Shown here piece after piece: positions 1 to 64,000 of a DNA stretch of 64,000 bases (positions are counted from its first letter, which is position 1; each line of letters opens with the position of its first letter). The DNA is from Asparagopsis taxiformis (taxonomy: Eukaryota; Rhodophyta; Florideophyceae; Bonnemaisoniales; Bonnemaisoniaceae), in NCBI GenBank assembly GCA_030407315.1, contig JALQPE010001860.1, positions 186,001 to 250,000 of the forward strand, read 5' to 3'. The notes beneath the pieces were generated by a model. It was not told the origin of the DNA, ran no database searches, and worked only from the letters and a program-made list of their open reading frames with translations. The position numbers and the translations under genes were made by a program.

Positions 1-148
1 GCGTCCCGTCCGTCAATCAGCCCAGCTGCCCGTCCGAAATTGCGCGACCGCACCGGATGTAATTTCACACCGACGACTTGACACTCCATTCCACACCCAC
101 CCACCGGCCGTCTCCAAACCCGCGCCCGTCCGAGTCCGTCCCCGAACC

Positions 149-1363
149 ATGGTTGCGCAACCGCCAACACTCCGCCCGGATGGGCTTGCAGTCGCGCCTA
201 TTCCGCCGCAGAATCTGTCAATGAAGAAGATTCGCGACGCAATCCCGCCCCATTGTTTCGAACGCTCACTGCTAACCTCGCTCAAGCATCTCTGTCTCGA
301 CTTGCTCATGATCTTTGCCATGGGCCTGTTGATAAACCGTCTTGATGTCTACAAGCACGCGCTGCCCGTCCCGGCATGGGTTGTGTCCTACGTGTGTTGG
401 CCGCTCTACTGGTGGTGGCAGGGCGCCATCATGACCGGCGTGTGGGTGCTCGCCCACGAGTGTGGACACCAGTCTTTCTCGCCGTGGAAGTCTGTCAATG
501 ATGCATTCGGTCTTGTGTTGCACAGCTTGCTCTTCGTGCCCTACCATTCGTGGCGTATCACTCACGGTACCCATCATAAGAATACTAATCATATGGATAA
601 TGACCAGGTCTTTGTTCCCTCCACTCGCGACGTGTACAACGAGACGCGTCACATTCAAGTGGATCATTCGGGAACTCATTCTTACCGATATCCGATCATT
701 CAAGTTTTGGAAGAGTCCCCCATCGGCGAAATCTTCTGCATCTTTCAGATGTTCCTCTTGGGTTGGTGGGCCTATCTTACTGTCAATGTCGCTGGACAGG
801 ACTATGGAAAAGGTGCAAATCACTTCAATCCCAAGGCGCCTATGTTCTCCAAGCGTGATTACTGGGATGTTATCTTGTCTGATGTCGGTATTTTTGCTGC
901 ATTTGCCCTTCTCGCCGCATCTATTCGTCACTTCGGCTTCTTAACTGTCGTCAAATACTATTTCATTCCCTACCTCTTTGTCAACATGTGGCTCGTTCTG
1001 ATCACATATCTCCAACACTCTGATCCGTCCATCCCACATTACACTGCCAAAGAGTTTTCTTTCGTGCGTGGCGCCTTGTGCTCAGTGGATCGTGACTATG
1101 GCATTTACAACATCCTCCATCATCACATCGGCGATACCCATGTGGCACACCATCTGTTTTCACAGATGCCGTTTTATCATGCTCAGGAAGCTACAGAGGC
1201 TATCAAAGAAGTTCTCGGTGAGTACTATTGCTACGATAACACCAATGTCTGGAAGGCTGTGTTCCGAAGCTGGGAACACTGCAAGTTTGTAGACCCTAGT
1301 GACGGTGATATCATGTACTATCATAATTACAAGAAAGAGCAGGTCGCTACCAAGCAAAATTGA
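149..1363 (+). CDS. FAD2: Delta-12 (omega-6) fatty acid desaturase, FAD2 type
   Basis: Membrane di-iron desaturase that introduces the second double bond into oleoyl lipids in the endoplasmic reticulum. The 404-residue protein is one uninterrupted ORF. The three histidine boxes are visible: HECGH at residues 103-107, HGTHH at 139-143 and HVAHH at 331-335, the last followed by the FAD2-like LFSQMPFYHAQEAT. The stretch MKKIRDAIPPHCFERS near residues 25-40 is the usual FAD2 lead-in. Box 2 reads H-G-T-H-H rather than the plant H-R-x-H-H. There is no long targeting leader, which favours the ER over the plastid (FAD6) enzyme. The ATG at 149 is the first in frame. Regiospecificity (delta-12 versus delta-15) cannot be settled from motifs alone. 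Confidence 0.9.
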   Translation: MVAQPPTLRPDGLAVAPIPPQNLSMKKIRDAIPPHCFERSLLTSLKHLCLDLLMIFAMGLLINRLDVYKHALPVPAWVVSYVCWPLYWWWQGAIMTGVWVLAHECGHQSFSPWKSVNDAFGLVLHSLLFVPYHSWRITHGTHHKNTNHMDNDQVFVPSTRDVYNETRHIQVDHSGTHSYRYPIIQVLEESPIGEIFCIFQMFLLGWWAYLTVNVAGQDYGKGANHFNPKAPMFSKRDYWDVILSDVGIFAAFALLAASIRHFGFLTVVKYYFIPYLFVNMWLVLITYLQHSDPSIPHYTAKEFSFVRGALCSVDRDYGIYNILHHHIGDTHVAHHLFSQMPFYHAQEATEAIKEVLGEYYCYDNTNVWKAVFRSWEHCKFVDPSDGDIMYYHNYKKEQVATKQN

Positions 1364-1860
1364 TTGCATGGCCAATGCTTGGAGCCGACCCGGTAGCTCA
1401 TTTTGAGAACATTCTCAAATCTTAACAAGCCGGTATTGACGCATTGTCGGTCACGGATCATGTGTAGTATTCGGTTTTTTGATGCTTACCCACTTCCAGA
1501 TGGAGAGTTCGCTGATTCGTTGCAGATGTTTTACAACTATAGTGGCTGTCTACTGTGAAGGAAGTGATTGCTTCAGTACCGGGACAAATGCCGACAAGGA
1601 CAATGAACAGTTTCGAATCCTGCCAACATTTATACATAGTAAAAGGAGTTTTGTTTGCAACTGTACTCGTTTTTCCCAATACTCTCTTACCAGCAGGTGC
1701 TAGGTTGATGCTAATGATACCAAAATCCTTTGGGTATAGCCTTGTTGACACTACCCTACACGACGTTCAGCTTGCGAGACAGGACACGAATGAAACGATA
1801 ATCAGGATTGACAGGGTGTACCTTTCTGTTTATCTAATGTTCACAAAAACATAGCATAGA
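1364..1860. other. Intergenic stretch between convergent genes
   Basis: Lies between the 3' ends of the desaturase and eL8 genes. Short open frames exist on both strands but none has recognisable protein character. Presumably holds the two 3' UTRs; I see nothing else. Confidence 0.5.
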
Positions 1861-2924
1861 TTAGGCACCAAGACGCTTAGCTTCTTCCGCAGCAATAGCC
1901 TTCCTCCTCTTTTCAGTTTTATGCTGCGACTTGGAACCCATAATACCGCCACCCCATCGCTTCCTCACTTCCTCGAATCGATCATTGAAGTTGGAACGGC
2001 AGCTCTCCACGATCTTTCCAAGCTCTGCCTTATCCTCCGGACGCACACTGGTAAACGCCACAGCGCAGACAGTCTTCTGGTTGACGGCAGCACCCAGACG
2101 CGCGCAAGACTTGACAATGCAATACGGGACGTCCATCTTACGGCAGAGAGCCGGTAGCCAGACAACAAGTTCGAGCGGATCAACGTCGTGCGCAATGACA
2201 ACCAAACTAGCCTTCTTCTGCTCGACAAGCTCGGTGACATGGTTGATACCAAACTTGAGGTAGACGGGCTTTTTCTTCGGCGTGGGATCGGCACCAGCCT
2301 CCTTGGCCTCAGCCATCGCCGCAAGACGCTCCTTCTTGTGCACGGCGGTTTCCGGCCTGTATTTGTTCATGAGCTTGAACAGAGCGGCGGCTGTCGACGC
2401 GTCCATGGGAAGACGGAACTGGTTGACTGACGGCGGAACCTTCAGACGAATAAGCAGGATTTTGCGTTGCCTCTGGAGTCGAACATATTTCGGCCATTTC
2501 ACAAATCGACCGAGATCTACTCTTGCAGGAAGAATGTCCTGACCAATGCCAAAGTTCTTCGGTCGCTTCTCGAACAACGGATTGACGACCTTCTTGACAA
2601 TTGGCTTCTTCACCGACAACGGCGCAGGGGCCGGAGTACGACCCTTCCCAGGCTTGGACTTACCCTATCGAACCGAACGCGCAAAAAGATATTTGACATA
2701 GCGGAGCAATCGCGAGATCGGTGTATAATGACAGACATCAAATGACGGGGGATATGGAGCAAAAGTTGAGATGCATAATCGCAAACAATGAGTATGAGGC
2801 ATAACAATGTTAGGGATTTGTATTGAGGAGACTGAGAGCATACTGCTCCACAATAACGAGGTATCTTTCGGAATCGCACGCTCGGATTGATTGCAATAGA
2901 AGGTAGTGCTGCCGAACTTACCAT
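1861..2924 (-). CDS. RPL7A: 60S ribosomal protein eL8 (L7a), ATG-only first exon
   Basis: Component of the large cytosolic ribosomal subunit with the L7Ae RNA-binding fold. Exon 2 (2664-1861) encodes [21 protein letters not shown] followed by the conserved [17 protein letters not shown] and the L7Ae core ([21 protein letters not shown]). An in-frame TAG sits just before exon 2, so the start must come from upstream. An ATG followed at once by GTAAGT occurs at 2924-2922, and an acceptor ending in TAG lies at 2665; joining them gives M-GKSKPGKG, a normal eL8 N terminus. The intron (2665-2921, 257 nt, phase 0) is the longest in the window. The predicted protein is 267 residues, the usual family length. 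The splice model is inferred from sequence. Confidence 0.9.
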
Positions 2925-3593
2925 ATCAGTTGGTCTGGATGAGTGTTGGAATTTCTGTGGGATCGAAGTTCTCTTGGGATGAAAGCCGCTGACGGTCCTG
3001 TCAACCACGGAACCGCTACGTACTTTGTCGATGGATCTGCGTGTCAATGGGCTATGGTCGTCGTCCTGGACGGCGTCTAAACAATTTGACAAGTGCGGAA
3101 AATTAACAAAAAAATAGAGGGTATTTTATTCCATTTTTACCATTTTCATAGCACTTCGTTGTTTCAACTCGCTAGATGCAATTCAGATCTAGTATCTGAT
3201 CTTGGTGCTATAGAATCCAATCGGAATAAGGAGTGAACTCTCTCCATATTTAGTAACCTGTTCTGAAGAACTTCAGTATCCCCAATTTCCTGAGCATCAT
3301 GTTCATTCTGATGCCTTCCATTCTTAAATTCACTCAGTATCCGTCAACCCTTTGCTAAATGCGCGTAGCTATCCAGCAGTGCGATACATAGCATAGTATC
3401 CGGGAAGCGCACTGGAATAGGACATACGATTGAGCCATCTTGTCCAACAAGATTCGATTAAGCGATCCATTTGTCCACAGCCCAACATCTACACGTACAT
3501 CATTGCACAAAGTTTCGCTTGCATCTGCCCCACCATCCCGATTCGCTCCACATCGAACCCTGTATTCCGAGCTTCAAGCTTCCGTCTCTCGCA
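2925..3593. promoter_or_regulatory. Shared upstream region of divergent eL8 and SOD genes
   Basis: About 670 bases separate the divergent start codons of eL8 (minus) and Mn-SOD (plus). No coding frame with protein character was seen. It presumably carries both promoters and 5' UTRs; no defined element such as a clear TATA box was recognised. Confidence 0.4.
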
Positions 3594-4522
3594 ATGGCAC
3601 TGCGCAATGGAGCTCGCCTTGTCTCCCGAGCAATTGGAGCCAGATCCGTTTCAACATTTACTCTTCCTGAACTCAAATATGCGTACTCAGCCTTGGAACC
3701 ACATTTTGATGAGAAGACCATGACGGTTCGTGCGTCCAACCCTCAAAATAGCAACCGTACCTATCTTCTAAAGGGACCCTGATCTAACATACACACGCTT
3801 GGGAACCATTTTTTCATCATCAGGTCCATCACACGCGACACCATCAAACATACGTATCCAATTTGAATGGAGTACTTACTGGCGATCATGGCAGCGCAAT
3901 CCAGGTTAGTTTCCCGTATTGCATTCCAAAACCGCTTCAATGCCAATGAATTTCACTAATAAGAGGGACTAATTATCCACATGACTCGACACCACTTCAG
4001 GGCATGCCATTGCACGAGATCCAAAAAGCAGCACACTCTCTCCCAGATGCGATTCGAACAACAGTTATCAATCACGGTGGCGGTCACTACAACCACTGCC
4101 TCTTCTTCAGTATTCTCGCACCTGAAACAGAGCGCGCCTCAGCGCCAGTTGACGAGCTCAAGGTGAAAATTGAAAATGATTATGGCTCCCTGGATGCAAT
4201 GCGGAAAGAATTTGACGCTGCAGCAATGAAAGTATTCGGTAGCGGTTGGGCGTGGCTCGGTGTTTCTAAAGACGGCAATTTGGAGGTATCCTTCACGAAG
4301 AACCAGGAAAATCCATTGATGGAGGGAATTGTGGAAAGCCCTTCCACGCCCATCATGGGAATTGACATCTGGGAACACGCGATGTATCTCAAGTATTTGA
4401 ATCGTCGCCCCGAGTATATTTCAGCATATTGGAATATTGTCGACTGGGAGCAAATTGCTACAAACTACGCCGCAGCTCGTGAAGGAAACACTGCCGTTTT
4501 TGACGTACCAATGGAAGAGTAG
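3594..4522 (+). CDS. SOD2: Mitochondrial manganese superoxide dismutase, three exons
   Basis: Dismutates superoxide to oxygen and hydrogen peroxide. Exons 3594-3725, 3824-3904 and 4001-4522 join in frame to a protein of about 243 residues. The N terminus (MALRNGARLVSRAIGARSVS) is basic and amphipathic, a mitochondrial presequence. Metal ligands are visible: His in LEPHF, His in RHHQTYV, and Asp/His in DIWEHAMY. The GGGH motif and the Gln of NQENPL point to the Mn rather than Fe type. The motif usually written NHSxFW reads NHCLFF here, so an aromatic Trp is replaced by Phe. Intron 1 uses the unusual donor GTTCGT; intron 2 uses GTTAGT. Both introns are phase 0. Splice sites are inferred from protein continuity. 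Confidence 0.9.
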
Positions 4523-4680
4523 GGCTGTTGGCTACATAACTGTCAGCTGAACCTCTATTGTCGATTCCATCGCATCTGTAAGATAAAGAAGGCCAACTGT
4601 TAGCCAGTCAGACTATACTTTGTTTGCCTCTACAATCTTGCTACGTTTTGCCATCTCCGATTCTATAATTTGGTCAAATC

Positions 4681-5343
4681 TTAAGTAGGTGGCAACGCTA
4701 CGCGCTGTAGAGTCACCGAATATCCTAGCGTCTCTCCTGGCGGCACCAAGCATTCTTGGCTGTCTTGTAAACAAACGCCTCTGTCACCATATCCAAGCGA
4801 AGGCGGCACGACAACTTTTCGCTCCCCGCCAGGTTTCATCGTTGCAATGGCTGCCTCCAGACCGGGAATAACCTGTCTCTGTCCCATCTGGAATACGAAT
4901 CCTTTTCGGTTGTCAAACACTTGTCCATTCGTAAGGAATGCGAGCTAGATATTTGGCAGGAGACAGATATGTCAATATGTATATAAACTTGGCAAGACGT
5001 CTGGAAGATTCGCTAAGCAATGTCAACTTACATAATCAATGATTACAAAGTCTCCCGAAATTGGAGCGGCACCCGCGCCTGTTTTCACATCATAGTAGCT
5101 GATTCCGCTTTCATCTTTTATGTAAACCGGGCGTTTAGACGCTTGAGTTGCCGCCTCTGTCCGATTGGAAAAAGCTAACAATGCAGCTGAAGCCCCTAGA
5201 GCAATCTCACCAAATTTTCGTCTGGAGACGGCGGGAAGAGACATCATACCTCGAGCCCTTGACTTTGGTGGATCCATTCGAGTAGAACATCTTTCCTGCT
5301 TCAAAGGCATCGCTGGGAGAAATGCGGCAAGTCTTTCTGCCAT
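4681..5343 (-). CDS. FKBP-type peptidyl-prolyl isomerase, thylakoid lumen targeted
   Basis: Prolyl isomerase of the FKBP family. Exon 1 (5343-5032) encodes a long leader ending in a twin-arginine signal (VSRRKFGEIALGASAALLAF followed by an A-rich cleavage region), which is typical of Tat import into the thylakoid lumen behind a plastid transit peptide. Exon 2 (4944-4681) holds the FKBP core: VFDNRKGFVFQMGQRQVIPGL, then GGERKVVVPPSLGYGD. The 87-nt intron has a GTAAGT donor and CTAG acceptor and joins VIIDY to LAFLTNGQVFD. A short insert with Cys residues (GVCLQDSQECLVPP) sits where many lumenal plant FKBPs carry extra loops. Predicted length is 191 residues. Catalytic activity cannot be judged. 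Confidence 0.85.
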
Positions 5344-5641
5344 GTCGCTGCAGTTAATTGAACGGTTTAAGAGGGTCGATTGACACAGATAAAATGGGTT
5401 GATACACAGTCTGTTTGATGGAGAGGCTACTGAATTTTGGTCCTAGACTAGAAGTAGCAATGCGAATCTTGAGCTCCAGATAGATACAAGTGAGCAACAC
5501 GAATGGATGCACCACAGCCTCACAATCACAACTTGAAAATCCCAAACAAATTTTTTGTCATTGCATCATCCATTGCTCCCAGCTGGTTGCTTCAATCTCT
5601 CGTTCTTCGCGCTGGATGTATCTCTAACATTCCTACTTGAT

Positions 5642-8255
5642 CTAATAAGATGCTTGACTACCAACGTGACAGAGATCATGTGCCATGTCCTCCTTTGGAA
5701 AACGTCTCCAAAACGGAATGTTGTCCAATAGCGAATTCGCCGAATTGAATTCGCTTTCTGCAGGATACAGCGCTTGTCTCAGAGCATAGGAAAGATCATC
5801 TCTACGTTTCGTAGACGTCACTGCTTCGCTGGGATGGGGCTCTATGGGCTGCGCATAACATAAGTGAAGAGACCCCTGGGATAGCAACCCTCCCAGTGAA
5901 TTCTGTCGTGTAGTCAACGAGAGAATGTTAGTAGTTGAATGGTTCACATGATTCTTGTGCATATCCGCGTCGTCTGCTTGTCGTGGCTGTACCATTTCAT
6001 TGTTGTTCGATTCCTGTCTCCCGTGGAACGTGTTTGTAGATGGACGGAGAATTGATGACATGCCGGATCTGGCACCAGCACCTCGCGAGTTCTTGCCAGG
6101 CGTGGAACAACTACCAATAAGTCTTCGCCGCTTCCGAACCTGTGCGCCCAGTTGTTCTGGTGAAATATGCTCATGAAGCGATTCACAGTTTCCAGTATCA
6201 AGTTGTGCAGCAGGTGGTGGATGGTCCGATGGATTTTCTGCGTTGCAATCTTCACCAGCGTTAGCATCGGGAGAGCATGAATTCCACATTTGCGCTAATT
6301 TTCCTCCCGCCACTTTCTCCAAATCCCGAATAAGCCGTTGTAATCTCATTGTTCGCAATACCATGGCGACGAGAACGCTGGAAGCTTCTTTCCCCAAAGT
6401 CTCCGCATGTTCACTTGCCTCTTTTGCAGATTGGTGGCTGAATGCATCTAGATGTCGTCTGGAAGTGGTTGCAACCAATGATTCAAAAGTTGTTTCTCCG
6501 ATACTTTGCAGTGCTGGTTTGATCATTTCATCTGAGTTGTCTTCAAGGACCTTTGCTAGAGGAACTTCTTGCAACAGAATCATACTAAACATATCGTATT
6601 CAGTACAGGGTCGGAAATTACTGAAAGATATGTCTTCCGGTAATGCGGGGATCCTGTGTCGTACCTCTGCAAGAAGCTTACTCCCTATGTGCGCGGTTAT
6701 CGGTGTTGTTACAGTAATTTCTTCGACCTTGGCCATTTGCTGCGTCAAAGACTGCAGCGCCTTCAATGTGCGCGCCATAAGGGTAAGGTCGGAAGAGGGT
6801 GACGGAGCCATCCTGGCTTTTGACCAAAAGTGGGCTAAAAAGCTTGCTGCACCCAAGTGTGGGGCTGTCTTGTCCATATTGATCATAGTCTTAAACAGCT
6901 CACATCCTAGTGCTTCCGCAGAAATTGGCTGCAGTCCGCTCGCGTCTAGTCTGCGCTTTTTCTGCATAGCTCGGCGGCGGTTTCTCTTCCGACTTCTCAG
7001 CGCAATAATCAAGAGTTCTAGCTTTGTGCATGTATTGCTGCAAAGCGCTATTAGCAAATTGCAAATTAATGCGTCTGTTAATTCCCTCTCCGGGAGCAAT
7101 CCTCCATTCTCACATCCTTTGGGACTGACTCTGTAGTGTGCAAACATTAAGGTACCCACGACATGTAGCATATCCATTTCAGTCAAGCCTTGTTGCATAG
7201 AATCGGCGAAATATTTCCATAGTTGTTCAGAATGAACCATTGCCGACGCTTTGTCAAAGTCAGACGAGAGCACACACCACAAAGTTTCAATAAACAAACA
7301 GAAAAACTGAGTTCGAACCGGAAGAGCTTTTCCTTCTTGGGTACCTTTGCCGACTCGGACAATATCTCTGACAAGGTTTGCAACAACACCAGACTCGCCA
7401 TGGCCGATGCGCACATTTCGATTGGCGAGAAAGACGCAGTAGTGAAAAAACGGACGCATGACATCGCGTTGATTGTCGATCATAGTAAGATTCATTCCAA
7501 TGCGCATATGGGCCTCAGCGTCGCCAGGCGCAATGAGACGCATGAGTTCAGCGGCTGCCTTGGACCTAGTATGGTCGTGTGAATACCGCAGACAGTCGCT
7601 GATATACATGAGAATGCGAATGAGGCCTTGACGGAGACGTTTGCATCGGCGATCATTGTCGTCTGCGACATTTCGAAGCGCACGGGCCAGGATGTCTCCC
7701 ATTTTGAAGAAGGTTTGTAGGGGGAATTGTAGTATTTGAATAATCATGCTACGCGCCCAGTTGCGCTTGGCTGGTGTGATCGTAGATTTGTTGAGATACT
7801 GTCTCATCTTTTGGGAAGGTTTGGATGCCACACATGTGAACAGGGTATCGATCTCGAATGATATGTCGAGAGTGTGTGGTTCTTTGCTACCAGTGGTCTT
7901 GGATCGAGTTGCATAATCTGTAATGAACGTGCCGGATGCCTTGGGAAAGATGTAATAGAAGTCACGTAGAGTTAGTCATGTTGTGCAGAATGGCGGTATT
8001 ACTGATGGTCTGCATCAACTTATCACGTACAGCCAATTCTAAAACTTTCATCTCTGCTTCAAGCAAAGTGCGCTGCAGAGGTTCACATGAACTCCAGTCG
8101 TTTTCACCCTCTCCAGAAAATGGAGCTTTCGAATTCTTTGTAATAACAACTGAACTGGTTAAACTTGAAGCATTACGGACTTTCTGAAAAGCCCTTTGTG
8201 CTCTTCGACGTTCATCTGTAGCTTTCTTCATGGCTGTTAAGTTTTCATTCTCCAT
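5642..8255 (-). CDS. EST1/SMG7-like protein (nonsense-mediated decay or telomerase-associated family)
   Basis: Large helical protein of about 840 residues in two exons (8255-8031 and 7939-5642; 91-nt intron with donor GTACGT, a candidate branch site ACTAAC and acceptor AAG). The region around GDILARALR through AAAELMRLIAPGDAEAHMRIGMNLTM and the following HYCVFLANRNV resembles the TPR-like/helical repeat signature of EST1, SMG5, SMG6 and SMG7, which bind phosphorylated UPF1 or telomerase RNA. The C-terminal 250 residues are low-complexity and carry basic stretches (KRRRLIG). No PIN nuclease domain is visible, which argues against SMG6. The start at 8255 is the first ATG of the frame. The family call is by eye and moderately sure. 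Confidence 0.6.
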
Positions 8256-8724
8256 TGTGACGAGATGTGATAGATGGATGGTTACTTTATCATGCCACAG
8301 AAAAGGAAGAATTGGTTTTTTGAAAGGCGCAGGAGCAGAGTTTGTCAACCCAACGGATCGGGGCAAAGTCGACGAGAACGAGACATGAGAATGTTTCACA
8401 TCTTAACCCAACGGCCAGTTTCGGAGCAGAGCACACATTGAATCCATTGAGGATTACTTGATGCGAGGAAAGTGATCAAGGCGAGACAGCGCTAGGATGC
8501 ACGATCAATTTCGAGAGCCTTGTAGAAAACCGACAAGTGTTTTAAAATTTGAAATTTGAAACAAGTTCTCAAAGATGACAGCTTGTCAAAAAAAAGTGAA
8601 TTCATTCTTTCATCTTCTCCTTCAACAGTTACGTACGTACGATGATGCTTGGAGTGGAATATCGTGCCAAAACGGCACCACTGTAGATTGTCAGCGAATC
8701 CTCTCCGATTTTCACACACGATGA
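8256..8724. other. Intergenic region between divergent genes
   Basis: Separates the start of the SMG7-like gene (minus) from the tetraspanin-like gene (plus). Open frames on the minus strand lack protein character. Likely promoters only. Confidence 0.4.
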
Positions 8725-10060
8725 ATGATAATAAGTATTGGATACATGCCATCTTCAGTTGCTTCATCATCTCCAACCGTTCCACTAGAAAAAACAATAA
8801 ACGCTATGGAGCGTGATGACAGTTGTCAAGAAAGCAGCGACGACCAGGGAAGTGATGGATATCGTAGATGCTTACTATCTCACGAAGCAGTCACATTTCC
8901 GCAGGACGGAAATGTAACAGTGGCCGATTCGCAGGCGGAGGATGAAGAGGAAATTGGTGATTGGAATAGGCCTCGCTACCATGTTTCTGCGCCCAATGAA
9001 CCCATCTACGGTAGTGAACTTGTATATTCTTCCGACGTGAATGCCCCATTCCATATCAACCGGCCTTCTATTAGAGGTGAGCAAGAGTTGACAGCGATTA
9101 CGTTGGATGGGAGAACGGTGCGAATGGCGCTACATGCTCTAGATGAGTACAGTGAACGAGAAGAGCAGGATGCAACTTGCTGTTACGGGCACGTTAGTCT
9201 ATTTGCTGTTCTCATCGCCATCAACGTCGTGAATATGGTAAGCATATCTTGGGATTTGTACTATGTGAAGGGTATTGTGACCAACAAGTTCTGACTTGAG
9301 CTTTGCGAAGGTATGCGGAATTGTTAGCATTGTTGTCGGGTGTGTCCAAATTGGAAAGTCATCGAATGGTGTCGTCGGATTTGACACGCCTGAGAAGATG
9401 ATAATATCGGGAAGTTTGATCTACTCGTGTGTGCTGTTGATAATCGGCGGCATGTTGGCGGTGTGTGGAATATTTGGAATAATTGTTGCGAGACGACGGA
9501 GTCGTAAGTGGAAGAGGGTGGGGGAAAAATGTGTGGACGTGAGTTATCAGAGTTTTGTAGTGCTCATAATATTGCTATGCTCGTCTCTTATCGGATTCAC
9601 AATATTTGCGATATCAATTGCAAACGAGGGGGAATTGTACGATGCCACGTCGTGGTCCAGACTTACGCAGATGGAACCACTATTCTCGTGTGAGACGGAG
9701 GAGAGACTGGAGTGTGCAGGATTAGCTACGGGGCAATGTCTGTACGATAACAATTTCACCAGCCGCTCATTCTGTCCCGGCCATTTCTGTGTTGATTTCT
9801 GCAAGATTGCAAGCGATGTAATGAACAATGACGAGACATGCGAGCGGTGCCACGCGGCGGCGGCGGACGCATCTGAATTTGTGAAATGTAAGGCGCTGGA
9901 AAGAAGCAAATCGGCGAGTCGTAGCTGCGGCGGGCTGCTCTCGGACGACCTGAAGCGTTCATACCGGACGATAGTAATTGCGGCAACGGGATGTTTGTTG
10001 AGTGTTGGAATCACGGGAGGAGTGTCATCATACCAAGTATGCTGGCCAAATATGCGGTAG
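8725..10060 (+). CDS. Tetraspanin-like four-helix membrane protein
   Basis: Two exons (8725-9237 and 9311-10060; 73-nt intron, donor GTAAGC, acceptor AAG) give about 420 residues. The first 155 or so residues are hydrophilic and acidic, so cytosolic. Then come a hydrophobic segment split by the intron (LFAVLIAINVVNM plus VCGIVSIVVGCV), a second (LIYSCVLLIIGGMLAVCGIF), a third (SFVVLIILLCSSLIGFTIF), a loop of about 125 residues with more than a dozen cysteines, and a fourth helix near the C terminus. This short-loop/long-Cys-rich-loop layout is the tetraspanin topology, but the hallmark CCG tripeptide is absent. The long N-terminal cytosolic region is atypical. Function unknown; either a divergent tetraspanin or a lineage-specific family. 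Confidence 0.7.
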
Positions 10061-10117
10061 AAAGCGACAAGACACATAGAGTACGTGTCATACATTTATT
10101 ATGTTTGCTAAAATTGA

Positions 10118-10657
10118 TCAACGATACGGACTAGCAATCGGCCGTCCATAGTCGTCCAGATAGCCAACGCCCAAACTTTGCACCTCATCTGCCTGCATGC
10201 GCGGCGCGTAGACGGCGTCATCGACGCTGGTATACGAAGCGTTCAACTGACCCAACTTGTGTCCATACGCGTGTGGACAATGGATATCCACGTCGACGAT
10301 ATCGGCTTCGTCTGCATAGCCCCATTTGCGATTAGCGCTTTGGACGTCGACGCGGCGCTGGAGGCGTCGTCGAGCGTCGTCGCGTTGCGCGTCGACGGCG
10401 GATGTTGCATTGGTCTCGACGTCAAACTTGTAGTACAAACTGTCGGAATCGCGCTCGGAGCGGCGGAAACACAGCCAGAACACGAGTAGCGATAGCATAA
10501 GTAGTAGGAGAATGCTCGCGCTGACCGATACGGCGACGATGATGCCGCGTCCGAGCCCGTTCAAGTCGTCCGTCGAGGCGGATGCTTGCGCCATGACGGT
10601 GTGCAACGCGCCCAACGCTTGTCGCACGAGCGCGCGCGTGGCGTGTGGCGGCGTCAT
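10118..10657 (-). CDS. Small single-pass membrane protein, unknown
   Basis: Predicted 179-residue protein convergent with the tetraspanin-like gene (57 bases between stops). A strong hydrophobic helix (GIIVAVSVSASILLLLMLSL continuing to VFWLCF) lies about 40 residues from the N terminus and is followed at once by Arg residues, predicting an N-out, C-in protein. The tail is polar with several tyrosines (YYKFD, YTSVDDAVY). The ATG at 10657 is the first in frame. I do not recognise the family. Overlapping frames on the other strand are also open because of the GC-rich third positions here, so the call rests on the helix-plus-Arg pattern. Confidence 0.5.
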   Translation of the reverse strand: MTPPHATRALVRQALGALHTVMAQASASTDDLNGLGRGIIVAVSVSASILLLLMLSLLVFWLCFRRSERDSDSLYYKFDVETNATSAVDAQRDDARRRLQRRVDVQSANRKWGYADEADIVDVDIHCPHAYGHKLGQLNASYTSVDDAVYAPRMQADEVQSLGVGYLDDYGRPIASPYR

Positions 10658-10897
10658 GGTGCTCGACGTCACTGCGATGCATTCATGTCATCGGCGGAGC
10701 GATCAGCGAGGGTTATAGTGATGAGATGGTTCCAGCGAGTCCATGCGGGTGCCGTTACGCCGTTTCCAAGTGCACAATGTCCACACTCTTGTTGGATACA
10801 GTACAACGTATGATTGCAATGTAATGCGACAGACAAGGACGGCGTTGCGCAACAGTTGCCTTTACCTCAACTAATTTTAGTACCGTCCTCTAGCATT

Positions 10898-11833
10898 TTA
10901 GCCCATGTTCAACAGCACGTTAGACCCCTTGGGCAGATACACAATATTCCTCGATCGAGACAGCGTTGATGCAATCTCTTTAGCTGCTTCGATTCTTCTC
11001 AGTTGTAATAATCCATCCCCACTCTGCGACATTGCGTCCGAAATCATCTGTGCCGCCATAGACTCGCCCTCCGCTCTCACAACTGCCGCAATCTTCTCCT
11101 GTTCCGCCACCTGCACGATATACTTTGACCTCTCCGCTTCTTGCTGCGTCACCTGCTTCGCTTCAATAGCAGACGCATACTCCCTTCCAAACGTCAGATG
11201 CGTCATAGACACATCGTCCAGTTCAATATTGAAATGCCTCGCGCGCTCCGTCAGCGTCTCCCGGATCTGACGCGACACCGATTCTCGCTGCGTCAGCAGT
11301 TGTTCCGCGTTGTATTGCGCAACAATCGCTTTCAAAACTTCATTGGCGATGGACGGCAGCACCCTTTCATCCCAGTCCTGACCTAGACTCGAATAGATGA
11401 TCGGCAGCTTTTGCTTGTTCGGTTTCGACAGCACACGAAGCGTCAAATTAACCATCTGCAGATCCTTTGTTCCAGTCACAGAATTAATCGCATGCGGTCG
11501 TGTTCTAACGTCAAAAATTACCGGTCGTTGCACCCACGGAATGTTGACGTGCATGCCCTACACCCGTCATGTCCATATCCAATTCGCCATTTTCGTGTCA
11601 GTGATCCCTGCTTTCGCCATCTATTCCCCCACAAAATTGATCGTATCCATGCTTACCTCTCCGCGAACTTTCTCCTCGACTCCAGAAAATCGATTGAAGA
11701 TCACAGCCCTCTGTCCACCGTTCACTACATACAAAGAGCTCTGTAGCGCCGCCCCACCCACACCAAGCGCGAATGAAATTCTCGCTAATCGGCCTAGAGC
11801 ATTTGCAATCATCTGAGAACCTCCGCCTGACAT
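10898..11833 (-). CDS. PHB2: Prohibitin 2
   Basis: Subunit of the ring-shaped prohibitin complex of the mitochondrial inner membrane, a scaffold that modulates m-AAA protease and cristae. Exon 1 (11833-11657) has an N-terminal membrane anchor ([19 protein letters not shown]) and [13 protein letters not shown]; exon 2 (11557-10898) continues [20 protein letters not shown], then the family motif [15 protein letters not shown] and [12 protein letters not shown] in the coiled coil. The 99-nt intron has donor GTAAGC and a TAG acceptor, phase 0. Predicted length is 278 residues. The GSKDLQMV-like signature and extended anchor favour PHB2 over PHB1. The start at 11833 is the first ATG; upstream frame opens only through a TTG. 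Confidence 0.93.
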
Positions 11834-12403
11834 ACTTCCTCGTAGTTTGTCACTGTCACTTCCAATGATCCCGGTCGGCGACTGGAGCAGGGACGAACGG
11901 GGTGGTCGCAATTACGGAGGATCAATACTGTGCGCCAATTGCGGTTGAAAGTTGAAAATTTTCAGTTCTCTATTAACCATCTCATTGGATGGTATGTACT
12001 TGCTGTTCCCATAAAAATATCAGACTCAATTTGATCTTTAATTCGGTCTCGCTTCATAAGTGTGCTCTCTACAGCAAAGACAACAAAGACCAAATGCTCT
12101 TACGTTGAGCTCTCAATGAAGTTGTGCCCACTTGATAGCCTTTCATGGCACAAGTGAACAACCATATATCGTCGACGATGCGCCACTGCATGGAAAACGA
12201 TACAGTTGCAACGGCCTCCTTTCAATACCCTTGGCCTATACGTGATATTGACATTTTTATTCCTCTGTACATCCGTTCATGATGGGAAGAATGCAAGCCA
12301 GTGTATTGTTCGTGAAAGCCCTCCATCGCGGGCACCATTGTTCATAATTTACACAACAACTCTCTATACAGTCAAACTACAAAATACTCTTCCCAAAATC
12401 AGC
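11834..12403. other. Upstream region of prohibitin 2
   Basis: About 570 bases between the PHB2 start and the stop of the next minus-strand gene. No convincing coding frame. Expected to hold the PHB2 promoter and the 3' UTR of the NT-C2 gene. Confidence 0.4.
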
Positions 12404-13306
12404 TCATCTCGAAGTGGGCGAGCCATGAGCGCAGCGGCACTTCATGAGACGGAAAGCCAACTTTTCTTTCTCCAAATGAAGCATAGCTAGCGCCATTTTC
12501 GTTTCCTTTAGCTCGCGAACGACGTCGACGTAAACGGGTTCGCGCTCGAGAGCCAAGCGCAGTTCCTTAATTTCAGCGCTTCTATCATTAGTCTCCTCAA
12601 TTTGTTTGCGCAGGCGCTGGTTCTCCTTGCGCAGCTTATCCATAGTTATCCCATCATTACTAGTTCCTTGGGCGCCGCTATCACCCACCCGATGTCTCAT
12701 GATAAGCTTGGATGCTCCACGACTCATCCTGAGCTTATTTCTGAGAAAGTTTGCGGGCGTATCCTCGGAGAACATGGAGGAGGTCGGCGACGGTTCATCA
12801 GACACATCGCTACCATCGATGCTTCCCTGTTTACCGTCTGCAGTCTTACCCATGCACAGGAAGGTGCACTGAATTCCGGCGATGAGGACGGCGCCGTTTG
12901 AGAGCTCTGCGCTGATGCGCTTCGAGCCGGACGGGACCTCTGCGTATTCGGCGAGGTTTAGATGTATTTTTCCGAGCGTCTTCTTGTCGGAGTCGTTGGT
13001 GCGTACGGCGATCTTGAAGACTTTCTCCTGGAACCTCGGCTCGGACGGGTGGGTCTTGAAGAGGGTCATCTCGGCGGTGATGCGCTCGCTCTTGAAATCG
13101 GCCTTGCATGTTTTTCTGTTGACTGTGGCAGGCTTTGTTGTATCGATTTTGGTCGGGCTACGTTCCCAGACTACGATGACATCGCCGGATGCGGCGAGCT
13201 TTTCCACGTGCTCGACGACGAGGTCAAACTTGAACTGGAATGGGGCCTTTCCCATGTTCCTTACGCTTCGGGCCTTGGTGACGAGAATGGAGGAGGAGCG
13301 TCTCAT
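12404..13306 (-). CDS. NT-C2 domain protein with C-terminal coiled coil
   Basis: About 300 residues. The N-terminal part (KAPFQFKFDLVVEHVEKLAA, VIVVWERSPTK, FQEKVFKIAVRT, KKTLGKIHLNLAEYA, AVLIAGIQCTFLCMG) matches the N-terminal C2 (NT-C2) fold found in EEIG1/EHBP1 and plant PMI1-type proteins, which tether proteins to membranes and cytoskeleton. A Ser-rich linker follows, then a leucine/glutamate-rich coiled coil (DKLRKENQRLRKQIEE onward) to the C terminus. The ATG at 13306 precedes a basic stretch MRRSSSILVTKARS; upstream in-frame ATGs give proline-rich sequence that looks untranslated. Role inferred only from domain type: organelle positioning or endocytic trafficking. Confidence 0.75.
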   Translation of the reverse strand: MRRSSSILVTKARSVRNMGKAPFQFKFDLVVEHVEKLAASGDVIVVWERSPTKIDTTKPATVNRKTCKADFKSERITAEMTLFKTHPSEPRFQEKVFKIAVRTNDSDKKTLGKIHLNLAEYAEVPSGSKRISAELSNGAVLIAGIQCTFLCMGKTADGKQGSIDGSDVSDEPSPTSSMFSEDTPANFLRNKLRMSRGASKLIMRHRVGDSGAQGTSNDGITMDKLRKENQRLRKQIEETNDRSAEIKELRLALEREPVYVDVVRELKETKMALAMLHLEKEKLAFRLMKCRCAHGSPTSR

Positions 13307-14021
13307 GATGTGATGTAGGAGTGATTTAGGTGTGGATTGAAGAACTGGTGAGGGGATGTGGTGAGATGGGAGTTGTGACGGTGGGCGGAGCAAGTTATAT
13401 TGTATTCTGAAATGACGGGGAAGACGGGGTATCGTCGTAGGCGGCATGTTTATTGCAGAATACATAATAGCCAAGTTTAGTCAAGAGAGTGGGTAATGAG
13501 AAGGGTATCGACTTGGTGCAGAGTGGTGGACATGACCCAGCGTGTATCAATGTTAGCACTGTGGTATATGTAGTGGAGATGCAAGTTGAATCTGAATAGG
13601 GGGGAATCTATGTGTGTCGCAACAGTCGTTTGAGAGAGGATTTGGGTGGTGTAGTGGAGTAATGGTGGGGCGAGCACAAGTGGGGAATATGTTGACCACC
13701 CAAGATGATATGGGGGGGGGGGGGGATTTTGCTGTAAACTGTGATGTTGAGTGAGGGTTGAAAACCTACAGAGTGGGAACGGATCAATGCCGGGTTGTCA
13801 CGGTTTGAGTCTGAACGCGTATCTACATTGACAACACTGCACCCAATTTGGTGACATTATGACGACCATTTTGGCACGCGTATGGGTAACCCTAGCTTCT
13901 AGAATGCAAGATTGAGATATTATAGCAGCCATATCTCATCTTATTACCACATCAAACGCGAGTGCGCCATGCCTCTTGATAACGTGCTCTCACCTGACGC
14001 ACTCAACACGCTCTCACAAGC
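13307..14021. promoter_or_regulatory. Divergent upstream region, NT-C2 gene and PWD
   Basis: About 715 bases between divergent starts. It contains a 14-base poly-G run and, close to the PWD start, an upstream ATG in another frame. No other coding sequence seen. Confidence 0.45.
13712..13725. repeat. Poly-G homopolymer (14 G)
   Basis: An uninterrupted run of 14 guanines, the longest homopolymer noticed in the window, in the divergent promoter region. Confidence 0.95.
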
Positions 14022-14085
14022 ATGCCAGTCTGGAAGCTTTCCGTCAGATGCGACGGCACTCAATGGGGAGAACAAGTCGCGGTAG
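13969..14085 (+). promoter_or_regulatory. Upstream ORF overlapping the PWD start
   Basis: An ATG at 13969 opens a 38-codon frame ending at TAG (14083-14085), out of frame with and overlapping the PWD ATG at 14022. If transcription starts upstream of it, this would act as an inhibitory uORF; alternatively transcription starts between the two ATGs. The peptide resembles nothing known. Confidence 0.35.
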
Positions 14086-17000
14086 TCGGTTCCTGGAATG
14101 GATGGGACATTACTGACTTGACAATTCTCACGACGACCAACAGCACATTTCCAATCTGGCAAACGGTCATTCAGCTGCCCAATAATCTGCCCGACGCCTC
14201 CGTACAGTACAAATACGTCATTGTGAGTCATGGATCCATCAAGCTCTGGGAAATGGACGGCATTGATATCAACCGCACCGCCGTAATTTCCGCCAATAGT
14301 GTCCTTGAAAGCCGCCTGGATACCTTTGGACACATTCCGCATCAACCTTTCGCCAGCCAAAAATCCGCCCCCTTGCCCTTGAAAAGCTGGCACCCCAATG
14401 GTATATCCGCACGAGAACACTTCTCTGCCTCCCCCGCTCTCGATCATCTCGAAGCTGCTATCGTGCAGAACAATGCCAAGCATAAAAGCTGGCGTCAACG
14501 TCTCGCATTTGTGCGTACCCTCTTCACTGACGATAATGTTGCACAAAGTGCACAGTTTGACGCTCATTCCGTAGATGCTCTAGCGACAATATCCATTTAT
14601 CTCACCTTTCTCGCATCCGGCCAGGTCAGGTGTGAGGAAGATGGCGGCCACTACAGACCAAACCATCATGCTGGCGAGGCGCGTCAAATTGAGGCGGCAT
14701 TAGCTGACATAACAGCCTCCATTGTAGATTTGGAAGGGTCAGATACTCTGCCCAACAATTCTTCCTACCTGCCGTACGTTATTAGAAAGATTTTCCCACA
14801 ACTGCCGTCTTATAGCTCCCAGTTTACTGTCAGTGTGCCGCTCACACGTATCAGGGACATCGCTCATCGCAACGATATTCCAAAAGACCTCAAGCAAGAA
14901 ATCAAGCACACGCTGCAGAATAAATTGCATCGCTGTGCAGGTCCCGAGGATCTCCAGACCAGTGCCCGCCTTTTGGATAAGATTAATCAGGGAGGATACA
15001 GTCACGCATTCACGGAGCAGTTTCAAATTTTTCATGCCGAACTCTGCGCATTCTTCAATGCTTCTTCGCTTGATGACAGGCTTCGATATTTGCAATCTAA
15101 TCACAACACAAACGCTGTGGCTTCATTAGCTTCTAGTCTGCTCGATTTGAAGATTGAACAGCAACCAGCTCTTCTTCAGTTGCAAACATTGACCAAGCTG
15201 CGGCATGCCATTTCTGAATTACACTTGATGCAGTCAAAGGTGGACGACGGCACACAACTACCAAGTGAAGATGCTCAGAAGACTCGATTAGCTGATATCG
15301 ACTTGGAAAACTATGCATTCCTGCTTCTTGCGGACGTAGCAAAGCGCGTAGAAAACTCGCGTGCACATTTCGATTGGACACTCGCTCTCACCGCTCTTGC
15401 ATATTCGATGAACAATATGCAGTTGTCAAGCATTCGTCCGAAAGAAGCAATTGCAGCCAATGCAGAACTAGTCGCACTTGCGCAATTGACTGTAAATGCA
15501 TCATCATGCGACAAAATATGCATGCTTCGTACAAAGGCAGCCATCGATAGATGCCTCCGATTCGCAGAAACTTTCTCGTCGGCTATCAGTGATGTGTACA
15601 ATCGTCGCGTTGTATCCATTGGACAGGCACTAGGTGTGGAGGCTCATGCAATATCGGTATTCGCAGAGGCTGAAATTCGATCGAATATTACGTTTCAAGC
15701 AAGTCGAATTGCTGACGCTTGCGCGCACGAATGCCGAAAAGCGCTCTCTCTTCCTCCGTGGGACCCTCTGTTTGCAGGAAAAGCTAGCGGACAACTGATT
15801 CGAGTCGAACACCTTAGTGACCTGAAGCTGAGCGGAACCAAAAGTGTTATTGTTGTGTGCCGGAATGCTGAGGGTGACGAAGATATTCCCGGGTATGTAA
15901 CCGGTGTGGTGCTTGGGAGATCTCTGCCTCATCTGTCTCATCTTGGTGTTCGAGCGCGACAGGCAAAGATAGTTTTTGTGTGTTCAGAGGAAAAGGAGGA
16001 ATTTGATCGCATTTGGTCTGAAAGAATATCTGGAAATGTCACTATTGTAGTCAATGCCAGGGAAGGGCTGGCCACATTTTCTGCTCTAACCGAGCAAGTG
16101 AATTTGGATTCAGCAGAAGGCAAGGAAAATGAAAAGGTTGAAATGGACATTAGCTTTGACACAACCTTGAAAGAACCTATTGGTATCAAAGAAGCGACTA
16201 AAGCAACTGCATCCTCAAAGTGCGCATTTGCTGGGCAGTTGAGCTTTCTCGCTTCGAATAGTGATAGTTTATTCGAAGCGGCTAATGGTGTTGCACTGCC
16301 TCACGGAATGTTTCAGGCTGAACGACTGAAAAAGTCGAAGGAGTATGATGTACTAATCGATGAGTATGGGAAGGCGTTCGCGTTGGGCAGTGAAGAAGCG
16401 GGAAGTGCAGCGAAAGTGGTGTACAGATTTGTGTCGACCAAGTTTGTTCTGGATGATGAGATGTGCGAACAAATTGCAGAATACTTTCCAACTGGGACAA
16501 AAGTTATGGTGCGGTCCAGTGCTAACGCGGAAGATCTGGAGGAAATGAGCGGCGCGGGGCTGTACGACTCGATCGCTAATGTATGTGTAAGCGACATGGA
16601 GATGTTGAAGAAGGCGGTATCATTGGTATGGGCGAGTCTATGGACGAAACGTGCAGCATCCAGCAGAGCAACGTATGGAATTGCACACAACAAAGTTTCT
16701 ATGGCGGTTTTGATCCAAGAAATGGTGCTCGCTGATTTGTCATTCGTAGCTTTCAGTTACGATCCGGTGTCAAAAGAGCGTAGCTATTTGTATGTTGAGG
16801 TGGCAGTTGGAATGGGCGAAACTCTGGCATCTGCGACTTCGAGTGGTAGTCCATACCGGTTCAAGATCGATCGAAACAGTTTGAATGTGGAGGTGCTAGC
16901 TCTTTCTTCCTATAGCGACGCTCTGATACCGACAAAGGGAAAAAGTGGCGGGCTCCAAGGTGAAGTTATTGATTATACGAGACAGGAGATGACTAGAAAC

Positions 17001-17156
17001 TGCGAGTTTCGGACTAGTTTAGTAGAGCGCATCGCCAAAGTTGTGCTGATGCTAGAACAACACTTTGATGGTGCGCAGGATGTTGAAGGCGCTGTCACGG
17101 TTGAAAATGACGATGCACGAGTTTATGTCGTACAAGCTCGACCGCAGCTGTTGTAA
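14022..17156 (+). CDS. PWD: Phosphoglucan, water dikinase with N-terminal CBM20
   Basis: Starch-phosphorylating enzyme that transfers the beta-phosphate of ATP to C3 of pre-phosphorylated glucan, priming starch breakdown. The single-exon 1044-residue protein starts directly with a CBM20 starch-binding module (VAVVGSWNGWDI, QYKYVIV, WEMDGIDINRTA; residues 1-100). The phosphohistidine domain shows LPHLSHLGVRARQAK with candidate catalytic His640. The C-terminal PEP-synthase-like ATP-binding domain shows VMVRSSANAEDLEEMSGAGLYDS, LIQEMV and a final VYVVQARPQLL. The CBM20 type separates it from GWD1 (CBM45). No transit peptide precedes CBM20, so the protein should be cytosolic, fitting floridean starch of red algae. 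Divergent from the NT-C2 gene and co-directional with GSH2. Confidence 0.93.
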   Translation: MPVWKLSVRCDGTQWGEQVAVVGSWNGWDITDLTILTTTNSTFPIWQTVIQLPNNLPDASVQYKYVIVSHGSIKLWEMDGIDINRTAVISANSVLESRLDTFGHIPHQPFASQKSAPLPLKSWHPNGISAREHFSASPALDHLEAAIVQNNAKHKSWRQRLAFVRTLFTDDNVAQSAQFDAHSVDALATISIYLTFLASGQVRCEEDGGHYRPNHHAGEARQIEAALADITASIVDLEGSDTLPNNSSYLPYVIRKIFPQLPSYSSQFTVSVPLTRIRDIAHRNDIPKDLKQEIKHTLQNKLHRCAGPEDLQTSARLLDKINQGGYSHAFTEQFQIFHAELCAFFNASSLDDRLRYLQSNHNTNAVASLASSLLDLKIEQQPALLQLQTLTKLRHAISELHLMQSKVDDGTQLPSEDAQKTRLADIDLENYAFLLLADVAKRVENSRAHFDWTLALTALAYSMNNMQLSSIRPKEAIAANAELVALAQLTVNASSCDKICMLRTKAAIDRCLRFAETFSSAISDVYNRRVVSIGQALGVEAHAISVFAEAEIRSNITFQASRIADACAHECRKALSLPPWDPLFAGKASGQLIRVEHLSDLKLSGTKSVIVVCRNAEGDEDIPGYVTGVVLGRSLPHLSHLGVRARQAKIVFVCSEEKEEFDRIWSERISGNVTIVVNAREGLATFSALTEQVNLDSAEGKENEKVEMDISFDTTLKEPIGIKEATKATASSKCAFAGQLSFLASNSDSLFEAANGVALPHGMFQAERLKKSKEYDVLIDEYGKAFALGSEEAGSAAKVVYRFVSTKFVLDDEMCEQIAEYFPTGTKVMVRSSANAEDLEEMSGAGLYDSIANVCVSDMEMLKKAVSLVWASLWTKRAASSRATYGIAHNKVSMAVLIQEMVLADLSFVAFSYDPVSKERSYLYVEVAVGMGETLASATSSGSPYRFKIDRNSLNVEVLALSSYSDALIPTKGKSGGLQGEVIDYTRQEMTRNCEFRTSLVERIAKVVLMLEQHFDGAQDVEGAVTVENDDARVYVVQARPQLL

Positions 17157-17326
17157 ATATAGGAACAATTTAAATATCTACATTGTAGATCACTCTCCCA
17201 TTCCAACACAAAAATTGCATCTGATTGATACAACTTGAATTTTAGTCCTAGTTACACATCTCAATCAAGCCACAATCAACCATATCTCAACACGCCAATC
17301 GCTCAACCTTGAAACTACGCGTCAAA

Positions 17327-18760
17327 ATGCTCGACAAGGACGCAAACGAAAGAGGCATCGCAGAAGCAATCGCCTACGCCTCATCACACGGCATAATAGT
17401 TGCCCAATCCAACCAGGCCGCGCCGGGCACATCACTGAGCCATGCGCCGATGACATACAAGCCATCGGAATTTGACGCCACATGCTACAAAGAAGCGCAA
17501 CGAATCACACCCGCACTCAACAAGCTTCTGTACCGCATTGCATGCAACCGCGCCTATCTCTCCGCCGCGCTGGAAGAAACGGCAGCCGCTGACGCAGAAT
17601 TCACAGGTCGTCTTCTAGCACTCATGCCGCTCGCACCAGCGCCTGCAACCGGCGTCGAGATGGGCATCTATCGATACGATTACTTTGTGCATGCAGAAGA
17701 CGCTGCACGTTCGCTGCGCATGGTAGAGGTGAACTGTATCGCCGCTAGTTTCGCATGTCTGGGCACGAAAACCGGCGATATGCATCGCTATCTCGCTTCC
17801 ATGTCTTTGTATGACGCCGTTTCAACGGACGCGCTGCCGCGTAATGACGCCATGTCCGGCCTTGCCACCGCGATTGCAACGGCTCATGCGCAGTACGTTG
17901 CGCTCTACGCGCCCGATGTGCGCAGCGTTGTGATGATGATTGTGCAGCCCGGCGAATGTAATGCGTATGATCAGTATCTACTGCAGACGGCTGTTTGGGG
18001 CAAGCATGGTGTGGAGTTGATTCGAATGTCGTTGCTGGAGATTCATATGTATGGTTCGGTGAATGAGAAGGGGAGATTGCGAATTGTGCATCCCAGGTAC
18101 GGACAGGAGGGAGTCGAGATTAGTGTTGCATACTACAGGGCTGGGTACACTCCGAATGACTATCCGTCTGACAAGGAGTGGCATGCACGCGAGATTATTG
18201 AAAGGAGTGCGGCGGCGAAATGCCCGTCAGTGGCCATGCAATTGGTGGGCACAAAGAAGATTCAGCAGGTACTTGATCAGGCAGGGGAAGTGGAGAAATT
18301 TGTGGACACGGAAGAGGAGGCTGCTTCGATTCGCGCGACGTTTGCAAGACAATATTCTTTATCGGCTGCTGATGGCGGTGAGAAGGCTGCACAGATGGCA
18401 ATTGAGAGGCCGGATGATTTTGTGCTCAAGCCTCAGCGCGAGGGAGGAGGAAATAATCTATACACAGACGAATTGAAGAGTGCTCTGCAGTCTATGTCGG
18501 CCAAGGAGAGATCGGCATATGTTCTGATGGAACGCATTCGGCCTGTCGTTGTCGAGAACATTCTAATTCGCAACGGAATGCACAGTTTGACAAATATCGT
18601 GTCCGAGTTTGGGGTGTACGGCGTGCATGTGAGCACCGACGGTAAGGATGTGCTCAATGGCACGGGCGGGACTTTGCTGAGGAGTAAGGCCGCCTCACAT
18701 GATGATGGTGGTGTTGCAGCTGGTGTTGCCGTTTTGGATAGTCCGCTACTTATTGAATGA
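17327..18760 (+). CDS. GSH2: Glutathione synthetase, eukaryotic type
   Basis: Joins gamma-glutamylcysteine and glycine with ATP, the second step of glutathione synthesis. The 477-residue protein has the eukaryotic hallmarks: RMVEVNCIAASFACLG (substrate-binding region), DFVLKPQREGGGNNLYTDEL (the Gly-rich triad that closes over the active site), YVLMERIRP, and near the end GTGGTLLRSKAASHDDGGVAAG (Ala-rich loop position). Length fits the family (about 470-500). The ATG at 17327 is the first in frame. No targeting leader is apparent, so cytosolic. Its functional relatives in the window are the dehydroascorbate reductase and gamma-glutamyltransferase near the right end. Confidence 0.95.
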   Translation: MLDKDANERGIAEAIAYASSHGIIVAQSNQAAPGTSLSHAPMTYKPSEFDATCYKEAQRITPALNKLLYRIACNRAYLSAALEETAAADAEFTGRLLALMPLAPAPATGVEMGIYRYDYFVHAEDAARSLRMVEVNCIAASFACLGTKTGDMHRYLASMSLYDAVSTDALPRNDAMSGLATAIATAHAQYVALYAPDVRSVVMMIVQPGECNAYDQYLLQTAVWGKHGVELIRMSLLEIHMYGSVNEKGRLRIVHPRYGQEGVEISVAYYRAGYTPNDYPSDKEWHAREIIERSAAAKCPSVAMQLVGTKKIQQVLDQAGEVEKFVDTEEEAASIRATFARQYSLSAADGGEKAAQMAIERPDDFVLKPQREGGGNNLYTDELKSALQSMSAKERSAYVLMERIRPVVVENILIRNGMHSLTNIVSEFGVYGVHVSTDGKDVLNGTGGTLLRSKAASHDDGGVAAGVAVLDSPLLIE

Positions 18761-18804
18761 AAAGACGTAATGTATATAGTATGGCGGAGCGTGCTAGTTT
18801 GTCA

Positions 18805-19313
18805 CTAAAAGTCATCATCATCATCGTCATCATCGCTATCAAAGGCCATTCGTCTGCGAGAGATTGTAACTTTGGTTGTTTTCTGATTCTGTTCCGAAAC
18901 CTGACGGAGCAAATCTTGTAACTGCTCCTCGGTGACCTTACCAGGCAGTTGACCAGACTGAGCAGCATTTATGACGTACGTCTCTACTTGAGCGGCACGC
19001 TCCGGCTTGACAAGCTTCACGTTGGCGAGCTTCTCGGCCGCCGCGGGTAGCAAGATCTGTTTGAGGAGCAATCTACGCTTCTCTTCCATAACCCTGGGGA
19101 GGTGGAAGCCGATCGATGTATGAATAGAATGGTTAGGAAATGAGTCATTTGAAAATATAGGGGATGTGTATGAGATGGAGGCACAACGCACTCTTGCTTC
19201 CTTCGTTGCTGTTCCACCTCTTGCTGAGATGGTGCGTTGGGTACGGATGCTCCACTTTGCATTTGGGCCATTCTCTCTGCGCGCCAACGGGCAAGCTCTG
19301 GGTCGTCTGCCAT
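18805..19313 (-). CDS. PDCD5: PDCD5 / TFAR19 family protein
   Basis: Small helical protein conserved from archaea to humans; in eukaryotes it binds the chaperonin CCT and TIP60. Exon 1 (19313-19192) encodes MADDPELARWRAERMAQMQ and a Gln-rich linker; exon 2 (19093-18805) encodes LPAAAEKLANVKLVKPERAAQ, GQLPGKVTEEQLQDLL and TKVTISRRR, ending in an Asp run. The 98-nt intron has donor GTGCGT and acceptor CAG, phase 2, joining KQE to VMEEKRR. Predicted 136 residues, close to the human 125. Three-prime end convergent with GSH2 (44 bases apart). Confidence 0.92.
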
Positions 19314-20041
19314 GATTCGTTGAGCGGGTTGAGAAGTTTGAAGGATTTGTTGTGATGGTGTGTTGACAAGGGGGACGCTAAAGAAACCGGGCTTTACAAC
19401 GTGACAACGACAGAGGTTAAACTACACAATCGAGTGTGGGTGGAATGGGAGTGTATGTACACTCTCAAGATGGTGTATAATGCATTGGCACAGCAATGCA
19501 GTTTTCTTGCATTCTGGAAGGGGTGACACGTGTGTATAATTGAGACCATCTATTCTTGGACGAGGCACAAGATGTTAGGATGCAGTTGAGCGATCTGCTG
19601 GATAATCGGCACTGAAAGTAGCTGTCAGGACATTGCATCCAGTGTGAGCCATTGCGAGCCACCAAGAGTTTTGCTCGCTTTTCCAGCGCATACCGTGCTC
19701 AGAGCGGTCCTCCCGATATAATTGGCATCCGGACCTGCAAGGACTCGCAATAGTGTTGATACCTACTCGTGGTCGGTTGCAGGTTGGGTGAACAGGCGAG
19801 TAAGTGTGTCAGAGCAGACTCGCATATCGGCAAGGAAAGGGATAGATTGAATTGGTCATCGATCTGTCCCAGAAACATGTAGCTTTGCATTGGCCGGACG
19901 ACCGTCTGTCTATTTTGAGTACCTCGTTGGTAGCATTTTTGCACGGGATGATGCGAGGAGCATGGTTTAGTCTGGCTCGGTATAAAAACGGATGTGGAAA
20001 GAATGAACAGAAGGGTTATCGCGTGACGAGAACTGGCAACG
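19314..20041. promoter_or_regulatory. Upstream region of PDCD5 and the four-helix protein
   Basis: About 730 bases between divergent starts. Open frames on the minus strand look non-coding. A TATA-like box near its right edge is listed separately. Confidence 0.4.
19981..19987 (+). promoter_or_regulatory. Candidate TATA box
   Basis: TATAAAA lies 61 bases upstream of the ATG of the four-helix membrane protein, a position compatible with a start site near 20010 and a short leader. Only sequence similarity supports it. Confidence 0.4.
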
Positions 20042-20587
20042 ATGGCGAGATCATTCAACAATCAGCGGACTAGGGGATTATTATATGGGTTGATCATGAT
20101 CAGTTCACTGGTGGTGTTTGGGAATGTGGCTGAAGTATGCGATTTGAAAGAACAGTGTGGGACGCGATTGATTGTGATTATACTGGTGGGTGTGGTTTCA
20201 ACTTTTGTAGCGGCAATTGTGAGTATATGTTCTCTATTGCAGATGCGAAGGGTGCGTAGTGTGGAAACGGGGATAGCGACACTGCTTGTGGTGTTGTATT
20301 CTGTGTGTGTGGGCGTGGTTTCGTCAATCCGGACGGGACTTGGAACGAAGATAGCTGTAAGTTTTGCGTGGTTTTCAGAAGTGCTGGCCATCGTAGCGGT
20401 GTTTGGGTCGTTTACAGGTGAGGGAGGGAGCGAAAAGATTGGGATGGAGGGCATGCAAGTTCCAGAAGCGGAGTACATGGAACGGGTGGGAGAAATACCA
20501 CGTGCAGTGACGGAATTGGATGTGGTTGAGCCGATGAGAGCGTTGCAAGCGATCGGGAGCAGCGATTTGAAGATCGCGGAAATTTGA
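20042..20587 (+). CDS. Four-helix membrane protein, unknown family
   Basis: Predicted 181 residues with four hydrophobic segments: LLYGLIMISSLVVFG, LIVIILVGVVSTFVAAIVSI, ATLLVVLYSVCVGVVSSI and VSFAWFSEVLAIVAVFGSF. The first loop has a Cys pair (CDLKEQC). After helix 4 an acidic tail of about 55 residues follows. The layout resembles MARVEL or claudin-like proteins, but no diagnostic motif is seen. A TATA-like box precedes it. It shares general architecture, not obvious sequence, with the membrane proteins at 8725-10060 and 25710-26408. Confidence 0.55.
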   Translation: MARSFNNQRTRGLLYGLIMISSLVVFGNVAEVCDLKEQCGTRLIVIILVGVVSTFVAAIVSICSLLQMRRVRSVETGIATLLVVLYSVCVGVVSSIRTGLGTKIAVSFAWFSEVLAIVAVFGSFTGEGGSEKIGMEGMQVPEAEYMERVGEIPRAVTELDVVEPMRALQAIGSSDLKIAEI

Positions 20588-21087
20588 GCGTCTAGTCGAA
20601 GCAAGAGCGAACAACAAAGTTTGCGTGGCAGCGCTGAACGGACAGGTGTATTGGAAACGAGATTTGATTGGCAGAGAGTGGTTTGGCGCGCAGGGCGCAG
20701 GAGCCAATGAGGGGCTGCGGTCCAAAAGTGGTGCGGAAAATGGACATATGTCGGGGCCGACATGTTGTCTCGGACGCGTAGATCAGTTAGCCGATTTTTT
20801 AAAAAAAGCGAAAATGCGGCTGTGCAATGGACGGCGCGGCGCTTGGCGGGGCACGCGAAAACAAGTCGTGGATCAATTCAAAACAAAATAAACGAAATTA
20901 TGCACCTCAGCTGCCAATAATGCAGCCAGCCAGCCAACAGTCGCCAAAACGCAGTCGTGGTCCATCACTGCTTTCCACACACAACTCGTGCATTCGATTT
21001 CACCAACGCCATCCGTCCCGCACAGGCACACTTGTGCTCCAACGTCAACCCACAATCCACCCATCTACCCGTTTTGCCCCACCCGCC
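20588..21087. other. Intergenic, upstream of the RGG protein
   Basis: Five hundred bases without a convincing coding frame; the frame of the next gene stays open upstream from 20827 but its translation before 21088 lacks conserved character. Presumed promoter and 5' UTR. Confidence 0.4.
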
Positions 21088-22533
21088 ATGTCCGGCTACC
21101 GCGGCAAAGACCCTTATGCGAGTAGTGCCTCCGGCTATAACGACCCCTATGCACGTTCCCGTGCTCCAGATCCTTACGCGAAGCGAGACGATGCAGACCC
21201 ATACAGCCGCAACTCTTCCCGTTATCCAGATCCCTACGCGAGTAGTTCCGCCCCTTACGCACCCAAACGCGACAGAGATTATGCTGACTACGACCGCGAT
21301 GCCAAGCGCGGCAAGTACACAGAAGAAGTGGTTGGTCGCGGCGGAGCCGCCGCACAACCAGCCGCTCATGACCCGTACAGTCGTCAGCAGCCCCCCGCCC
21401 CCCAGCATGTAGACCCCTACGCTGCAGATCGCTACCGTTCCTCGTCGAGGAGAGACGACTATCGTCGAGACGCACCCGATGCTTACGCGCAGCGTTCGTA
21501 TGATCATGACGATCGTCGCAAACAGGACGATCGCTACGCTCAGGACCCGTACGCATCTCGCGACCGCAGGGACGACTATCGTAGCGCCGGCTCGAGATAC
21601 GACGACCGTCGTGGAGGCGCCTATGGCGCACAGGATTATCGTAGTCGCGATTATGACCGTCGTGATGATCGTGCACCCGCTTATCCGGACCGTGGAGGCT
21701 ACCCGGATCGTGGTGGCTATCACGATCGTGGTGGTGGCTACCATGATCGTGGAGGATACGATCGTCGTGATCAGGATCGTGGATATGATCGTCGCTCCAG
21801 TGGCGGAGGATACGACCGTCGTGGAGGTGATGGCTTTGGTCGTGATATGCAGCAGGGACAGTATGATCGAAGAGGTCCGCCGGGTGGACAAGGGTACGAC
21901 GGAGGATATGGTGGTGGTGGCGGCGGCTACCCGGATCGTGGAGGTGGTGGTTATCCGGATCGTGGTGGTGGTGGTGGCTTTGGTGAGCGTGGTTTCAGGG
22001 GACGTGGGCGCGGGCGTGGTCGTGGTCGTGGGCGTGGTCGTGGACGTGGTGGGGGTCGTGGTGCAGAACCACGTGAACCGGATCCAGAGTACATTGCCAA
22101 TTGGCACGAGTTTGAGAATGCGTCTACTGAGCCGTTTGAAGTTCCAGAGAAGGATATGCGTATGGAGCATGGAGAGAAACGTGATGTTACTTCTGAGGCG
22201 CTGTTCGATGCGCCTAATGAGGAAATGCCGGCTACGCAGGAAGTGGTTAGCTCGAATGCTGATCCTGATGAAGAGGCGTGTTCTGTTATTGTGACTGGAT
22301 ATCCTGGAGAGAAGGAGGTGGGGATCTTGCGGGACTACTTTGCTTCGGTTGCTGTGCTGCGAAAGGAGCCGGAAGTTAAGGAAGATGGGCGCGTTGTAGT
22401 CGCATTCAAGAAAGAGACAGATGTCTCGTTCTGTTTAGGTTGGTTTAATAACCCGGAGAATGGTCAGATTGACGGTAGCAAAGTGGCAGTTACTGCGTTG
22501 AAGAGTGGAGGCGAAGTTGAAACCAACGCGTGA
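21088..22533 (+). CDS. Tyr/Asp/Arg/Gly-rich RNA-binding protein with C-terminal RRM-like domain
   Basis: About 481 residues in one exon. Residues 1-320 are low complexity: repeated DPYA units (DPYASSS, DPYAKR), then repeated YPDRGG, YHDRGG and YDRRG units, then an RG box of alternating Arg-Gly near 305-325. Such RGG/prion-like regions bind RNA and drive condensates in FUS/TAF15-type proteins. After an acidic linker, the C-terminal 85 residues (CSVIVTGYPGEKEVGILRDY, then GRVVVAFKKETDVSFCLGWF) resemble an RRM with a degenerate RNP1. The start at 21088 (MSGYRGKDPYA) is chosen because repeat character begins there. The exact orthologue is not recognised. Confidence 0.8.
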   Translation: MSGYRGKDPYASSASGYNDPYARSRAPDPYAKRDDADPYSRNSSRYPDPYASSSAPYAPKRDRDYADYDRDAKRGKYTEEVVGRGGAAAQPAAHDPYSRQQPPAPQHVDPYAADRYRSSSRRDDYRRDAPDAYAQRSYDHDDRRKQDDRYAQDPYASRDRRDDYRSAGSRYDDRRGGAYGAQDYRSRDYDRRDDRAPAYPDRGGYPDRGGYHDRGGGYHDRGGYDRRDQDRGYDRRSSGGGYDRRGGDGFGRDMQQGQYDRRGPPGGQGYDGGYGGGGGGYPDRGGGGYPDRGGGGGFGERGFRGRGRGRGRGRGRGRGRGGGRGAEPREPDPEYIANWHEFENASTEPFEVPEKDMRMEHGEKRDVTSEALFDAPNEEMPATQEVVSSNADPDEEACSVIVTGYPGEKEVGILRDYFASVAVLRKEPEVKEDGRVVVAFKKETDVSFCLGWFNNPENGQIDGSKVAVTALKSGGEVETNA

Positions 22534-22967
22534 TGAAAGCCTACTTGCGCGCAACGCACGCAGCATGTGTCATCAGAGGTACATTCTAGCTACATGATTT
22601 GAGTAATGCAGTTGCATGGAGCAACGAGCTGTTTACATGGTGCGAAAGAGGCTGAAAGAAATGAGAACGCTGCAGCCTTGCTTGGAGAGGGATGACGGCA
22701 TAAGCATATGTCTTTCGCGACGATAAATTCATGAATGATCAAAACGTTTGAGCCCAACACACATAGCACTCAAAGGACGAAATCAGTCAACAGTGGCAAC
22801 GAAACACACCAATCGCCAAAATTTGGAAATTTTAGCCGATTTCATTAGACACACTGCCACTGCACCAAAGCTATTCCCGAAGCTAGTTGACTGTCATCCA
22901 ACCTGCCATCCCACGCACCAACACACACGCTCTCCCTCAACCTCGTTCCTCCATATCGATTCGAGAG
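22534..22967. other. Intergenic, upstream of AP-1 sigma
   Basis: No coding frame with protein character. Contains the 3' UTR of the RGG gene and the AP-1 sigma promoter. Confidence 0.4.
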
Positions 22968-23571
22968 ATGGTATGTTCCTCACAATCGAGGCGCGCCGCG
23001 GCGCAACACCCTCAGTCGACAAGTACCACGCTAACACCCATTACGTCCATCTTTCATCCCTCCTGCTTCCTAGATTCATTGGATTCTGTTGATTAGCCGC
23101 CAAGGCAAAGTGCGTCTCACCAAATGGTTTGAACCGTACAAAGAGTCGCAACGTGCCGAAATTATGCGCGACGTCGCCTCCCTCGTTCTCACACGAAGCT
23201 CCAAAATGTGCAACGTCGTCGACTGGAAGGACAACAAGGTGGTATACAAACGCTACGCCAGCTTGTACTTTGTAGCTTGCACCGACCCGGACGACAACGA
23301 GCTACTAACCATGGAGCTACTTCATCTTTTCGTTGAAGTGCTCGATAAGTACTTTGGTAACGTTTGTGAGCTAGACCTCATTTTCAATTTCACAAGGGCC
23401 TACTGGATTTTGGACGAAATCTTCATCTCCGGCGAATTGCAGGAGTGCAGCAAGTCAGCCATTTTGGCTGCTATCAGTAATAGTGACGTTGCAGCTGAAA
23501 CTGTGCCTGAATTTGGTCCCAAGGCTCATCCCACTACTTCAAGCTCGTCTCATCGTCATCGTCGCAGATAA
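22968..23571 (+). CDS. AP1S: AP-1 clathrin adaptor sigma subunit, ATG-only first exon
   Basis: Small subunit of the AP-1 adaptor at the trans-Golgi and endosomes. Exon 2 (23074-23571) encodes IHWILLISRQGKVRLTKWF, then KVVYKRYASLYFVACTDPDD and CELDLIFNFTRAYWILDEIF, the complete sigma (longin) signature; AP-1 is favoured over AP-2 by LISRQGKVRLTKW. The sequence before I is a pyrimidine-rich acceptor ending in TAG. An ATG followed directly by GTATGT lies at 22968-22970. Joining them gives M-IHWILLISRQGK, matching the universal sigma N terminus. The intron is 103 nt, phase 0. Predicted 166 residues. Its partner AP-1 gamma is at 31396-34699. Confidence 0.92.
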
Positions 23572-23671
23572 TGTAACATACCATTGCAGTAACAAGGCAA
23601 CTAAAAAACTACTAAACTGATTTCTTTTACTCGATATTTACCACCTCGTCAACTCACTCCGCTCACCACAA

Positions 23672-24766
23672 ATGCTTCGAACAGTGCCATCGGTGATCGG
23701 CGCAACTGCCGCTCGAATACTCTATCCGAATGCGCGCACCCTCTGCCAATCCGATTCATCCTCATTCATTGGCATGCAGGATGTGTCCAAACGTAAACTC
23801 AAGCAAAGAAACCTCCTCCGCAGCCGATCACTGGACGACGGCGACGGCGTGTGCGCCGCCTACTGCACCTACACCCCCGTCTCTCTCGCGCATGTTGCCC
23901 AACACTTCAAAAACAGTTCCTTTGCAGCGCGCAAGGGGCATAACTCGGTCACATTCACAAGCGACACATCACAACTAATTTCCACCGACGCCGTGCATGT
24001 CGCTCTACAAGCGCCCACCGACGCCACGACGCACTACGGACACGCCTTCTTCTTCAGCTCGGGCGCCGCCGTGTTCTGGGGACTGCCACTAGATCTGCGT
24101 CGTCAACTACTAGACGCCGCGGCCGTATTTCAGGAGCGTCATTTCTCGTCGCCCCGGTCTCGTCTCGGGAAAACTCGTAGCGTCGAGAACGCACCCATGC
24201 GCATGGAGGACTTTGATCATGAGTTTACCTACACGATCGATGCGCATCGAAAGCGCTCCGCGTTCAAGAATGACTGCATTGAACTGGCCAGCTTTTCGGA
24301 CCCCGAACCGCTGTTGGCGCTTTCATACGGACTGGCGCAGTCGGTCAAACTGCTCACGTATGAGGAGGTTATTGACTCGCTGGTGGTTCGTACGAGGACA
24401 CTACCGGATGAACTGGCGCGGGAGGGAAAGATTCGACTGTCGCAGAAGGATCTTAAACGGCTTATTGGAGAGCTATTAGCGGCGCGTTACTCGTTGAATT
24501 TGGTCTCGGATATTTTGGATACGCCGGAGTTCTTCTGGAATCATCCGCAATTGGAACGATTGCATTTGGACTGCTCCAGAGAAGTTGAGCTTCGACAGCG
24601 TGTTCGTATTCTGGACACGAGAACACAAGTTATAAAAGATGCTCTAGATGTTTTGAATAATGAGCTTACTTCGTCGTCGTCGGACCGAGTGGAAAGAGCT
24701 ATTCTCTTCCTGATCGCAGTTGAAGTATTTCTAGAGGTTGTTCGTATTGTACCCATGGCAACATAA
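23672..24766 (+). CDS. RMD1: RMD1/RMND1 family (DUF155) mitochondrial protein
   Basis: Family needed for mitochondrial translation in animals and for meiotic nuclear division in yeast; probably an inner-membrane tether. The 364-residue protein has an N-terminal basic leader, then the family landmarks HAFFFSSGAAVFWGLP, LALSYGLAQSVKLLTYEE, RLIGELLAARYSLNLVSDI, DTPEFFWNHPQLERLH and a C-terminal hydrophobic segment (ILFLIAVEVFLEVV). Single exon. The leader suggests mitochondria, though plastid targeting cannot be excluded because algae have several paralogues. Confidence 0.88.
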   Translation: MLRTVPSVIGATAARILYPNARTLCQSDSSSFIGMQDVSKRKLKQRNLLRSRSLDDGDGVCAAYCTYTPVSLAHVAQHFKNSSFAARKGHNSVTFTSDTSQLISTDAVHVALQAPTDATTHYGHAFFFSSGAAVFWGLPLDLRRQLLDAAAVFQERHFSSPRSRLGKTRSVENAPMRMEDFDHEFTYTIDAHRKRSAFKNDCIELASFSDPEPLLALSYGLAQSVKLLTYEEVIDSLVVRTRTLPDELAREGKIRLSQKDLKRLIGELLAARYSLNLVSDILDTPEFFWNHPQLERLHLDCSREVELRQRVRILDTRTQVIKDALDVLNNELTSSSSDRVERAILFLIAVEVFLEVVRIVPMAT

Positions 24767-25023
24767 TGGCAGACGAATTGCCATCGAAGCCGTTGACTAT
24801 CATAGAACTCTGAGAAAAATAGTGCGGAATTATGCAATTATTAAGATTCACCCAAACAACATAACTATTCGCCAGTTGAGATTTTTTCGCTGCGATATTT
24901 GTGGTCGTGAGTTGTTATTACCCAAGCAGGTGTCAACATATTTGGAATCTCCGCAAGGCGTGCAATGAGCGCTTCTTTGAGCGACTGAAAGCGGGAGACA
25001 CCCTTGAGTAATTGCACAACCAT

Positions 25024-25552
25024 ATGGCACCCTACACAGCGTTTGCATTGTGCACAAGCCCGAGAGCGCTGCAATCAGCGCAGACACGCCATCTATGCGT
25101 GAGACGTACAGAGCGCGCGTGTGCGGCGCGCGTGAAAATGGTGAGTGCGACGCCCGTGAAGGAGAAAGTTGTCAAGGAGGTAGATGTCGAAAAGGAGAGG
25201 GAGACAAAGTCGCCTGATATGTATCGTTTGTACATTTACAACGATCCGTTCAATACACGCGAACGCGTTGTGGATGTTTTGCTCAAGACATGTCAGGGAC
25301 TGTCTTTCTCGCGCGCTTATTCGGCCATGCAGGAAGCGCATGAGAACGGGCGTGGACTTGTGATTGTGGTAATTCAAGAGGTTGCGGAGCATTATTGCGC
25401 TTCTATTAATACAGGTACGCTGTTTTGTTAACTGTTATGTTAGTTGCTAGTTTACACAAGCTTGTTCACATTGCTAACGAATAATTTTCGTCGCCATCGT
25501 CGTCGCGGGGTGGGCAGCTGGGATTCTGAGCACGATTGAGCCGGACAATTAA
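25024..25552 (+). CDS. CLPS: ClpS adaptor of the plastid Clp protease
   Basis: N-degron recognition adaptor that delivers substrates to the ClpC/ClpP protease. Exon 1 (25024-25414) has a basic, hydroxylated leader of about 50 residues, then the ClpS domain: MYRLYIYNDPFNTRERVVDV and AMQEAHENGRGLVIVVIQEVAEHYC. Exon 2 (25518-25552) supplies AGILSTIEPDN, the expected ClpS C terminus. The 103-nt intron has donor GTACGC and acceptor CAG (phase 1). Predicted 141 residues. The Asn-Asp of YNDPFNT and Met/His positions of the binding pocket are present. In eukaryotes ClpS is plastid-located, which supports a photosynthetic host. Confidence 0.9.
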
Positions 25553-25709
25553 ACTCGTGACACATGCAATGCAAGCAGTAGCGTGTTGGCCTTTTGACGA
25601 GTGAATGATGCGATGGGCGATGAGAGATTTGGGCATGATTCGTATTTCTTGCGTGTAGCACCGGCCGTTGCAATATACAAAGTAGCTAAATGGACGGGCG
25701 GCCTAGTGG

Positions 25710-26408
25710 TCATTGAGTATAGGAAGCGTCGATTGAGCGTCTCGCGAGACCCTTTCGAAGCGTTAGCGCAAGACAAAGCAGTGCAGAGATACATAGAACA
25801 ATATCAACGGCAAGTGTAAAGTAGAACCAACCGTCCACGGAGCATTGACACAGATTGCCGGAATCGATAATTTGCTGCGGAACGGCGGTGACGCACGCAC
25901 GATTAGAGCATTCCGACGCTGCTTTCCGAATCGATAGGGCATCCAACACGGCGGCCACACAGGCAGCGATGGCGGTGAGTAGCAGTGTGATGGAAAACAA
26001 CGAGCGTGACGTCGGTACGGAGAGCAGCGAAGCGATGAGTGCAAAGGAGAATGAACAAGTAACAGCCAGGACGGACGCGATGAATCTGACGATAGAGTTG
26101 GAAGTAGGCCAGGCGCCTGGTAGCGAGTATACGAATACTTGCTCGTCAGCTACATCTGAAACTTGTTGGACGAGCTCAGGGACAGCCGAGGTCGGACGAA
26201 AGAAGGGGCGACGGGCGGGCAGTGATGAACCTACTACTGCTGTCCACCATGCTGTCCAGGTGAGGAGAAGGGTTGCAGATATCTGGGAGGAGGGCGGTTG
26301 TTAGCTGAGGCGGAGCCGACAATTATGAGGGATGGATACAGAGTTGTTTGTGTTACTTACCGAGAGGACGAAGAAAGAGGTGGCGAAACAGAAATGCGAT
26401 TTGGTCAT
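25710..26408 (-). CDS. Four-helix membrane protein, two exons, unknown family
   Basis: Exon 1 (26408-26361, 16 codons) and exon 2 (26282-25710) join across a 78-nt intron (donor GTAAGT, acceptor CAG, phase 0) to a 206-residue protein. Helices: FCFATSFFVLS plus ISATLLLTWTAWWTAVV (spliced helix 1), SIVRFIASVLAVTCSFSFAL, SLFSITLLLTAIAACVAAV and FYFTLAVDIVLCISALLCLA. The loop between helices 3 and 4 has four cysteines (CSNRACV and LCQC), and a basic tail follows. Topology is tetraspanin/claudin-like without a diagnostic motif. The first hydrophobic helix becomes continuous only after splicing, which supports the model. Confidence 0.6.
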
Positions 26409-27553
26409 GGCGGGTGTGGATTTGGTTTGACATGGGTGACGGTCGTTTCGGCTGGGGAAATGGTGAGCGGAAAAAGGTTTGGTCCTCGTTCCGTTCCATC
26501 TGTTGAGCACAGCAATGACAACGGTGCTGACAACAACGTGTTGTCATGTATTTGAATAGCAGTGTAATGAGTGGACACGGGTATTACGTGTACACGCGAA
26601 GATTGGGCGAGTGGCGTGCGCGCGACAGGATTATAGGAGCAAGGGGGGACGTCGAGGGAAGCATGTGGATAGGGTACTTGGTATCGATGCAACGGGTGGT
26701 GCGCAACAGTTGGTCGCCAAGCGACGGACGGGCGTCGCAAGGGTCGTAAGACAATTGGGGGATGGTGGTAGCGGAGTGCCGTCGGGTGAGGGGACGATGG
26801 GAAACAGGCCAATGGGCGACGGAGTCGGGATACTGTAAAGATGGCGTGGCGGGCGACGACGACGGACGGCGTGTCTGAGAAGGACGCAAATGGAGGAGGA
26901 TGGATTCGAAATGGCGATGCTCTGGGAATGCAGTTTGGAAACTGTGCAGAGGTGAAATAATAATAATTTGTGTGGCAGTATGACGAGTTGAATCAAAATC
27001 TCATCCGCGGCAGATTGTTCGTAAGCTGTGGCCCGCATTTTATTCATGTTTGAGTGGCCAAAATTCAAACAGTAGAAAAGCAATGAGAAATCTAATCGAC
27101 ATACGTGTCACTACACGTTGGCCTCTGTATGATCTTGGCGGTTACCGTTGCACTCAGCATGACGGACACTTCACTACAGAATAGCTAATAATGTCGCTGT
27201 AGGCGGCTACCAGACAGCGAAAGCCAGAGTGTCATTTCATTGCACCAATCAGCGCGCGATCTGTACAGTATCCGCATTTCAGCCTCCGTTTCGACTCTTT
27301 TCTCGCCCGACACGCATGGGGCACTTTCTCCTTCCACTACAAAAAGCCCTCGGCCAATGTGACGTGTTTGACTGCACTCGCCTTGCTGCCAGCACGTTTG
27401 CAGGATACCTCATTCCACTTGCTATCCTGGCTTCCACTAGCAATATTGAATCCATCATCCTCACATCATTACAATACATAAATCCGCACTCATCGTCGTC
27501 GTCCCCCGCACCGCGCCGCGTCGACATCCATCCCATTCTAACTCCCATCCATC
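26409..27553. other. Long intergenic region with no supported gene
   Basis: About 1.1 kb between divergent starts. Several open frames exist on both strands but their translations are Pro/Ser/Thr/Arg-rich with no recognisable character. I looked here for a P-loop exon that would give the next gene a normal adenylate kinase N terminus and found none. Confidence 0.45.
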
Positions 27554-28387
27554 ATGTCGACCACTCTAACCGCCACTCGCAATCTAACCAAACCACTAAC
27601 CGCTCTAACGCGTCTCACCGCGACGCACACAAGTGCATCGCACTCATCGGCTGCATCAGCCATGGCGCAGGGCAAATTGGTGCCCGATGCTGTGGTGTCG
27701 CAATTACTGGAGGCGCGCTTCTCCCAACCCGACTGTCAGACCCGCGGCTGGTTGCTCGACGGTTTCCCGCGCACCGCCTCGCAGGCGGCGCATTTACTGG
27801 CCGATGCCGCCACCAGGCCGCACGCCGTCATTGAAATCGTCGCCGACGAATCGGACATTCGACAACGACTCATGTATCGTCGTCGCGACCCGTACACCAA
27901 TCGTGTGTACAATATGCGCACATCGCCGCCAACCGATGCGCACATTTTCGCACGACTCGAGTCGCGCCCTGACGATGCGCCCCACGTCGTCGAGCGCCGC
28001 TTGCGTCAGTATCACGTGCAGATGCCGCCCGTCAGAGATCAGTTTCGGAAAGCAAATGTGCCCGTGATACGTGTCCAACCGCCCAGACACGCCGATGCGC
28101 AACAGGTGCATCGTTGCGTCATGCAGGCGGTGGAAACACTGCCCGTGGCGAGTAAAATTGTTCTCGCCGGTGCACCCGGGTGCGGTAAGGGCACACAGGG
28201 CGCCTTGTTGGCCAAGTCTAGTGGTGCTGTGCATTTGTCAACTGGAGATTTATTACGTGATGCTGCACGGGATGCACAGCCGGTCAGTTTTTCAAGGAGG
28301 CTTGAGAGCATTTTTGAACGGTTTGGTAATTCGTTGCCGGCCGCGCAGCGTGATGCACCATTGAGAGGTGTTAGCGCATTGCTCTAG
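27554..28387 (+). CDS. Adenylate kinase with circularly permuted domain order
   Basis: A 277-residue single ORF containing every adenylate kinase block but in rotated order. After a Ser/Thr-rich leader (residues 1-36, targeting-like), it starts in mid-domain with MAQGKLVPDAVVSQLL, then CQTRGWLLDGFPRTASQA (about 60-78), the short LID region MYRRRDPYTNRVYN, RLESRPDDAPHVVERRL, and the normal C-terminal region. Only then come KIVLAGAPGCGKGTQ (P-loop GAPGCGKGTQ at about 206-215) and HLSTGDLLRDA, which open a normal enzyme. A 34-residue unrelated tail ends the protein. All catalytic Arg positions known from the family (STGDLLR, GFPRT, RRRDP, RPDD, ERRL) are present, so an active AMP + ATP = 2 ADP enzyme is plausible. 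The break lies in the AMP-binding subdomain. Confidence 0.85.
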   Translation: MSTTLTATRNLTKPLTALTRLTATHTSASHSSAASAMAQGKLVPDAVVSQLLEARFSQPDCQTRGWLLDGFPRTASQAAHLLADAATRPHAVIEIVADESDIRQRLMYRRRDPYTNRVYNMRTSPPTDAHIFARLESRPDDAPHVVERRLRQYHVQMPPVRDQFRKANVPVIRVQPPRHADAQQVHRCVMQAVETLPVASKIVLAGAPGCGKGTQGALLAKSSGAVHLSTGDLLRDAARDAQPVSFSRRLESIFERFGNSLPAAQRDAPLRGVSALL

Positions 28388-28895
28388 AAATTTTATTATT
28401 GTTGTTGTAGATGATGATCAAGACGAGGCGGTAGCAGTGTTGGAGATGCAGGGAAGATGACAATGGTCGGTCGATGCTCTGACTCTGCACTGTGCTGGCG
28501 TTGTTGATCTTGTAATTAAAATGATTTGTTGCTGCTGACACGTTGGGTGGACCCCTGACTGTTGGCTCAAATTACAACCGCCACGTATACCACGTTTCCT
28601 GTCCTTGCAGTGTTGCCAGCTCCAATCAAAGTGTGACAAGTAGAGCGCATTCATTGTTGGAATAAAAGTCCAGCAAGGCCTATCATCACAGTAGAGGCCC
28701 ATCGGTTTGCCTCGTTGCAATGCAGCAAAAATCGAGAAAAAGGTGCCAATCTGTTGCTGCTCATTTCCTCCCGTGCGTAGTCATCCACAACGTAACGCTC
28801 CACGTCTTTACCCACTCACCGCGCTGCGCCACTCCCGCTTTCCTCGTCTATTCGCGGTCACCCAGCAGCTCTGCCGTCAACCACTCCAGTCCGTC
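28388..28895. other. Intergenic, upstream of copine
   Basis: About 500 bases. The copine frame is open upstream of its chosen ATG but the translation is not protein-like. I searched this stretch for a second exon continuing the adenylate kinase and saw none. Confidence 0.4.
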
Positions 28896-31276
28896 ATGGC
28901 TTTCACGCCGCACAACACCGCTCCGCCCTCCCCATACTACGGACATCCCGGCCCGCGCTACGACTCGCCATACACCTACCCGCATCCTCCTCCATTCAGC
29001 AACGGCAGCTATGGCTCCTTTCCGGGACTAGCCACACCACCGCCCTACCATCATCCCCCCAACCCTCATGCGCCTTTCCCCTACCCACCGCCGCCGCAGC
29101 ACCGTCCGCCCTACCCCGACAATCCCCCACCAACCGGCCCCTTCATTCCGCAGCAAAATGACCAACAGCCGCCTCGTCCGCCTCCGTCCCCCGTGCCCGG
29201 CCGCCCTCCTGCCGGCATATCCGGGCCCTTCATCCCCAGCCCCGTTGCGCAGCCCCCGCCCAAGGCCGGTCAGCACCCTTCCATCATCAACAGCTATCCG
29301 TCCCTCTACCCGCCGCCCGTCCACTACCCAAACCCGCCTATTCCGCACGCCCGCGCTCATATGCAAACAGCAGAAGTGAAACTCGAGATCGCCGCAAAGG
29401 GGCTGTGGGACCGAGATCTCACCTCCAAATCAGACCCTACCTGCGTCATCTTCCTCGAGGAGCGCTTCGGCCATCATTCCCACTTTCGTCCACAGAATCC
29501 AGACGCCTATGGTCAGGAGCGTCCCTCTTTCTATGGTGTGTCCGATCCTACCTCGATCAAGTGGCGTGAAGTCGGTAGAACAGAGTGCATCAAGAATAAT
29601 CTCAATCCCCATTTCAAAGTACAAGTCACTGTGCCCTACAAGTTTGAGGAGCTTCAGCACATTCGCCTCGGGCTCTGGGACATTGATTCCAAAAAGAGCG
29701 ACCTGCAAACACACGACTTTCTTGGCGATGTACGCACCACTCTCGGTGAACTCGTGGCCGCTCGTGTCTGGACCGCTGATTTGACGTCGTCGCGCGCGAA
29801 GGACAACAAAAACTTTATGGGCAGGAAGCGCGATTTTGGCAAAATCACTGTCATTGTACATGAAAATCGCGATGGTGGCAAAATGTTGATAAAGATGAGC
29901 ATGGCAGGACAGAAACTTGACCGCAAAGACTTCATCCGCAGCGACCCATACTTTATCGTGAACCAAGTTGGTGCAAGCTCCGCGAGCTCAGTTTCCTATT
30001 TGTATCGCTCCGAAGTCATCAAGTACAATCTCAATCCCGTCTGGAAACCGTGCCAGTTCCATGCCAATATTCCGAAGGGCGGTAACAAATCGGACCTCAA
30101 ACTCGAATTTCACGTGTACGATAAGGATAAGCGCAAGCGAGATGATGTGATTGGAGTAGCCGCATGCACACTTTCTGAACTGGAGCAATTGACCTCTCTC
30201 CCGCTCATCAATGAAGCAAAGAGGAGAAAGAAGAAGCGTCATTATAAGAACAGTGGCACTCTAGAAATCAGTAGTTTCCGTGCTCTTGCCATGCCTTCGC
30301 TTGTTGATTATTTGCAGGGTGGACTGAAATTGCATTTCAGTGTTGCCATAGACCTGACTGCTTCCAACGGTAACCCATCTGACCCATCATCGCTGCATTA
30401 TCGACAGGACCCTTACGCTGGTAACCAATACGTCAATGCACTTGTTGCAGTGGCCAATGTTCTCAGTGTGTATGCCCCGTCCGATAACCGTTTTGCTGCC
30501 TTTGGCTTCGGAGCAGAAATACCTGGGCGACCCGGTGTTGCCAACTTGTGCTTCCCGTTGGGACTTTCAGTGGATCCATATTGTCACGGCATTCAGGGCA
30601 TTCTGGCTGCGTACAACCATGCGTTGGGGTCGGTCAAGCTGAGCGGACCTACTAACTTTGCGCCACTCATCGATACGGTTTCGCGGATGGCAGCGCAACG
30701 GCCTCGCACTCAAACTGACCAGAACGTAAGTGAACATAATTTCTACTGGGCGCGTTCATATTTCCAAACTCAAGAGCTAACATGTTTTTTGACTGTTGCG
30801 TCCCCCTTCCACACAGTATGATGTGCTGTTAATCCTCACGGATGGCGTGGTATCTGATTTCGACCTCACTGTGGAGCGGATCATCACAGCAAGCAAGACT
30901 GTACCATTGTCAATTATCATCATTGGAATCGGACATCGTGACTTCAAGAAGATGGATGAACTGGACTCTGACAACGAGTTGCTCCGATCAGCAGACAAGA
31001 AGAGCCAAGCAGCACGAGGTGAGTTTCTTGTCTCATACAGTATTTGACCGTTTCCTCTGTAGGCATTGTGCTAACCATCGTGCTTCGTGATCGGATCTGT
31101 TTATAGATATTTGCCAATTTGTAGCATTCCGCGACTACGCTAACGCTCCACCAGAAAGACTTGGCGCAGCCGTACTTGCCGAACTGCCGGGGAATATTGT
31201 CGATTTCTTCGTTGGTGCTTGTGAGCCACCAATTATGCCCGGACAAGGCGCTGCTATTCCTAATATGCGGTTCTGA
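28896..31276 (+). CDS. CPNE: Copine with proline-rich N terminus
   Basis: Calcium-dependent phospholipid-binding protein with two C2 domains and a von Willebrand A domain. Exons 28896-30725, 30817-31018 and 31107-31276 give about 733 residues. Residues 1-160 are Pro/Tyr-rich (repeated PPPYHHPP, GPFIP). C2A runs from EVKLEIAAKGLWDRDLTSKSD to FLGDVRTTLGEL; C2B from LIKMSMAGQKLDRKDFIRSDPYF to VIGVAACTLSEL; the A domain from LKLHFSVAIDLTASNGNP through VLLILTDGVVSDF. The copine-specific YQALNAYEP-type segment is represented by GNQYVNALVAVANVLSVYAPSD. The Asp residues that bind calcium are present in both C2s. Introns use GTAAGT and GTGAGT. The proline-rich extension is not typical of animal copines. 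Confidence 0.92.
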
Positions 31277-31395
31277 TGTGTGTATTTAGAATAAAGACAA
31301 AGTTCGAATGTAGTGCATACCAATACCCTGTAAAGACGTTGACCTGTGTAATCGAGCTACCTAAACCTGTACTAGATGTAAACAAAGGTGAAAAC

Positions 31396-34300
31396 TCATA
31401 ACGGAAGATTCAGTCCAGATACGACTCCCTGGTCTTGAACCATTTGTCCGCTTTCAGAGTATACATACTCAACCCGATACCGAAGCTGTACCGGTTTTCG
31501 TCCATGCATAGAGTTGACTAGATTAACAGACTGGGTTGCTATGTTCCCACTGCCAATGTCGGACCCGCTTGCTGGATGCATCTGTAAACTGATGTACTTG
31601 GGCACTGCCAGTGAAAACACAAAGTTGTTCATCACCATCTCCGACCGATTCGCAAACGTCAGTTCCACCCGTAAATTGGTGGGATCTTCTGCATTCTCCT
31701 TGAAAAACTCTGCAGAGATTGTTAGATCTTCTGATTCAGTGATAATTGTTTTCAATAACACCTCATTCCCTTTGTCTACTGAACTTTCAGTCTCAGCTGC
31801 TGTTGAATCTCCCAAGTTCTCAATTCGACTTTCCCCACTACTAGGTTCAATCTCGGATGGTCTATTCTGTACTATAGGCTGTTGCACAATAGTTTCAGAG
31901 GTCCCTCCCATGAGATCTTCCAGCGTCAATGCAGCTGATGCGTCCACAATTGAATCTAAACCGGTGACCGTGTTTGGTGGATCGGCTGCACTCCTATTTG
32001 ACGTACCATTGGGTACAGAAATAGGTGCAAACCCTGGTAAATCTCCTCCCATGATATCATCCAATGTCTGTGTCTGTACGTTCGATAGCGCCGAAGCTTC
32101 GCTGTTTGATGGCATCGTCGGAGGCAATGCAAGTAGTTCTCCACCTGATGGTGCAGGCAATCGCAAATTACTTGAAGTATCTTCACTATCTCCCAATAGG
32201 TCCAGTAGAAGCCCGCTGTCGCCGCCTTGTTCCTTCGCGAATGTCTGTGTCTTCGTACTACGCAGTTCCTTCCTTTGACGAGCCCGTTCCTGGACTGCTC
32301 GGAAATCCAAAATGGGCATTGGTGACATCGCAGCAGCGAGAGTAGCATACTGCTCATCTTTCAGTAACGCCAAATATTCACACGCTCGCTGTTGCACTTC
32401 CAAATCTAAACTATTCTTTCTCGCATACAGAATTTGCCTTATTCGATGAACGACAGGGTTACCAGCACTTCCATCATTGGAATCCATAGATATTAATGAC
32501 CCCAAATCAGCGTTTCCTGTCGGTGCTGAAAAATCAGACAATGGAACAAGTGCATTTGCTCCAGCTCCTACACCAGAACCAGATCCGATACCATCTTCAA
32601 GTCCCAAACTGTCCAGAAGGTCCAGACCAAGACCGGTGTCTGTCTTCTCGCTTTGACGTTCAGGGGCATCTGCAATTGCAAGAATTGAACTTAGCGCTGT
32701 TCCGTCACTGTAATTGGCGCCGGATGTAATCGCGAGAGGTTGTCCACTGCTAACCGATCCAGAAGATGAACCACACAATGATCTACATGCAAACTTCACC
32801 AATCCAGTAATCGCAATTTCACCAAGGCCCTTGTTCTCCAAGCTCATTGCAGGACTCCAACTGCTTGCCCAAGATTCTTCAACAACTTCACTTTCTTGCA
32901 ACATATGCTCAAAAGCATCCAATACGAGCGGAATATCCAAACCAACTTGTGGTGATACTTCTCCATATTCTCCGAGCATGTACAACGCCAGACGTTCCAG
33001 TCTCGGTTTTCTTTTATACTGTTTTCCGTCTTCCGAGTTCTTATCACTGACCTGAACATGGGCACTTGTACCGTCCATAAGGTTGTTGCCATTTTTTCGC
33101 AAGCACGGCCTTAAAGACGCATCAAAAAGTTTCAGGACGGCATGATGCCGAATCTCCGGATGTGAAGAAACCATTGCCGTGAACGAAGTGATGAGTTCTT
33201 CAGGCATCAAGGTGTCTGCTATGCTCAACGCCTTCACAAACGTCTCAACTCTCCATTCATAAGGTGCGTCCAGCCGATCCATGATTAGGAATATCTTCCA
33301 GCAGGCATCTTCAATGAGTGCTGGTGTAGAGCTTTTCTCTAGATATGAGAGCAATTCAGTCACCATCTGCTTCATGTTGGAATCATTCGCAATGCGATAA
33401 ACAAGCTCAACAGCACGTTTTCGCACGGTTGGATCTGCTTCGCGTAAACCTGCTAGAATCTTGTCCTTGTAGCCTTCAATGCTGTCAAGGACATGTGGCC
33501 CATCGGCATCGACAACTGCAATCAATTCTTGCAACGCAATATATCGAACAGTAGATTCTTTGTGGTCTAGGAACTTGCCCAGAATGTTCACAGCCATCGA
33601 GCGCAACGGCTTTTCCGCTTTGAGAGGAATAATGGTTCGTACACACTCGTATAACACAGCACAACCGGCAACCTTTTTCCCGTCAGTATTGGCTGCGACA
33701 TGCGCCAAGACATCTGAAATTGATTCAGTCATGCTGGAATGGATTCCTGGCTCTATGAGCATTCGAAGTGCCGTAAGCAGCTTGACTTGCAGAAAAGGAT
33801 TGCGAACACCGCCTATGACGGTGTCGCTATAGGCAGAGTTTGCGCTGCGCTTCTTAGGCTGAAGTAAATGTTCCTGGAGAATGTTGAGCAACACTGGCGT
33901 CATGGTGGTTTGTAATTCTGAAACATTGGACCTGCTCTGGTTACACAGAGCAGATACTAGTGCTGCACCAGAAATATACACGGCCGGTGAGTTGACTTGA
34001 AATACACCAGGAGCAATTATAACAAACTGGGAGGTCTCCTCAGGTTCAAGCTTTTTCACAGCACGCACAGCAGCCAAAGCAGCTTTCTTTCGAATATATG
34101 GGTCTTGAGCCTCTAGATGAATTTCAATCTCCGGCATCAAATCCCTGACCATTTCAACGCTCGCAATATCGCCAAGCACGTTGAGCGCGAGACTAACGGT
34201 TTGCAGGTCCTTACTGTGAAGGTCCTGCTGTAAACAATTGGTCATTAGCATGAGAACCTCCGCAGTCTCATCCACGAGAATCATCAAGCCTAAATAGGCA

Positions 34301-34699
34301 ACGCGTTTATCGCTGTAATTCTTGCTGGCGCAAAGCTTGATGCATTCAGTCATTCCAAAGTCTGTAGGGTATCCATTCATGTGGAAGAAAAGCAGCTTGG
34401 AGATATTTCTTCTGCGATATTGCTTGTCTCCCTCACGGAATAAGTCGCGAATATGCGCAGCCTCCTTTTTGACGAGAGCGCGCTCCTCGGAGCGGGTCGT
34501 ACATGCCCGATAGGCCTTGATGAGATCACTGCGGACGAAGACAGAAAAAGATGCGTCAGAGGACTAGGACGGCAGGTCGAACAGGTTTGCAAGAGCGCGC
34601 ATGGATAACGTACGATAAGGATCGACAAAAATAAGTTCGTTTGGCTTTGCTCAAATTGGACTTTGCACTCTTCATGAACTTCTTTGCGTGCTTCTCCAT
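31396..34699 (-). CDS. AP1G: AP-1 clathrin adaptor gamma subunit
   Basis: Large subunit of AP-1, needed for trans-Golgi/endosome clathrin coats. Exon 1 (34699-34614) encodes a basic 28-residue start; exon 2 (34528-31396) the rest, about 1072 residues in all. The 85-nt intron has donor GTACGT, acceptor CAG. The trunk shows DLIKAYRACTTRSEERALVK, KLLFFHMNGYPTDFGMTECI, KRVAYLGLMILVDE and DPYIRKKAALAAVRAV, followed by ADPTVRKRAVELVYRI. A long low-complexity hinge carries LLDLLGD-type clathrin-box motifs. The C-terminal gamma-ear begins around LTISAEFFKENAEDP and ends YSESGQMVQDQGVVS. Gamma rather than delta or alpha is indicated by the FLQVKLLTALRML block and the ear. The hinge makes it longer than the roughly 820-880 residues common in the family. 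Confidence 0.93.
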
Positions 34700-35013
34700 G
34701 GTGAAAAATAAATCGTTGTTCAAGCGAGCACGTCAGAATGTTGTTGTTTGCATCGACAGAGTAAGGAAGCGGTTAGACGTTGTGACATGCTTCGGAGGAG
34801 TTTATCCAGTGCACATCCTGACACAGAAATGAATGACAAGCAGCTTTTATCAAATTTGCCATCAAACAAACGACCAATCGAGCCGAGTCTTCAACTGGGC
34901 CGCCCGCAATTTTAAAGAATTTCAACGCCTATTTACGGTCCAGGCAACCATATTTTGTGGTCAATTCACTGCACAACACAAGCGTGCGGCACGAACCAAC
35001 TTCGCACCAGTGC
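34700..35013. other. Divergent upstream region, AP-1 gamma and Erv1
   Basis: About 310 bases between divergent starts; no coding signal seen beyond upstream extension of the Erv1 frame. Presumed shared promoter. Confidence 0.4.
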
Positions 35014-35424
35014 ATGGCCAGTATGGTAGCCGAGGGCGGAGTAGATGCCGAAACTCTAGGTCGAGCGACATGGACCTTCCTTCACACGCTCGCAGCGACT
35101 TTTCCGCAGACGCCGACTGCTGCAGAACAAGCGCGAATGAAGCGTTTTATGAACGATTTTTCAGAAATATATCCCTGTGAGCCGTGTGCCTATTCATTTC
35201 GAGAAATCATGAAGGCGCATCCGACAGACACAACGACGGGTCATGGATTTGCGCAATGGATGTGTCGTGTACATAACGAGGTCAACAAAGAGCTTGGTAA
35301 GACTTCTTTTGATTGCTCCAAAGTATCAGATCGATGGGGAATCTGTGAACAATGTGCAGCACACAAGGACAAGTTGGAAGACTTTAAAAGTATGTTCAAG
35401 GGATTATCAAAGGTAAAACGATAG
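35014..35424 (+). CDS. ERV1: Erv1/ALR-type FAD sulfhydryl oxidase
   Basis: Oxidises Mia40 or substrate thiols in the mitochondrial intermembrane space using FAD. The 136-residue protein has LGRATWTFLHTLAATFPQTP (FAD-binding helix), the active-site YPCEPC (Cys55-Cys58), WMCRVHNEVNKELGK and FDC (structural Cys pair and FAD contacts), then SDRWGICEQC with a second CxxC at 111-114 near the C terminus. There is no N-terminal shuttle CxxC as in yeast and human. A C-terminal shuttle disulphide is the arrangement reported for plant and protist Erv1. The start at 35014 is the first ATG giving the conserved core; a longer in-frame upstream start exists but adds no known motif. Confidence 0.9.
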   Translation: MASMVAEGGVDAETLGRATWTFLHTLAATFPQTPTAAEQARMKRFMNDFSEIYPCEPCAYSFREIMKAHPTDTTTGHGFAQWMCRVHNEVNKELGKTSFDCSKVSDRWGICEQCAAHKDKLEDFKSMFKGLSKVKR

Positions 35425-35668
35425 CTCTATAAGATGTGTGACAAACCTTACATCATTTATGTAGAATTGATTTAGTGAATTCTCCTCCTCCCATCTATGT
35501 ATCTTTCTGCCTTTGAATGCATAGGAGTTTTTAGCCTCAACGACGAAGAGAGTGTCAATACCATATGTCTCGTTTCGAGAAGAGAAAACGCCCCACATGC
35601 ATGAGTCAAGGCATCCGTTCCCAAAAAATTTCATAAAAAGGGTGTTGCCAGCGCAAGGAGTTGTTCTC

Positions 35669-35789
35669 TGCGTCCTATGGGGTTCGAACCCATGCTCACA
35701 AACGTGAAGCAGAACGCACAGGAGTATCCTTGAGTTTCGACACCGGAAATTCATCCGGACTGCCGCCTTAACCACTCGGCCAAAGACGC
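35669..35789 (-). tRNA. trnL-CAA: tRNA-Leu(CAA) with two introns, one ectopic
   Basis: Type II tRNA read on the minus strand from 35789. Seven-base-pair acceptor (GCGTCTT with AGGACGC), U8-G9, D arm GCC/GGC with AGTGGTTAA loop, a variable arm (TCAC/GTGA), T arm ATGGG-TTCGAAC-CCCAT and discriminator A. The anticodon region is 38 bases too long. Removing 35759-35736 (24 nt, between positions 30 and 31) and 35728-35715 (14 nt, at the canonical 37/38 site) yields GCAGA-CTCAAGT-TCTGC, a perfect 5-bp stem with a standard Leu CAA loop. The middle exon is only ACTCAAG. Discriminator A fits Leu, not Ser. Intron 1 contains a CCGGA/TCCGG hairpin. CCA is not encoded. The intron 2 boundary is ambiguous by one base. 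Confidence 0.85.
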
Positions 35790-36289
35790 TACGGTTACTG
35801 CGCTGGGGTACTCACCTGCTTCCCGGAGGAAATTCTTCACTATTTATCTGTTCAGGTTGGAATTTAAAAGTTCAGATTGTTTCGAGGTCTTCCACCAGGA
35901 CTGATGAAGATAAGGAGAAAAATGGCTTGAAGTGCTCCGAAAGTACTATTCTCGTCCAACAATAAGCGTTTTAATTCGATGAACTTGGACGAGGAACAGC
36001 GCCTGTCCCAGTATACGCCCAGCTCCGCCCATGTGTATGGATGAGAGATCATTAGCACTATCATCTGGTTCTTGAACAAGTGCTACAAGCTGGAGCAAAC
36101 TGAATTGTATCTCTACAAGCATGTGCATCAACCTGACTTTGTATCATACGCTTTGTTTATAGCAGCAACCTTTCATTTCCATACATCAATGAAACGAGCC
36201 GAGCATGATAAGAAAACGCAATAAGATAACACTAATCTCAAAGACATCTGTGCACAGAGACCGCGACGGACCGGATGTTCTCATCATGA
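35790..36289. other. Intergenic between tRNA-Leu and the plastid protein gene
   Basis: Five hundred bases; small minus-strand open frames without protein character. Includes the 5' flank of the tRNA and the 3' UTR of the plastid protein gene. Confidence 0.4.
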
Positions 36290-37885
36290 CTATTCATTCG
36301 GTTGGGAAGATTCTATTATTGGATCTACAGGTTTGGCGGTTGTAGTCACCATTGTCGCATCACCGGAAGTTGTTGAATCATTGAGCAATTTGCGAAGGCT
36401 CTCAACAAAATCTTTTGCCTCCGGACCCAGGGCGTCACCAAGGGCATCTGCATTCTGCAACATTTCATCCACGTCCACACCGAGCTCTCTACACATTTTG
36501 CGCAATTCCTGCACATCGTCATCGGAAACCCCCTGCTCCTGCAAAAGTTGCTGTAATGAGTACATAGCGCGCATGACAGCAACTTCTGACATAATAGAGT
36601 CTGCTGATCCACCATCTAGGAAGTCGCCAAACGAATTCTTGAGCTTATCCAACGCGTCTTTGCTTCCTGGGTTGAGACTTCCGTCTGCCATGGCGGCACT
36701 GACTGCAACCTGGAACATTCCCTTTGCAATCTCGGTGTTGATACCCTCTGCGCGTTCATCGCTGACTGCGAGTAGTGTTTGCATTTCAACAAGACTCTGC
36801 AGGTCATCAGCGACACGCTCTTCGCTGGAAAGACAGAAGACTGCATAGCGACGATACAATTCTTCTTGAATGTTAGTATGCCCAGCGTGGGCGCCGTTGT
36901 ATGTGAGCTGCGCATCTGGACCTAGGGTGCGACTGGCCGACATGGTAATTGCCAACTGATGGAGATTCTTGATGCTTTCGCGATCGTCCGAGTCGAGATT
37001 GATAGCAGCTCTATCTATTTGTACAGATACGACTCGTGACACGAATGCTTGAAACTGCTGCTGAGCGTCATTGTCGCTGAGACCTGCAGCCTCTTTTGCA
37101 GCGTTGAGAGAGGCGATTGCTTCATCTTTTGCACTATCGCCATTAATTTCGACCTTTTCGAGACATTTTGCGATGGCGGTCTCATATTCGGAGACGGGCT
37201 GCGCTTCTGGAATTGACGCGGAAGCAGCAGTTTCTGGAGCATTGTTTTGTTTCACTGAAGTATCAGTGGAGGTATTTGAGTCGGAATTGAAGAGATCGAG
37301 ACGAACTTTAGATGAGATTTCATCAGCTTGAGGTACAGCTGTTTCGGAGCGGAATTTGTAGCGTCGGGAAGTTCCATCCATGATCTGCTTTGCCATTTTT
37401 GCGGTATCCGTCGCGGGTTTGTCAGTGCCGGACGGCGCATCAAGGTCAAGCATGGATGAGAATGACTGAAGTTGTGTTTGGAAATCGCGGAGCTGTTTTT
37501 GCTCGGCTCGACGGAGAAGCTTGGCAATTGTCCAAACAGCCAATGCCACAGCCGAGAGGACGGGCAAAACCTTTTTGGCGACATTTGCGGCACGCACGAG
37601 TATTGCCGGTGGGGAGATACTGCTCAATGCGGCTTGCTGGCTTGGTAGCGTGAAATTAGGCACCTGGTCGGTCATGGTTATGACGGCTTCTTTTTCGCGG
37701 GCGAGAGCTGGCAGTGGGGCCAATGTTGCGGCGAGAAATGCGAGTGCGGTGGCGGCCATGGTACGCGGTTTTGGGCAATTTGGCGGTGTGAGAGACGCAT
37801 GAATTGTTGGATGAGTACGGCGAGGGTGCGGGAGGAGTGGGCGAGTGGTGAGCGGGGCGGTTGGAAGGAAAGCTGGAGAGTTCAT
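36290..37885 (-). CDS. Unknown plastid membrane protein with bipartite leader
   Basis: About 531 residues in one exon. The N terminus (MNSPAFLPTAPLTTRPLLPHPRR) is a Ser/Thr/Pro/Arg-rich plastid transit-like sequence with an early Phe; it is followed by a hydrophobic segment MAATALAFLAATLAPLPALA ending in ALA, like a thylakoid or inner-envelope signal. A second hydrophobic helix (VLPVLSAVALAVWTIAKLL, about residue 115-135) is followed by Arg/Lys. The remainder is acidic, helical and soluble, with repeated alpha-helical blocks (VAVSAAMADGSLNPGSKDA, ELRKMCRELGVDVDEM) that loosely resemble TerB or EF-hand-like helices. I do not recognise the family. A membrane-anchored plastid protein with a large stromal or lumenal helical domain is the best description. 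Confidence 0.75.
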   Translation of the reverse strand: MNSPAFLPTAPLTTRPLLPHPRRTHPTIHASLTPPNCPKPRTMAATALAFLAATLAPLPALAREKEAVITMTDQVPNFTLPSQQAALSSISPPAILVRAANVAKKVLPVLSAVALAVWTIAKLLRRAEQKQLRDFQTQLQSFSSMLDLDAPSGTDKPATDTAKMAKQIMDGTSRRYKFRSETAVPQADEISSKVRLDLFNSDSNTSTDTSVKQNNAPETAASASIPEAQPVSEYETAIAKCLEKVEINGDSAKDEAIASLNAAKEAAGLSDNDAQQQFQAFVSRVVSVQIDRAAINLDSDDRESIKNLHQLAITMSASRTLGPDAQLTYNGAHAGHTNIQEELYRRYAVFCLSSEERVADDLQSLVEMQTLLAVSDERAEGINTEIAKGMFQVAVSAAMADGSLNPGSKDALDKLKNSFGDFLDGGSADSIMSEVAVMRAMYSLQQLLQEQGVSDDDVQELRKMCRELGVDVDEMLQNADALGDALGPEAKDFVESLRKLLNDSTTSGDATMVTTTAKPVDPIIESSQPNE

Positions 37886-38479
37886 GATGGAATGAATTGT
37901 TGTGGGTCTCAAGATAGAGCACAAGATGAGTCGAATGCGGGGATCGGGGGTAGGTCGAGCAAGATAGCAAATAGTTTGATCTCAAAGGCAAGTTTTAAAT
38001 GCTCGGTTTGAAGGTAGTGGAAATAATGAAAAAGAAAGATATTAGATGGCTCAATAAGGAAATGACAAGTATGCAGCACGTGTATAACGTTGCAACTATG
38101 ACGCCGCCACCGCCTGCGCAACCGACTGGACTGACTGTCTGGCCACGACTTGCCACTGTACATAGACATTGTGACGGCCCGCCTGAGGGCGTTGAAAGGC
38201 ACAGTTCTTTTCGTAATACCAAGTTGACCGCACCGCTGAAAGCAGCGTTTTCGCAGTAGCGGGCGCAACTAACCTGATTCCGCGCAGCATCGGCCGTTGC
38301 CGTTCACGTTGGTCTCCAACCGTTTCTCCCTGTGTCCCGCGCACCAGACCAGACTATCCCAGTGAAATCCACGCCAGGCAACTCCACGCAGCCTCGCGCC
38401 ATCGGCACTAAAACCGCACCATATCACCCGCAAGCAATCCCAACTTCTCTGTGCGGCCACCCGACCCCCCGCAGCCCGC
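37886..38479. promoter_or_regulatory. Divergent upstream region, plastid protein and SWIB protein
   Basis: About 590 bases between divergent starts with no convincing coding frame. No specific element recognised. Confidence 0.4.
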
Positions 38480-39463
38480 ATGGCAGATCTTCCCGATGAC
38501 ACCAGTCTGAAGGAGGCGGTAGTGCACATCCTGCGCACAAATGATCTGGAAAAGATCACGCTACGCATCGTAATGAGCATGCTGTGCACCCGGTTCTCGC
38601 TCGAGGCGCATCTGCTGGCGCCGAAGAAGCGCGCCGTACGTGGGTACATCAACGAGTATCTGGAAAATTCCTACGACCCGGCCGAGGCGTCAGATGACGA
38701 GCATGAAGCTGTTTCCAACGGCAGCGACAAACAACGAAAGGCCAGCGCGAGCAATGGCGCATCCAATAAGCCTGTGCGTCTGAGCGGCCTCGAACGCGCT
38801 GTCGTGCTGTCCGAGCCGCTTGCCAGCTTCCTCGGTGAGGATGTGATGCCGCGATCGCATATCCCGCGCAAAATTACCGCCTATGCTAAGGAACACAACC
38901 TGCAGGACCCCAATGATCGCCGCAACATTCTCTGCGACGACGCGCTCAAAGCCGCTATGGGCGTAGATCGCTTTACGTTTTTCCAAATGGCCAAGATTAT
39001 CACCGGGCTGGTGCAGAAGCCGGAGGACGTCAGCGACGCTATGGTCGAGCGTGCCAAGCAGTGTGAGCAACTGGCGTTGCAGGAGAAGCAGCGGAAGAAG
39101 GCGGAGGATGTGGCTAACGGTGTGACGCCCAAGCAGAAGAAGGCGTCCAAGGCAGCGACTAAAGTGGCCAAGTCGAGGATTAGCAAGCCGGTTTCGAAGA
39201 AAGTGTCAGGGCTTATGAAACCGATGAAGCTGTCGCCGGAGCTAAGCGCAGTGTGCGGAAGTAGCCAGTTGGCTCGTTCGGAGGTGACGCAGAAGATCTG
39301 GGCGTATATTCGCGAGAATGAGCTCAAGGACCCGAATGATAAGACGAGAATTATATGTGACAGCAAGTTGAAGGCTGTGTTTGATGGCAATTTGTCGGTG
39401 GCGAATATGGCGATTAACAAGTTCCTTAGTGCGCACATGAGCAAGATTGAGCCTGTGGAGTAG
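38480..39463 (+). CDS. DEK-C plus tandem SWIB domain protein
   Basis: Predicted 327-residue chromatin protein. Residues 1-60 (LKEAVVHILRTNDLEKITLR, then LCTRFSLE) form a DEK C-terminal-type helical domain. Two SWIB/MDM2-fold domains follow: one around LSEPLASFLGEDVMPRSHIP to NILCDDALKAAMGVDRFTFF, and one around LSPELSAVCGSSQLARSEVT to RIICDSKLKAVFDGNLSVAN. A Lys-rich linker separates them. SWIB domains occur in SWI/SNF BAF60 subunits and in stand-alone plant and algal proteins; the DEK-C/SWIB/SWIB order matches the latter (yeast UAF30-like). Single exon. Confidence 0.9.
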   Translation: MADLPDDTSLKEAVVHILRTNDLEKITLRIVMSMLCTRFSLEAHLLAPKKRAVRGYINEYLENSYDPAEASDDEHEAVSNGSDKQRKASASNGASNKPVRLSGLERAVVLSEPLASFLGEDVMPRSHIPRKITAYAKEHNLQDPNDRRNILCDDALKAAMGVDRFTFFQMAKIITGLVQKPEDVSDAMVERAKQCEQLALQEKQRKKAEDVANGVTPKQKKASKAATKVAKSRISKPVSKKVSGLMKPMKLSPELSAVCGSSQLARSEVTQKIWAYIRENELKDPNDKTRIICDSKLKAVFDGNLSVANMAINKFLSAHMSKIEPVE

Positions 39464-39684
39464 CGTGACGAGATGGGCGCGCGCTCTCTATAAACGGAGA
39501 CCAAGTTGTGTACATAGACTGATCAATGAACAATTCAATGAATGCGTTTTCTAGTTATTAGTTGGACGTCTTGTCAGCGTGTAAGGCAACACGTGGCTGC
39601 CATTCCTTTTTTCCGCCGCAAATTTCACTGTGACACGCCCCAATTTGCACGCTTACCCATCAGCACTACCTCATCACCAACTCG

Positions 39685-41154
39685 ATGCACACTTTCATCG
39701 CCCCGGTGCCGCTGCGAGTCGCTCGACACCGCAATCATGCCATATCGACGCGCCGCCCCCCGACCGCCAAAATCGGCCGTCGAATGGTCGACGCCCAAAC
39801 CGATTGCACTCTGCACCCCGTGCTACAACTCATGAAGCGTCGACAAGAGTCCGGTTCCAAGCCAGGGCGCCGAACTGACAATCGCAAGCTAGCCCTCTGC
39901 ATTGAAGGCGGCGGCATGCGCGGTGCCGTCAGTGCCGGAATGGTAGCCGCTATAAAGTACTGCGGCCTCGAGGACACCTTTGACGTCATTTACGGCAGTA
40001 GTGCCGGCTCGATTGTCGGCGCCTACTTTCTCTCTCGTCAATTACCCGTGTACGGTGCCCAGATCTATTACGATATCATCTGTTCCATTCCGGAAAATGG
40101 ACAACGATTCATCGATCTGTGGGCGCTCCGACATCACCCCTATCTACGTTTCAAGAAGCGAAACTTGTACTATCACGAGGGCGCACGCCCGGTGCTGCTG
40201 TTGGACCGCTTGATCGACTCGGTTATGCGCCAACAACGGCCGTTGCATTGGGAGTCGTTCTGGAAGTACCACAAGTTGCAGCCGCTCAAGCCAGTAGCTA
40301 GTTCTCTGAACAACATCTGTGCAACGACGTTGGACTCGTTTACAACGCTGGATGAATTTTTGGAGTGTCTGCGTGCCAGCGCACGGGTGCCAGGAATTGC
40401 CGGGAATCCCGTAGAAATTGATGGAGAATTCTACGCGGACGGACTATTATGCGAGCCAATTCCATATCGATCCGCCCTTCAGGACGGATGTACAGATGCT
40501 CTTGTGCTGCGCACCAAGCCCGAATCGTCGCCGCTCAAGGCCACCAAACCTGGAATATACGAAAAGCACATTGCCATGCCGTATTTCGATCGCTTTCCAA
40601 GTTTTGCGCCGCGAGCAAAGGTGTCAGATTATCTGAGTACGGGACAGCATCTATGCGTCTACAACGACGACATCACGCGTCTGAAGCGCGAGAATATCGA
40701 CCCGAGCTGCAGCGACAGCGCGCTATTCTGTATTTTCCCGCCGCTGGATGCGCCAGTGGTCGGGCAGCTGGAGTCGCGTCCGAAATTTGTGTATGAAGGG
40801 GTGCGAAACGGCTTCATGGCTGCGTACGACGCACTGAGTCCGTTCGCCGACCCGCAGGTACAGGCTATTGAGCCGACGATTGTCAAGACTGCCAAGGGCG
40901 AGGATCGGCGCATTCGTGTCACAGCAGGCTATCGTGCCGCGAGATGGGTGTTCTCAGACGAGGAATTGTTGGATGTCGAGCAGAGACACCAGATGGCGAG
41001 AGAGAAAATGGAGCGCGATAAACGCGCGAAACGAAGGAGACGGAGAGGCGATTTGAAACGCAGCGCGAAACATAGATCGGATAAGCAGAGCGTTGCGGAT
41101 GTCTCACAGCTGAGACGGCAGCCAACGATAGAAGAGCAGTACTTTGTCGGATGA
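39685..41154 (+). CDS. Patatin-like phospholipase
   Basis: Ser-Asp dyad lipid acyl hydrolase. The 489-residue protein shows the oxyanion loop GGGMRG (75-80), the nucleophile elbow GSSAG (104-108, Ser106) and the catalytic Asp252 in YADG. The stretch ALCIEGGGMRGAVSAGMVAAI is the classical start of a bacterial-type patatin domain. The N-terminal 65 residues are Arg-rich and could be an organelle leader. The C-terminal 75 residues are very basic (KRAKRRRRRGDLKRSAKHRS), which is unusual and could be a nuclear or membrane-binding tail. Substrate cannot be inferred. Earlier in-frame starts exist but the ATG at 39685 is reasonable. Confidence 0.88.
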   Translation: MHTFIAPVPLRVARHRNHAISTRRPPTAKIGRRMVDAQTDCTLHPVLQLMKRRQESGSKPGRRTDNRKLALCIEGGGMRGAVSAGMVAAIKYCGLEDTFDVIYGSSAGSIVGAYFLSRQLPVYGAQIYYDIICSIPENGQRFIDLWALRHHPYLRFKKRNLYYHEGARPVLLLDRLIDSVMRQQRPLHWESFWKYHKLQPLKPVASSLNNICATTLDSFTTLDEFLECLRASARVPGIAGNPVEIDGEFYADGLLCEPIPYRSALQDGCTDALVLRTKPESSPLKATKPGIYEKHIAMPYFDRFPSFAPRAKVSDYLSTGQHLCVYNDDITRLKRENIDPSCSDSALFCIFPPLDAPVVGQLESRPKFVYEGVRNGFMAAYDALSPFADPQVQAIEPTIVKTAKGEDRRIRVTAGYRAARWVFSDEELLDVEQRHQMAREKMERDKRAKRRRRRGDLKRSAKHRSDKQSVADVSQLRRQPTIEEQYFVG

Positions 41155-41557
41155 TGCACAGCGACTTAACTTGTAAAGCGTACTAGCTACATTATCATGA
41201 GCGGTAGTCCTATGGTTTGCCATTGGATCTTGCGAGATTTCGTGTCACGGTGCGTGCATACAGTTTCATAATTAAAAATTTAGTGTAAGCTCGGTGTATG
41301 ACACGTGTACAAGTTTTTCCTTCTGTGAATCTTGGCTGCTGTTGTTGTTGTTGAAAGATACCTCCGTTTTTGTAAGTTGTTACTCTCGTCTGTGCCAGCA
41401 TTGTGCTGCCTAACCATGTTTGGACAGCCATGAAAGTTACGCAACATGCTACCAGCCTGAAAATTTATATCTCCTTCAAGCTGAATTTCCAAAATACAAT
41501 ATAGCATGCCGACTTGTATGCATCACTGCCGCCATCCAGCACATAACTTTGTGAAAC
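41155..41557. other. Intergenic
   Basis: About 400 bases between co-directional genes. Contains a short GTT microsatellite near 41341. No coding or RNA gene recognised. Confidence 0.4.
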
Positions 41558-42313
41558 ATGGCCTCTGGTATCAACATTTTGATTCCCATGGCAGGATTGG
41601 GATCGCGTTTTCAGAAGGAAGGTTACATTCTGCCCAAACCGCTCATTGATATTGTGGGTAGACCAATGATATCTTGGCTCATTGCCAATTTGCACATTTG
41701 TCCACAAGATACTCTTTATCTTGCTGTGCAGCAGAAAATTGATAGGCAGTTTGGAATTGTTGAAACGCTTGAAAGACAGTTTCCTACCATATCGATGAAG
41801 TTTATAACTCTCGAATCTCTCACTCGCGGCGCTGCAGAAACTCTGCACATAATCTTGAAAGACATGTCTGTGGAAGAACTCAACAGGCCGACCATATCTC
41901 TTGACTGCGATACGATCTACTTTACCGACATCTTACAATCTTTTCGCTCTCTGGATGCAGATGAAGGTTGCTGTTTCTACTTCAATGACCGCGGCGACCA
42001 GCCCATATTTTCATACATCGAGATGAATGCTGCGACGCATCGTATTGAAAGTATAAAAGAGAAGTGCGCCATTTCGCAACATGCCAATACGGGTGCCTAT
42101 GGATTCGGTAATGCAGCGAGTCTTCGGAAACATTTACAGGCAATACTTGTCAAAGACGTTCCAGAGATTGGTGAATTTTATACGTCTCAAGTTATTGAAG
42201 AGATGATTGGGCATAATCATGTGTTTCGCGCCATTTTCGTTTCCGATTTTGTATGCGTTGGAACACCGCAGCAGTTGCAGTCGTTCATTGCAACGCTTAG
42301 ATGTCCCAGATGA
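41558..42313 (+). CDS. Sugar-phosphate nucleotidyltransferase-like protein
   Basis: A 251-residue single-exon protein with the nucleotidyltransferase Rossmann-type core. The N terminus NILIPMAGLGSRFQKEGY followed by LPKPLIDIVGRPMI is the NTP-binding signature of glucose-1-phosphate thymidylyl/uridylyl/cytidylyltransferases. Further on are SLDCDTIYF (metal-binding Asp), NTGAYGFG and the closing DFVCVGTPQQLQSF. It lacks the extra C-terminal beta-helix of eukaryotic UGPases or GMPPB and looks like short bacterial LicC/HddC-type enzymes. The natural sugar and nucleotide cannot be told. A bacterial origin is possible but unproven. Confidence 0.8.
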   Translation: MASGINILIPMAGLGSRFQKEGYILPKPLIDIVGRPMISWLIANLHICPQDTLYLAVQQKIDRQFGIVETLERQFPTISMKFITLESLTRGAAETLHIILKDMSVEELNRPTISLDCDTIYFTDILQSFRSLDADEGCCFYFNDRGDQPIFSYIEMNAATHRIESIKEKCAISQHANTGAYGFGNAASLRKHLQAILVKDVPEIGEFYTSQVIEEMIGHNHVFRAIFVSDFVCVGTPQQLQSFIATLRCPR

Positions 42314-42679
42314 GGAAATTGAAACTCGACTGTGCAGGGTGATTGCTTTGCCATCTACTTGAGCAAAGTTGATAACGGAGTAGATATTGACGAGGTGCTC
42401 GACAAGGAGTCCAGCAGATGGTGGCTGGTGCAACAATAAAATGAGGCGAATCAATTCCGCAATTTTCAACAATATAAAATAAAGATGGCGGCACGGATCA
42501 TGAGGTGCTTTATTTTGCCGTACCCTACAAATCCTCGTTTCATCGTTCGAAGCTACCGACTCTGTGAACCAAACTTAACCAGCGACCAGTTCACAGCAAC
42601 GATCACGTAGCCGCCATTTCTTCACCCCATTCCACATCAAACATTGTAGCCAACCGATCATATCGCCCGTCAATTTGTA
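42314..42679. other. Intergenic, upstream of Fip1
   Basis: About 370 bases. A TATAAAA-like string lies near 42474, roughly 205 bases before the Fip1 ATG; too distant to assign. Nothing else seen. Confidence 0.35.
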
Positions 42680-44581
42680 ATGGTTGACGAGCAAACAAAC
42701 GAAAATGTTGACGAGGAAATGCAATTGTACGGCACCACTCTAGCGCCCGAGGACCACAAAGCCATCGCAGAGCAGCCGCATGCCCAAACAACCAACCCCG
42801 TGTCTTCAGAACTGCAAATTTCCCATGCTCCAGCTCCATCCGTTTCCGAGCAGCACCAAACTGTTGCTGACCCACCAAAAAATGTTGAAAATGACCAAGC
42901 GCAAAACGGCGTCGATAATGCTGCGAAATCGTCAGCGGACACGCCGGCCAGCACTGTCCCATCGGAACAAGCTGTGCTGGAAAGTGGGTCTGCAGACGAG
43001 CCAGCAGGCGAAAACGAAGCTGACGATGATGATGACGATGACGATGAGGAGGAAGATGACGAAGATGAAGACGATTTTGATGTCATTGTGAACACAGATG
43101 ATGTCGACACCAATGCAGCAGCGCCTGGAGCTCAAATCGGACCTATCGGAAAAGTCAGACTTATGGCATCAACAACAAAATGGCAACGTCCTGGTTTTAC
43201 TGCCCCAGAGAGGGTTCTTGGCAATCAAGGGCAGCCCGTCGCAAAACCAGGCGGAGTGCTTTCCATGCTGCCTAATCCGACAATGCAAATAGGCACTTCA
43301 CAGAAGAGCGTTTACGATCTCGAGATTGGAAAACTAACTGAGAAGCCTTGGTTAGATCGTGGTGCCGATCAGTCGGACTATTTCAATTATGGTTTCAATG
43401 AAGACACATGGAAGCTTTATTGTGAGCGACAAATGCAGATGCGGCTAGAAGCAAGTATGCTTGCCAAAATCAAAACTGTGGATGGTAACAAGAACCCCGC
43501 TCCATCTGGACTTCGACCAACCCAGCCAGCTCCTCAAAAGAACACCACTTTACCACCAGGGAGCGCTGGTCGAGCTGCAACAAGTGGCGCAGTAATTCCA
43601 CCACCAGGTCTTCAGACGAAAATTTCCCAACCCCCAGCCGGCATGATACCGCCACCGCCCGGTCTTGTTCCTCCAGGTGCCATGCCTAATATGCCCAAGA
43701 TGATGCAAAACATGCCCAAGTTACCAAACATGCCCAACATGCCACCTTTCGCATTTCCTCCTGGGGCTCCCAATGCCAAAGGTGGAGCCTTTCAACCACC
43801 TTTCCAATTCCCACCTCTGCCCGGGGGGCAGCGAAACGGTGACGGAAAGGGAAATAACATGTTCCCTTTCCTTCCTGGCATGCCGGGAATCCCTGGTATG
43901 CCAATGCCTCCCGGAGGTATGCCTCCCGGTCTAGGAAGAGGTGCACCCCCGACTATGCGCGGATTCCCAGGGCATATGCAGCAACCGCAACAGTTGCAGC
44001 AGAATCAATCGCAACAGACTAAGAATGTGAAAAATGCGCCTTCGAATCAGGGTGGGCCAGATGCCTCACAGGGGCGGGGATCAAAACGCATGTCTGGTTC
44101 GGGCGATACTACTTCGAGGTTTGGACCAGCTCAAAGTGTTCCAAGTAAGCAGGGGGCTTCGCAACAACAATCGCGGCAAGGGCAGCATGCTCAACACCAG
44201 GGGGGCCATATGAACCAACAGGAAGACGATCGTAGGAGGAACTGGAACAGTACTAGGGGCGGAGTCGAACGAAGACAGGGTTATGATCGCCAGGGTGGAG
44301 ATCGGGCCGGACATATGGGAAGCGGTGGTCATGCAGAAGGGCGTGGGAGAGGCGCGTATGACGACCGAGGATATGCCGATCGAAATGATCGAAGGCGAAG
44401 TGGAAATGGATGGGGAGACAATCGGGATGAAGGCAATGATAGGCGGCGCGGTGGTGGATACGATAATCAGAGATATACTGATGGTCGTCGTGACTACGAC
44501 AGAGATCGCGATAGGGACTACAGGAAACGAGCTCCCGGGAGTCGCGACTATGGTGACGACAGAAAAAGGATTCGAAGGTAG
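42680..44581 (+). CDS. FIP1: Fip1, pre-mRNA polyadenylation factor subunit
   Basis: CPSF/CPF subunit linking poly(A) polymerase to the cleavage complex. The 633-residue protein has an acidic N terminus with an Asp/Glu run (about 115-135), then the Fip1 motif: SVYDLEIGKLTEKPWLDRGA followed by QSDYFNYGFNEDTWKLYCERQ (about 210-255), which is diagnostic. The middle is Pro/Met/Gly-rich (MPNMPKMMQNMPKLPNMP), and the C terminus is Arg/Asp/Gly-rich (YDRDRDRDYRKR), as in human FIP1L1, where the RD region binds U-rich RNA. Single exon, with extensive low complexity. Confidence 0.92.
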   Translation: MVDEQTNENVDEEMQLYGTTLAPEDHKAIAEQPHAQTTNPVSSELQISHAPAPSVSEQHQTVADPPKNVENDQAQNGVDNAAKSSADTPASTVPSEQAVLESGSADEPAGENEADDDDDDDDEEEDDEDEDDFDVIVNTDDVDTNAAAPGAQIGPIGKVRLMASTTKWQRPGFTAPERVLGNQGQPVAKPGGVLSMLPNPTMQIGTSQKSVYDLEIGKLTEKPWLDRGADQSDYFNYGFNEDTWKLYCERQMQMRLEASMLAKIKTVDGNKNPAPSGLRPTQPAPQKNTTLPPGSAGRAATSGAVIPPPGLQTKISQPPAGMIPPPPGLVPPGAMPNMPKMMQNMPKLPNMPNMPPFAFPPGAPNAKGGAFQPPFQFPPLPGGQRNGDGKGNNMFPFLPGMPGIPGMPMPPGGMPPGLGRGAPPTMRGFPGHMQQPQQLQQNQSQQTKNVKNAPSNQGGPDASQGRGSKRMSGSGDTTSRFGPAQSVPSKQGASQQQSRQGQHAQHQGGHMNQQEDDRRRNWNSTRGGVERRQGYDRQGGDRAGHMGSGGHAEGRGRGAYDDRGYADRNDRRRSGNGWGDNRDEGNDRRRGGGYDNQRYTDGRRDYDRDRDRDYRKRAPGSRDYGDDRKRIRR

Positions 44582-45088
44582 TGTAAATAGACATTGTGGA
44601 AGGTGGTCACCCGCTGAGGAGAGCTATTTTATGATGCTCAAGGAAATGTACAAACAATCTAGTAAGTCTGTGTATGAACAGATAGAAGTACTAGGCAGGA
44701 CAAGTTGATGTGCGGGAACGTAAACGGGTTATTATCTGTTGTATCAATATGTTTGGACAGTGCATGCTAGAGGGTTGAGCGGATGAGATCGGCCTTGAAC
44801 AATTGGGCTTGTGGACATGAACGGCAAGCAGGAATCTTGGGGAATCGTCAGGGTCACCACTTGGATGCTTACGAGCAGTTGGAAATTATGGTTTAGAATG
44901 AGATTTGCCCCAGCTGGGTCTGACAGGATGTAGCGAGCCCTGTCTCACATGTTGTCTAGAAAGTAAACAAACGACATTTGTCTAAAAGTTGCAAAGAGTC
45001 TACCCCTTCCTTCATGTGACAGAGCATTTGAAACAATATTGACACACACTAATCCCAGAATGGATGAAAAAGAACCTTGTCCCTCTAA
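44582..45088. other. Intergenic between convergent genes
   Basis: About 500 bases between the 3' ends of Fip1 and UBE2J. A plus-strand frame runs on after the Fip1 stop in another phase but lacks conserved character. No RNA gene recognised. Confidence 0.35.
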
Positions 45089-45951
45089 TCATGCCGAGCC
45101 TGCAATGAGCCGAAAAACGCCTACGATGACAGCTAGAAAAACGAAGAGCCACGCTAACAGACTGACCAGACTTTCTCCTTCCTCTTCTACGGGGCGAGCT
45201 CGTCTGATGCTGTGACCGGTGCCGTCACGAGAGACAGCTTGGGAAGGTGATGCCGAGGTGTTTGGCGGAGCATCTCTAATGAATTCAGGGAATAATTCGC
45301 GGAAGATTTTGTCAGAGCGGTTAAAGTGATGCGAAGAGCGTGCCAAAGCACGTTTCTCAGAAGTGGACGTTTGTATCGAACCGACGGTGTCCTCCGACCC
45401 CAGCATAAAAGAAAGTAGGCCTGTCAACACGGCTGAAACAGACCATAATGGATTCCATGTTTCAGGATGAAAATCAGACATGGAGAGACATAACTTTTGA
45501 TTGCACTTGAAGCGACCTTGCGGTGTGCACATGTAGACGGCTGTTCGCGGTGAAGTGGAAAAGCGGCGGTGGCGCAACGAAACCGTTAGTGTTCTGCAGC
45601 GGTTGATGCACAGCGTTGATGCTAGTGGATGGGGACAGCCGGAAAGTTTCGGACGAACATACCTGGTGGCTTGTATGGATATTGCTCGGGGAACTGGAGT
45701 CTACCCATATAAACGCCGCCTTCATACGGTGTGCCGCGTGGGCCCTCAAGAACAAAGTACCATTTCAAAATATTAGAGGGCAGAGGGCGGGCGAATATGT
45801 GTGGCGGCGGTTCTCGTGAAATGTTGCGCAGTTCCTTGCGCAAGCGATGCTAAATAGGTGGCATAAATGAAAAGCGGTTAGTTGTTGAATAGAATGGTTT
45901 TGGAGGAACGGACAAGTTGGTGTTACGAACCGTGCTTGTCTTTGTTGCCAT
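45089..45951 (-). CDS. UBE2J: UBE2J/Ubc6-type tail-anchored ubiquitin-conjugating enzyme
   Basis: ER-anchored E2 for ER-associated degradation. Three exons (45951-45931, 45849-45663, 45540-45089) give 219 residues. The E2 core reads LRKELRNISREPPPHIFARP, LPSNILKWYFVLEGPRGTPY, then CNQKLCLSMSDFHPETWNPL with catalytic Cys87 in LCLS, the UBE2J-specific active-site style (no HPN-CLD). A flexible linker leads to a C-terminal hydrophobic anchor (SLLAWLFVFLAVIVGVFRLI). Intron 1 (81 nt) has the rare donor GTTCGT, the same as SOD intron 1; intron 2 (122 nt) uses GTATGT. The first exon is only seven codons, MATKTST. Confidence 0.93.
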
Positions 45952-46221
45952 ATGGGTAGGCTACTTGATGAAGCGCGAAATCGAAAGGAGGCGGGGCGGG
46001 AAAGTCAGCGTTTGAGAAGGGGAGCATGAAACCGCCAGACAAGCATCTATGCCAACAGCGGTGATTTAGTTGCGGTGTAGTGGTGGCTTACGGAAGAAAA
46101 ACGCCATCCAGTCATCGCTCATTTTCTACACAATTTTTGGATCTTTCTTACACACGATTTCATAGACAATTCGCTCATTTTAGTAACCGCAACGCGGCAA
46201 ATGTAACAATCACTGGCTCGA

Positions 46222-47055
46222 CTATTCCAACTCGGTCAAGTAATCCTTCGTTTCCGCCGGAGTTAGCGTCTTGAACGTCATGTCATCACCGATAATTCCA
46301 ATCTCAATGTTGTTCTCTGTAACTTGTCCTTCGAAGCCCTCCTTGAGCGTGAGAATAGCTGTATGAATTGCATCTTCGAGTTCAATATCATCTGAATATC
46401 TCTTTTCCAGGAACGTCTTGGCATTGACCATGTTCTTCCCAATCGCGCTTGCCTTCCACGCAAAATAGCTACCGCTCGGGTCAATTTGACACAGCTGTGG
46501 CCCATCATCATCAAACCCTGCTACGAGCAAGCTGACTCCAAACGGACGTACACCACCGCTCTGTGTGAATTCCTGCATCACACTCGCAACCTCCCGGACC
46601 AATTGCGAAACCGGTATAGCTTCATGATATAAACGATAGTACGTCTGAGCTGATTTTCGCGCCTTTTTCACCAAAACCCTCGAGTCTGGACCCATCCCCG
46701 CATAAACCATTCCGATTGAATCTGTGATCATGGATACTTTTTGAACGCTGTCTTCCGCCATCAATGGCGATGGCAGTCGTTTTTCTGTCGCAAGTACAAT
46801 CCCATTCTTAGCTATTGCATATTCATGGTAAGGCACCAATTCAGGACATCTGTTAGGTCAGATTCTGCTTTGCGCAACAGTTGGTCGCAATGGATCTGGA
46901 AATGTAGATCGGTCCGTCGCGCGTCGGATGAGCTTACCTTTGATTCCGAGGGCTGTGGCTCCAGCCATCACCGCATTGAGAGCATACTCAATCTGCACCA
47001 GCTTGCCGCTTGGACTGAACGTTGTCAGTGAAAAAGAATAATCAGATTCACCCAT
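46222..47055 (-). CDS. PSMA2: 20S proteasome subunit alpha 2
   Basis: Structural subunit of the proteasome outer ring. Exon 1 (47055-46938) encodes [20 protein letters not shown] followed by IEYALNAV, the alpha-type signature; exon 2 (46811-46222) continues [12 protein letters not shown] through [20 protein letters not shown] and [20 protein letters not shown]. The 126-nt intron has donor GTAAGC, acceptor TAG, phase 1. Predicted 235 residues, against 234 in human PSMA2. The [14 protein letters not shown] start and the [15 protein letters not shown] block identify alpha 2 among the seven alphas. Confidence 0.95.
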
Positions 47056-47515
47056 TTTAGAACAACTGCTGCGTAGAGATCAAAGGTGTATTGTTTGTGT
47101 TTTCTCTGCTTAGTCACACAAGGAATCGACGTTGCAAATTGGTCGTTGAGAGAATGTTCGATGCACAGTCGCACTTGGGCTGACAAATTGGTTGTGTGTG
47201 TGTTGGTGACCACTGCCTTCACGAGGGATCCGGTTTATTGGGATGGACAGGGTAGGGAGGAAAAGGCTGGAACTAGGACTGGAAATTTTCAATTTTTGAA
47301 AATATTTTCCCCATATTTTCAATTTCAGTACACAAATGCTTTACACGTGTACCAGTCAAGTTTGGCACACCCGTGCAACTTGTGATCGATCCTACACCAT
47401 GGGTCGTCGTGGATGCCTTCTTGTCGGCGGTGGCGTACATTACGCTTGTCATCAGCTCTGCAACATTTACTGCTCCGGCGGCACGGTTCACATCAAATAA
47501 CGTATACTCTTCTCC
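47056..47515. promoter_or_regulatory. Divergent upstream region, PSMA2 and neuroguidin
   Basis: About 460 bases between divergent starts. No convincing coding frame and no proteasome-type (PACE-like) element that I can identify. Confidence 0.4.
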
Positions 47516-48478
47516 ATGGAGGCAGCCGATGCTTTGCGAAAAGTGGGTCAACTCAGTACGGAATTACTCAAATATGGGAAGGGCATCTCTTCTATTTGCG
47601 AAGAAATAGATGTCGATGCAGACAGTGGCATTTCTCTTTTGCAAGCAAAAAGTGCAACACTGATGCGCTATAACTACAATCTTGCGCGGTTGGCAATGGC
47701 GCGTGTGCAAGGAAAGAGTATTGAATCAATTGCAGAAAAGTTGGTGCAAGATTGGGTAGCCCTCGAGAAAATACGTCCGATTGAGAAAAAGCTGCGCTAC
47801 CAAATCGATGCGCTTCTAAAACTGGATAGTACGCGAGGTGCTGCAGGCGGTAAATCAGATGCTGATAGGCATCGCCCAGATCCATCAGCAGTGGTTATTG
47901 ATGAAGATGAAGAAGAGGTTGCGGATGATGGCATGTACAGGCCACCGCGCATCGCAGAAGTGGTGTACGACGGTGGTAACACGCGATGGGAGGAGCGGGA
48001 AGAAAAGGAACGGCAAAAGTTCAAGGCGCGCACAATGCGAAGCGAGGGCGTGCGTGAAATGTTGGCAGAAATTAAGGGCAAGCCGGAAGAAATTAGGGAT
48101 GAAGATCTGAGTGGTATCAAGAAAAATTCGACCATTCGAAACCTTATTCGTGAAGAGAATGAACGTACTAAGTTTGAGGAGGATAATTTCACAAGGTTGA
48201 ACATGACGAAGAAGGATAAGAAGAGAAGAAGGGATATCGAGCGCGCAATGGAGGCCCCAGCTTTAGGTGGTGATGAAATTGCAGGTATCATGGCTGTGGT
48301 GGATAGAGTGAAAGGTTCTTCAAAGCGTAAATCTGCTGCACAAAAGGATTTGGCATTGCAGAAAGAAGAGCAGCTCAAGCTGCAGCAACTGGACGAAATA
48401 ACTGAAAGTTTGGATAAGGCGGGCGGTCGCGGTCAAAGAAGGCGATCATCAGGTAGTAACAAGAGAAGAAAACGATAG
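47516..48478 (+). CDS. NGDN: Neuroguidin/Lcp5 (Sas10/Utp3 family) SSU processome factor
   Basis: Nucleolar factor for 18S rRNA processing. The 320-residue protein shows the Sas10/Utp3 N-terminal region (GISLLQAKSATLMRYNYNLA) and the hallmark VALEKIRPIEKKLRYQIDAL followed by LLKL. The middle has YRPPRIAEVVYD and the C-terminal part an Arg/Lys-rich region ending in GSNKRRKR, a nucleolar-type basic tail. The block around FTRLNMTKKDKKRRRDIE is also typical of neuroguidin. Single exon. Confidence 0.9.
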   Translation: MEAADALRKVGQLSTELLKYGKGISSICEEIDVDADSGISLLQAKSATLMRYNYNLARLAMARVQGKSIESIAEKLVQDWVALEKIRPIEKKLRYQIDALLKLDSTRGAAGGKSDADRHRPDPSAVVIDEDEEEVADDGMYRPPRIAEVVYDGGNTRWEEREEKERQKFKARTMRSEGVREMLAEIKGKPEEIRDEDLSGIKKNSTIRNLIREENERTKFEEDNFTRLNMTKKDKKRRRDIERAMEAPALGGDEIAGIMAVVDRVKGSSKRKSAAQKDLALQKEEQLKLQQLDEITESLDKAGGRGQRRRSSGSNKRRKR

Positions 48479-48800
48479 AGACAAGTATGTCGGTAAATGT
48501 ATCGAAAGCTCTAGAATCAACCGCGCATAAATGATTTTCTTTCAATTAAACAGATCAACATTTCCTTGTACAGTTCGGAGCTAAAAACCCGCCGTTCACC
48601 CCGTCGCTATCCTACAATTGCGTTATGCCCCTCCTCCCGTGCTCCTGATCCTACCAACAATTTCCGACTCAGCGCCACCATTAGGTTGGTCTTGCTTTAC
48701 GTAAGCCGAAAAGATATGCAACGAACCGATATCACAAGAGGATCCGAACAGCTTTACTTGCACATCCCCACATAGAGCAATCAAGTGCAGCAAACGAATC
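48479..48800. other. Intergenic between neuroguidin and ZNHIT1
   Basis: About 320 bases between co-directional genes. No coding or RNA feature recognised. Confidence 0.4.
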
Positions 48801-49349
48801 ATGAAACGTCCGTCAGCGTCAATTCGGACGTCAACAAAGCCGCAGCGGAAGCGCAAAGTGGCAGAACGTGTGCGTAAAGTTGATGCGACCACGTTACGAG
48901 AGGCGGCAGCGCACCGACTAGACGCTCTTGAGAATGACAATTACGCAGCGGAGCAAGAAGCGCTTGCGTTGGACGGCGAGGAGGAATACATACCCGGACT
49001 GGGTTCCGATGAGGATATGGCGCTTGGGGCTGGTGGTAAGACGTCTTCCAAGCGCCGAAAGGCACGCGCATCGTCGGGCGGCAAGCGCAAGACAAAGAAA
49101 TTGGGCATTGAAAGATGGAACAAGTCACTGGTGCAAATGCTTGAAGAGGATGACATTTCGCGACGTCCGAAAGCTATGGTACTTTATGATGATATTGCAG
49201 CGAGACCTAGTATACGACCTCCGCGTCCGTTTTGTTCCGTGTGTGGCTATCATGCCGCTTATACATGTACTAGATGTGCAGTACGGTTTTGCTCTGTGCG
49301 ATGCGGTAATGTTCATAATGAAACGCGATGTCTCAAGTACGCAATCTAG
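48801..49349 (+). CDS. ZNHIT1: HIT zinc-finger protein, ZNHIT1/Vps71 type
   Basis: Subunit of the SWR1/SRCAP complex that deposits histone H2A.Z. The 182-residue protein carries the conserved ALENDNYAAEQEALAL segment after a basic N terminus, an RKTKK-rich linker, and the C-terminal HIT finger FCSVCGYHAAYTCTRCAVRF followed by CSVRCGNVHNETRC, with the expected Cys and His ligands. Length is slightly above human ZNHIT1 (154). Single exon. Confidence 0.9.
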   Translation: MKRPSASIRTSTKPQRKRKVAERVRKVDATTLREAAAHRLDALENDNYAAEQEALALDGEEEYIPGLGSDEDMALGAGGKTSSKRRKARASSGGKRKTKKLGIERWNKSLVQMLEEDDISRRPKAMVLYDDIAARPSIRPPRPFCSVCGYHAAYTCTRCAVRFCSVRCGNVHNETRCLKYAI

Positions 49350-49577
49350 AGTGAACAGGTGTGGGCACTGGTGGGATCTAGAGATCGCCGATAGGCAAGA
49401 CGGCTGGCACAATAAGGAAGTACAAATCTTTAACGATGAAAACTACAGAGATGAATAAATAAACGGTGCATCGAGCGACTTTCGACACTGCGCTGTGCGA
49501 CAGGTCGAATCCATATCATTCGGACCTCTGGGAGGAAACGACGCATAGTATAAGGACAAAATAGCGAAGAGCACACG

Positions 49578-50513
49578 CTACTTGGCAGTGCGAGATAGAG
49601 ATGGGAGTGTTTTTGCCCTATTAAAGGCGTCAGCAAAGTTTGCAGCTGCGATTGCAAGCGCTCTCTCATGCTGTAACGCGAGGGATCTGCTCCACTTTGC
49701 CATATTCTTGGCGGTGAGCTCTGTCATGACGTCCGACTCTGTGCGCAGCTCAGTAGAAGTTCTTATCCAGACGGGCTTTGCCGCTTCAGCTAACGCCTCG
49801 TAATAACTTCTCTTCTCGTCACTTTCAGCCATATCCACGTTGCGCTTATACTTGAGATACTGCCCCTTCTGATCCATGTATCGTCTCCTCAACGGCACAA
49901 TCTTCCTCGTGTATCGCTCCTCAAACGACCTAGTAAGATCGTTTATCGGCGAACTGAGCGCAACAGAAAGCTTTATGGTCGCATCAGAATGAATGGCCAG
50001 TCCTTTTCCAAGCCCCTTCTGTGCCTCCTTAGCCTCAATGGGGAGGTAATTGGTGAAATGATTCGCGGCAGCGGGCGAATTTTCATCCTGGCGACGCTGT
50101 GGCTGAGAGAAATGCAAGTCTGCAAATTCATCCTGCGGCTCATCATCTTCATCGTGGGCGGAAGCGAATCGACGCGGCTCCATGACATCAGCGAGCGCGT
50201 CACCAAGAGAGCGCTCAGTGTTAGCGGACGCGACGAGCATATCTTTATGTTCGTTTGCGGCGTTAGTGAGTTCGCGCAGCGCCATGCGCACGTCCTCTAG
50301 CGCGTGGATCGAGTTGCCAAGGGCGCGATCCTCGTAATAGAGATCGGGGGACTCCTCGAGCGGGGCGCCGAGTAGCTTGGCGGAGATCGCGGTCTGGGCG
50401 ATAGTGACGGGCGGCGCGGCATTGGTAGCGTCCTGCAGTACTTCGGATTCATGTCGATCCTCTAGACGACGGAAACGACTACCAATGGTCTTGAAGATGG
50501 TCATGTTCTGCAT
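49578..50513 (-). CDS. BAR-like domain protein
   Basis: Predicted 311 residues. The helical core includes DLTRSFEERYTRKIVPLRRR, YMDQKGQYLKYKRNVDMAES, then AEAAKPVWIRTSTELRTESD and a final NMAKWSRSLALQHERALAIA. The charged, heptad-like helices with FEE, KIVPLRRRY and LKYKR positions resemble classical BAR or sorting-nexin BAR domains, which bend membranes as dimers. No PX or SH3 domain is present. The N-terminal 60 residues start with MQNMTIFKTIGSRFRRLEDR, an amphipathic helix that could insert in membranes. Family placement is by pattern and moderately sure. Confidence 0.65.
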   Translation of the reverse strand: MQNMTIFKTIGSRFRRLEDRHESEVLQDATNAAPPVTIAQTAISAKLLGAPLEESPDLYYEDRALGNSIHALEDVRMALRELTNAANEHKDMLVASANTERSLGDALADVMEPRRFASAHDEDDEPQDEFADLHFSQPQRRQDENSPAAANHFTNYLPIEAKEAQKGLGKGLAIHSDATIKLSVALSSPINDLTRSFEERYTRKIVPLRRRYMDQKGQYLKYKRNVDMAESDEKRSYYEALAEAAKPVWIRTSTELRTESDVMTELTAKNMAKWSRSLALQHERALAIAAANFADAFNRAKTLPSLSRTAK

Positions 50514-50868
50514 GGCGGGTAGTTTGGGTACGGCTGGAGATGGGGACAGACGGTGCGGGTGCGGCAGCATTGATGGTCGATAGTTGCATGGTGGTATGCG
50601 GCTGTTTTAACTAGCGCGGCTACGTAGGATCGGGCATGATTTTCGTGCAAGTTGAACGCAGGGGTGATAGTGAACGGTAACATGAGCACTCGGGAGTTGG
50701 GCGTTTTGCACGATGATTGGATGTTTGTGACGTAACGGCAGTGCTCGCTGTGTTTGAGTTAATATATGTTATGGCCGTTTCACGTTTAAAATCGAGAGAT
50801 TGTATAATTGTGACCCTTGCTAAACGAATTGCATATGTCACCGCACGCTTAGCCAACGCCCCCCATCC
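50514..50868. other. Divergent upstream region
   Basis: About 355 bases between the BAR-like gene (minus) and an unknown ORF (plus). No element recognised. Confidence 0.35.
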
Positions 50869-51657
50869 ATGTTCACCCACGCCTATCATTTTTCTCTAAC
50901 CGCCCATTCCCACTTGAGCCATCTAACAACACTCTCATCAACGATTCAATCGTCGCGCACACGCGCTCAATCCACTGTCCGCAAGCTACAAACCGCCCTT
51001 TCAAATCTACAAACATCCCTTCCACAGACAGCCGTCCTCGTTCACAACCAGCTCAACCAGACGCACACACTTCTCAACGCTCAGAAAACGCTGCACAAAA
51101 AGCATCTCACCCGTCTATTATTCAGCACAACCACCCGTCCTATCCGCCAGTCCTACATCTATCTCCGCGCGCTCAGACGACGTCCTCCCGCGCTACGCAA
51201 ACAAGCTGCCTATGTGCGTGCCCTACGCACGCTCGCGCAGCAGTTAGCGCTTCACTCTGCATCGGATGCATGCACACGCGCAGCGGACAGCGCTGCGCGA
51301 AAGCTCATAGCGCGCCGCGCGCATCCACATGCGGTGGCTACACAGCCCATGCAAACTGCCGGCCGCATTCGTCTACAAATCCAACCGTCCTCGTCCCCGT
51401 TTTCTATCCGTTTGTTGTCGGGTGCGCGCGTGCTCGTCAGCGGCGATTCGCGCGCAGGATTGTGTATGGTGCGGAATATCGGCGAGATAAAAGTGCGTAT
51501 TACGTGCGTTCATGTCGCAGGCTGTTCACCCTGCCAGCGCGTTATCGTGCTGCCGCCGTCTACGGGTCTGGCGCGATTGTTGCGACGCGATGCGACGCTT
51601 TGCGTGCGTGTAGACGCCCGTTCTGATGCGTGTGGGGTCGTCGTTTGTGTCGGCTAG
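50869..51657 (+). CDS. Unknown ORF with N-terminal coiled-coil character
   Basis: A 262-codon frame starting at ATG 50869. The first half is Ser/Thr/Gln/Leu-rich with heptad-like spacing (LQTALSNLQTSLPQTAVLVH, then HTLLNAQKTLHKKHL); the middle is Arg/Ala-rich; the last third has beta-rich, Cys- and Val-containing sequence (GRIRLQIQPSSSPFSIRLLS, then VRITCVHVAGCSPCQRVIVL). I do not recognise a family. It is the only long frame filling this interval, and both neighbours read outward, which favours a real gene, but composition bias could also keep it open. Confidence 0.45.
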   Translation: MFTHAYHFSLTAHSHLSHLTTLSSTIQSSRTRAQSTVRKLQTALSNLQTSLPQTAVLVHNQLNQTHTLLNAQKTLHKKHLTRLLFSTTTRPIRQSYIYLRALRRRPPALRKQAAYVRALRTLAQQLALHSASDACTRAADSAARKLIARRAHPHAVATQPMQTAGRIRLQIQPSSSPFSIRLLSGARVLVSGDSRAGLCMVRNIGEIKVRITCVHVAGCSPCQRVIVLPPSTGLARLLRRDATLCVRVDARSDACGVVVCVG

Positions 51658-51934
51658 GTTGCATTTGGACATGTGATTCGTTTACTGGCGCGTCGCGTTC
51701 GCCAATGCATTGGCTCTTTTCGGAGATTGTGTACTGTCAATTTTAACGCCCAAATTTAGAATACACATCGTATGTAGCGAGTTTATAAACGCCATCGACG
51801 TTCGAAACCGACACAATGACGCCTACCCCGCACGCTGCGCTTTTTGTTCCAGCGCCGCATCACTTTCGTCCGTGCCGCCGACTTGCTACCTCCCCGACCC
51901 GACTTGCAGCCAGCCACACTACTACCCGTCCACG

Positions 51935-52475
51935 ATGTCGTCCGCGATGCGCAAGATGAACTGTACGTTTGTTTCTTTTTTGCTCCGAGCCATCGACGTT
52001 GATTAGCATGCTAATTGTCTGTCATCTTTTTTCCAAAAGATATCAAACTCGAGAAGATGAGACCTGTTTCCCATCGCCATAACATCGTTGTTAAAGTTGT
52101 CGAGAAACGAACTGTTATGGACAAGGTTTCTCCTAGTGGTAAAAGAATGCTGCTTGAGGAAGTTCTAGTTGCTGATGAAACCGGTTGCATGTTTCTCACC
52201 GCTCGCGATGGTAAGTCTTACATATTGCATGTAAAACTCATCTCTTGTACTGCAAGCCGTACCTAACACTTTCTTTTCATTCATCAGCACATTGCGAACA
52301 ACTGCAAGTGGGACAAACCGTTCTTCTCTTCAACGCCAAGGTAACGATGATCAAAAACACAATGCGATTGGGCTTTGACAAATGGGGTTCTATCAGAGAC
52401 ACCACTGTGATCATTCCGGCCGAGGTTGACTTGGAAAGAAACTATTCCAAGGTAATCTACGAGCGTGTCGTATAA
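51935..52475 (+). CDS. OB-fold nucleic-acid-binding protein (At4g28440-like)
   Basis: Three exons (51935-51962, 52040-52210, 52288-52475) encode 128 residues. The core IVVKVVEKRTVMDKVSPSGK, LEEVLVADETGCMFLTARD, VGQTVLLFNAKVTMIKNTMR and LGFDKWG matches a small RPA/SOSS-B-like OB-fold family found in plants and algae (single-stranded nucleic acid binding; exact role unclear). Both introns are 77 nt with donors GTACGT and GTAAGT and phase 1; a candidate branch site CTAAC lies in the second. Splicing into the conserved ARD-AHCEQLQVGQT supports the model. Confidence 0.85.
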
Positions 52476-52671
52476 AACCGTCAGAGCCTAGCCCTTATAC
52501 AACCCTCACTAACCGTAGTGCTAGGAGACTAGGTAGAACGACATTTACTACCATATGCACCCAAACATGTCACGATAAACAAGAAACCTTTTAATCAACT
52601 ACCTAGCGGTCGTCACATTAGCAAGCAATCTTGTTCAGTCAAACCCTGTGTAGTTTCAAAATAGCAACTGT

Positions 52672-53197
52672 TTAAGCATTTGTGCTCAGGCACTGTCCAG
52701 CTTGATTGTCCATTTCAGCTTGACCTTTGTCAGTAAGTCTTCGTCCACCACGGCTATCCTTTTCAATGATACCGAGTCTCTCTAATTGCTGCAGCGCGTT
52801 ACGGATGAGACCGCCGGAAGCCTTGGAGCTGCGGGACGGCTTCATGCCGCGACGTTTGCGACCGCCGTAAATTTTTCGAAACTCGCCAGTTCCGATACCG
52901 CCTCGGATGTAGATCTTACGGGCAATAGACGCTACGATAGTGCAACACAAGGTTAGCAAAACTGATCATCAACAAAGCTATTGGCAAGCGCTCGTGGTGG
53001 ATGCATCACCTACCAATCCTGATGTAGAACCAATCCTGGTCATACGGCGCAAGCTCCTTTCGTGGAGCCGTTTTGATCGTGTCCACCCATGCCGGCAGCT
53101 CGACCAAACCAACGCGCTTCAGATGGGCGGCGTAGGTCGTCACAAACTCTGCTGGCGGAACATCCTTCACAGTGCAACCAGTCGGGGCGCGCTCCAT
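52672..53197 (-). CDS. RPS19: 40S ribosomal protein eS19
   Basis: Small-subunit protein needed for 18S maturation. Exon 1 (53197-53014) encodes [20 protein letters not shown], then [20 protein letters not shown] and QDWFYIR; exon 2 (52931-52672) continues [20 protein letters not shown] and [11 protein letters not shown]. The 82-nt intron has donor GTAGGT, acceptor TAG, phase 1. Predicted 147 residues, close to 145 in human. The ATG at 53197 is preceded directly by an AAG acceptor-like site, and GTAAGG lies about 90 bases upstream, so a 5' UTR intron is possible. Confidence 0.93.
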
Positions 53198-54753
53198 CTT
53201 TGCAATTGGAATCAACGGATCACAATGTTAGTTGCACTCGGCGCGACGAGAGGGAGACGACGGGCTTGGGGTTGTTTCGATGTGCATACCTTACCTTGAA
53301 TGATTGATGGTAGCGGAAAAAGCGCGCTGCGTCGACTAACACTTGTAACTGCTGCACGGTGGCGCCGGGATCGGAGAGGCACCTATGCAGATGGACGGAG
53401 GAAGGAAAGTATGATAGTGCGGATGGTCGACGACGACGAAAAAATGATGGTATTTTTTGTTTTTCCGAAAATTTATTGTTTTTGTGAAAATATTGTATCT
53501 TTGATCTTTAATGATGGAGTGAAGCGAGATCACACATGAGTTGGTGTCATAAGTTGTACGTACCGTGAGCCGCGAGCGTAAGATAACTGACAGGCAGTGC
53601 CACTGGATGCCAGTCAGTCTAATTTGGAACGCAAAAGGAGTTGCTGTAGGAGGCGGCGGTTTGAGGTCAGAGAAAGTATCGCATGGCAGATGAACAAGAT
53701 TATGTCGACGCACCGAATTTGAGCAACTTGAGTCGCCGTGTCGTGCGCACTGTCAACTGGAAGCAAAATAAGTTTAGATGCGTGCTGCTTTGCTCTCACA
53801 CTGTGACCACGTCGTTAATATGATTAGAATGCAGTACTGGACGTTGCATATGTTGTAGATTATGCTAACCTACCTGCGTTGAATTTTGGCAAAGCGCTGA
53901 TGAGAAGCTTGTTGACCAACCAGAACAATGGCAACCGTGCATGGAAATGTCGAATGCAATTGCCAGAGCCTGCTTTGAAAATTTTTCTCCTCACTTTGTA
54001 ATACAGTGATCTGCTCGGGTTGATGCACACAACGATCCCAAGCAGAGAGGTCAATTTGGATGACAGCAAGAGTCGCAATTCTGGGGACGCGTGGAAAAAT
54101 ATAATCGGGCGCAATGTGTTTGACGACTAACCGTTGGTGCATGTGTGGAAGAAAAGTCAGAGAAATGCATTGCACTCTAGCAAAGATGACAATGTGAAAA
54201 CGCACATTTGACACGAAACCATACTGAGAGTTGCGAAACATCTGCACAACGCTGCAAATTGGCCGATACCAGCACAAGCGGACGGCTGTCCGCACGACGA
54301 GTGAGTACTTGCTGAGCCATGCAAGAACACTGGCAACTTGCACATGAGCGAAAAATCTTCAAACAAGAGGTCAGCAAATGCAACTTGGAAAGCGCAACAA
54401 CATGACAATGGTGAACACTTGTCACGATCCAATTGCAAAACAAAAAATTTCACTTGCAACCATACTGGATAAGGCTCCAGCCAGAAAGGCTGAGACACTT
54501 GTCCCCAACCGATTGCCGCACAGCAAATAATTTGTCGCCCTGCACATCTGTCAACAGTCTCTACACGAATCTCAGCGGCCCAACTCAAGTCGTCTACAGA
54601 CGGTATTGAACCCATAGTTGCAGAAAATACTCACTTCGTCCACGCAGCCGTGCAAGTCGAGCGTCAGTTCACGCCACGTCCAAACCGCAGCGCGCATTCC
54701 AACGCACGCACGCCCTTTAAAACGCCCCGCAGCCCAATTGCATTATAGCACCC
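53198..54753. other. Long region without a supported gene
   Basis: About 1.5 kb. A minus-strand frame at 53870-54343 stays open for 157 codons (from a GTG) and another at 54157-54615 for 152, overlapping it in a different phase and rich in Cys; neither resembles a known protein. An unannotated spliced gene or a non-coding RNA is possible. The left edge holds the eS19 leader. Confidence 0.35.
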
Positions 54754-55161
54754 ATGAGCGCTCGTTCGCACCTGCGCTATTCGCACTCCAAGATGGGCAC
54801 CGCCGCGCCGCTCAACGACCTCGTGTCGCCGGTTCCGCAGCGCGCCTATGCCTTCATGGCGCTGTTCGAAACTTCCGACGCTACCACCAGGCCGCAGACC
54901 GTCCCGTGGGGTGCCGTCGGCGGCCTAATTCGCCCCTCCTCAGCCCCTGCTGGCTTCTCCCATCCCAATGCTTCCATGCCCGAATTGACTGCCGCTGCAC
55001 CGCCTCCGCCTCCGGCCCACCCCGTGCACATCGAACGCCCCGTCAGCCCGCCCTCTCGCGTCGCCAATCCCATGGTGCGCGACCGTCATTTCCGTCGTGT
55101 GGGAATGGGCATCGAGAAAATGTCGACCCGCAGTTCCGATAGTGATAATGAGAAGCGATGA
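54754..55161 (+). CDS. Small proline-rich protein, unknown
   Basis: A 135-codon frame with two candidate starts (54754 MSARSHLRY, or 54793 MGTAAPLND). It has a Pro/Ala/Ser-rich centre (TAAAPPPPPAHPVHIERPVS) and a compositionally distinct basic-acidic end (RDRHFRRVGMGIEKMSTRSS then DSDNEKR). No family recognised. The ordered ends flanking a low-complexity centre make it plausible as a real short protein. Confidence 0.45.
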   Translation: MSARSHLRYSHSKMGTAAPLNDLVSPVPQRAYAFMALFETSDATTRPQTVPWGAVGGLIRPSSAPAGFSHPNASMPELTAAAPPPPPAHPVHIERPVSPPSRVANPMVRDRHFRRVGMGIEKMSTRSSDSDNEKR

Positions 55162-56017
55162 TGTTGGCTACATTTGATGTATTTTGCTTGTTTATATTTC
55201 ACGCATTTGAGTTTGAATTGTGTGTCGTGCTTGCTGGCTGCCCGGCTCGCAGAGTTCGGTCGGCTCGTATTTGCGTTGTGAATAAATCACTCACGGTCGG
55301 TCTGCTCAGTTGTTATCATGGATGGTTGCTGCTAGCCATGTAGCATGGATGACTTGTATTTCGGATACTGCGCAGAGAGCGCTTGTGATGTTGCCCATTC
55401 TCAGTGTTGTTTGGTGTAAAATAGAATGTGCTTGCAACTGTAATAAATGACTTTATGTGAGACATGACGGGCGGCGGTTCACCCGATGAATCACATTGGC
55501 GCATCTACCACTCTTCCTGGTCTATACAAACCACCACACTAGGTGTGCTGTATGTTGAATATTATTAACGCCTCCAACGAATCGTTTCAATTGGAGACGA
55601 CGCCACACACTAGGAATTGTGGCCAGTTTTGTAACTCTCTTACGTCTGAGACATTCGTCTTGCTCCACACCACCGTATCTACGACTCGGTCAACAAAAAT
55701 AATAGGTCTGCAATGCTGTGCAGCGCCACGCCATGTGTAAAGAACACAATCATCAGCTGTAGCAGACGTAGTTAGTGCCTACTTGTTCGCCGGTAAGTAA
55801 CCTAAATCCGCCCAACGTAGCAGGGTAAGTAATCGTGCAGCAACTTTGATGAGAGGAACATGCAAGTTCACCATCGATGTGTGCAACGTAAAACACAACG
55901 ATCCTCCAACACTCGCGACACCACCGTCCAATTACATCATGCCAGCAATACAACATATCTTGATCTAAACGCACAGTATGACAATCGCTCACCAACTCAC
56001 ACGTCGCACTACGTGTA
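55162..56017. other. Intergenic region between convergent genes
   Basis: About 860 bases. Small open frames only. No RNA gene or repeat recognised. Confidence 0.4.
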
Positions 56018-57637
56018 TTACAGTGCTTTCCCACGCACACATGCCGCCACTTGCGCGGACGCGCTTTCGGAAAACCGTCCCCGCGTGATGGCCATAATCC
56101 AGCATTGGCCATTTACGATTTCTGCAAATTTTTCCACCTCATCCAGCATCTCCGCCTGCCAAAACTCCTCTCGCGACATACCAAACAGCTGCTCAAAACC
56201 CCGCGACCGCACGAAAACCTCGCACGATCCCTGCCTGTCGCGATTCTCTAACGTCAATTTCACCAACTCTCTCTCCCGCGCCAAGCGCACGTCCGTGATG
56301 TACGCGCAAACATGCACCGTTGGAGCCAGCGTTGCGCGGGCGTCCTGTCTGGCCGCTTCCGTCACCGACACAATACGTCTCGCAAACGGGCAGTAAAGCA
56401 CGCCGGTCATCGTGCTCAGATTACAAACCGAGCTGGCAATCCAGCCCGGTGTGCCATGAACACGCTCTTGATCGACGCGATGCACGTCGTGTAGCACGAT
56501 TTCGTCGCCTTTTTCAATGTCGACGCGCCGCATTACGCGCACGATCACGCCGGCGCCGCAGTCGATCTCGACGCAATTGGCGCCTTTGCTCGGCGTTGCG
56601 GCCACGAGCGCGTAGACAGTCAGCGGCTGCATGGACGCGTAGTGCAGATCGGCGAGGTGGGAGGCGTCGAGTGCTGCAGTGGGTGCGGACGCACCGATGG
56701 GGCGTTGTCGTTTGCAAGGACGGTCGGACTCTGTGTTGGTGCTGCATACTCGATAGATGATGGTTGCGGGTGAGGTTTGTATGGAGAAGGAAGTGCCTGT
56801 TGGATGTACATTAGCTTTCTCCAGAAGGATTTGATCGCCTTCGTTGAGCATTTCACAAAATGCAGTTTGATCGTCGCGTAAGTGCCACTCGACGCTTGGT
56901 TGATTGGCGCACACATCGGTGTCTGCGAGACGGATTATTCGATGCGAAATTTGTACGACATGTCCAAAAATGAAATCGGGCATGAGATTGCGTTCATTCC
57001 ACACGCGTTGCAATGTGTATGTTTGAGCGGGCTCTCGCAGAACAAGCGATGACGTAACAGTCGATAGATCGAAGAGCAGAAGGGTGGTGGGAAGGAAGAT
57101 GGATCTGACCTCTTCCAGTCCGTCATCTTCTTTCTGTGATTGCGATAAAAGCGTTGTATCCTGTGTAAATCTGGGAACGTCGGCTAATTTGGTGACATTA
57201 CTAGGGCTTGCCTCTGGATGGACAGAGTTCTCAGCCCGGAAAGCGCGCTGAGCAAGTTGCAGGAGATTGGCACGAACAGCGGGTTCTGATTTCGCGAGTT
57301 GGTCTGCACGGAATGTGAAGCGTGCTCCGGGGAAGAATCGCCCCGTGCATAATGTATGTGCATGTAGAATTACGTGCTGGTTGTTTTGCAGACGTACAAG
57401 CCACAGTTCTGGTGCGTGGTGTGCTATGCGAACTATGTGACCAATGAAATGAGATGGTGCGGGATCGGGCGGCGCGGGTACATTGAACTCATCGAGAGCA
57501 ACGGAGAGTGACAATCCGGTCGAATAGCGAGAGAGAAGCTGGGAGAGTTTTGTTACCAACGCGATCCAGGTTGTGTGGGGAAGGTTGGATAGGAGCGTTT
57601 GGGTGGCTGAATCGAGGATTGTTGCTGAGGTGCTCAT
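56018..57637 (-). CDS. Multi-OB-fold-like protein, unknown
   Basis: About 539 residues in one exon. Three or four beta-rich units of about 110 residues look like OB folds: FIGHIVRIAHHAPELWLVRL then FFPGARFTFRADQ; FIFGHVVQISHRIIRLADTD then EGDQILLEKANVHPTGTSF; YALVAATPSKGANCVEIDCG then EKGDEIVLHDVHRV; and VHVCAYITDVRLARERELVK then SCEVFVRS. The first and second units share the GH-VV-I-H start. Serial OB folds suggest single-stranded nucleic-acid binding, as in RPA1, RADX, POT1 or CTC1, but no zinc finger or specific motif allows a choice. Family assignment is inference. Confidence 0.6.
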   Translation of the reverse strand: MSTSATILDSATQTLLSNLPHTTWIALVTKLSQLLSRYSTGLSLSVALDEFNVPAPPDPAPSHFIGHIVRIAHHAPELWLVRLQNNQHVILHAHTLCTGRFFPGARFTFRADQLAKSEPAVRANLLQLAQRAFRAENSVHPEASPSNVTKLADVPRFTQDTTLLSQSQKEDDGLEEVRSIFLPTTLLLFDLSTVTSSLVLREPAQTYTLQRVWNERNLMPDFIFGHVVQISHRIIRLADTDVCANQPSVEWHLRDDQTAFCEMLNEGDQILLEKANVHPTGTSFSIQTSPATIIYRVCSTNTESDRPCKRQRPIGASAPTAALDASHLADLHYASMQPLTVYALVAATPSKGANCVEIDCGAGVIVRVMRRVDIEKGDEIVLHDVHRVDQERVHGTPGWIASSVCNLSTMTGVLYCPFARRIVSVTEAARQDARATLAPTVHVCAYITDVRLARERELVKLTLENRDRQGSCEVFVRSRGFEQLFGMSREEFWQAEMLDEVEKFAEIVNGQCWIMAITRGRFSESASAQVAACVRGKAL

Positions 57638-58229
57638 CGCGCGAGTCCATGGCACAATTGGTTTGGGACATCGGACGTGGGTGGGGTAGCGGGCGGCATA
57701 TGTTGTATGATGTGAAACGCAGTTGGTGTTGGCGCCAAAATGGGAATCGATTTATGATTGGCGAAATTGACATGTGTATATTTTTGAAAAGTATTTAAAT
57801 TTTTGCGTTGGGAGGATTGTGCTCATTGCAGAGCAGAGATGTGAACGGATAGAAATTTATTCTTCAAATTGAAGAGTTGACGAGCGCTTTCAACTTGCTT
57901 GAATCGGGTCTTCGGCTCGGCAGCTATCAAGCTCGTGAGATACTTGATCGTCCGCTTGAAACATGACAAGTAGACTGTATGCGGTGTGAATTTTGGCCCA
58001 CCACACAGGTCGGAACAAGTCACCTTCCTTTGAATGAACAGGCAATTCAAAACATGGGCCAAGATGGCGATTCGCGGCCATTGCATCTCAATTTCTACCA
58101 TAAAATTACAGCTTGGACATGCAATTTCTCCGCGCCACGGAGATCTATGCGGGATGCGTACACTAGCGTGCAAGTGTACACCGCAGATACACGTCCACAT
58201 TTCTCCAAACACAAACCAACCATCTGACA
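57638..58229. promoter_or_regulatory. Divergent upstream region, multi-OB and DHAR genes
   Basis: About 590 bases. A minus-strand open frame (57823-58323) overlaps the DHAR start and looks non-coding. No element recognised. Confidence 0.35.
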
Positions 58230-59090
58230 ATGAAAACGTCGAAAATTTCTGCCACCAACCGCACCCGCACCGCATCTGCCATTCCACCCGTGCAAAAGCC
58301 GCACTACTCTCGCCCACCGACACTCATCATGCCCTCAGCTGCCTTCCTGCCGCCCATTCTGCCCCCATCACGCCCAGCCCGTCCGCAGCTATCCCGACGC
58401 GCCCCAACGATGACCGACGCCCCGCCACTACACGAGGGGCGCCATCTCCTCGCCAAGGCCGGTCCCACCGGCACTGCGCTCGGCGACTGCCCCTTCACCA
58501 TGAAGGCCAATCTCGCGCTACGCTACTCCGCCGTCCAATTTGATGTGCATTACATCGATACCAAGAATAAGCCCGCGTGGTTCCTCGATTTGAACGAGGA
58601 CGGCACCACCCCCGTCTTTGTGGACGCCGCCTACGCTATCGGCGAGTCGGATGATATTGTAGAATACGCGGACAAGATCGGTTCCCGACCCGTCAAACTC
58701 GTCCGGGAAGATGACCCCAATTGGGAGGCCGCTTTCGATGCCGTGTCCCCCGTGTTTGGCGCACTCGTCAGGCTTATTAAGAGCACAGACGAGGAGCGCG
58801 ATGGCTGCAGAGATAAGCTTGCTGCTGCCCTCACATCTCTCGACGCCTTTTTGGCTTCCGTTCCAGGGCCGTTTTTGCTCGGCGATGATATCTCCGCCCT
58901 CGATTGTAATCTGGCTCCAAAGTTGTTTCATATCAGGGTGGCAGCCGCCCATTATAGACAGTTTGAAATTCCGCAAGAGCTTGTGAATGTGCATGCCTTT
59001 ATGCAACACATGGACACACAGCCCGAGTGGAAATTGTGCGTATGTCCGGATGATGTCGTCGTTTGGGGTTGGAGTAAGTTCTTTTCATAA
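58230..59090 (+). CDS. DHAR: Dehydroascorbate reductase (GST/CLIC superfamily)
   Basis: Regenerates ascorbate from dehydroascorbate with glutathione. The 286-residue frame has a leader of about 55 residues rich in Ser/Pro/Arg (targeting-like; a second ATG at 58329 also fits), then the DHAR fold: TALGDCPFTMKANLALRYSA with the catalytic Cys of CPF (residue 87 from the first ATG), KPAWFLDLNEDGTTPVFVDA, IGESDDIVEYADKIG and the helical domain LGDDISALDCNLAPKLFHIR. The DCPF and FLDLN motifs identify DHAR against ordinary GSTs. Plastid or mitochondrial location is inferred. Confidence 0.9.
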   Translation: MKTSKISATNRTRTASAIPPVQKPHYSRPPTLIMPSAAFLPPILPPSRPARPQLSRRAPTMTDAPPLHEGRHLLAKAGPTGTALGDCPFTMKANLALRYSAVQFDVHYIDTKNKPAWFLDLNEDGTTPVFVDAAYAIGESDDIVEYADKIGSRPVKLVREDDPNWEAAFDAVSPVFGALVRLIKSTDEERDGCRDKLAAALTSLDAFLASVPGPFLLGDDISALDCNLAPKLFHIRVAAAHYRQFEIPQELVNVHAFMQHMDTQPEWKLCVCPDDVVVWGWSKFFS

Positions 59091-59123
59091 ACCTGTTTAT
59101 ATTTCACTAAACCATGCAATCCC

Positions 59124-60154
59124 TCAAGCTCCGTACGTTTCGTCGCTAGAATCTACAGATGTCATTTTGTTTAAATCTTGCTTTCTCGACTTGAACCGTG
59201 CACTCAGCTGGTCTTGAAACACCTTGGATGACACACTATCACCCTGTCGGTCTGAAACTGGCGTGTGTGGACTTTTCACACCCAGTTTAGCAATCAGAGC
59301 TGACCGTGCAAAATTGCTTCCGCTGCTCACATTCGGCTCTTCGTTTTCGCTCACTTTAATGCTCGCTACTTCGAATTCCTCGTCCGCCTCTTCCGTATCT
59401 TCATACTGGTTTAAAACTTCAGTTTGTGACGCCTCCGTATCATTCGTCGATTGCTTTTGCATCACACCCGGCATGTGCATATTCAATGCCTCTCGTAGCT
59501 GTAGCATGGTGTCCACCCGATTTGAAATTGATACTTTCTCGGGCTCCGTCTGTGCCTTGCGCGCCTCCATATCTAGTGATTTGAAAATTCCGTCATGCGG
59601 AACGTCTTCAACACCATCACCGGTTGTCATTACGCTACAGCAGGCACGTTTGTTTGCTGAACCGATTGTCTGCGATGGATTTGGCGTTGACTTGATATCC
59701 AGCACCATCAACTTACATGGTTGTGAGAGATGATATCATTTTCAGCAGTTGCAGTGGCTTGGGCATAAAAATTTTGCACTTTACGCATCTCTTTCATGTC
59801 GCTCAGCCTATGCCGTTCATGAAAAGAGCGGCACAGCCACAAGGGCGCCCAATGCAGCATATGCGTCACAGCGGCAACACGCGCTTGTGTATCTATCTCA
59901 GTAGCCTTCGACATCATGTGCTCCTGCCTGCTAACTGTTACCATATAACACAATTTTACAACTTTTCACACACCTGCTTCTAAGTGGTTGGTACCAAACA
60001 TACAGTAGGCCACGGCTTTCCCAAACTCGACAACACTCCATTGCCCGAGCAATGATCCGGGTACAACACCATCGCTCAACCACCAAGTGTGCCTATTTCG
60101 CTCTTTCCATTTGTGATGTACACCTGCGCAATGAGGAATGGACTGGAAGCACAT
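59124..60154 (-). CDS. Unknown multi-exon gene
   Basis: Three open segments on the minus strand can be joined. Exon 1 (60154-59974) begins with ATG directly after the stop of the transporter gene and encodes HHKWKERNRHTWWLSDGVVP and FGKAVAYCMFGTNHLEA. The next segment (within 59934-59718) encodes ARVAAVTHMLHWAPLWLCRS and DMKEMRKVQNFYAQATATAE, ending before GTAAGT. The last (to 59124) is acidic and Ser-rich with FEVASIKVSENEEPN. Exon 2 could start at 59934 (39-nt intron) or 42 bases later (81 nt, the size usual here). The third junction would need an intron of about 47 nt. I do not recognise the protein; the first two segments have folded-domain character. Boundaries are uncertain. Confidence 0.45.
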
Positions 60155-62185
60155 CTACCGTTCTTCAACTACAAAGTCCTCCAAACTTTCCTCCTCGTCC
60201 GCATTGCGCTTTCCAGCGGGGCGTGGCAAAAACTTGCCAAGCGTGAGAACGACCAGGATTCCATTCCGCGATTCTATCAACGGCAAAATAATCATTGTGC
60301 CACACGATATAATACCCCAAATAAACGAAATGACTACCCAAAACTTGAAGTAGCCCCTTGAAAACACGCCAAGCGGCAACGTCAACAGCGGCCACAACAC
60401 AACCAACAGAAACGTGATAACTATACCAGAGATACCAATCTTTTTCAACGCACGTTCCAGCGCTTCTTCCGTCTCGAACGGGATATGCGCATTCGGGTCA
60501 TCCTCAATTAGCGGGATAGCACGTGTGGTACTCCAATCACAATCATCCGGATGAATCCAGCTTACGACGGTGCATATAACACCGGACGAAAGGATGGAGA
60601 CAAGATTCCCAGCGAGCATCACTTCATCCTTACCAAGATTGGTCACACTGAGCTCTCCGAAAGACTTGCCATACCCGATCCACACCGAAAGCCCACACAC
60701 GATGCCAATAAGCGCGCCGGAAATGGCCCCAGCACCGGAAGCGCGCCCCCAGCATATCGAATAAGCGACGGGCACCACAGCCGGACCGATGAAGACTCCC
60801 ATGGCAAGGTACAGAAAGTTGAGACTCACACCTATGTGATTCAAGGCGATGCCAAACACGCCCATGAGAATTCCAAACGAGAGGATTACTATGCGTGAGA
60901 TGAGAATGATGCGTTGACCGGAACAGTTGGGATTGAAGTACGTCCTGTAGATATCGTAGGCGACAATGGAGGAGGTAGCAATTTGTTCTGATGCACCGGA
61001 TGATGTCACAGCCATGAAAAGCATGATGAGGACCAGCAAGCCGCCACCGGTCCCCATGAGATGGAGTGCTGTTGCGGGCGGGACGAGACCGTCATCTGCC
61101 TCCTGTGTTGTGATCGGAAGAGAGAGGCTTACAGCTGCGAGACCGAGTGAGGTTGCTAGTGAGAAGGGGATAGCAAACCAACACAGCCCACCGAGAAGGT
61201 AACCTTTCCATGAGGCTGAGGGTGTTGCAGCGATGGCTGATTGCCAGTAAGATTGGTCGATGAAAACGGTTCCAAAGTTTCCGACGAGGTTTACGAGACC
61301 GAAAAAGAAACCATTGCGGGAGAACATTGTAAGATATGAACCGTCTCGATTTTGAGGAACGGGTTGGATTTGAGTAACTTGATTCAAGCGGTCAAAGACC
61401 ACGTCAGTCGAACCCAGATCATCTGAAGTTACATATACTTTGAAGATGAAGATGACGAGTGATACGAGTATGATAGCTGTGTTGAAATAGCTGGCCACGA
61501 ATGTTGCCTTGAGTCCACCAGCTAAGGTGTACAGAATGACACCGAGTGGGATGAGGAAACTGGCAAGATCAACATGGATATCGGTCAAAGCGGACACAGT
61601 TGCGGAGCCACCAAGGATGAGCATGCTAGTTACGATAACATTGGTCAACAAGGCAAACCCGAGAAAAATGAGATGAGCTGTAGTTCCCCAACGAGCACGA
61701 ATGATTTCCAAGAAAGTGTGTGCGGTCGGAGCACGGAGCTTGACCAATACGGCGAGTGTCGAAAACAAAATGACCTGCACGGTTGCACCGGCGGCATACC
61801 ACAGAGGCCCTGAGACACCGTATCGAAAGGCGACATTGGAGCTTTGCAGCAGGGTTGCCGCCCAAGTCCACTGGGACACGATAACGGAAGCGGTAAGACC
61901 TGTTTTAACGGAGCGACCGGCGGTATTGAAATACTCTGAATTCATGGTGCGTCTAAAGAAGTACTGATCAAGGTACACGAGTGCGACGGTGGCGGCGCCG
62001 AAAGCGAGACCAAAGGCGAGGACGACTGCATAGCCGACTATGGGTTTGAGAGGGGCCTCTTGGAAAAACCTGGATTGGCACTTATATTCGTAGAGGTTGA
62101 AAAAGTTGCGCACGACAGTTGCGGGGTCTGTACAATTGAAATGGACTGCCGAGGGGGAGATGAAGGATGGAGCGGGAGTTGCCAT
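60155..62185 (-). CDS. DUR3: DUR3-type urea (polyamine) symporter
   Basis: Sodium:solute symporter superfamily member that takes up urea with protons. The 676-residue protein has about 15 hydrophobic helices. DUR3-like landmarks: FFRRTMNSEYFNTAGRSVKT (the family's N-terminal loop), SQWTWAATLLQSSNVAFRYG, WYAAGATVQVILFSTLAV, LGGLCWFAIPFSLATSLGLA and MAVTSSGASEQIATSSIVAY. The C-terminal loop is acidic and the protein ends in EESLEDFVVEER. The ATG at 62185 is the first giving a plausible N terminus; the upstream open frame is Arg/Pro-rich. The stop at 60155 touches the start of the next gene. Confidence 0.92.
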   Translation of the reverse strand: MATPAPSFISPSAVHFNCTDPATVVRNFFNLYEYKCQSRFFQEAPLKPIVGYAVVLAFGLAFGAATVALVYLDQYFFRRTMNSEYFNTAGRSVKTGLTASVIVSQWTWAATLLQSSNVAFRYGVSGPLWYAAGATVQVILFSTLAVLVKLRAPTAHTFLEIIRARWGTTAHLIFLGFALLTNVIVTSMLILGGSATVSALTDIHVDLASFLIPLGVILYTLAGGLKATFVASYFNTAIILVSLVIFIFKVYVTSDDLGSTDVVFDRLNQVTQIQPVPQNRDGSYLTMFSRNGFFFGLVNLVGNFGTVFIDQSYWQSAIAATPSASWKGYLLGGLCWFAIPFSLATSLGLAAVSLSLPITTQEADDGLVPPATALHLMGTGGGLLVLIMLFMAVTSSGASEQIATSSIVAYDIYRTYFNPNCSGQRIILISRIVILSFGILMGVFGIALNHIGVSLNFLYLAMGVFIGPAVVPVAYSICWGRASGAGAISGALIGIVCGLSVWIGYGKSFGELSVTNLGKDEVMLAGNLVSILSSGVICTVVSWIHPDDCDWSTTRAIPLIEDDPNAHIPFETEEALERALKKIGISGIVITFLLVVLWPLLTLPLGVFSRGYFKFWVVISFIWGIISCGTMIILPLIESRNGILVVLTLGKFLPRPAGKRNADEEESLEDFVVEER

Positions 62186-62188
62186 TCT

Positions 62189-62676
62189 GCGGGAAGCGTT
62201 GCCACGCAGGTGGACTTGGGGTCGAGGGGCAGGTGGATCGCGGTGTGCTTTTGACGGGCGGCGAACGGCGTCTGGCGCGCAGAGGTCGGTTGAGGCTCGG
62301 GTTGATGTCGAGTCGAAATGGTTTGTTGTGCGGGTCGGCACGAGTCGCACGTGCAGCAGACTCGAGGTTTAGGGAGAAACAATTGAAAAATGGTTTCTGC
62401 GGCATCAGCAGCGTGGCGCGGCACATGATGCATCGTAAGTCTGGGACCAGTCGGACCAGCGATGCGGTTTGAATCAGGGTTCATCAATGCCGCATTGCGG
62501 TACAGCGGGGTGTTACAGTGGTATGCTCCAGATCGGATCCGCGGCTCATAATTATTTTTAAAAATACTTTCATTACACTATGCACAAGTAACCCATAATG
62601 ACCGTACAAATTTCTTCCACTGTTTTCCGCCAGCGGCAGACGCGTGTCCTCCACACGGGACTCGTCTGCTTCCACA
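62189..62676. other. Intergenic, upstream of DUR3
   Basis: About 490 bases between the DUR3 start and the gamma-glutamyltransferase stop on the same strand. Expected to hold the DUR3 promoter; no element recognised. Confidence 0.4.
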
Positions 62677-64000
62677 TCAATACGCCGCCGCCTTTCCTAC
62701 ACGTCGTGGATCACTCGCCGCGTATATCTTGCCGAAAAGCTCCGCACCAACGCTCCCGTCGGCGCTCGATCTCGCCCGCTGTCGGCGCGACAGCAACGCG
62801 TCCGGCGCAATGATCGCCTGTACAGCGCCATGGACGCCTGGCCCCTCCAATTGGTGTCCGTTCTGCTGCAGACGTTCGCACACGCTGTTCCAATAGCTCC
62901 AGTCCTCGCCGCCGAGTTCGACGCCTTGTCGTAGCCCCTGCGTCCGCTCGCAACTGCTTCCATTCGCAGATTCAATGGACACCACGTTGGGCACCAATTG
63001 GTGATGAACCCGTGGAGCCGAAATGGCATCTCCCAGCCAGTCGCCAAAGTCGAGTACATTCAGTAATGTCTGTAATACCCCTGAGATCGCTTTAGGACCG
63101 CCTGAACTTCCTAGAATTAGATAGGGTGACGCGCCCTTGAGCACCATCGTGGGACACATAGATGACAAGGCTCGTTTTCCACCTTGCACTTGGTTCTCCT
63201 TGGATGGGTACAGTCCAAATGCATTCACTCGCGTTAGGTCCGTCGAAAATGCATCCATTTGGTCGTTCAAAATTGCCCCGCTACTTTCCGACACGAGTCC
63301 CGCTCCGAATGGCAGGTTGATTGTAGATGTCACTGAGACCGCTAGACCGTTCTTGTCCAAAATACTTACATGCGATGTTCCACCCTCGAGCTTTGACGTG
63401 GATATCTTGTCAGAATAATGCTCAGGCTTGAATGTGCGCGAGTCGTCGATTCGGTAAACGCGATTCAACGCTTCCCGTCGACTCAACATTGCATTCACCT
63501 GTCTTTGAGCTGCAGGTACGAACAATGGGTCTCCAAGCCCCATACGCTCCGCAAACACCCATTTCAATGTCTCGATCAACAGATTATACGTTAGTCCATT
63601 TCGCCCTTTGGACCGGAATTGCAGCGCTGTGATCATATTCAATGCCATTCCAATGCTCGCCCCGCCAGTGCTCGGTAATGGTGCGCCGACGATTTGAAAC
63701 CCTTGATAATATGAGAACAACGGTCTACGCTGCATCACCGTATACGAAGTTATATCTTTCACCGACATCACCCCGCCCGCTTGACGCACTTCCCGCGATA
63801 TGTTACCCGCCAACCCGATATAAAACGCATCCGGACCGCTTTTCGCGACTTGTCTCAACGTTTCTAACAAACGATCATTGACCATTTTATCGCCCTCTTC
63901 CAAAAGCTGCGTTGTATACGTACCATTCTCTTCTCCACCGCCTTTTTTCGGTGTGACACCATGTTCATCCTTATCATTAGCATCGCCGACTGTAGATCCA
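62677..64000 (-). CDS. GGT: Gamma-glutamyltransferase, partial at window end
   Basis: Cleaves the gamma-glutamyl bond of glutathione and conjugates. The frame is open from the window edge at 64000 to the stop at 62677, giving the C-terminal part of the large subunit and the entire small subunit. Visible features: KSGPDAFYIGLAGNISREVR, PLPSTGGASIGMALNMI, the autoprocessing site with nucleophilic Thr in LEGGTSHVSILDKNGLAVSV, NDQMDAFS, and ILGSSGGPKAISGVLQTLLN (substrate-binding Ser-Ser and Gly-Gly). The N-terminal signal/anchor and first half lie outside the window. Participates with GSH2 and DHAR in glutathione turnover. Confidence 0.92.
   Translation of the reverse strand, partial: GSTVGDANDKDEHGVTPKKGGGEENGTYTTQLLEEGDKMVNDRLLETLRQVAKSGPDAFYIGLAGNISREVRQAGGVMSVKDITSYTVMQRRPLFSYYQGFQIVGAPLPSTGGASIGMALNMITALQFRSKGRNGLTYNLLIETLKWVFAERMGLGDPLFVPAAQRQVNAMLSRREALNRVYRIDDSRTFKPEHYSDKISTSKLEGGTSHVSILDKNGLAVSVTSTINLPFGAGLVSESSGAILNDQMDAFSTDLTRVNAFGLYPSKENQVQGGKRALSSMCPTMVLKGASPYLILGSSGGPKAISGVLQTLLNVLDFGDWLGDAISAPRVHHQLVPNVVSIESANGSSCERTQGLRQGVELGGEDWSYWNSVCERLQQNGHQLEGPGVHGAVQAIIAPDALLSRRQRARSSADGSVGAELFGKIYAASDPRRVGKAAAY

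Follow-up and report, generated by a model that had tools for sequence, protein, structure and literature searches.

A probable natural circular permutant of adenylate kinase in the red alga Asparagopsis taxiformis

Introduction

Adenylate kinase (AK) is a main model for the opening and closing of enzyme lids and for the cooperative folding of inserted domains. Circular permutations usually arise when a gene is duplicated in tandem and the outer halves are then lost. Permuted forms of AK have been built by hand: the Silberg group reportedly made random circular permutants of the Thermotoga neapolitana enzyme in the laboratory, and these were active. Those proteins are engineered, whereas the protein described here is natural. 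Permutants of Escherichia coli AK, in which the old termini were joined by four glycines, have been simulated, and both permutants fold less cooperatively (PMC4230728). One of them, CP-NMPcut, which is cut between residues 29 and 30, retains a wild-type-like folding barrier, has an unfolded AMP-binding (NMP) domain in its folded ensemble, and closes mostly LID-first (PMC4230728).

Natural permutations of P-loop proteins are known from the GTPases. The motifs of the YRG family occur in the order G4-G5-G1-G2-G3 and those of cpRAS in the order G3-G4-G5-G1-G2, and the distribution of cpRAS is scattered (PMC2430557). Among AKs, there are tandem enzymes, such as those of Rhodosorus marinus (P0179) and AK8 (9fqr_G8), in which the C-half of domain 1, the linker and the N-half of domain 2 align in order with a permuted enzyme. 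However, tandem AKs also keep their outer halves, while the permuted proteins have only a single P-loop and a single GFPR motif. A search of open-licence papers for natural permuted AKs or nucleoside monophosphate kinases turned up no natural permuted AK.

We describe herein an open reading frame (ORF) from A. taxiformis, located in a 64-kb stretch of DNA that was analyzed as a whole (the window), which presents the two halves of an AK in swapped order. Judged from sequence, it very probably (roughly 85%) encodes a real, naturally permuted long-type AK, belonging to a conserved family made up of this genome, one named red alga and five further proteins.

Results

Layout of the open reading frame

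The ORF occupies positions 27554..28387 of the plus strand and consists of 277 uninterrupted codons and a stop; its product, P0001, was recognized as a circularly permuted AK by Pfam and by a canonical AK profile. An in-frame TAA at 27539..27541 (+), 12 bases before the start codon, closes the frame and leaves an open frame of 281 amino acids. The original prediction that a whole AK lies in rotated order within one ORF at exactly these bounds was borne out, with two swapped and complementary profile matches. Its placement of the ORF start at GKLVPD was not: a leader of ~31 residues and SAASAMAQ, the equivalent of helix 3, precede this motif. The leader (residues 1-31; 27554..27646, +) has no Asp or Glu, 45% Ser/Thr, three basic residues and an amphipathic stretch, and this composition, together with low pLDDT, suggests a probable organelle targeting peptide.

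The C-half (residues 32-194; 27647..28135, +) runs from helix 3 through GKLVPD, GWLLDGFPRT and the LID arginines to the C-terminal helix. GWLLDGFPRT, which covers the region of E. coli Arg88, lies at 27746..27775 (+) by both sequence and profile. The old C terminus is connected to the old N terminus by a linker (residues 195-200; 28136..28153, +), delimited by the profile and by the AlphaFold model, in which a helix ends at 193 and a strand starts at 202; at five or six residues, it is as short as had been claimed. The N-half (residues 201-241; 28154..28276, +) comprises the P-loop strand, helix 1, strand 2 and helix 2, as assigned by the profile (positions 95-144, 47.3 bits) and AlphaFold. 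It contains the P-loop GAPGCGKGTQ (28169..28198, +; E. coli Lys13) and STGDLLR (28238..28258, +; E. coli Thr31 and Arg36), both located by sequence and profile.

Forty-two residues follow the Arg of STGDLLR, the last ~36 of which are unlike AK. This C-terminal tail (residues 242-277; 28277..28384, +) did not align significantly with the helix-3 region in any of five canonical AKs. It bears a weak likeness to the tail of P0002, the two ending in SALL and SALV, respectively, with a score reached by 3.9% of shuffles. The idea that the tail is a left-over of helix 3 was rejected: the tails of P0001 and P0002 matched the five canonical segments no better than shuffles did at the 5% level. Third-position GC is 0.62 from residue 37 to the end versus 0.47 in the N-half (45 codons), a difference that is counted against the main reading. 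An Rfam search of window positions 26000-30000 returned nothing above the gathering score.

Rotated order of the domain

Pfam ADK matched P0001 in two stretches, the better of which aligned residues 20-167 with profile positions 32-149. The P-loop family AAA_17 also matched in two stretches, the better at residues 206-242, and AAA_33 matched at 202-243. With a profile built from 18 canonical AK proteins, residues 32-194 corresponded to positions 149-305 and residues 193-242 to positions 95-144. When the trimmed pieces were put into canonical order, a single domain was obtained at 197.9 bits; in native order there were two, at 143.2 and 47.2 bits. A rotation scan of the whole protein gave no information, as the matches were broken up by leaders and tails, and it was replaced by this trimmed rotation.

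P0001 thus consists of two complementary pieces of one domain, swapped, as expected of a natural permutant. It lacks the order of PF00406 enzymes, with the P-loop half first, and it has one P-loop and one GFPR motif where a tandem AK has two of each. Its best sequence match in the PDB was the tandem enzyme AK8, from the end of the first domain into the start of the second, followed by maize AK 1zak, which matched in two pieces in swapped order.

The same order was seen in all seven permuted proteins (P0001 and the six described below), with the C-half first (profile positions from 144-155 to 286-309) and the N-half second (85-99 to 140-144). The rejoined chain gave a single match in 7/7 and scored higher than the sum of its pieces in six. 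The exception was P0132, at 158.0 bits rejoined against 120.1 + 41.7 bits for its pieces, which counts against the main reading. In E. coli AK numbering, the N-half ends near residues 39-43 and the C-half starts near 43-48 (near 54 in P0132). By these positions, the cut falls within or close to the loop that connects helices 2 and 3 of the NMP domain, and the earlier assignment of the break to the AMP-binding subdomain is supported.

Relatives with the same order

Six database proteins share the swapped order (P0002, P0009, P0049, P0123, P0130 and P0132) among the matches listed, i.e. the best 120 of each search, in which the 8000 candidates sharing the most words were scored. They are 36-58% identical to P0001 (P0002, 58% over 224 residues; P0132, 41% over 242 residues). 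P0049 comes from Purpureofilum apyrenoidigerum, a red alga of the Stylonematophyceae; P0123 is an MMETSP transcript labelled complete. By motif order, 219 collected proteins were divided into seven permuted (P0001 included), 180 canonical, and 32 tandem, fragmentary or odd ones.

P0009, P0049, P0123 and P0130 share a conserved N-terminal extension (residues 1 to ~100) that starts with MAS or MAT and has a MAS.GR.GG-like start, SRS and a DSGLS-like stretch; it is absent from P0001 and is possibly regulatory. P0130 alone of the seven carries an insertion after the C-half (~residues 290-323), which may be an intron that was left unspliced in this predicted protein and translated in frame.

A prokaryote scan yielded at least 587 pattern matches, 574 of them AK relatives, and 80 loci were kept. 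None of the 80 had the permuted order: 63 had the P-loop before GFPR, one was tandem, and in 16 only one motif was caught, each of these giving one collinear profile match (partial in L096). A scan of 80 loci leaves room for bacterial permutants.

Active site and predicted structure

P0001 retains all 20 of the active-site residues that were checked, including the catalytic arginines and P-loop lysine that the original prediction had named, and 16 of the 20 are kept in all seven permuted proteins. The P-loop GxPGxGKGTQ with its catalytic Lys (residues 206-215 of P0001) is present in 7/7, as are R36, R88, Q92, the LID and core arginines R119, R123, R156 and R167, and D158/D159. T31 is kept in six, being Met in P0130. 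From this set, the enzyme is predicted to be active as an AK. The AMP pocket is less uniform: M53, K57 and V59 are all present in P0001 and occur in 3/7, 5/7 and 5/7 of the permuted proteins, respectively. This variation on the AMP side near the break, T31 included, is counted against the main reading.

The same variation feeds the strongest alternative, in which the permuted fold no longer serves as an AK in the cell and instead acts as an ATP-binding sensor, a scaffold or a weak ATPase, or uses another nucleotide. A break between NMP helices 2 and 3 would suit such a loss, given the unfolded NMP domain of the simulated NMP-cut permutant (PMC4230728); canonical AK-like genes in the genome would leave the permuted copy free to drift, and P0132 has a very long branch in the C-half tree (3.55 changes per column). 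Relaxed constraint would not be expected to keep the active-site set described above, which in P0001 includes R36 near the new C terminus, and we therefore consider this alternative improbable, although it is the most serious of the four weighed here.

In the AlphaFold model of P0001, 197 of the 277 residues have pLDDT >= 90 and the pTM is 0.77, while residues 1-20 are mostly below 50. The N-half is modelled as a strand (202-206), a helix (212-223), a second strand (226-229) and a second helix (230-241). The alignment behind the model took in 23 tandem AKs. Structure searches (VIA-align, 50 rows listed) returned AKs or the ciliary central-pair entry 7n6g, and these cover model residues 21-199. 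Because these alignments follow sequence order over residues ~21-199, the placement of the P-loop half depends on the confidence and the strand assignment of the AlphaFold model.

A second alternative is a domain-swapped dimer, in which each C-half borrows the P-loop half of its partner chain and each active site is made of two chains. Short linkers, such as that of P0001 and the ~3 residues estimated by profile position for P0132, can favour swapping. Against this, AlphaFold predicts a single chain with confidence, a four-glycine link worked within one chain in the simulations (PMC4230728), and the linkers of P0009, P0049, P0123 and P0130 measure ~15 or more residues, as extrapolated from the profile. 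A swapped dimer appears somewhat less probable still than a change of function.

Phylogeny

In three unrooted trees, the seven permuted proteins, one relative with a species name among them, lie on one side of a branch, with support of 98/90 (C-half), 99/98 (N-half) and 100/96 (whole domain), which indicates that the order is inherited in several proteins. The C-half tree has 67 rows and uses 50 hand-picked proteins of the 225 at hand. The N-half tree has 60 rows and 41 columns, P0130 and P0132 being flagged in it as long branches, and the tree of the rotated whole domain has 59 rows. L001, L006, P0184 and P0203 (in the N-half tree, of P0203 only the second piece) were omitted from these last two as long or partial. 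The whole-domain tree does without the first domain of P0126, P0127 and P0182 because the N-half is missing in these, and P0175-P0178 and P0183, which have three domains, are not part of alignment A3.

The C-half and whole-domain trees divide the family into two groups, P0001/P0002/P0132 and P0009/P0049/P0123/P0130, whereas the N-half tree places P0130 with the former (95/77). On these sequences, the permutation probably arose once, before the two groups parted. The nearest proteins are P0125 in the C-half tree (97/94) and P0124 in the N-half tree (84/83), and the whole-domain tree gives no resolved neighbour. L002, the canonical plastid AK encoded in this genome, which also carries a DUF3054 domain, clusters with Agarophyton and Gracilaria in both the C-half and the whole-domain tree, which points to a red alga, most likely a florideophyte, as the host.

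An origin by tandem duplication, with the outer halves lost afterwards, as the original prediction proposed, is plausible, since tandem AKs exist in red algae (R. marinus, P0179); the trees lend this route no further weight, as no tandem AK is a firm sister in any of the three. The P-loop spelling PG[CS]GKGTQ occurs in 4/4 second domains and 0/3 first domains of red-algal plastid tandem AKs, and PGCGKGTQ occurs in 7/7 permuted proteins. Descent from a red-algal plastid tandem AK was considered on these grounds and set aside, because the spelling occurs elsewhere (PGSGKGTQ in all three domains of P0176; PGCGKGTQ in bacterial-type tandem AKs such as P0020) and the trees keep the groups apart; the spelling remains a hint.

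Searches of the window and the genome

A tblastn search with ten AK proteins found no match outside the locus better than E 0.68 in the 64 kb, and an unfiltered six-frame profile search found no other AK match better than E 1.5. The absence of an upstream P-loop exon and of a second downstream copy, as originally noted, extends to the whole window in these searches. The genome (141 Mb, 3156 contigs) contains one permuted locus together with separate AK-like loci in canonical order.

These data bear on two remaining alternatives. That the ORF is a pseudogene, the decaying remains of a tandem AK, draws on the presence of tandem AKs in red algae such as R. marinus, but is very improbable in view of the open frame, the intact active-site positions, the shared order of seven proteins and an N-half that is conserved no more weakly in the permuted proteins. 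Least probable of all is an assembly or annotation artefact, either a tandem AK with its outer halves collapsed or an unrecognized upstream P-loop exon: the assembly may not be error-free, as it contains a near-copy, split between frames, of a different kinase gene (C419:2560-3028 vs C2141), but the window holds no AK remnant, the upstream stop codon closes the frame, and six relatives from other sources, two of them (P0049 and P0123) from transcriptomes, share the order and nearly the same break. A missed exon or collapsed repeat is thus very unlikely, these two objections, raised in the original prediction, being answered indirectly by the relatives. The rearrangement looks old and kept rather than an assembly error.

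Discussion

Compared with canonical AKs (Pfam ADK, PF00406; the plastid-type L002 and 1zak), P0001 has the same motifs, short LID and active-site residues, and in the C-half it shares 41-44% identity with L002 and P0016, two plastid AKs of red algae. It differs in that its halves are swapped, its domain ends lie in the AMP-binding domain, and its old termini are joined. The simulated E. coli permutant likewise has the old termini joined and new ends at the NMP domain (PMC4230728); its cut, however, is made in silico only and lies before the NMP domain, whereas the natural cut lies inside it, at ~residues 39-48 in six of the proteins and up to 54 in P0132. The YRG and cpRAS proteins resemble P0001 as natural permutations of a P-loop NTPase in which the P-loop piece has moved C-terminal, and the scattered distribution described for cpRAS resembles that of the permuted AK (PMC2430557). 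The permuted AK differs from these GTPases in belonging to another branch of the superfamily, in being a nucleoside monophosphate kinase, and in being cut in a substrate lid. This is a natural circular permutation, with its cut in the substrate lid, in a family for which we found none described in the open-licence papers searched.

For a naturally permuted, active AK, the following scheme may be drawn. The leader would be cleaved off in an organelle, and the chain would then open with helix 3 of the NMP domain, continue through the core and then the LID as far as the usual C-terminal helix, and pass over a short linker that replaces the old termini. The P-loop strand would be set into the middle of the sheet, and the chain would end after helix 2 and the tail. 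ATP + AMP = 2 ADP would be catalyzed as usual, the core reaction being unchanged. The AMP lid, in place of a closed loop, would consist of two loose domain ends, an initial helix 3 and a final helix 2. Such an open-ended lid would be expected to close more loosely, bind AMP more weakly, open faster and possibly release product faster. Against this scheme, AMP binding could be poor, given the NMP domain left unfolded by the simulated cut before it and the lower cooperativity of both simulated permutants (PMC4230728).

Because a canonical plastid AK and further AK-like genes are also kept in this genome, the permuted AK is an extra isoform. Should the gene tree mirror that of the species, the permutation would predate the split between the Stylonematophyceae and the Florideophyceae, an argument in which one member of the family is named and in which gene transfer is possible. 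The fullest account, namely a single ancient permutation of AK in red algae that preceded this split, was kept as an active isoform with a free-ended AMP lid, and is the first natural permuted nucleoside monophosphate kinase, is one that we favour by somewhat better than even odds.

If this is true, evolution has run the lid-untethering experiment that research on AK dynamics has only simulated or engineered. A natural permutant cut in the AMP lid, with canonical paralogues in the same cell, would make it possible to test, on an enzyme tuned by evolution and beyond laboratory constructs, whether the rate is set by lid motion and whether folding is secured by domain insertion, as has been claimed. 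A nucleotide kinase would join the P-loop proteins with natural permutations, examples of which are known from GTPases, and the permuted AK may serve as a marker for red-algal evolution.

The window also contains a eukaryotic glutathione synthetase at 17309-18760 (+; Pfam GSH_synth_ATP, 1.5e-102), an enzyme that is itself a natural circular permutant relative to its bacterial counterpart (PMC2876114). The presence of both permuted enzymes in one window is a coincidence. The large frame upstream of the permuted AK (23672-24766) encodes a DUF155/RMND1 protein, and the large downstream frame (28896-30821, +) is copine-like, with C2 domains and Copine. Elsewhere in the genome, a 788-amino-acid frame (L006; G000:C231, 40-2403, minus strand) combines an AK domain with an NAD kinase (matches to Pfam ADK, NAD_kinase and NAD_kinase_C). 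The frame-split near-copy mentioned above (L007/L009, G000:C419:2560-3028, compared with L004 on C2141) is UMP/CMP-kinase-like by sequence reading, and its division over two frames reflects an assembly indel, an allele or a decaying copy.
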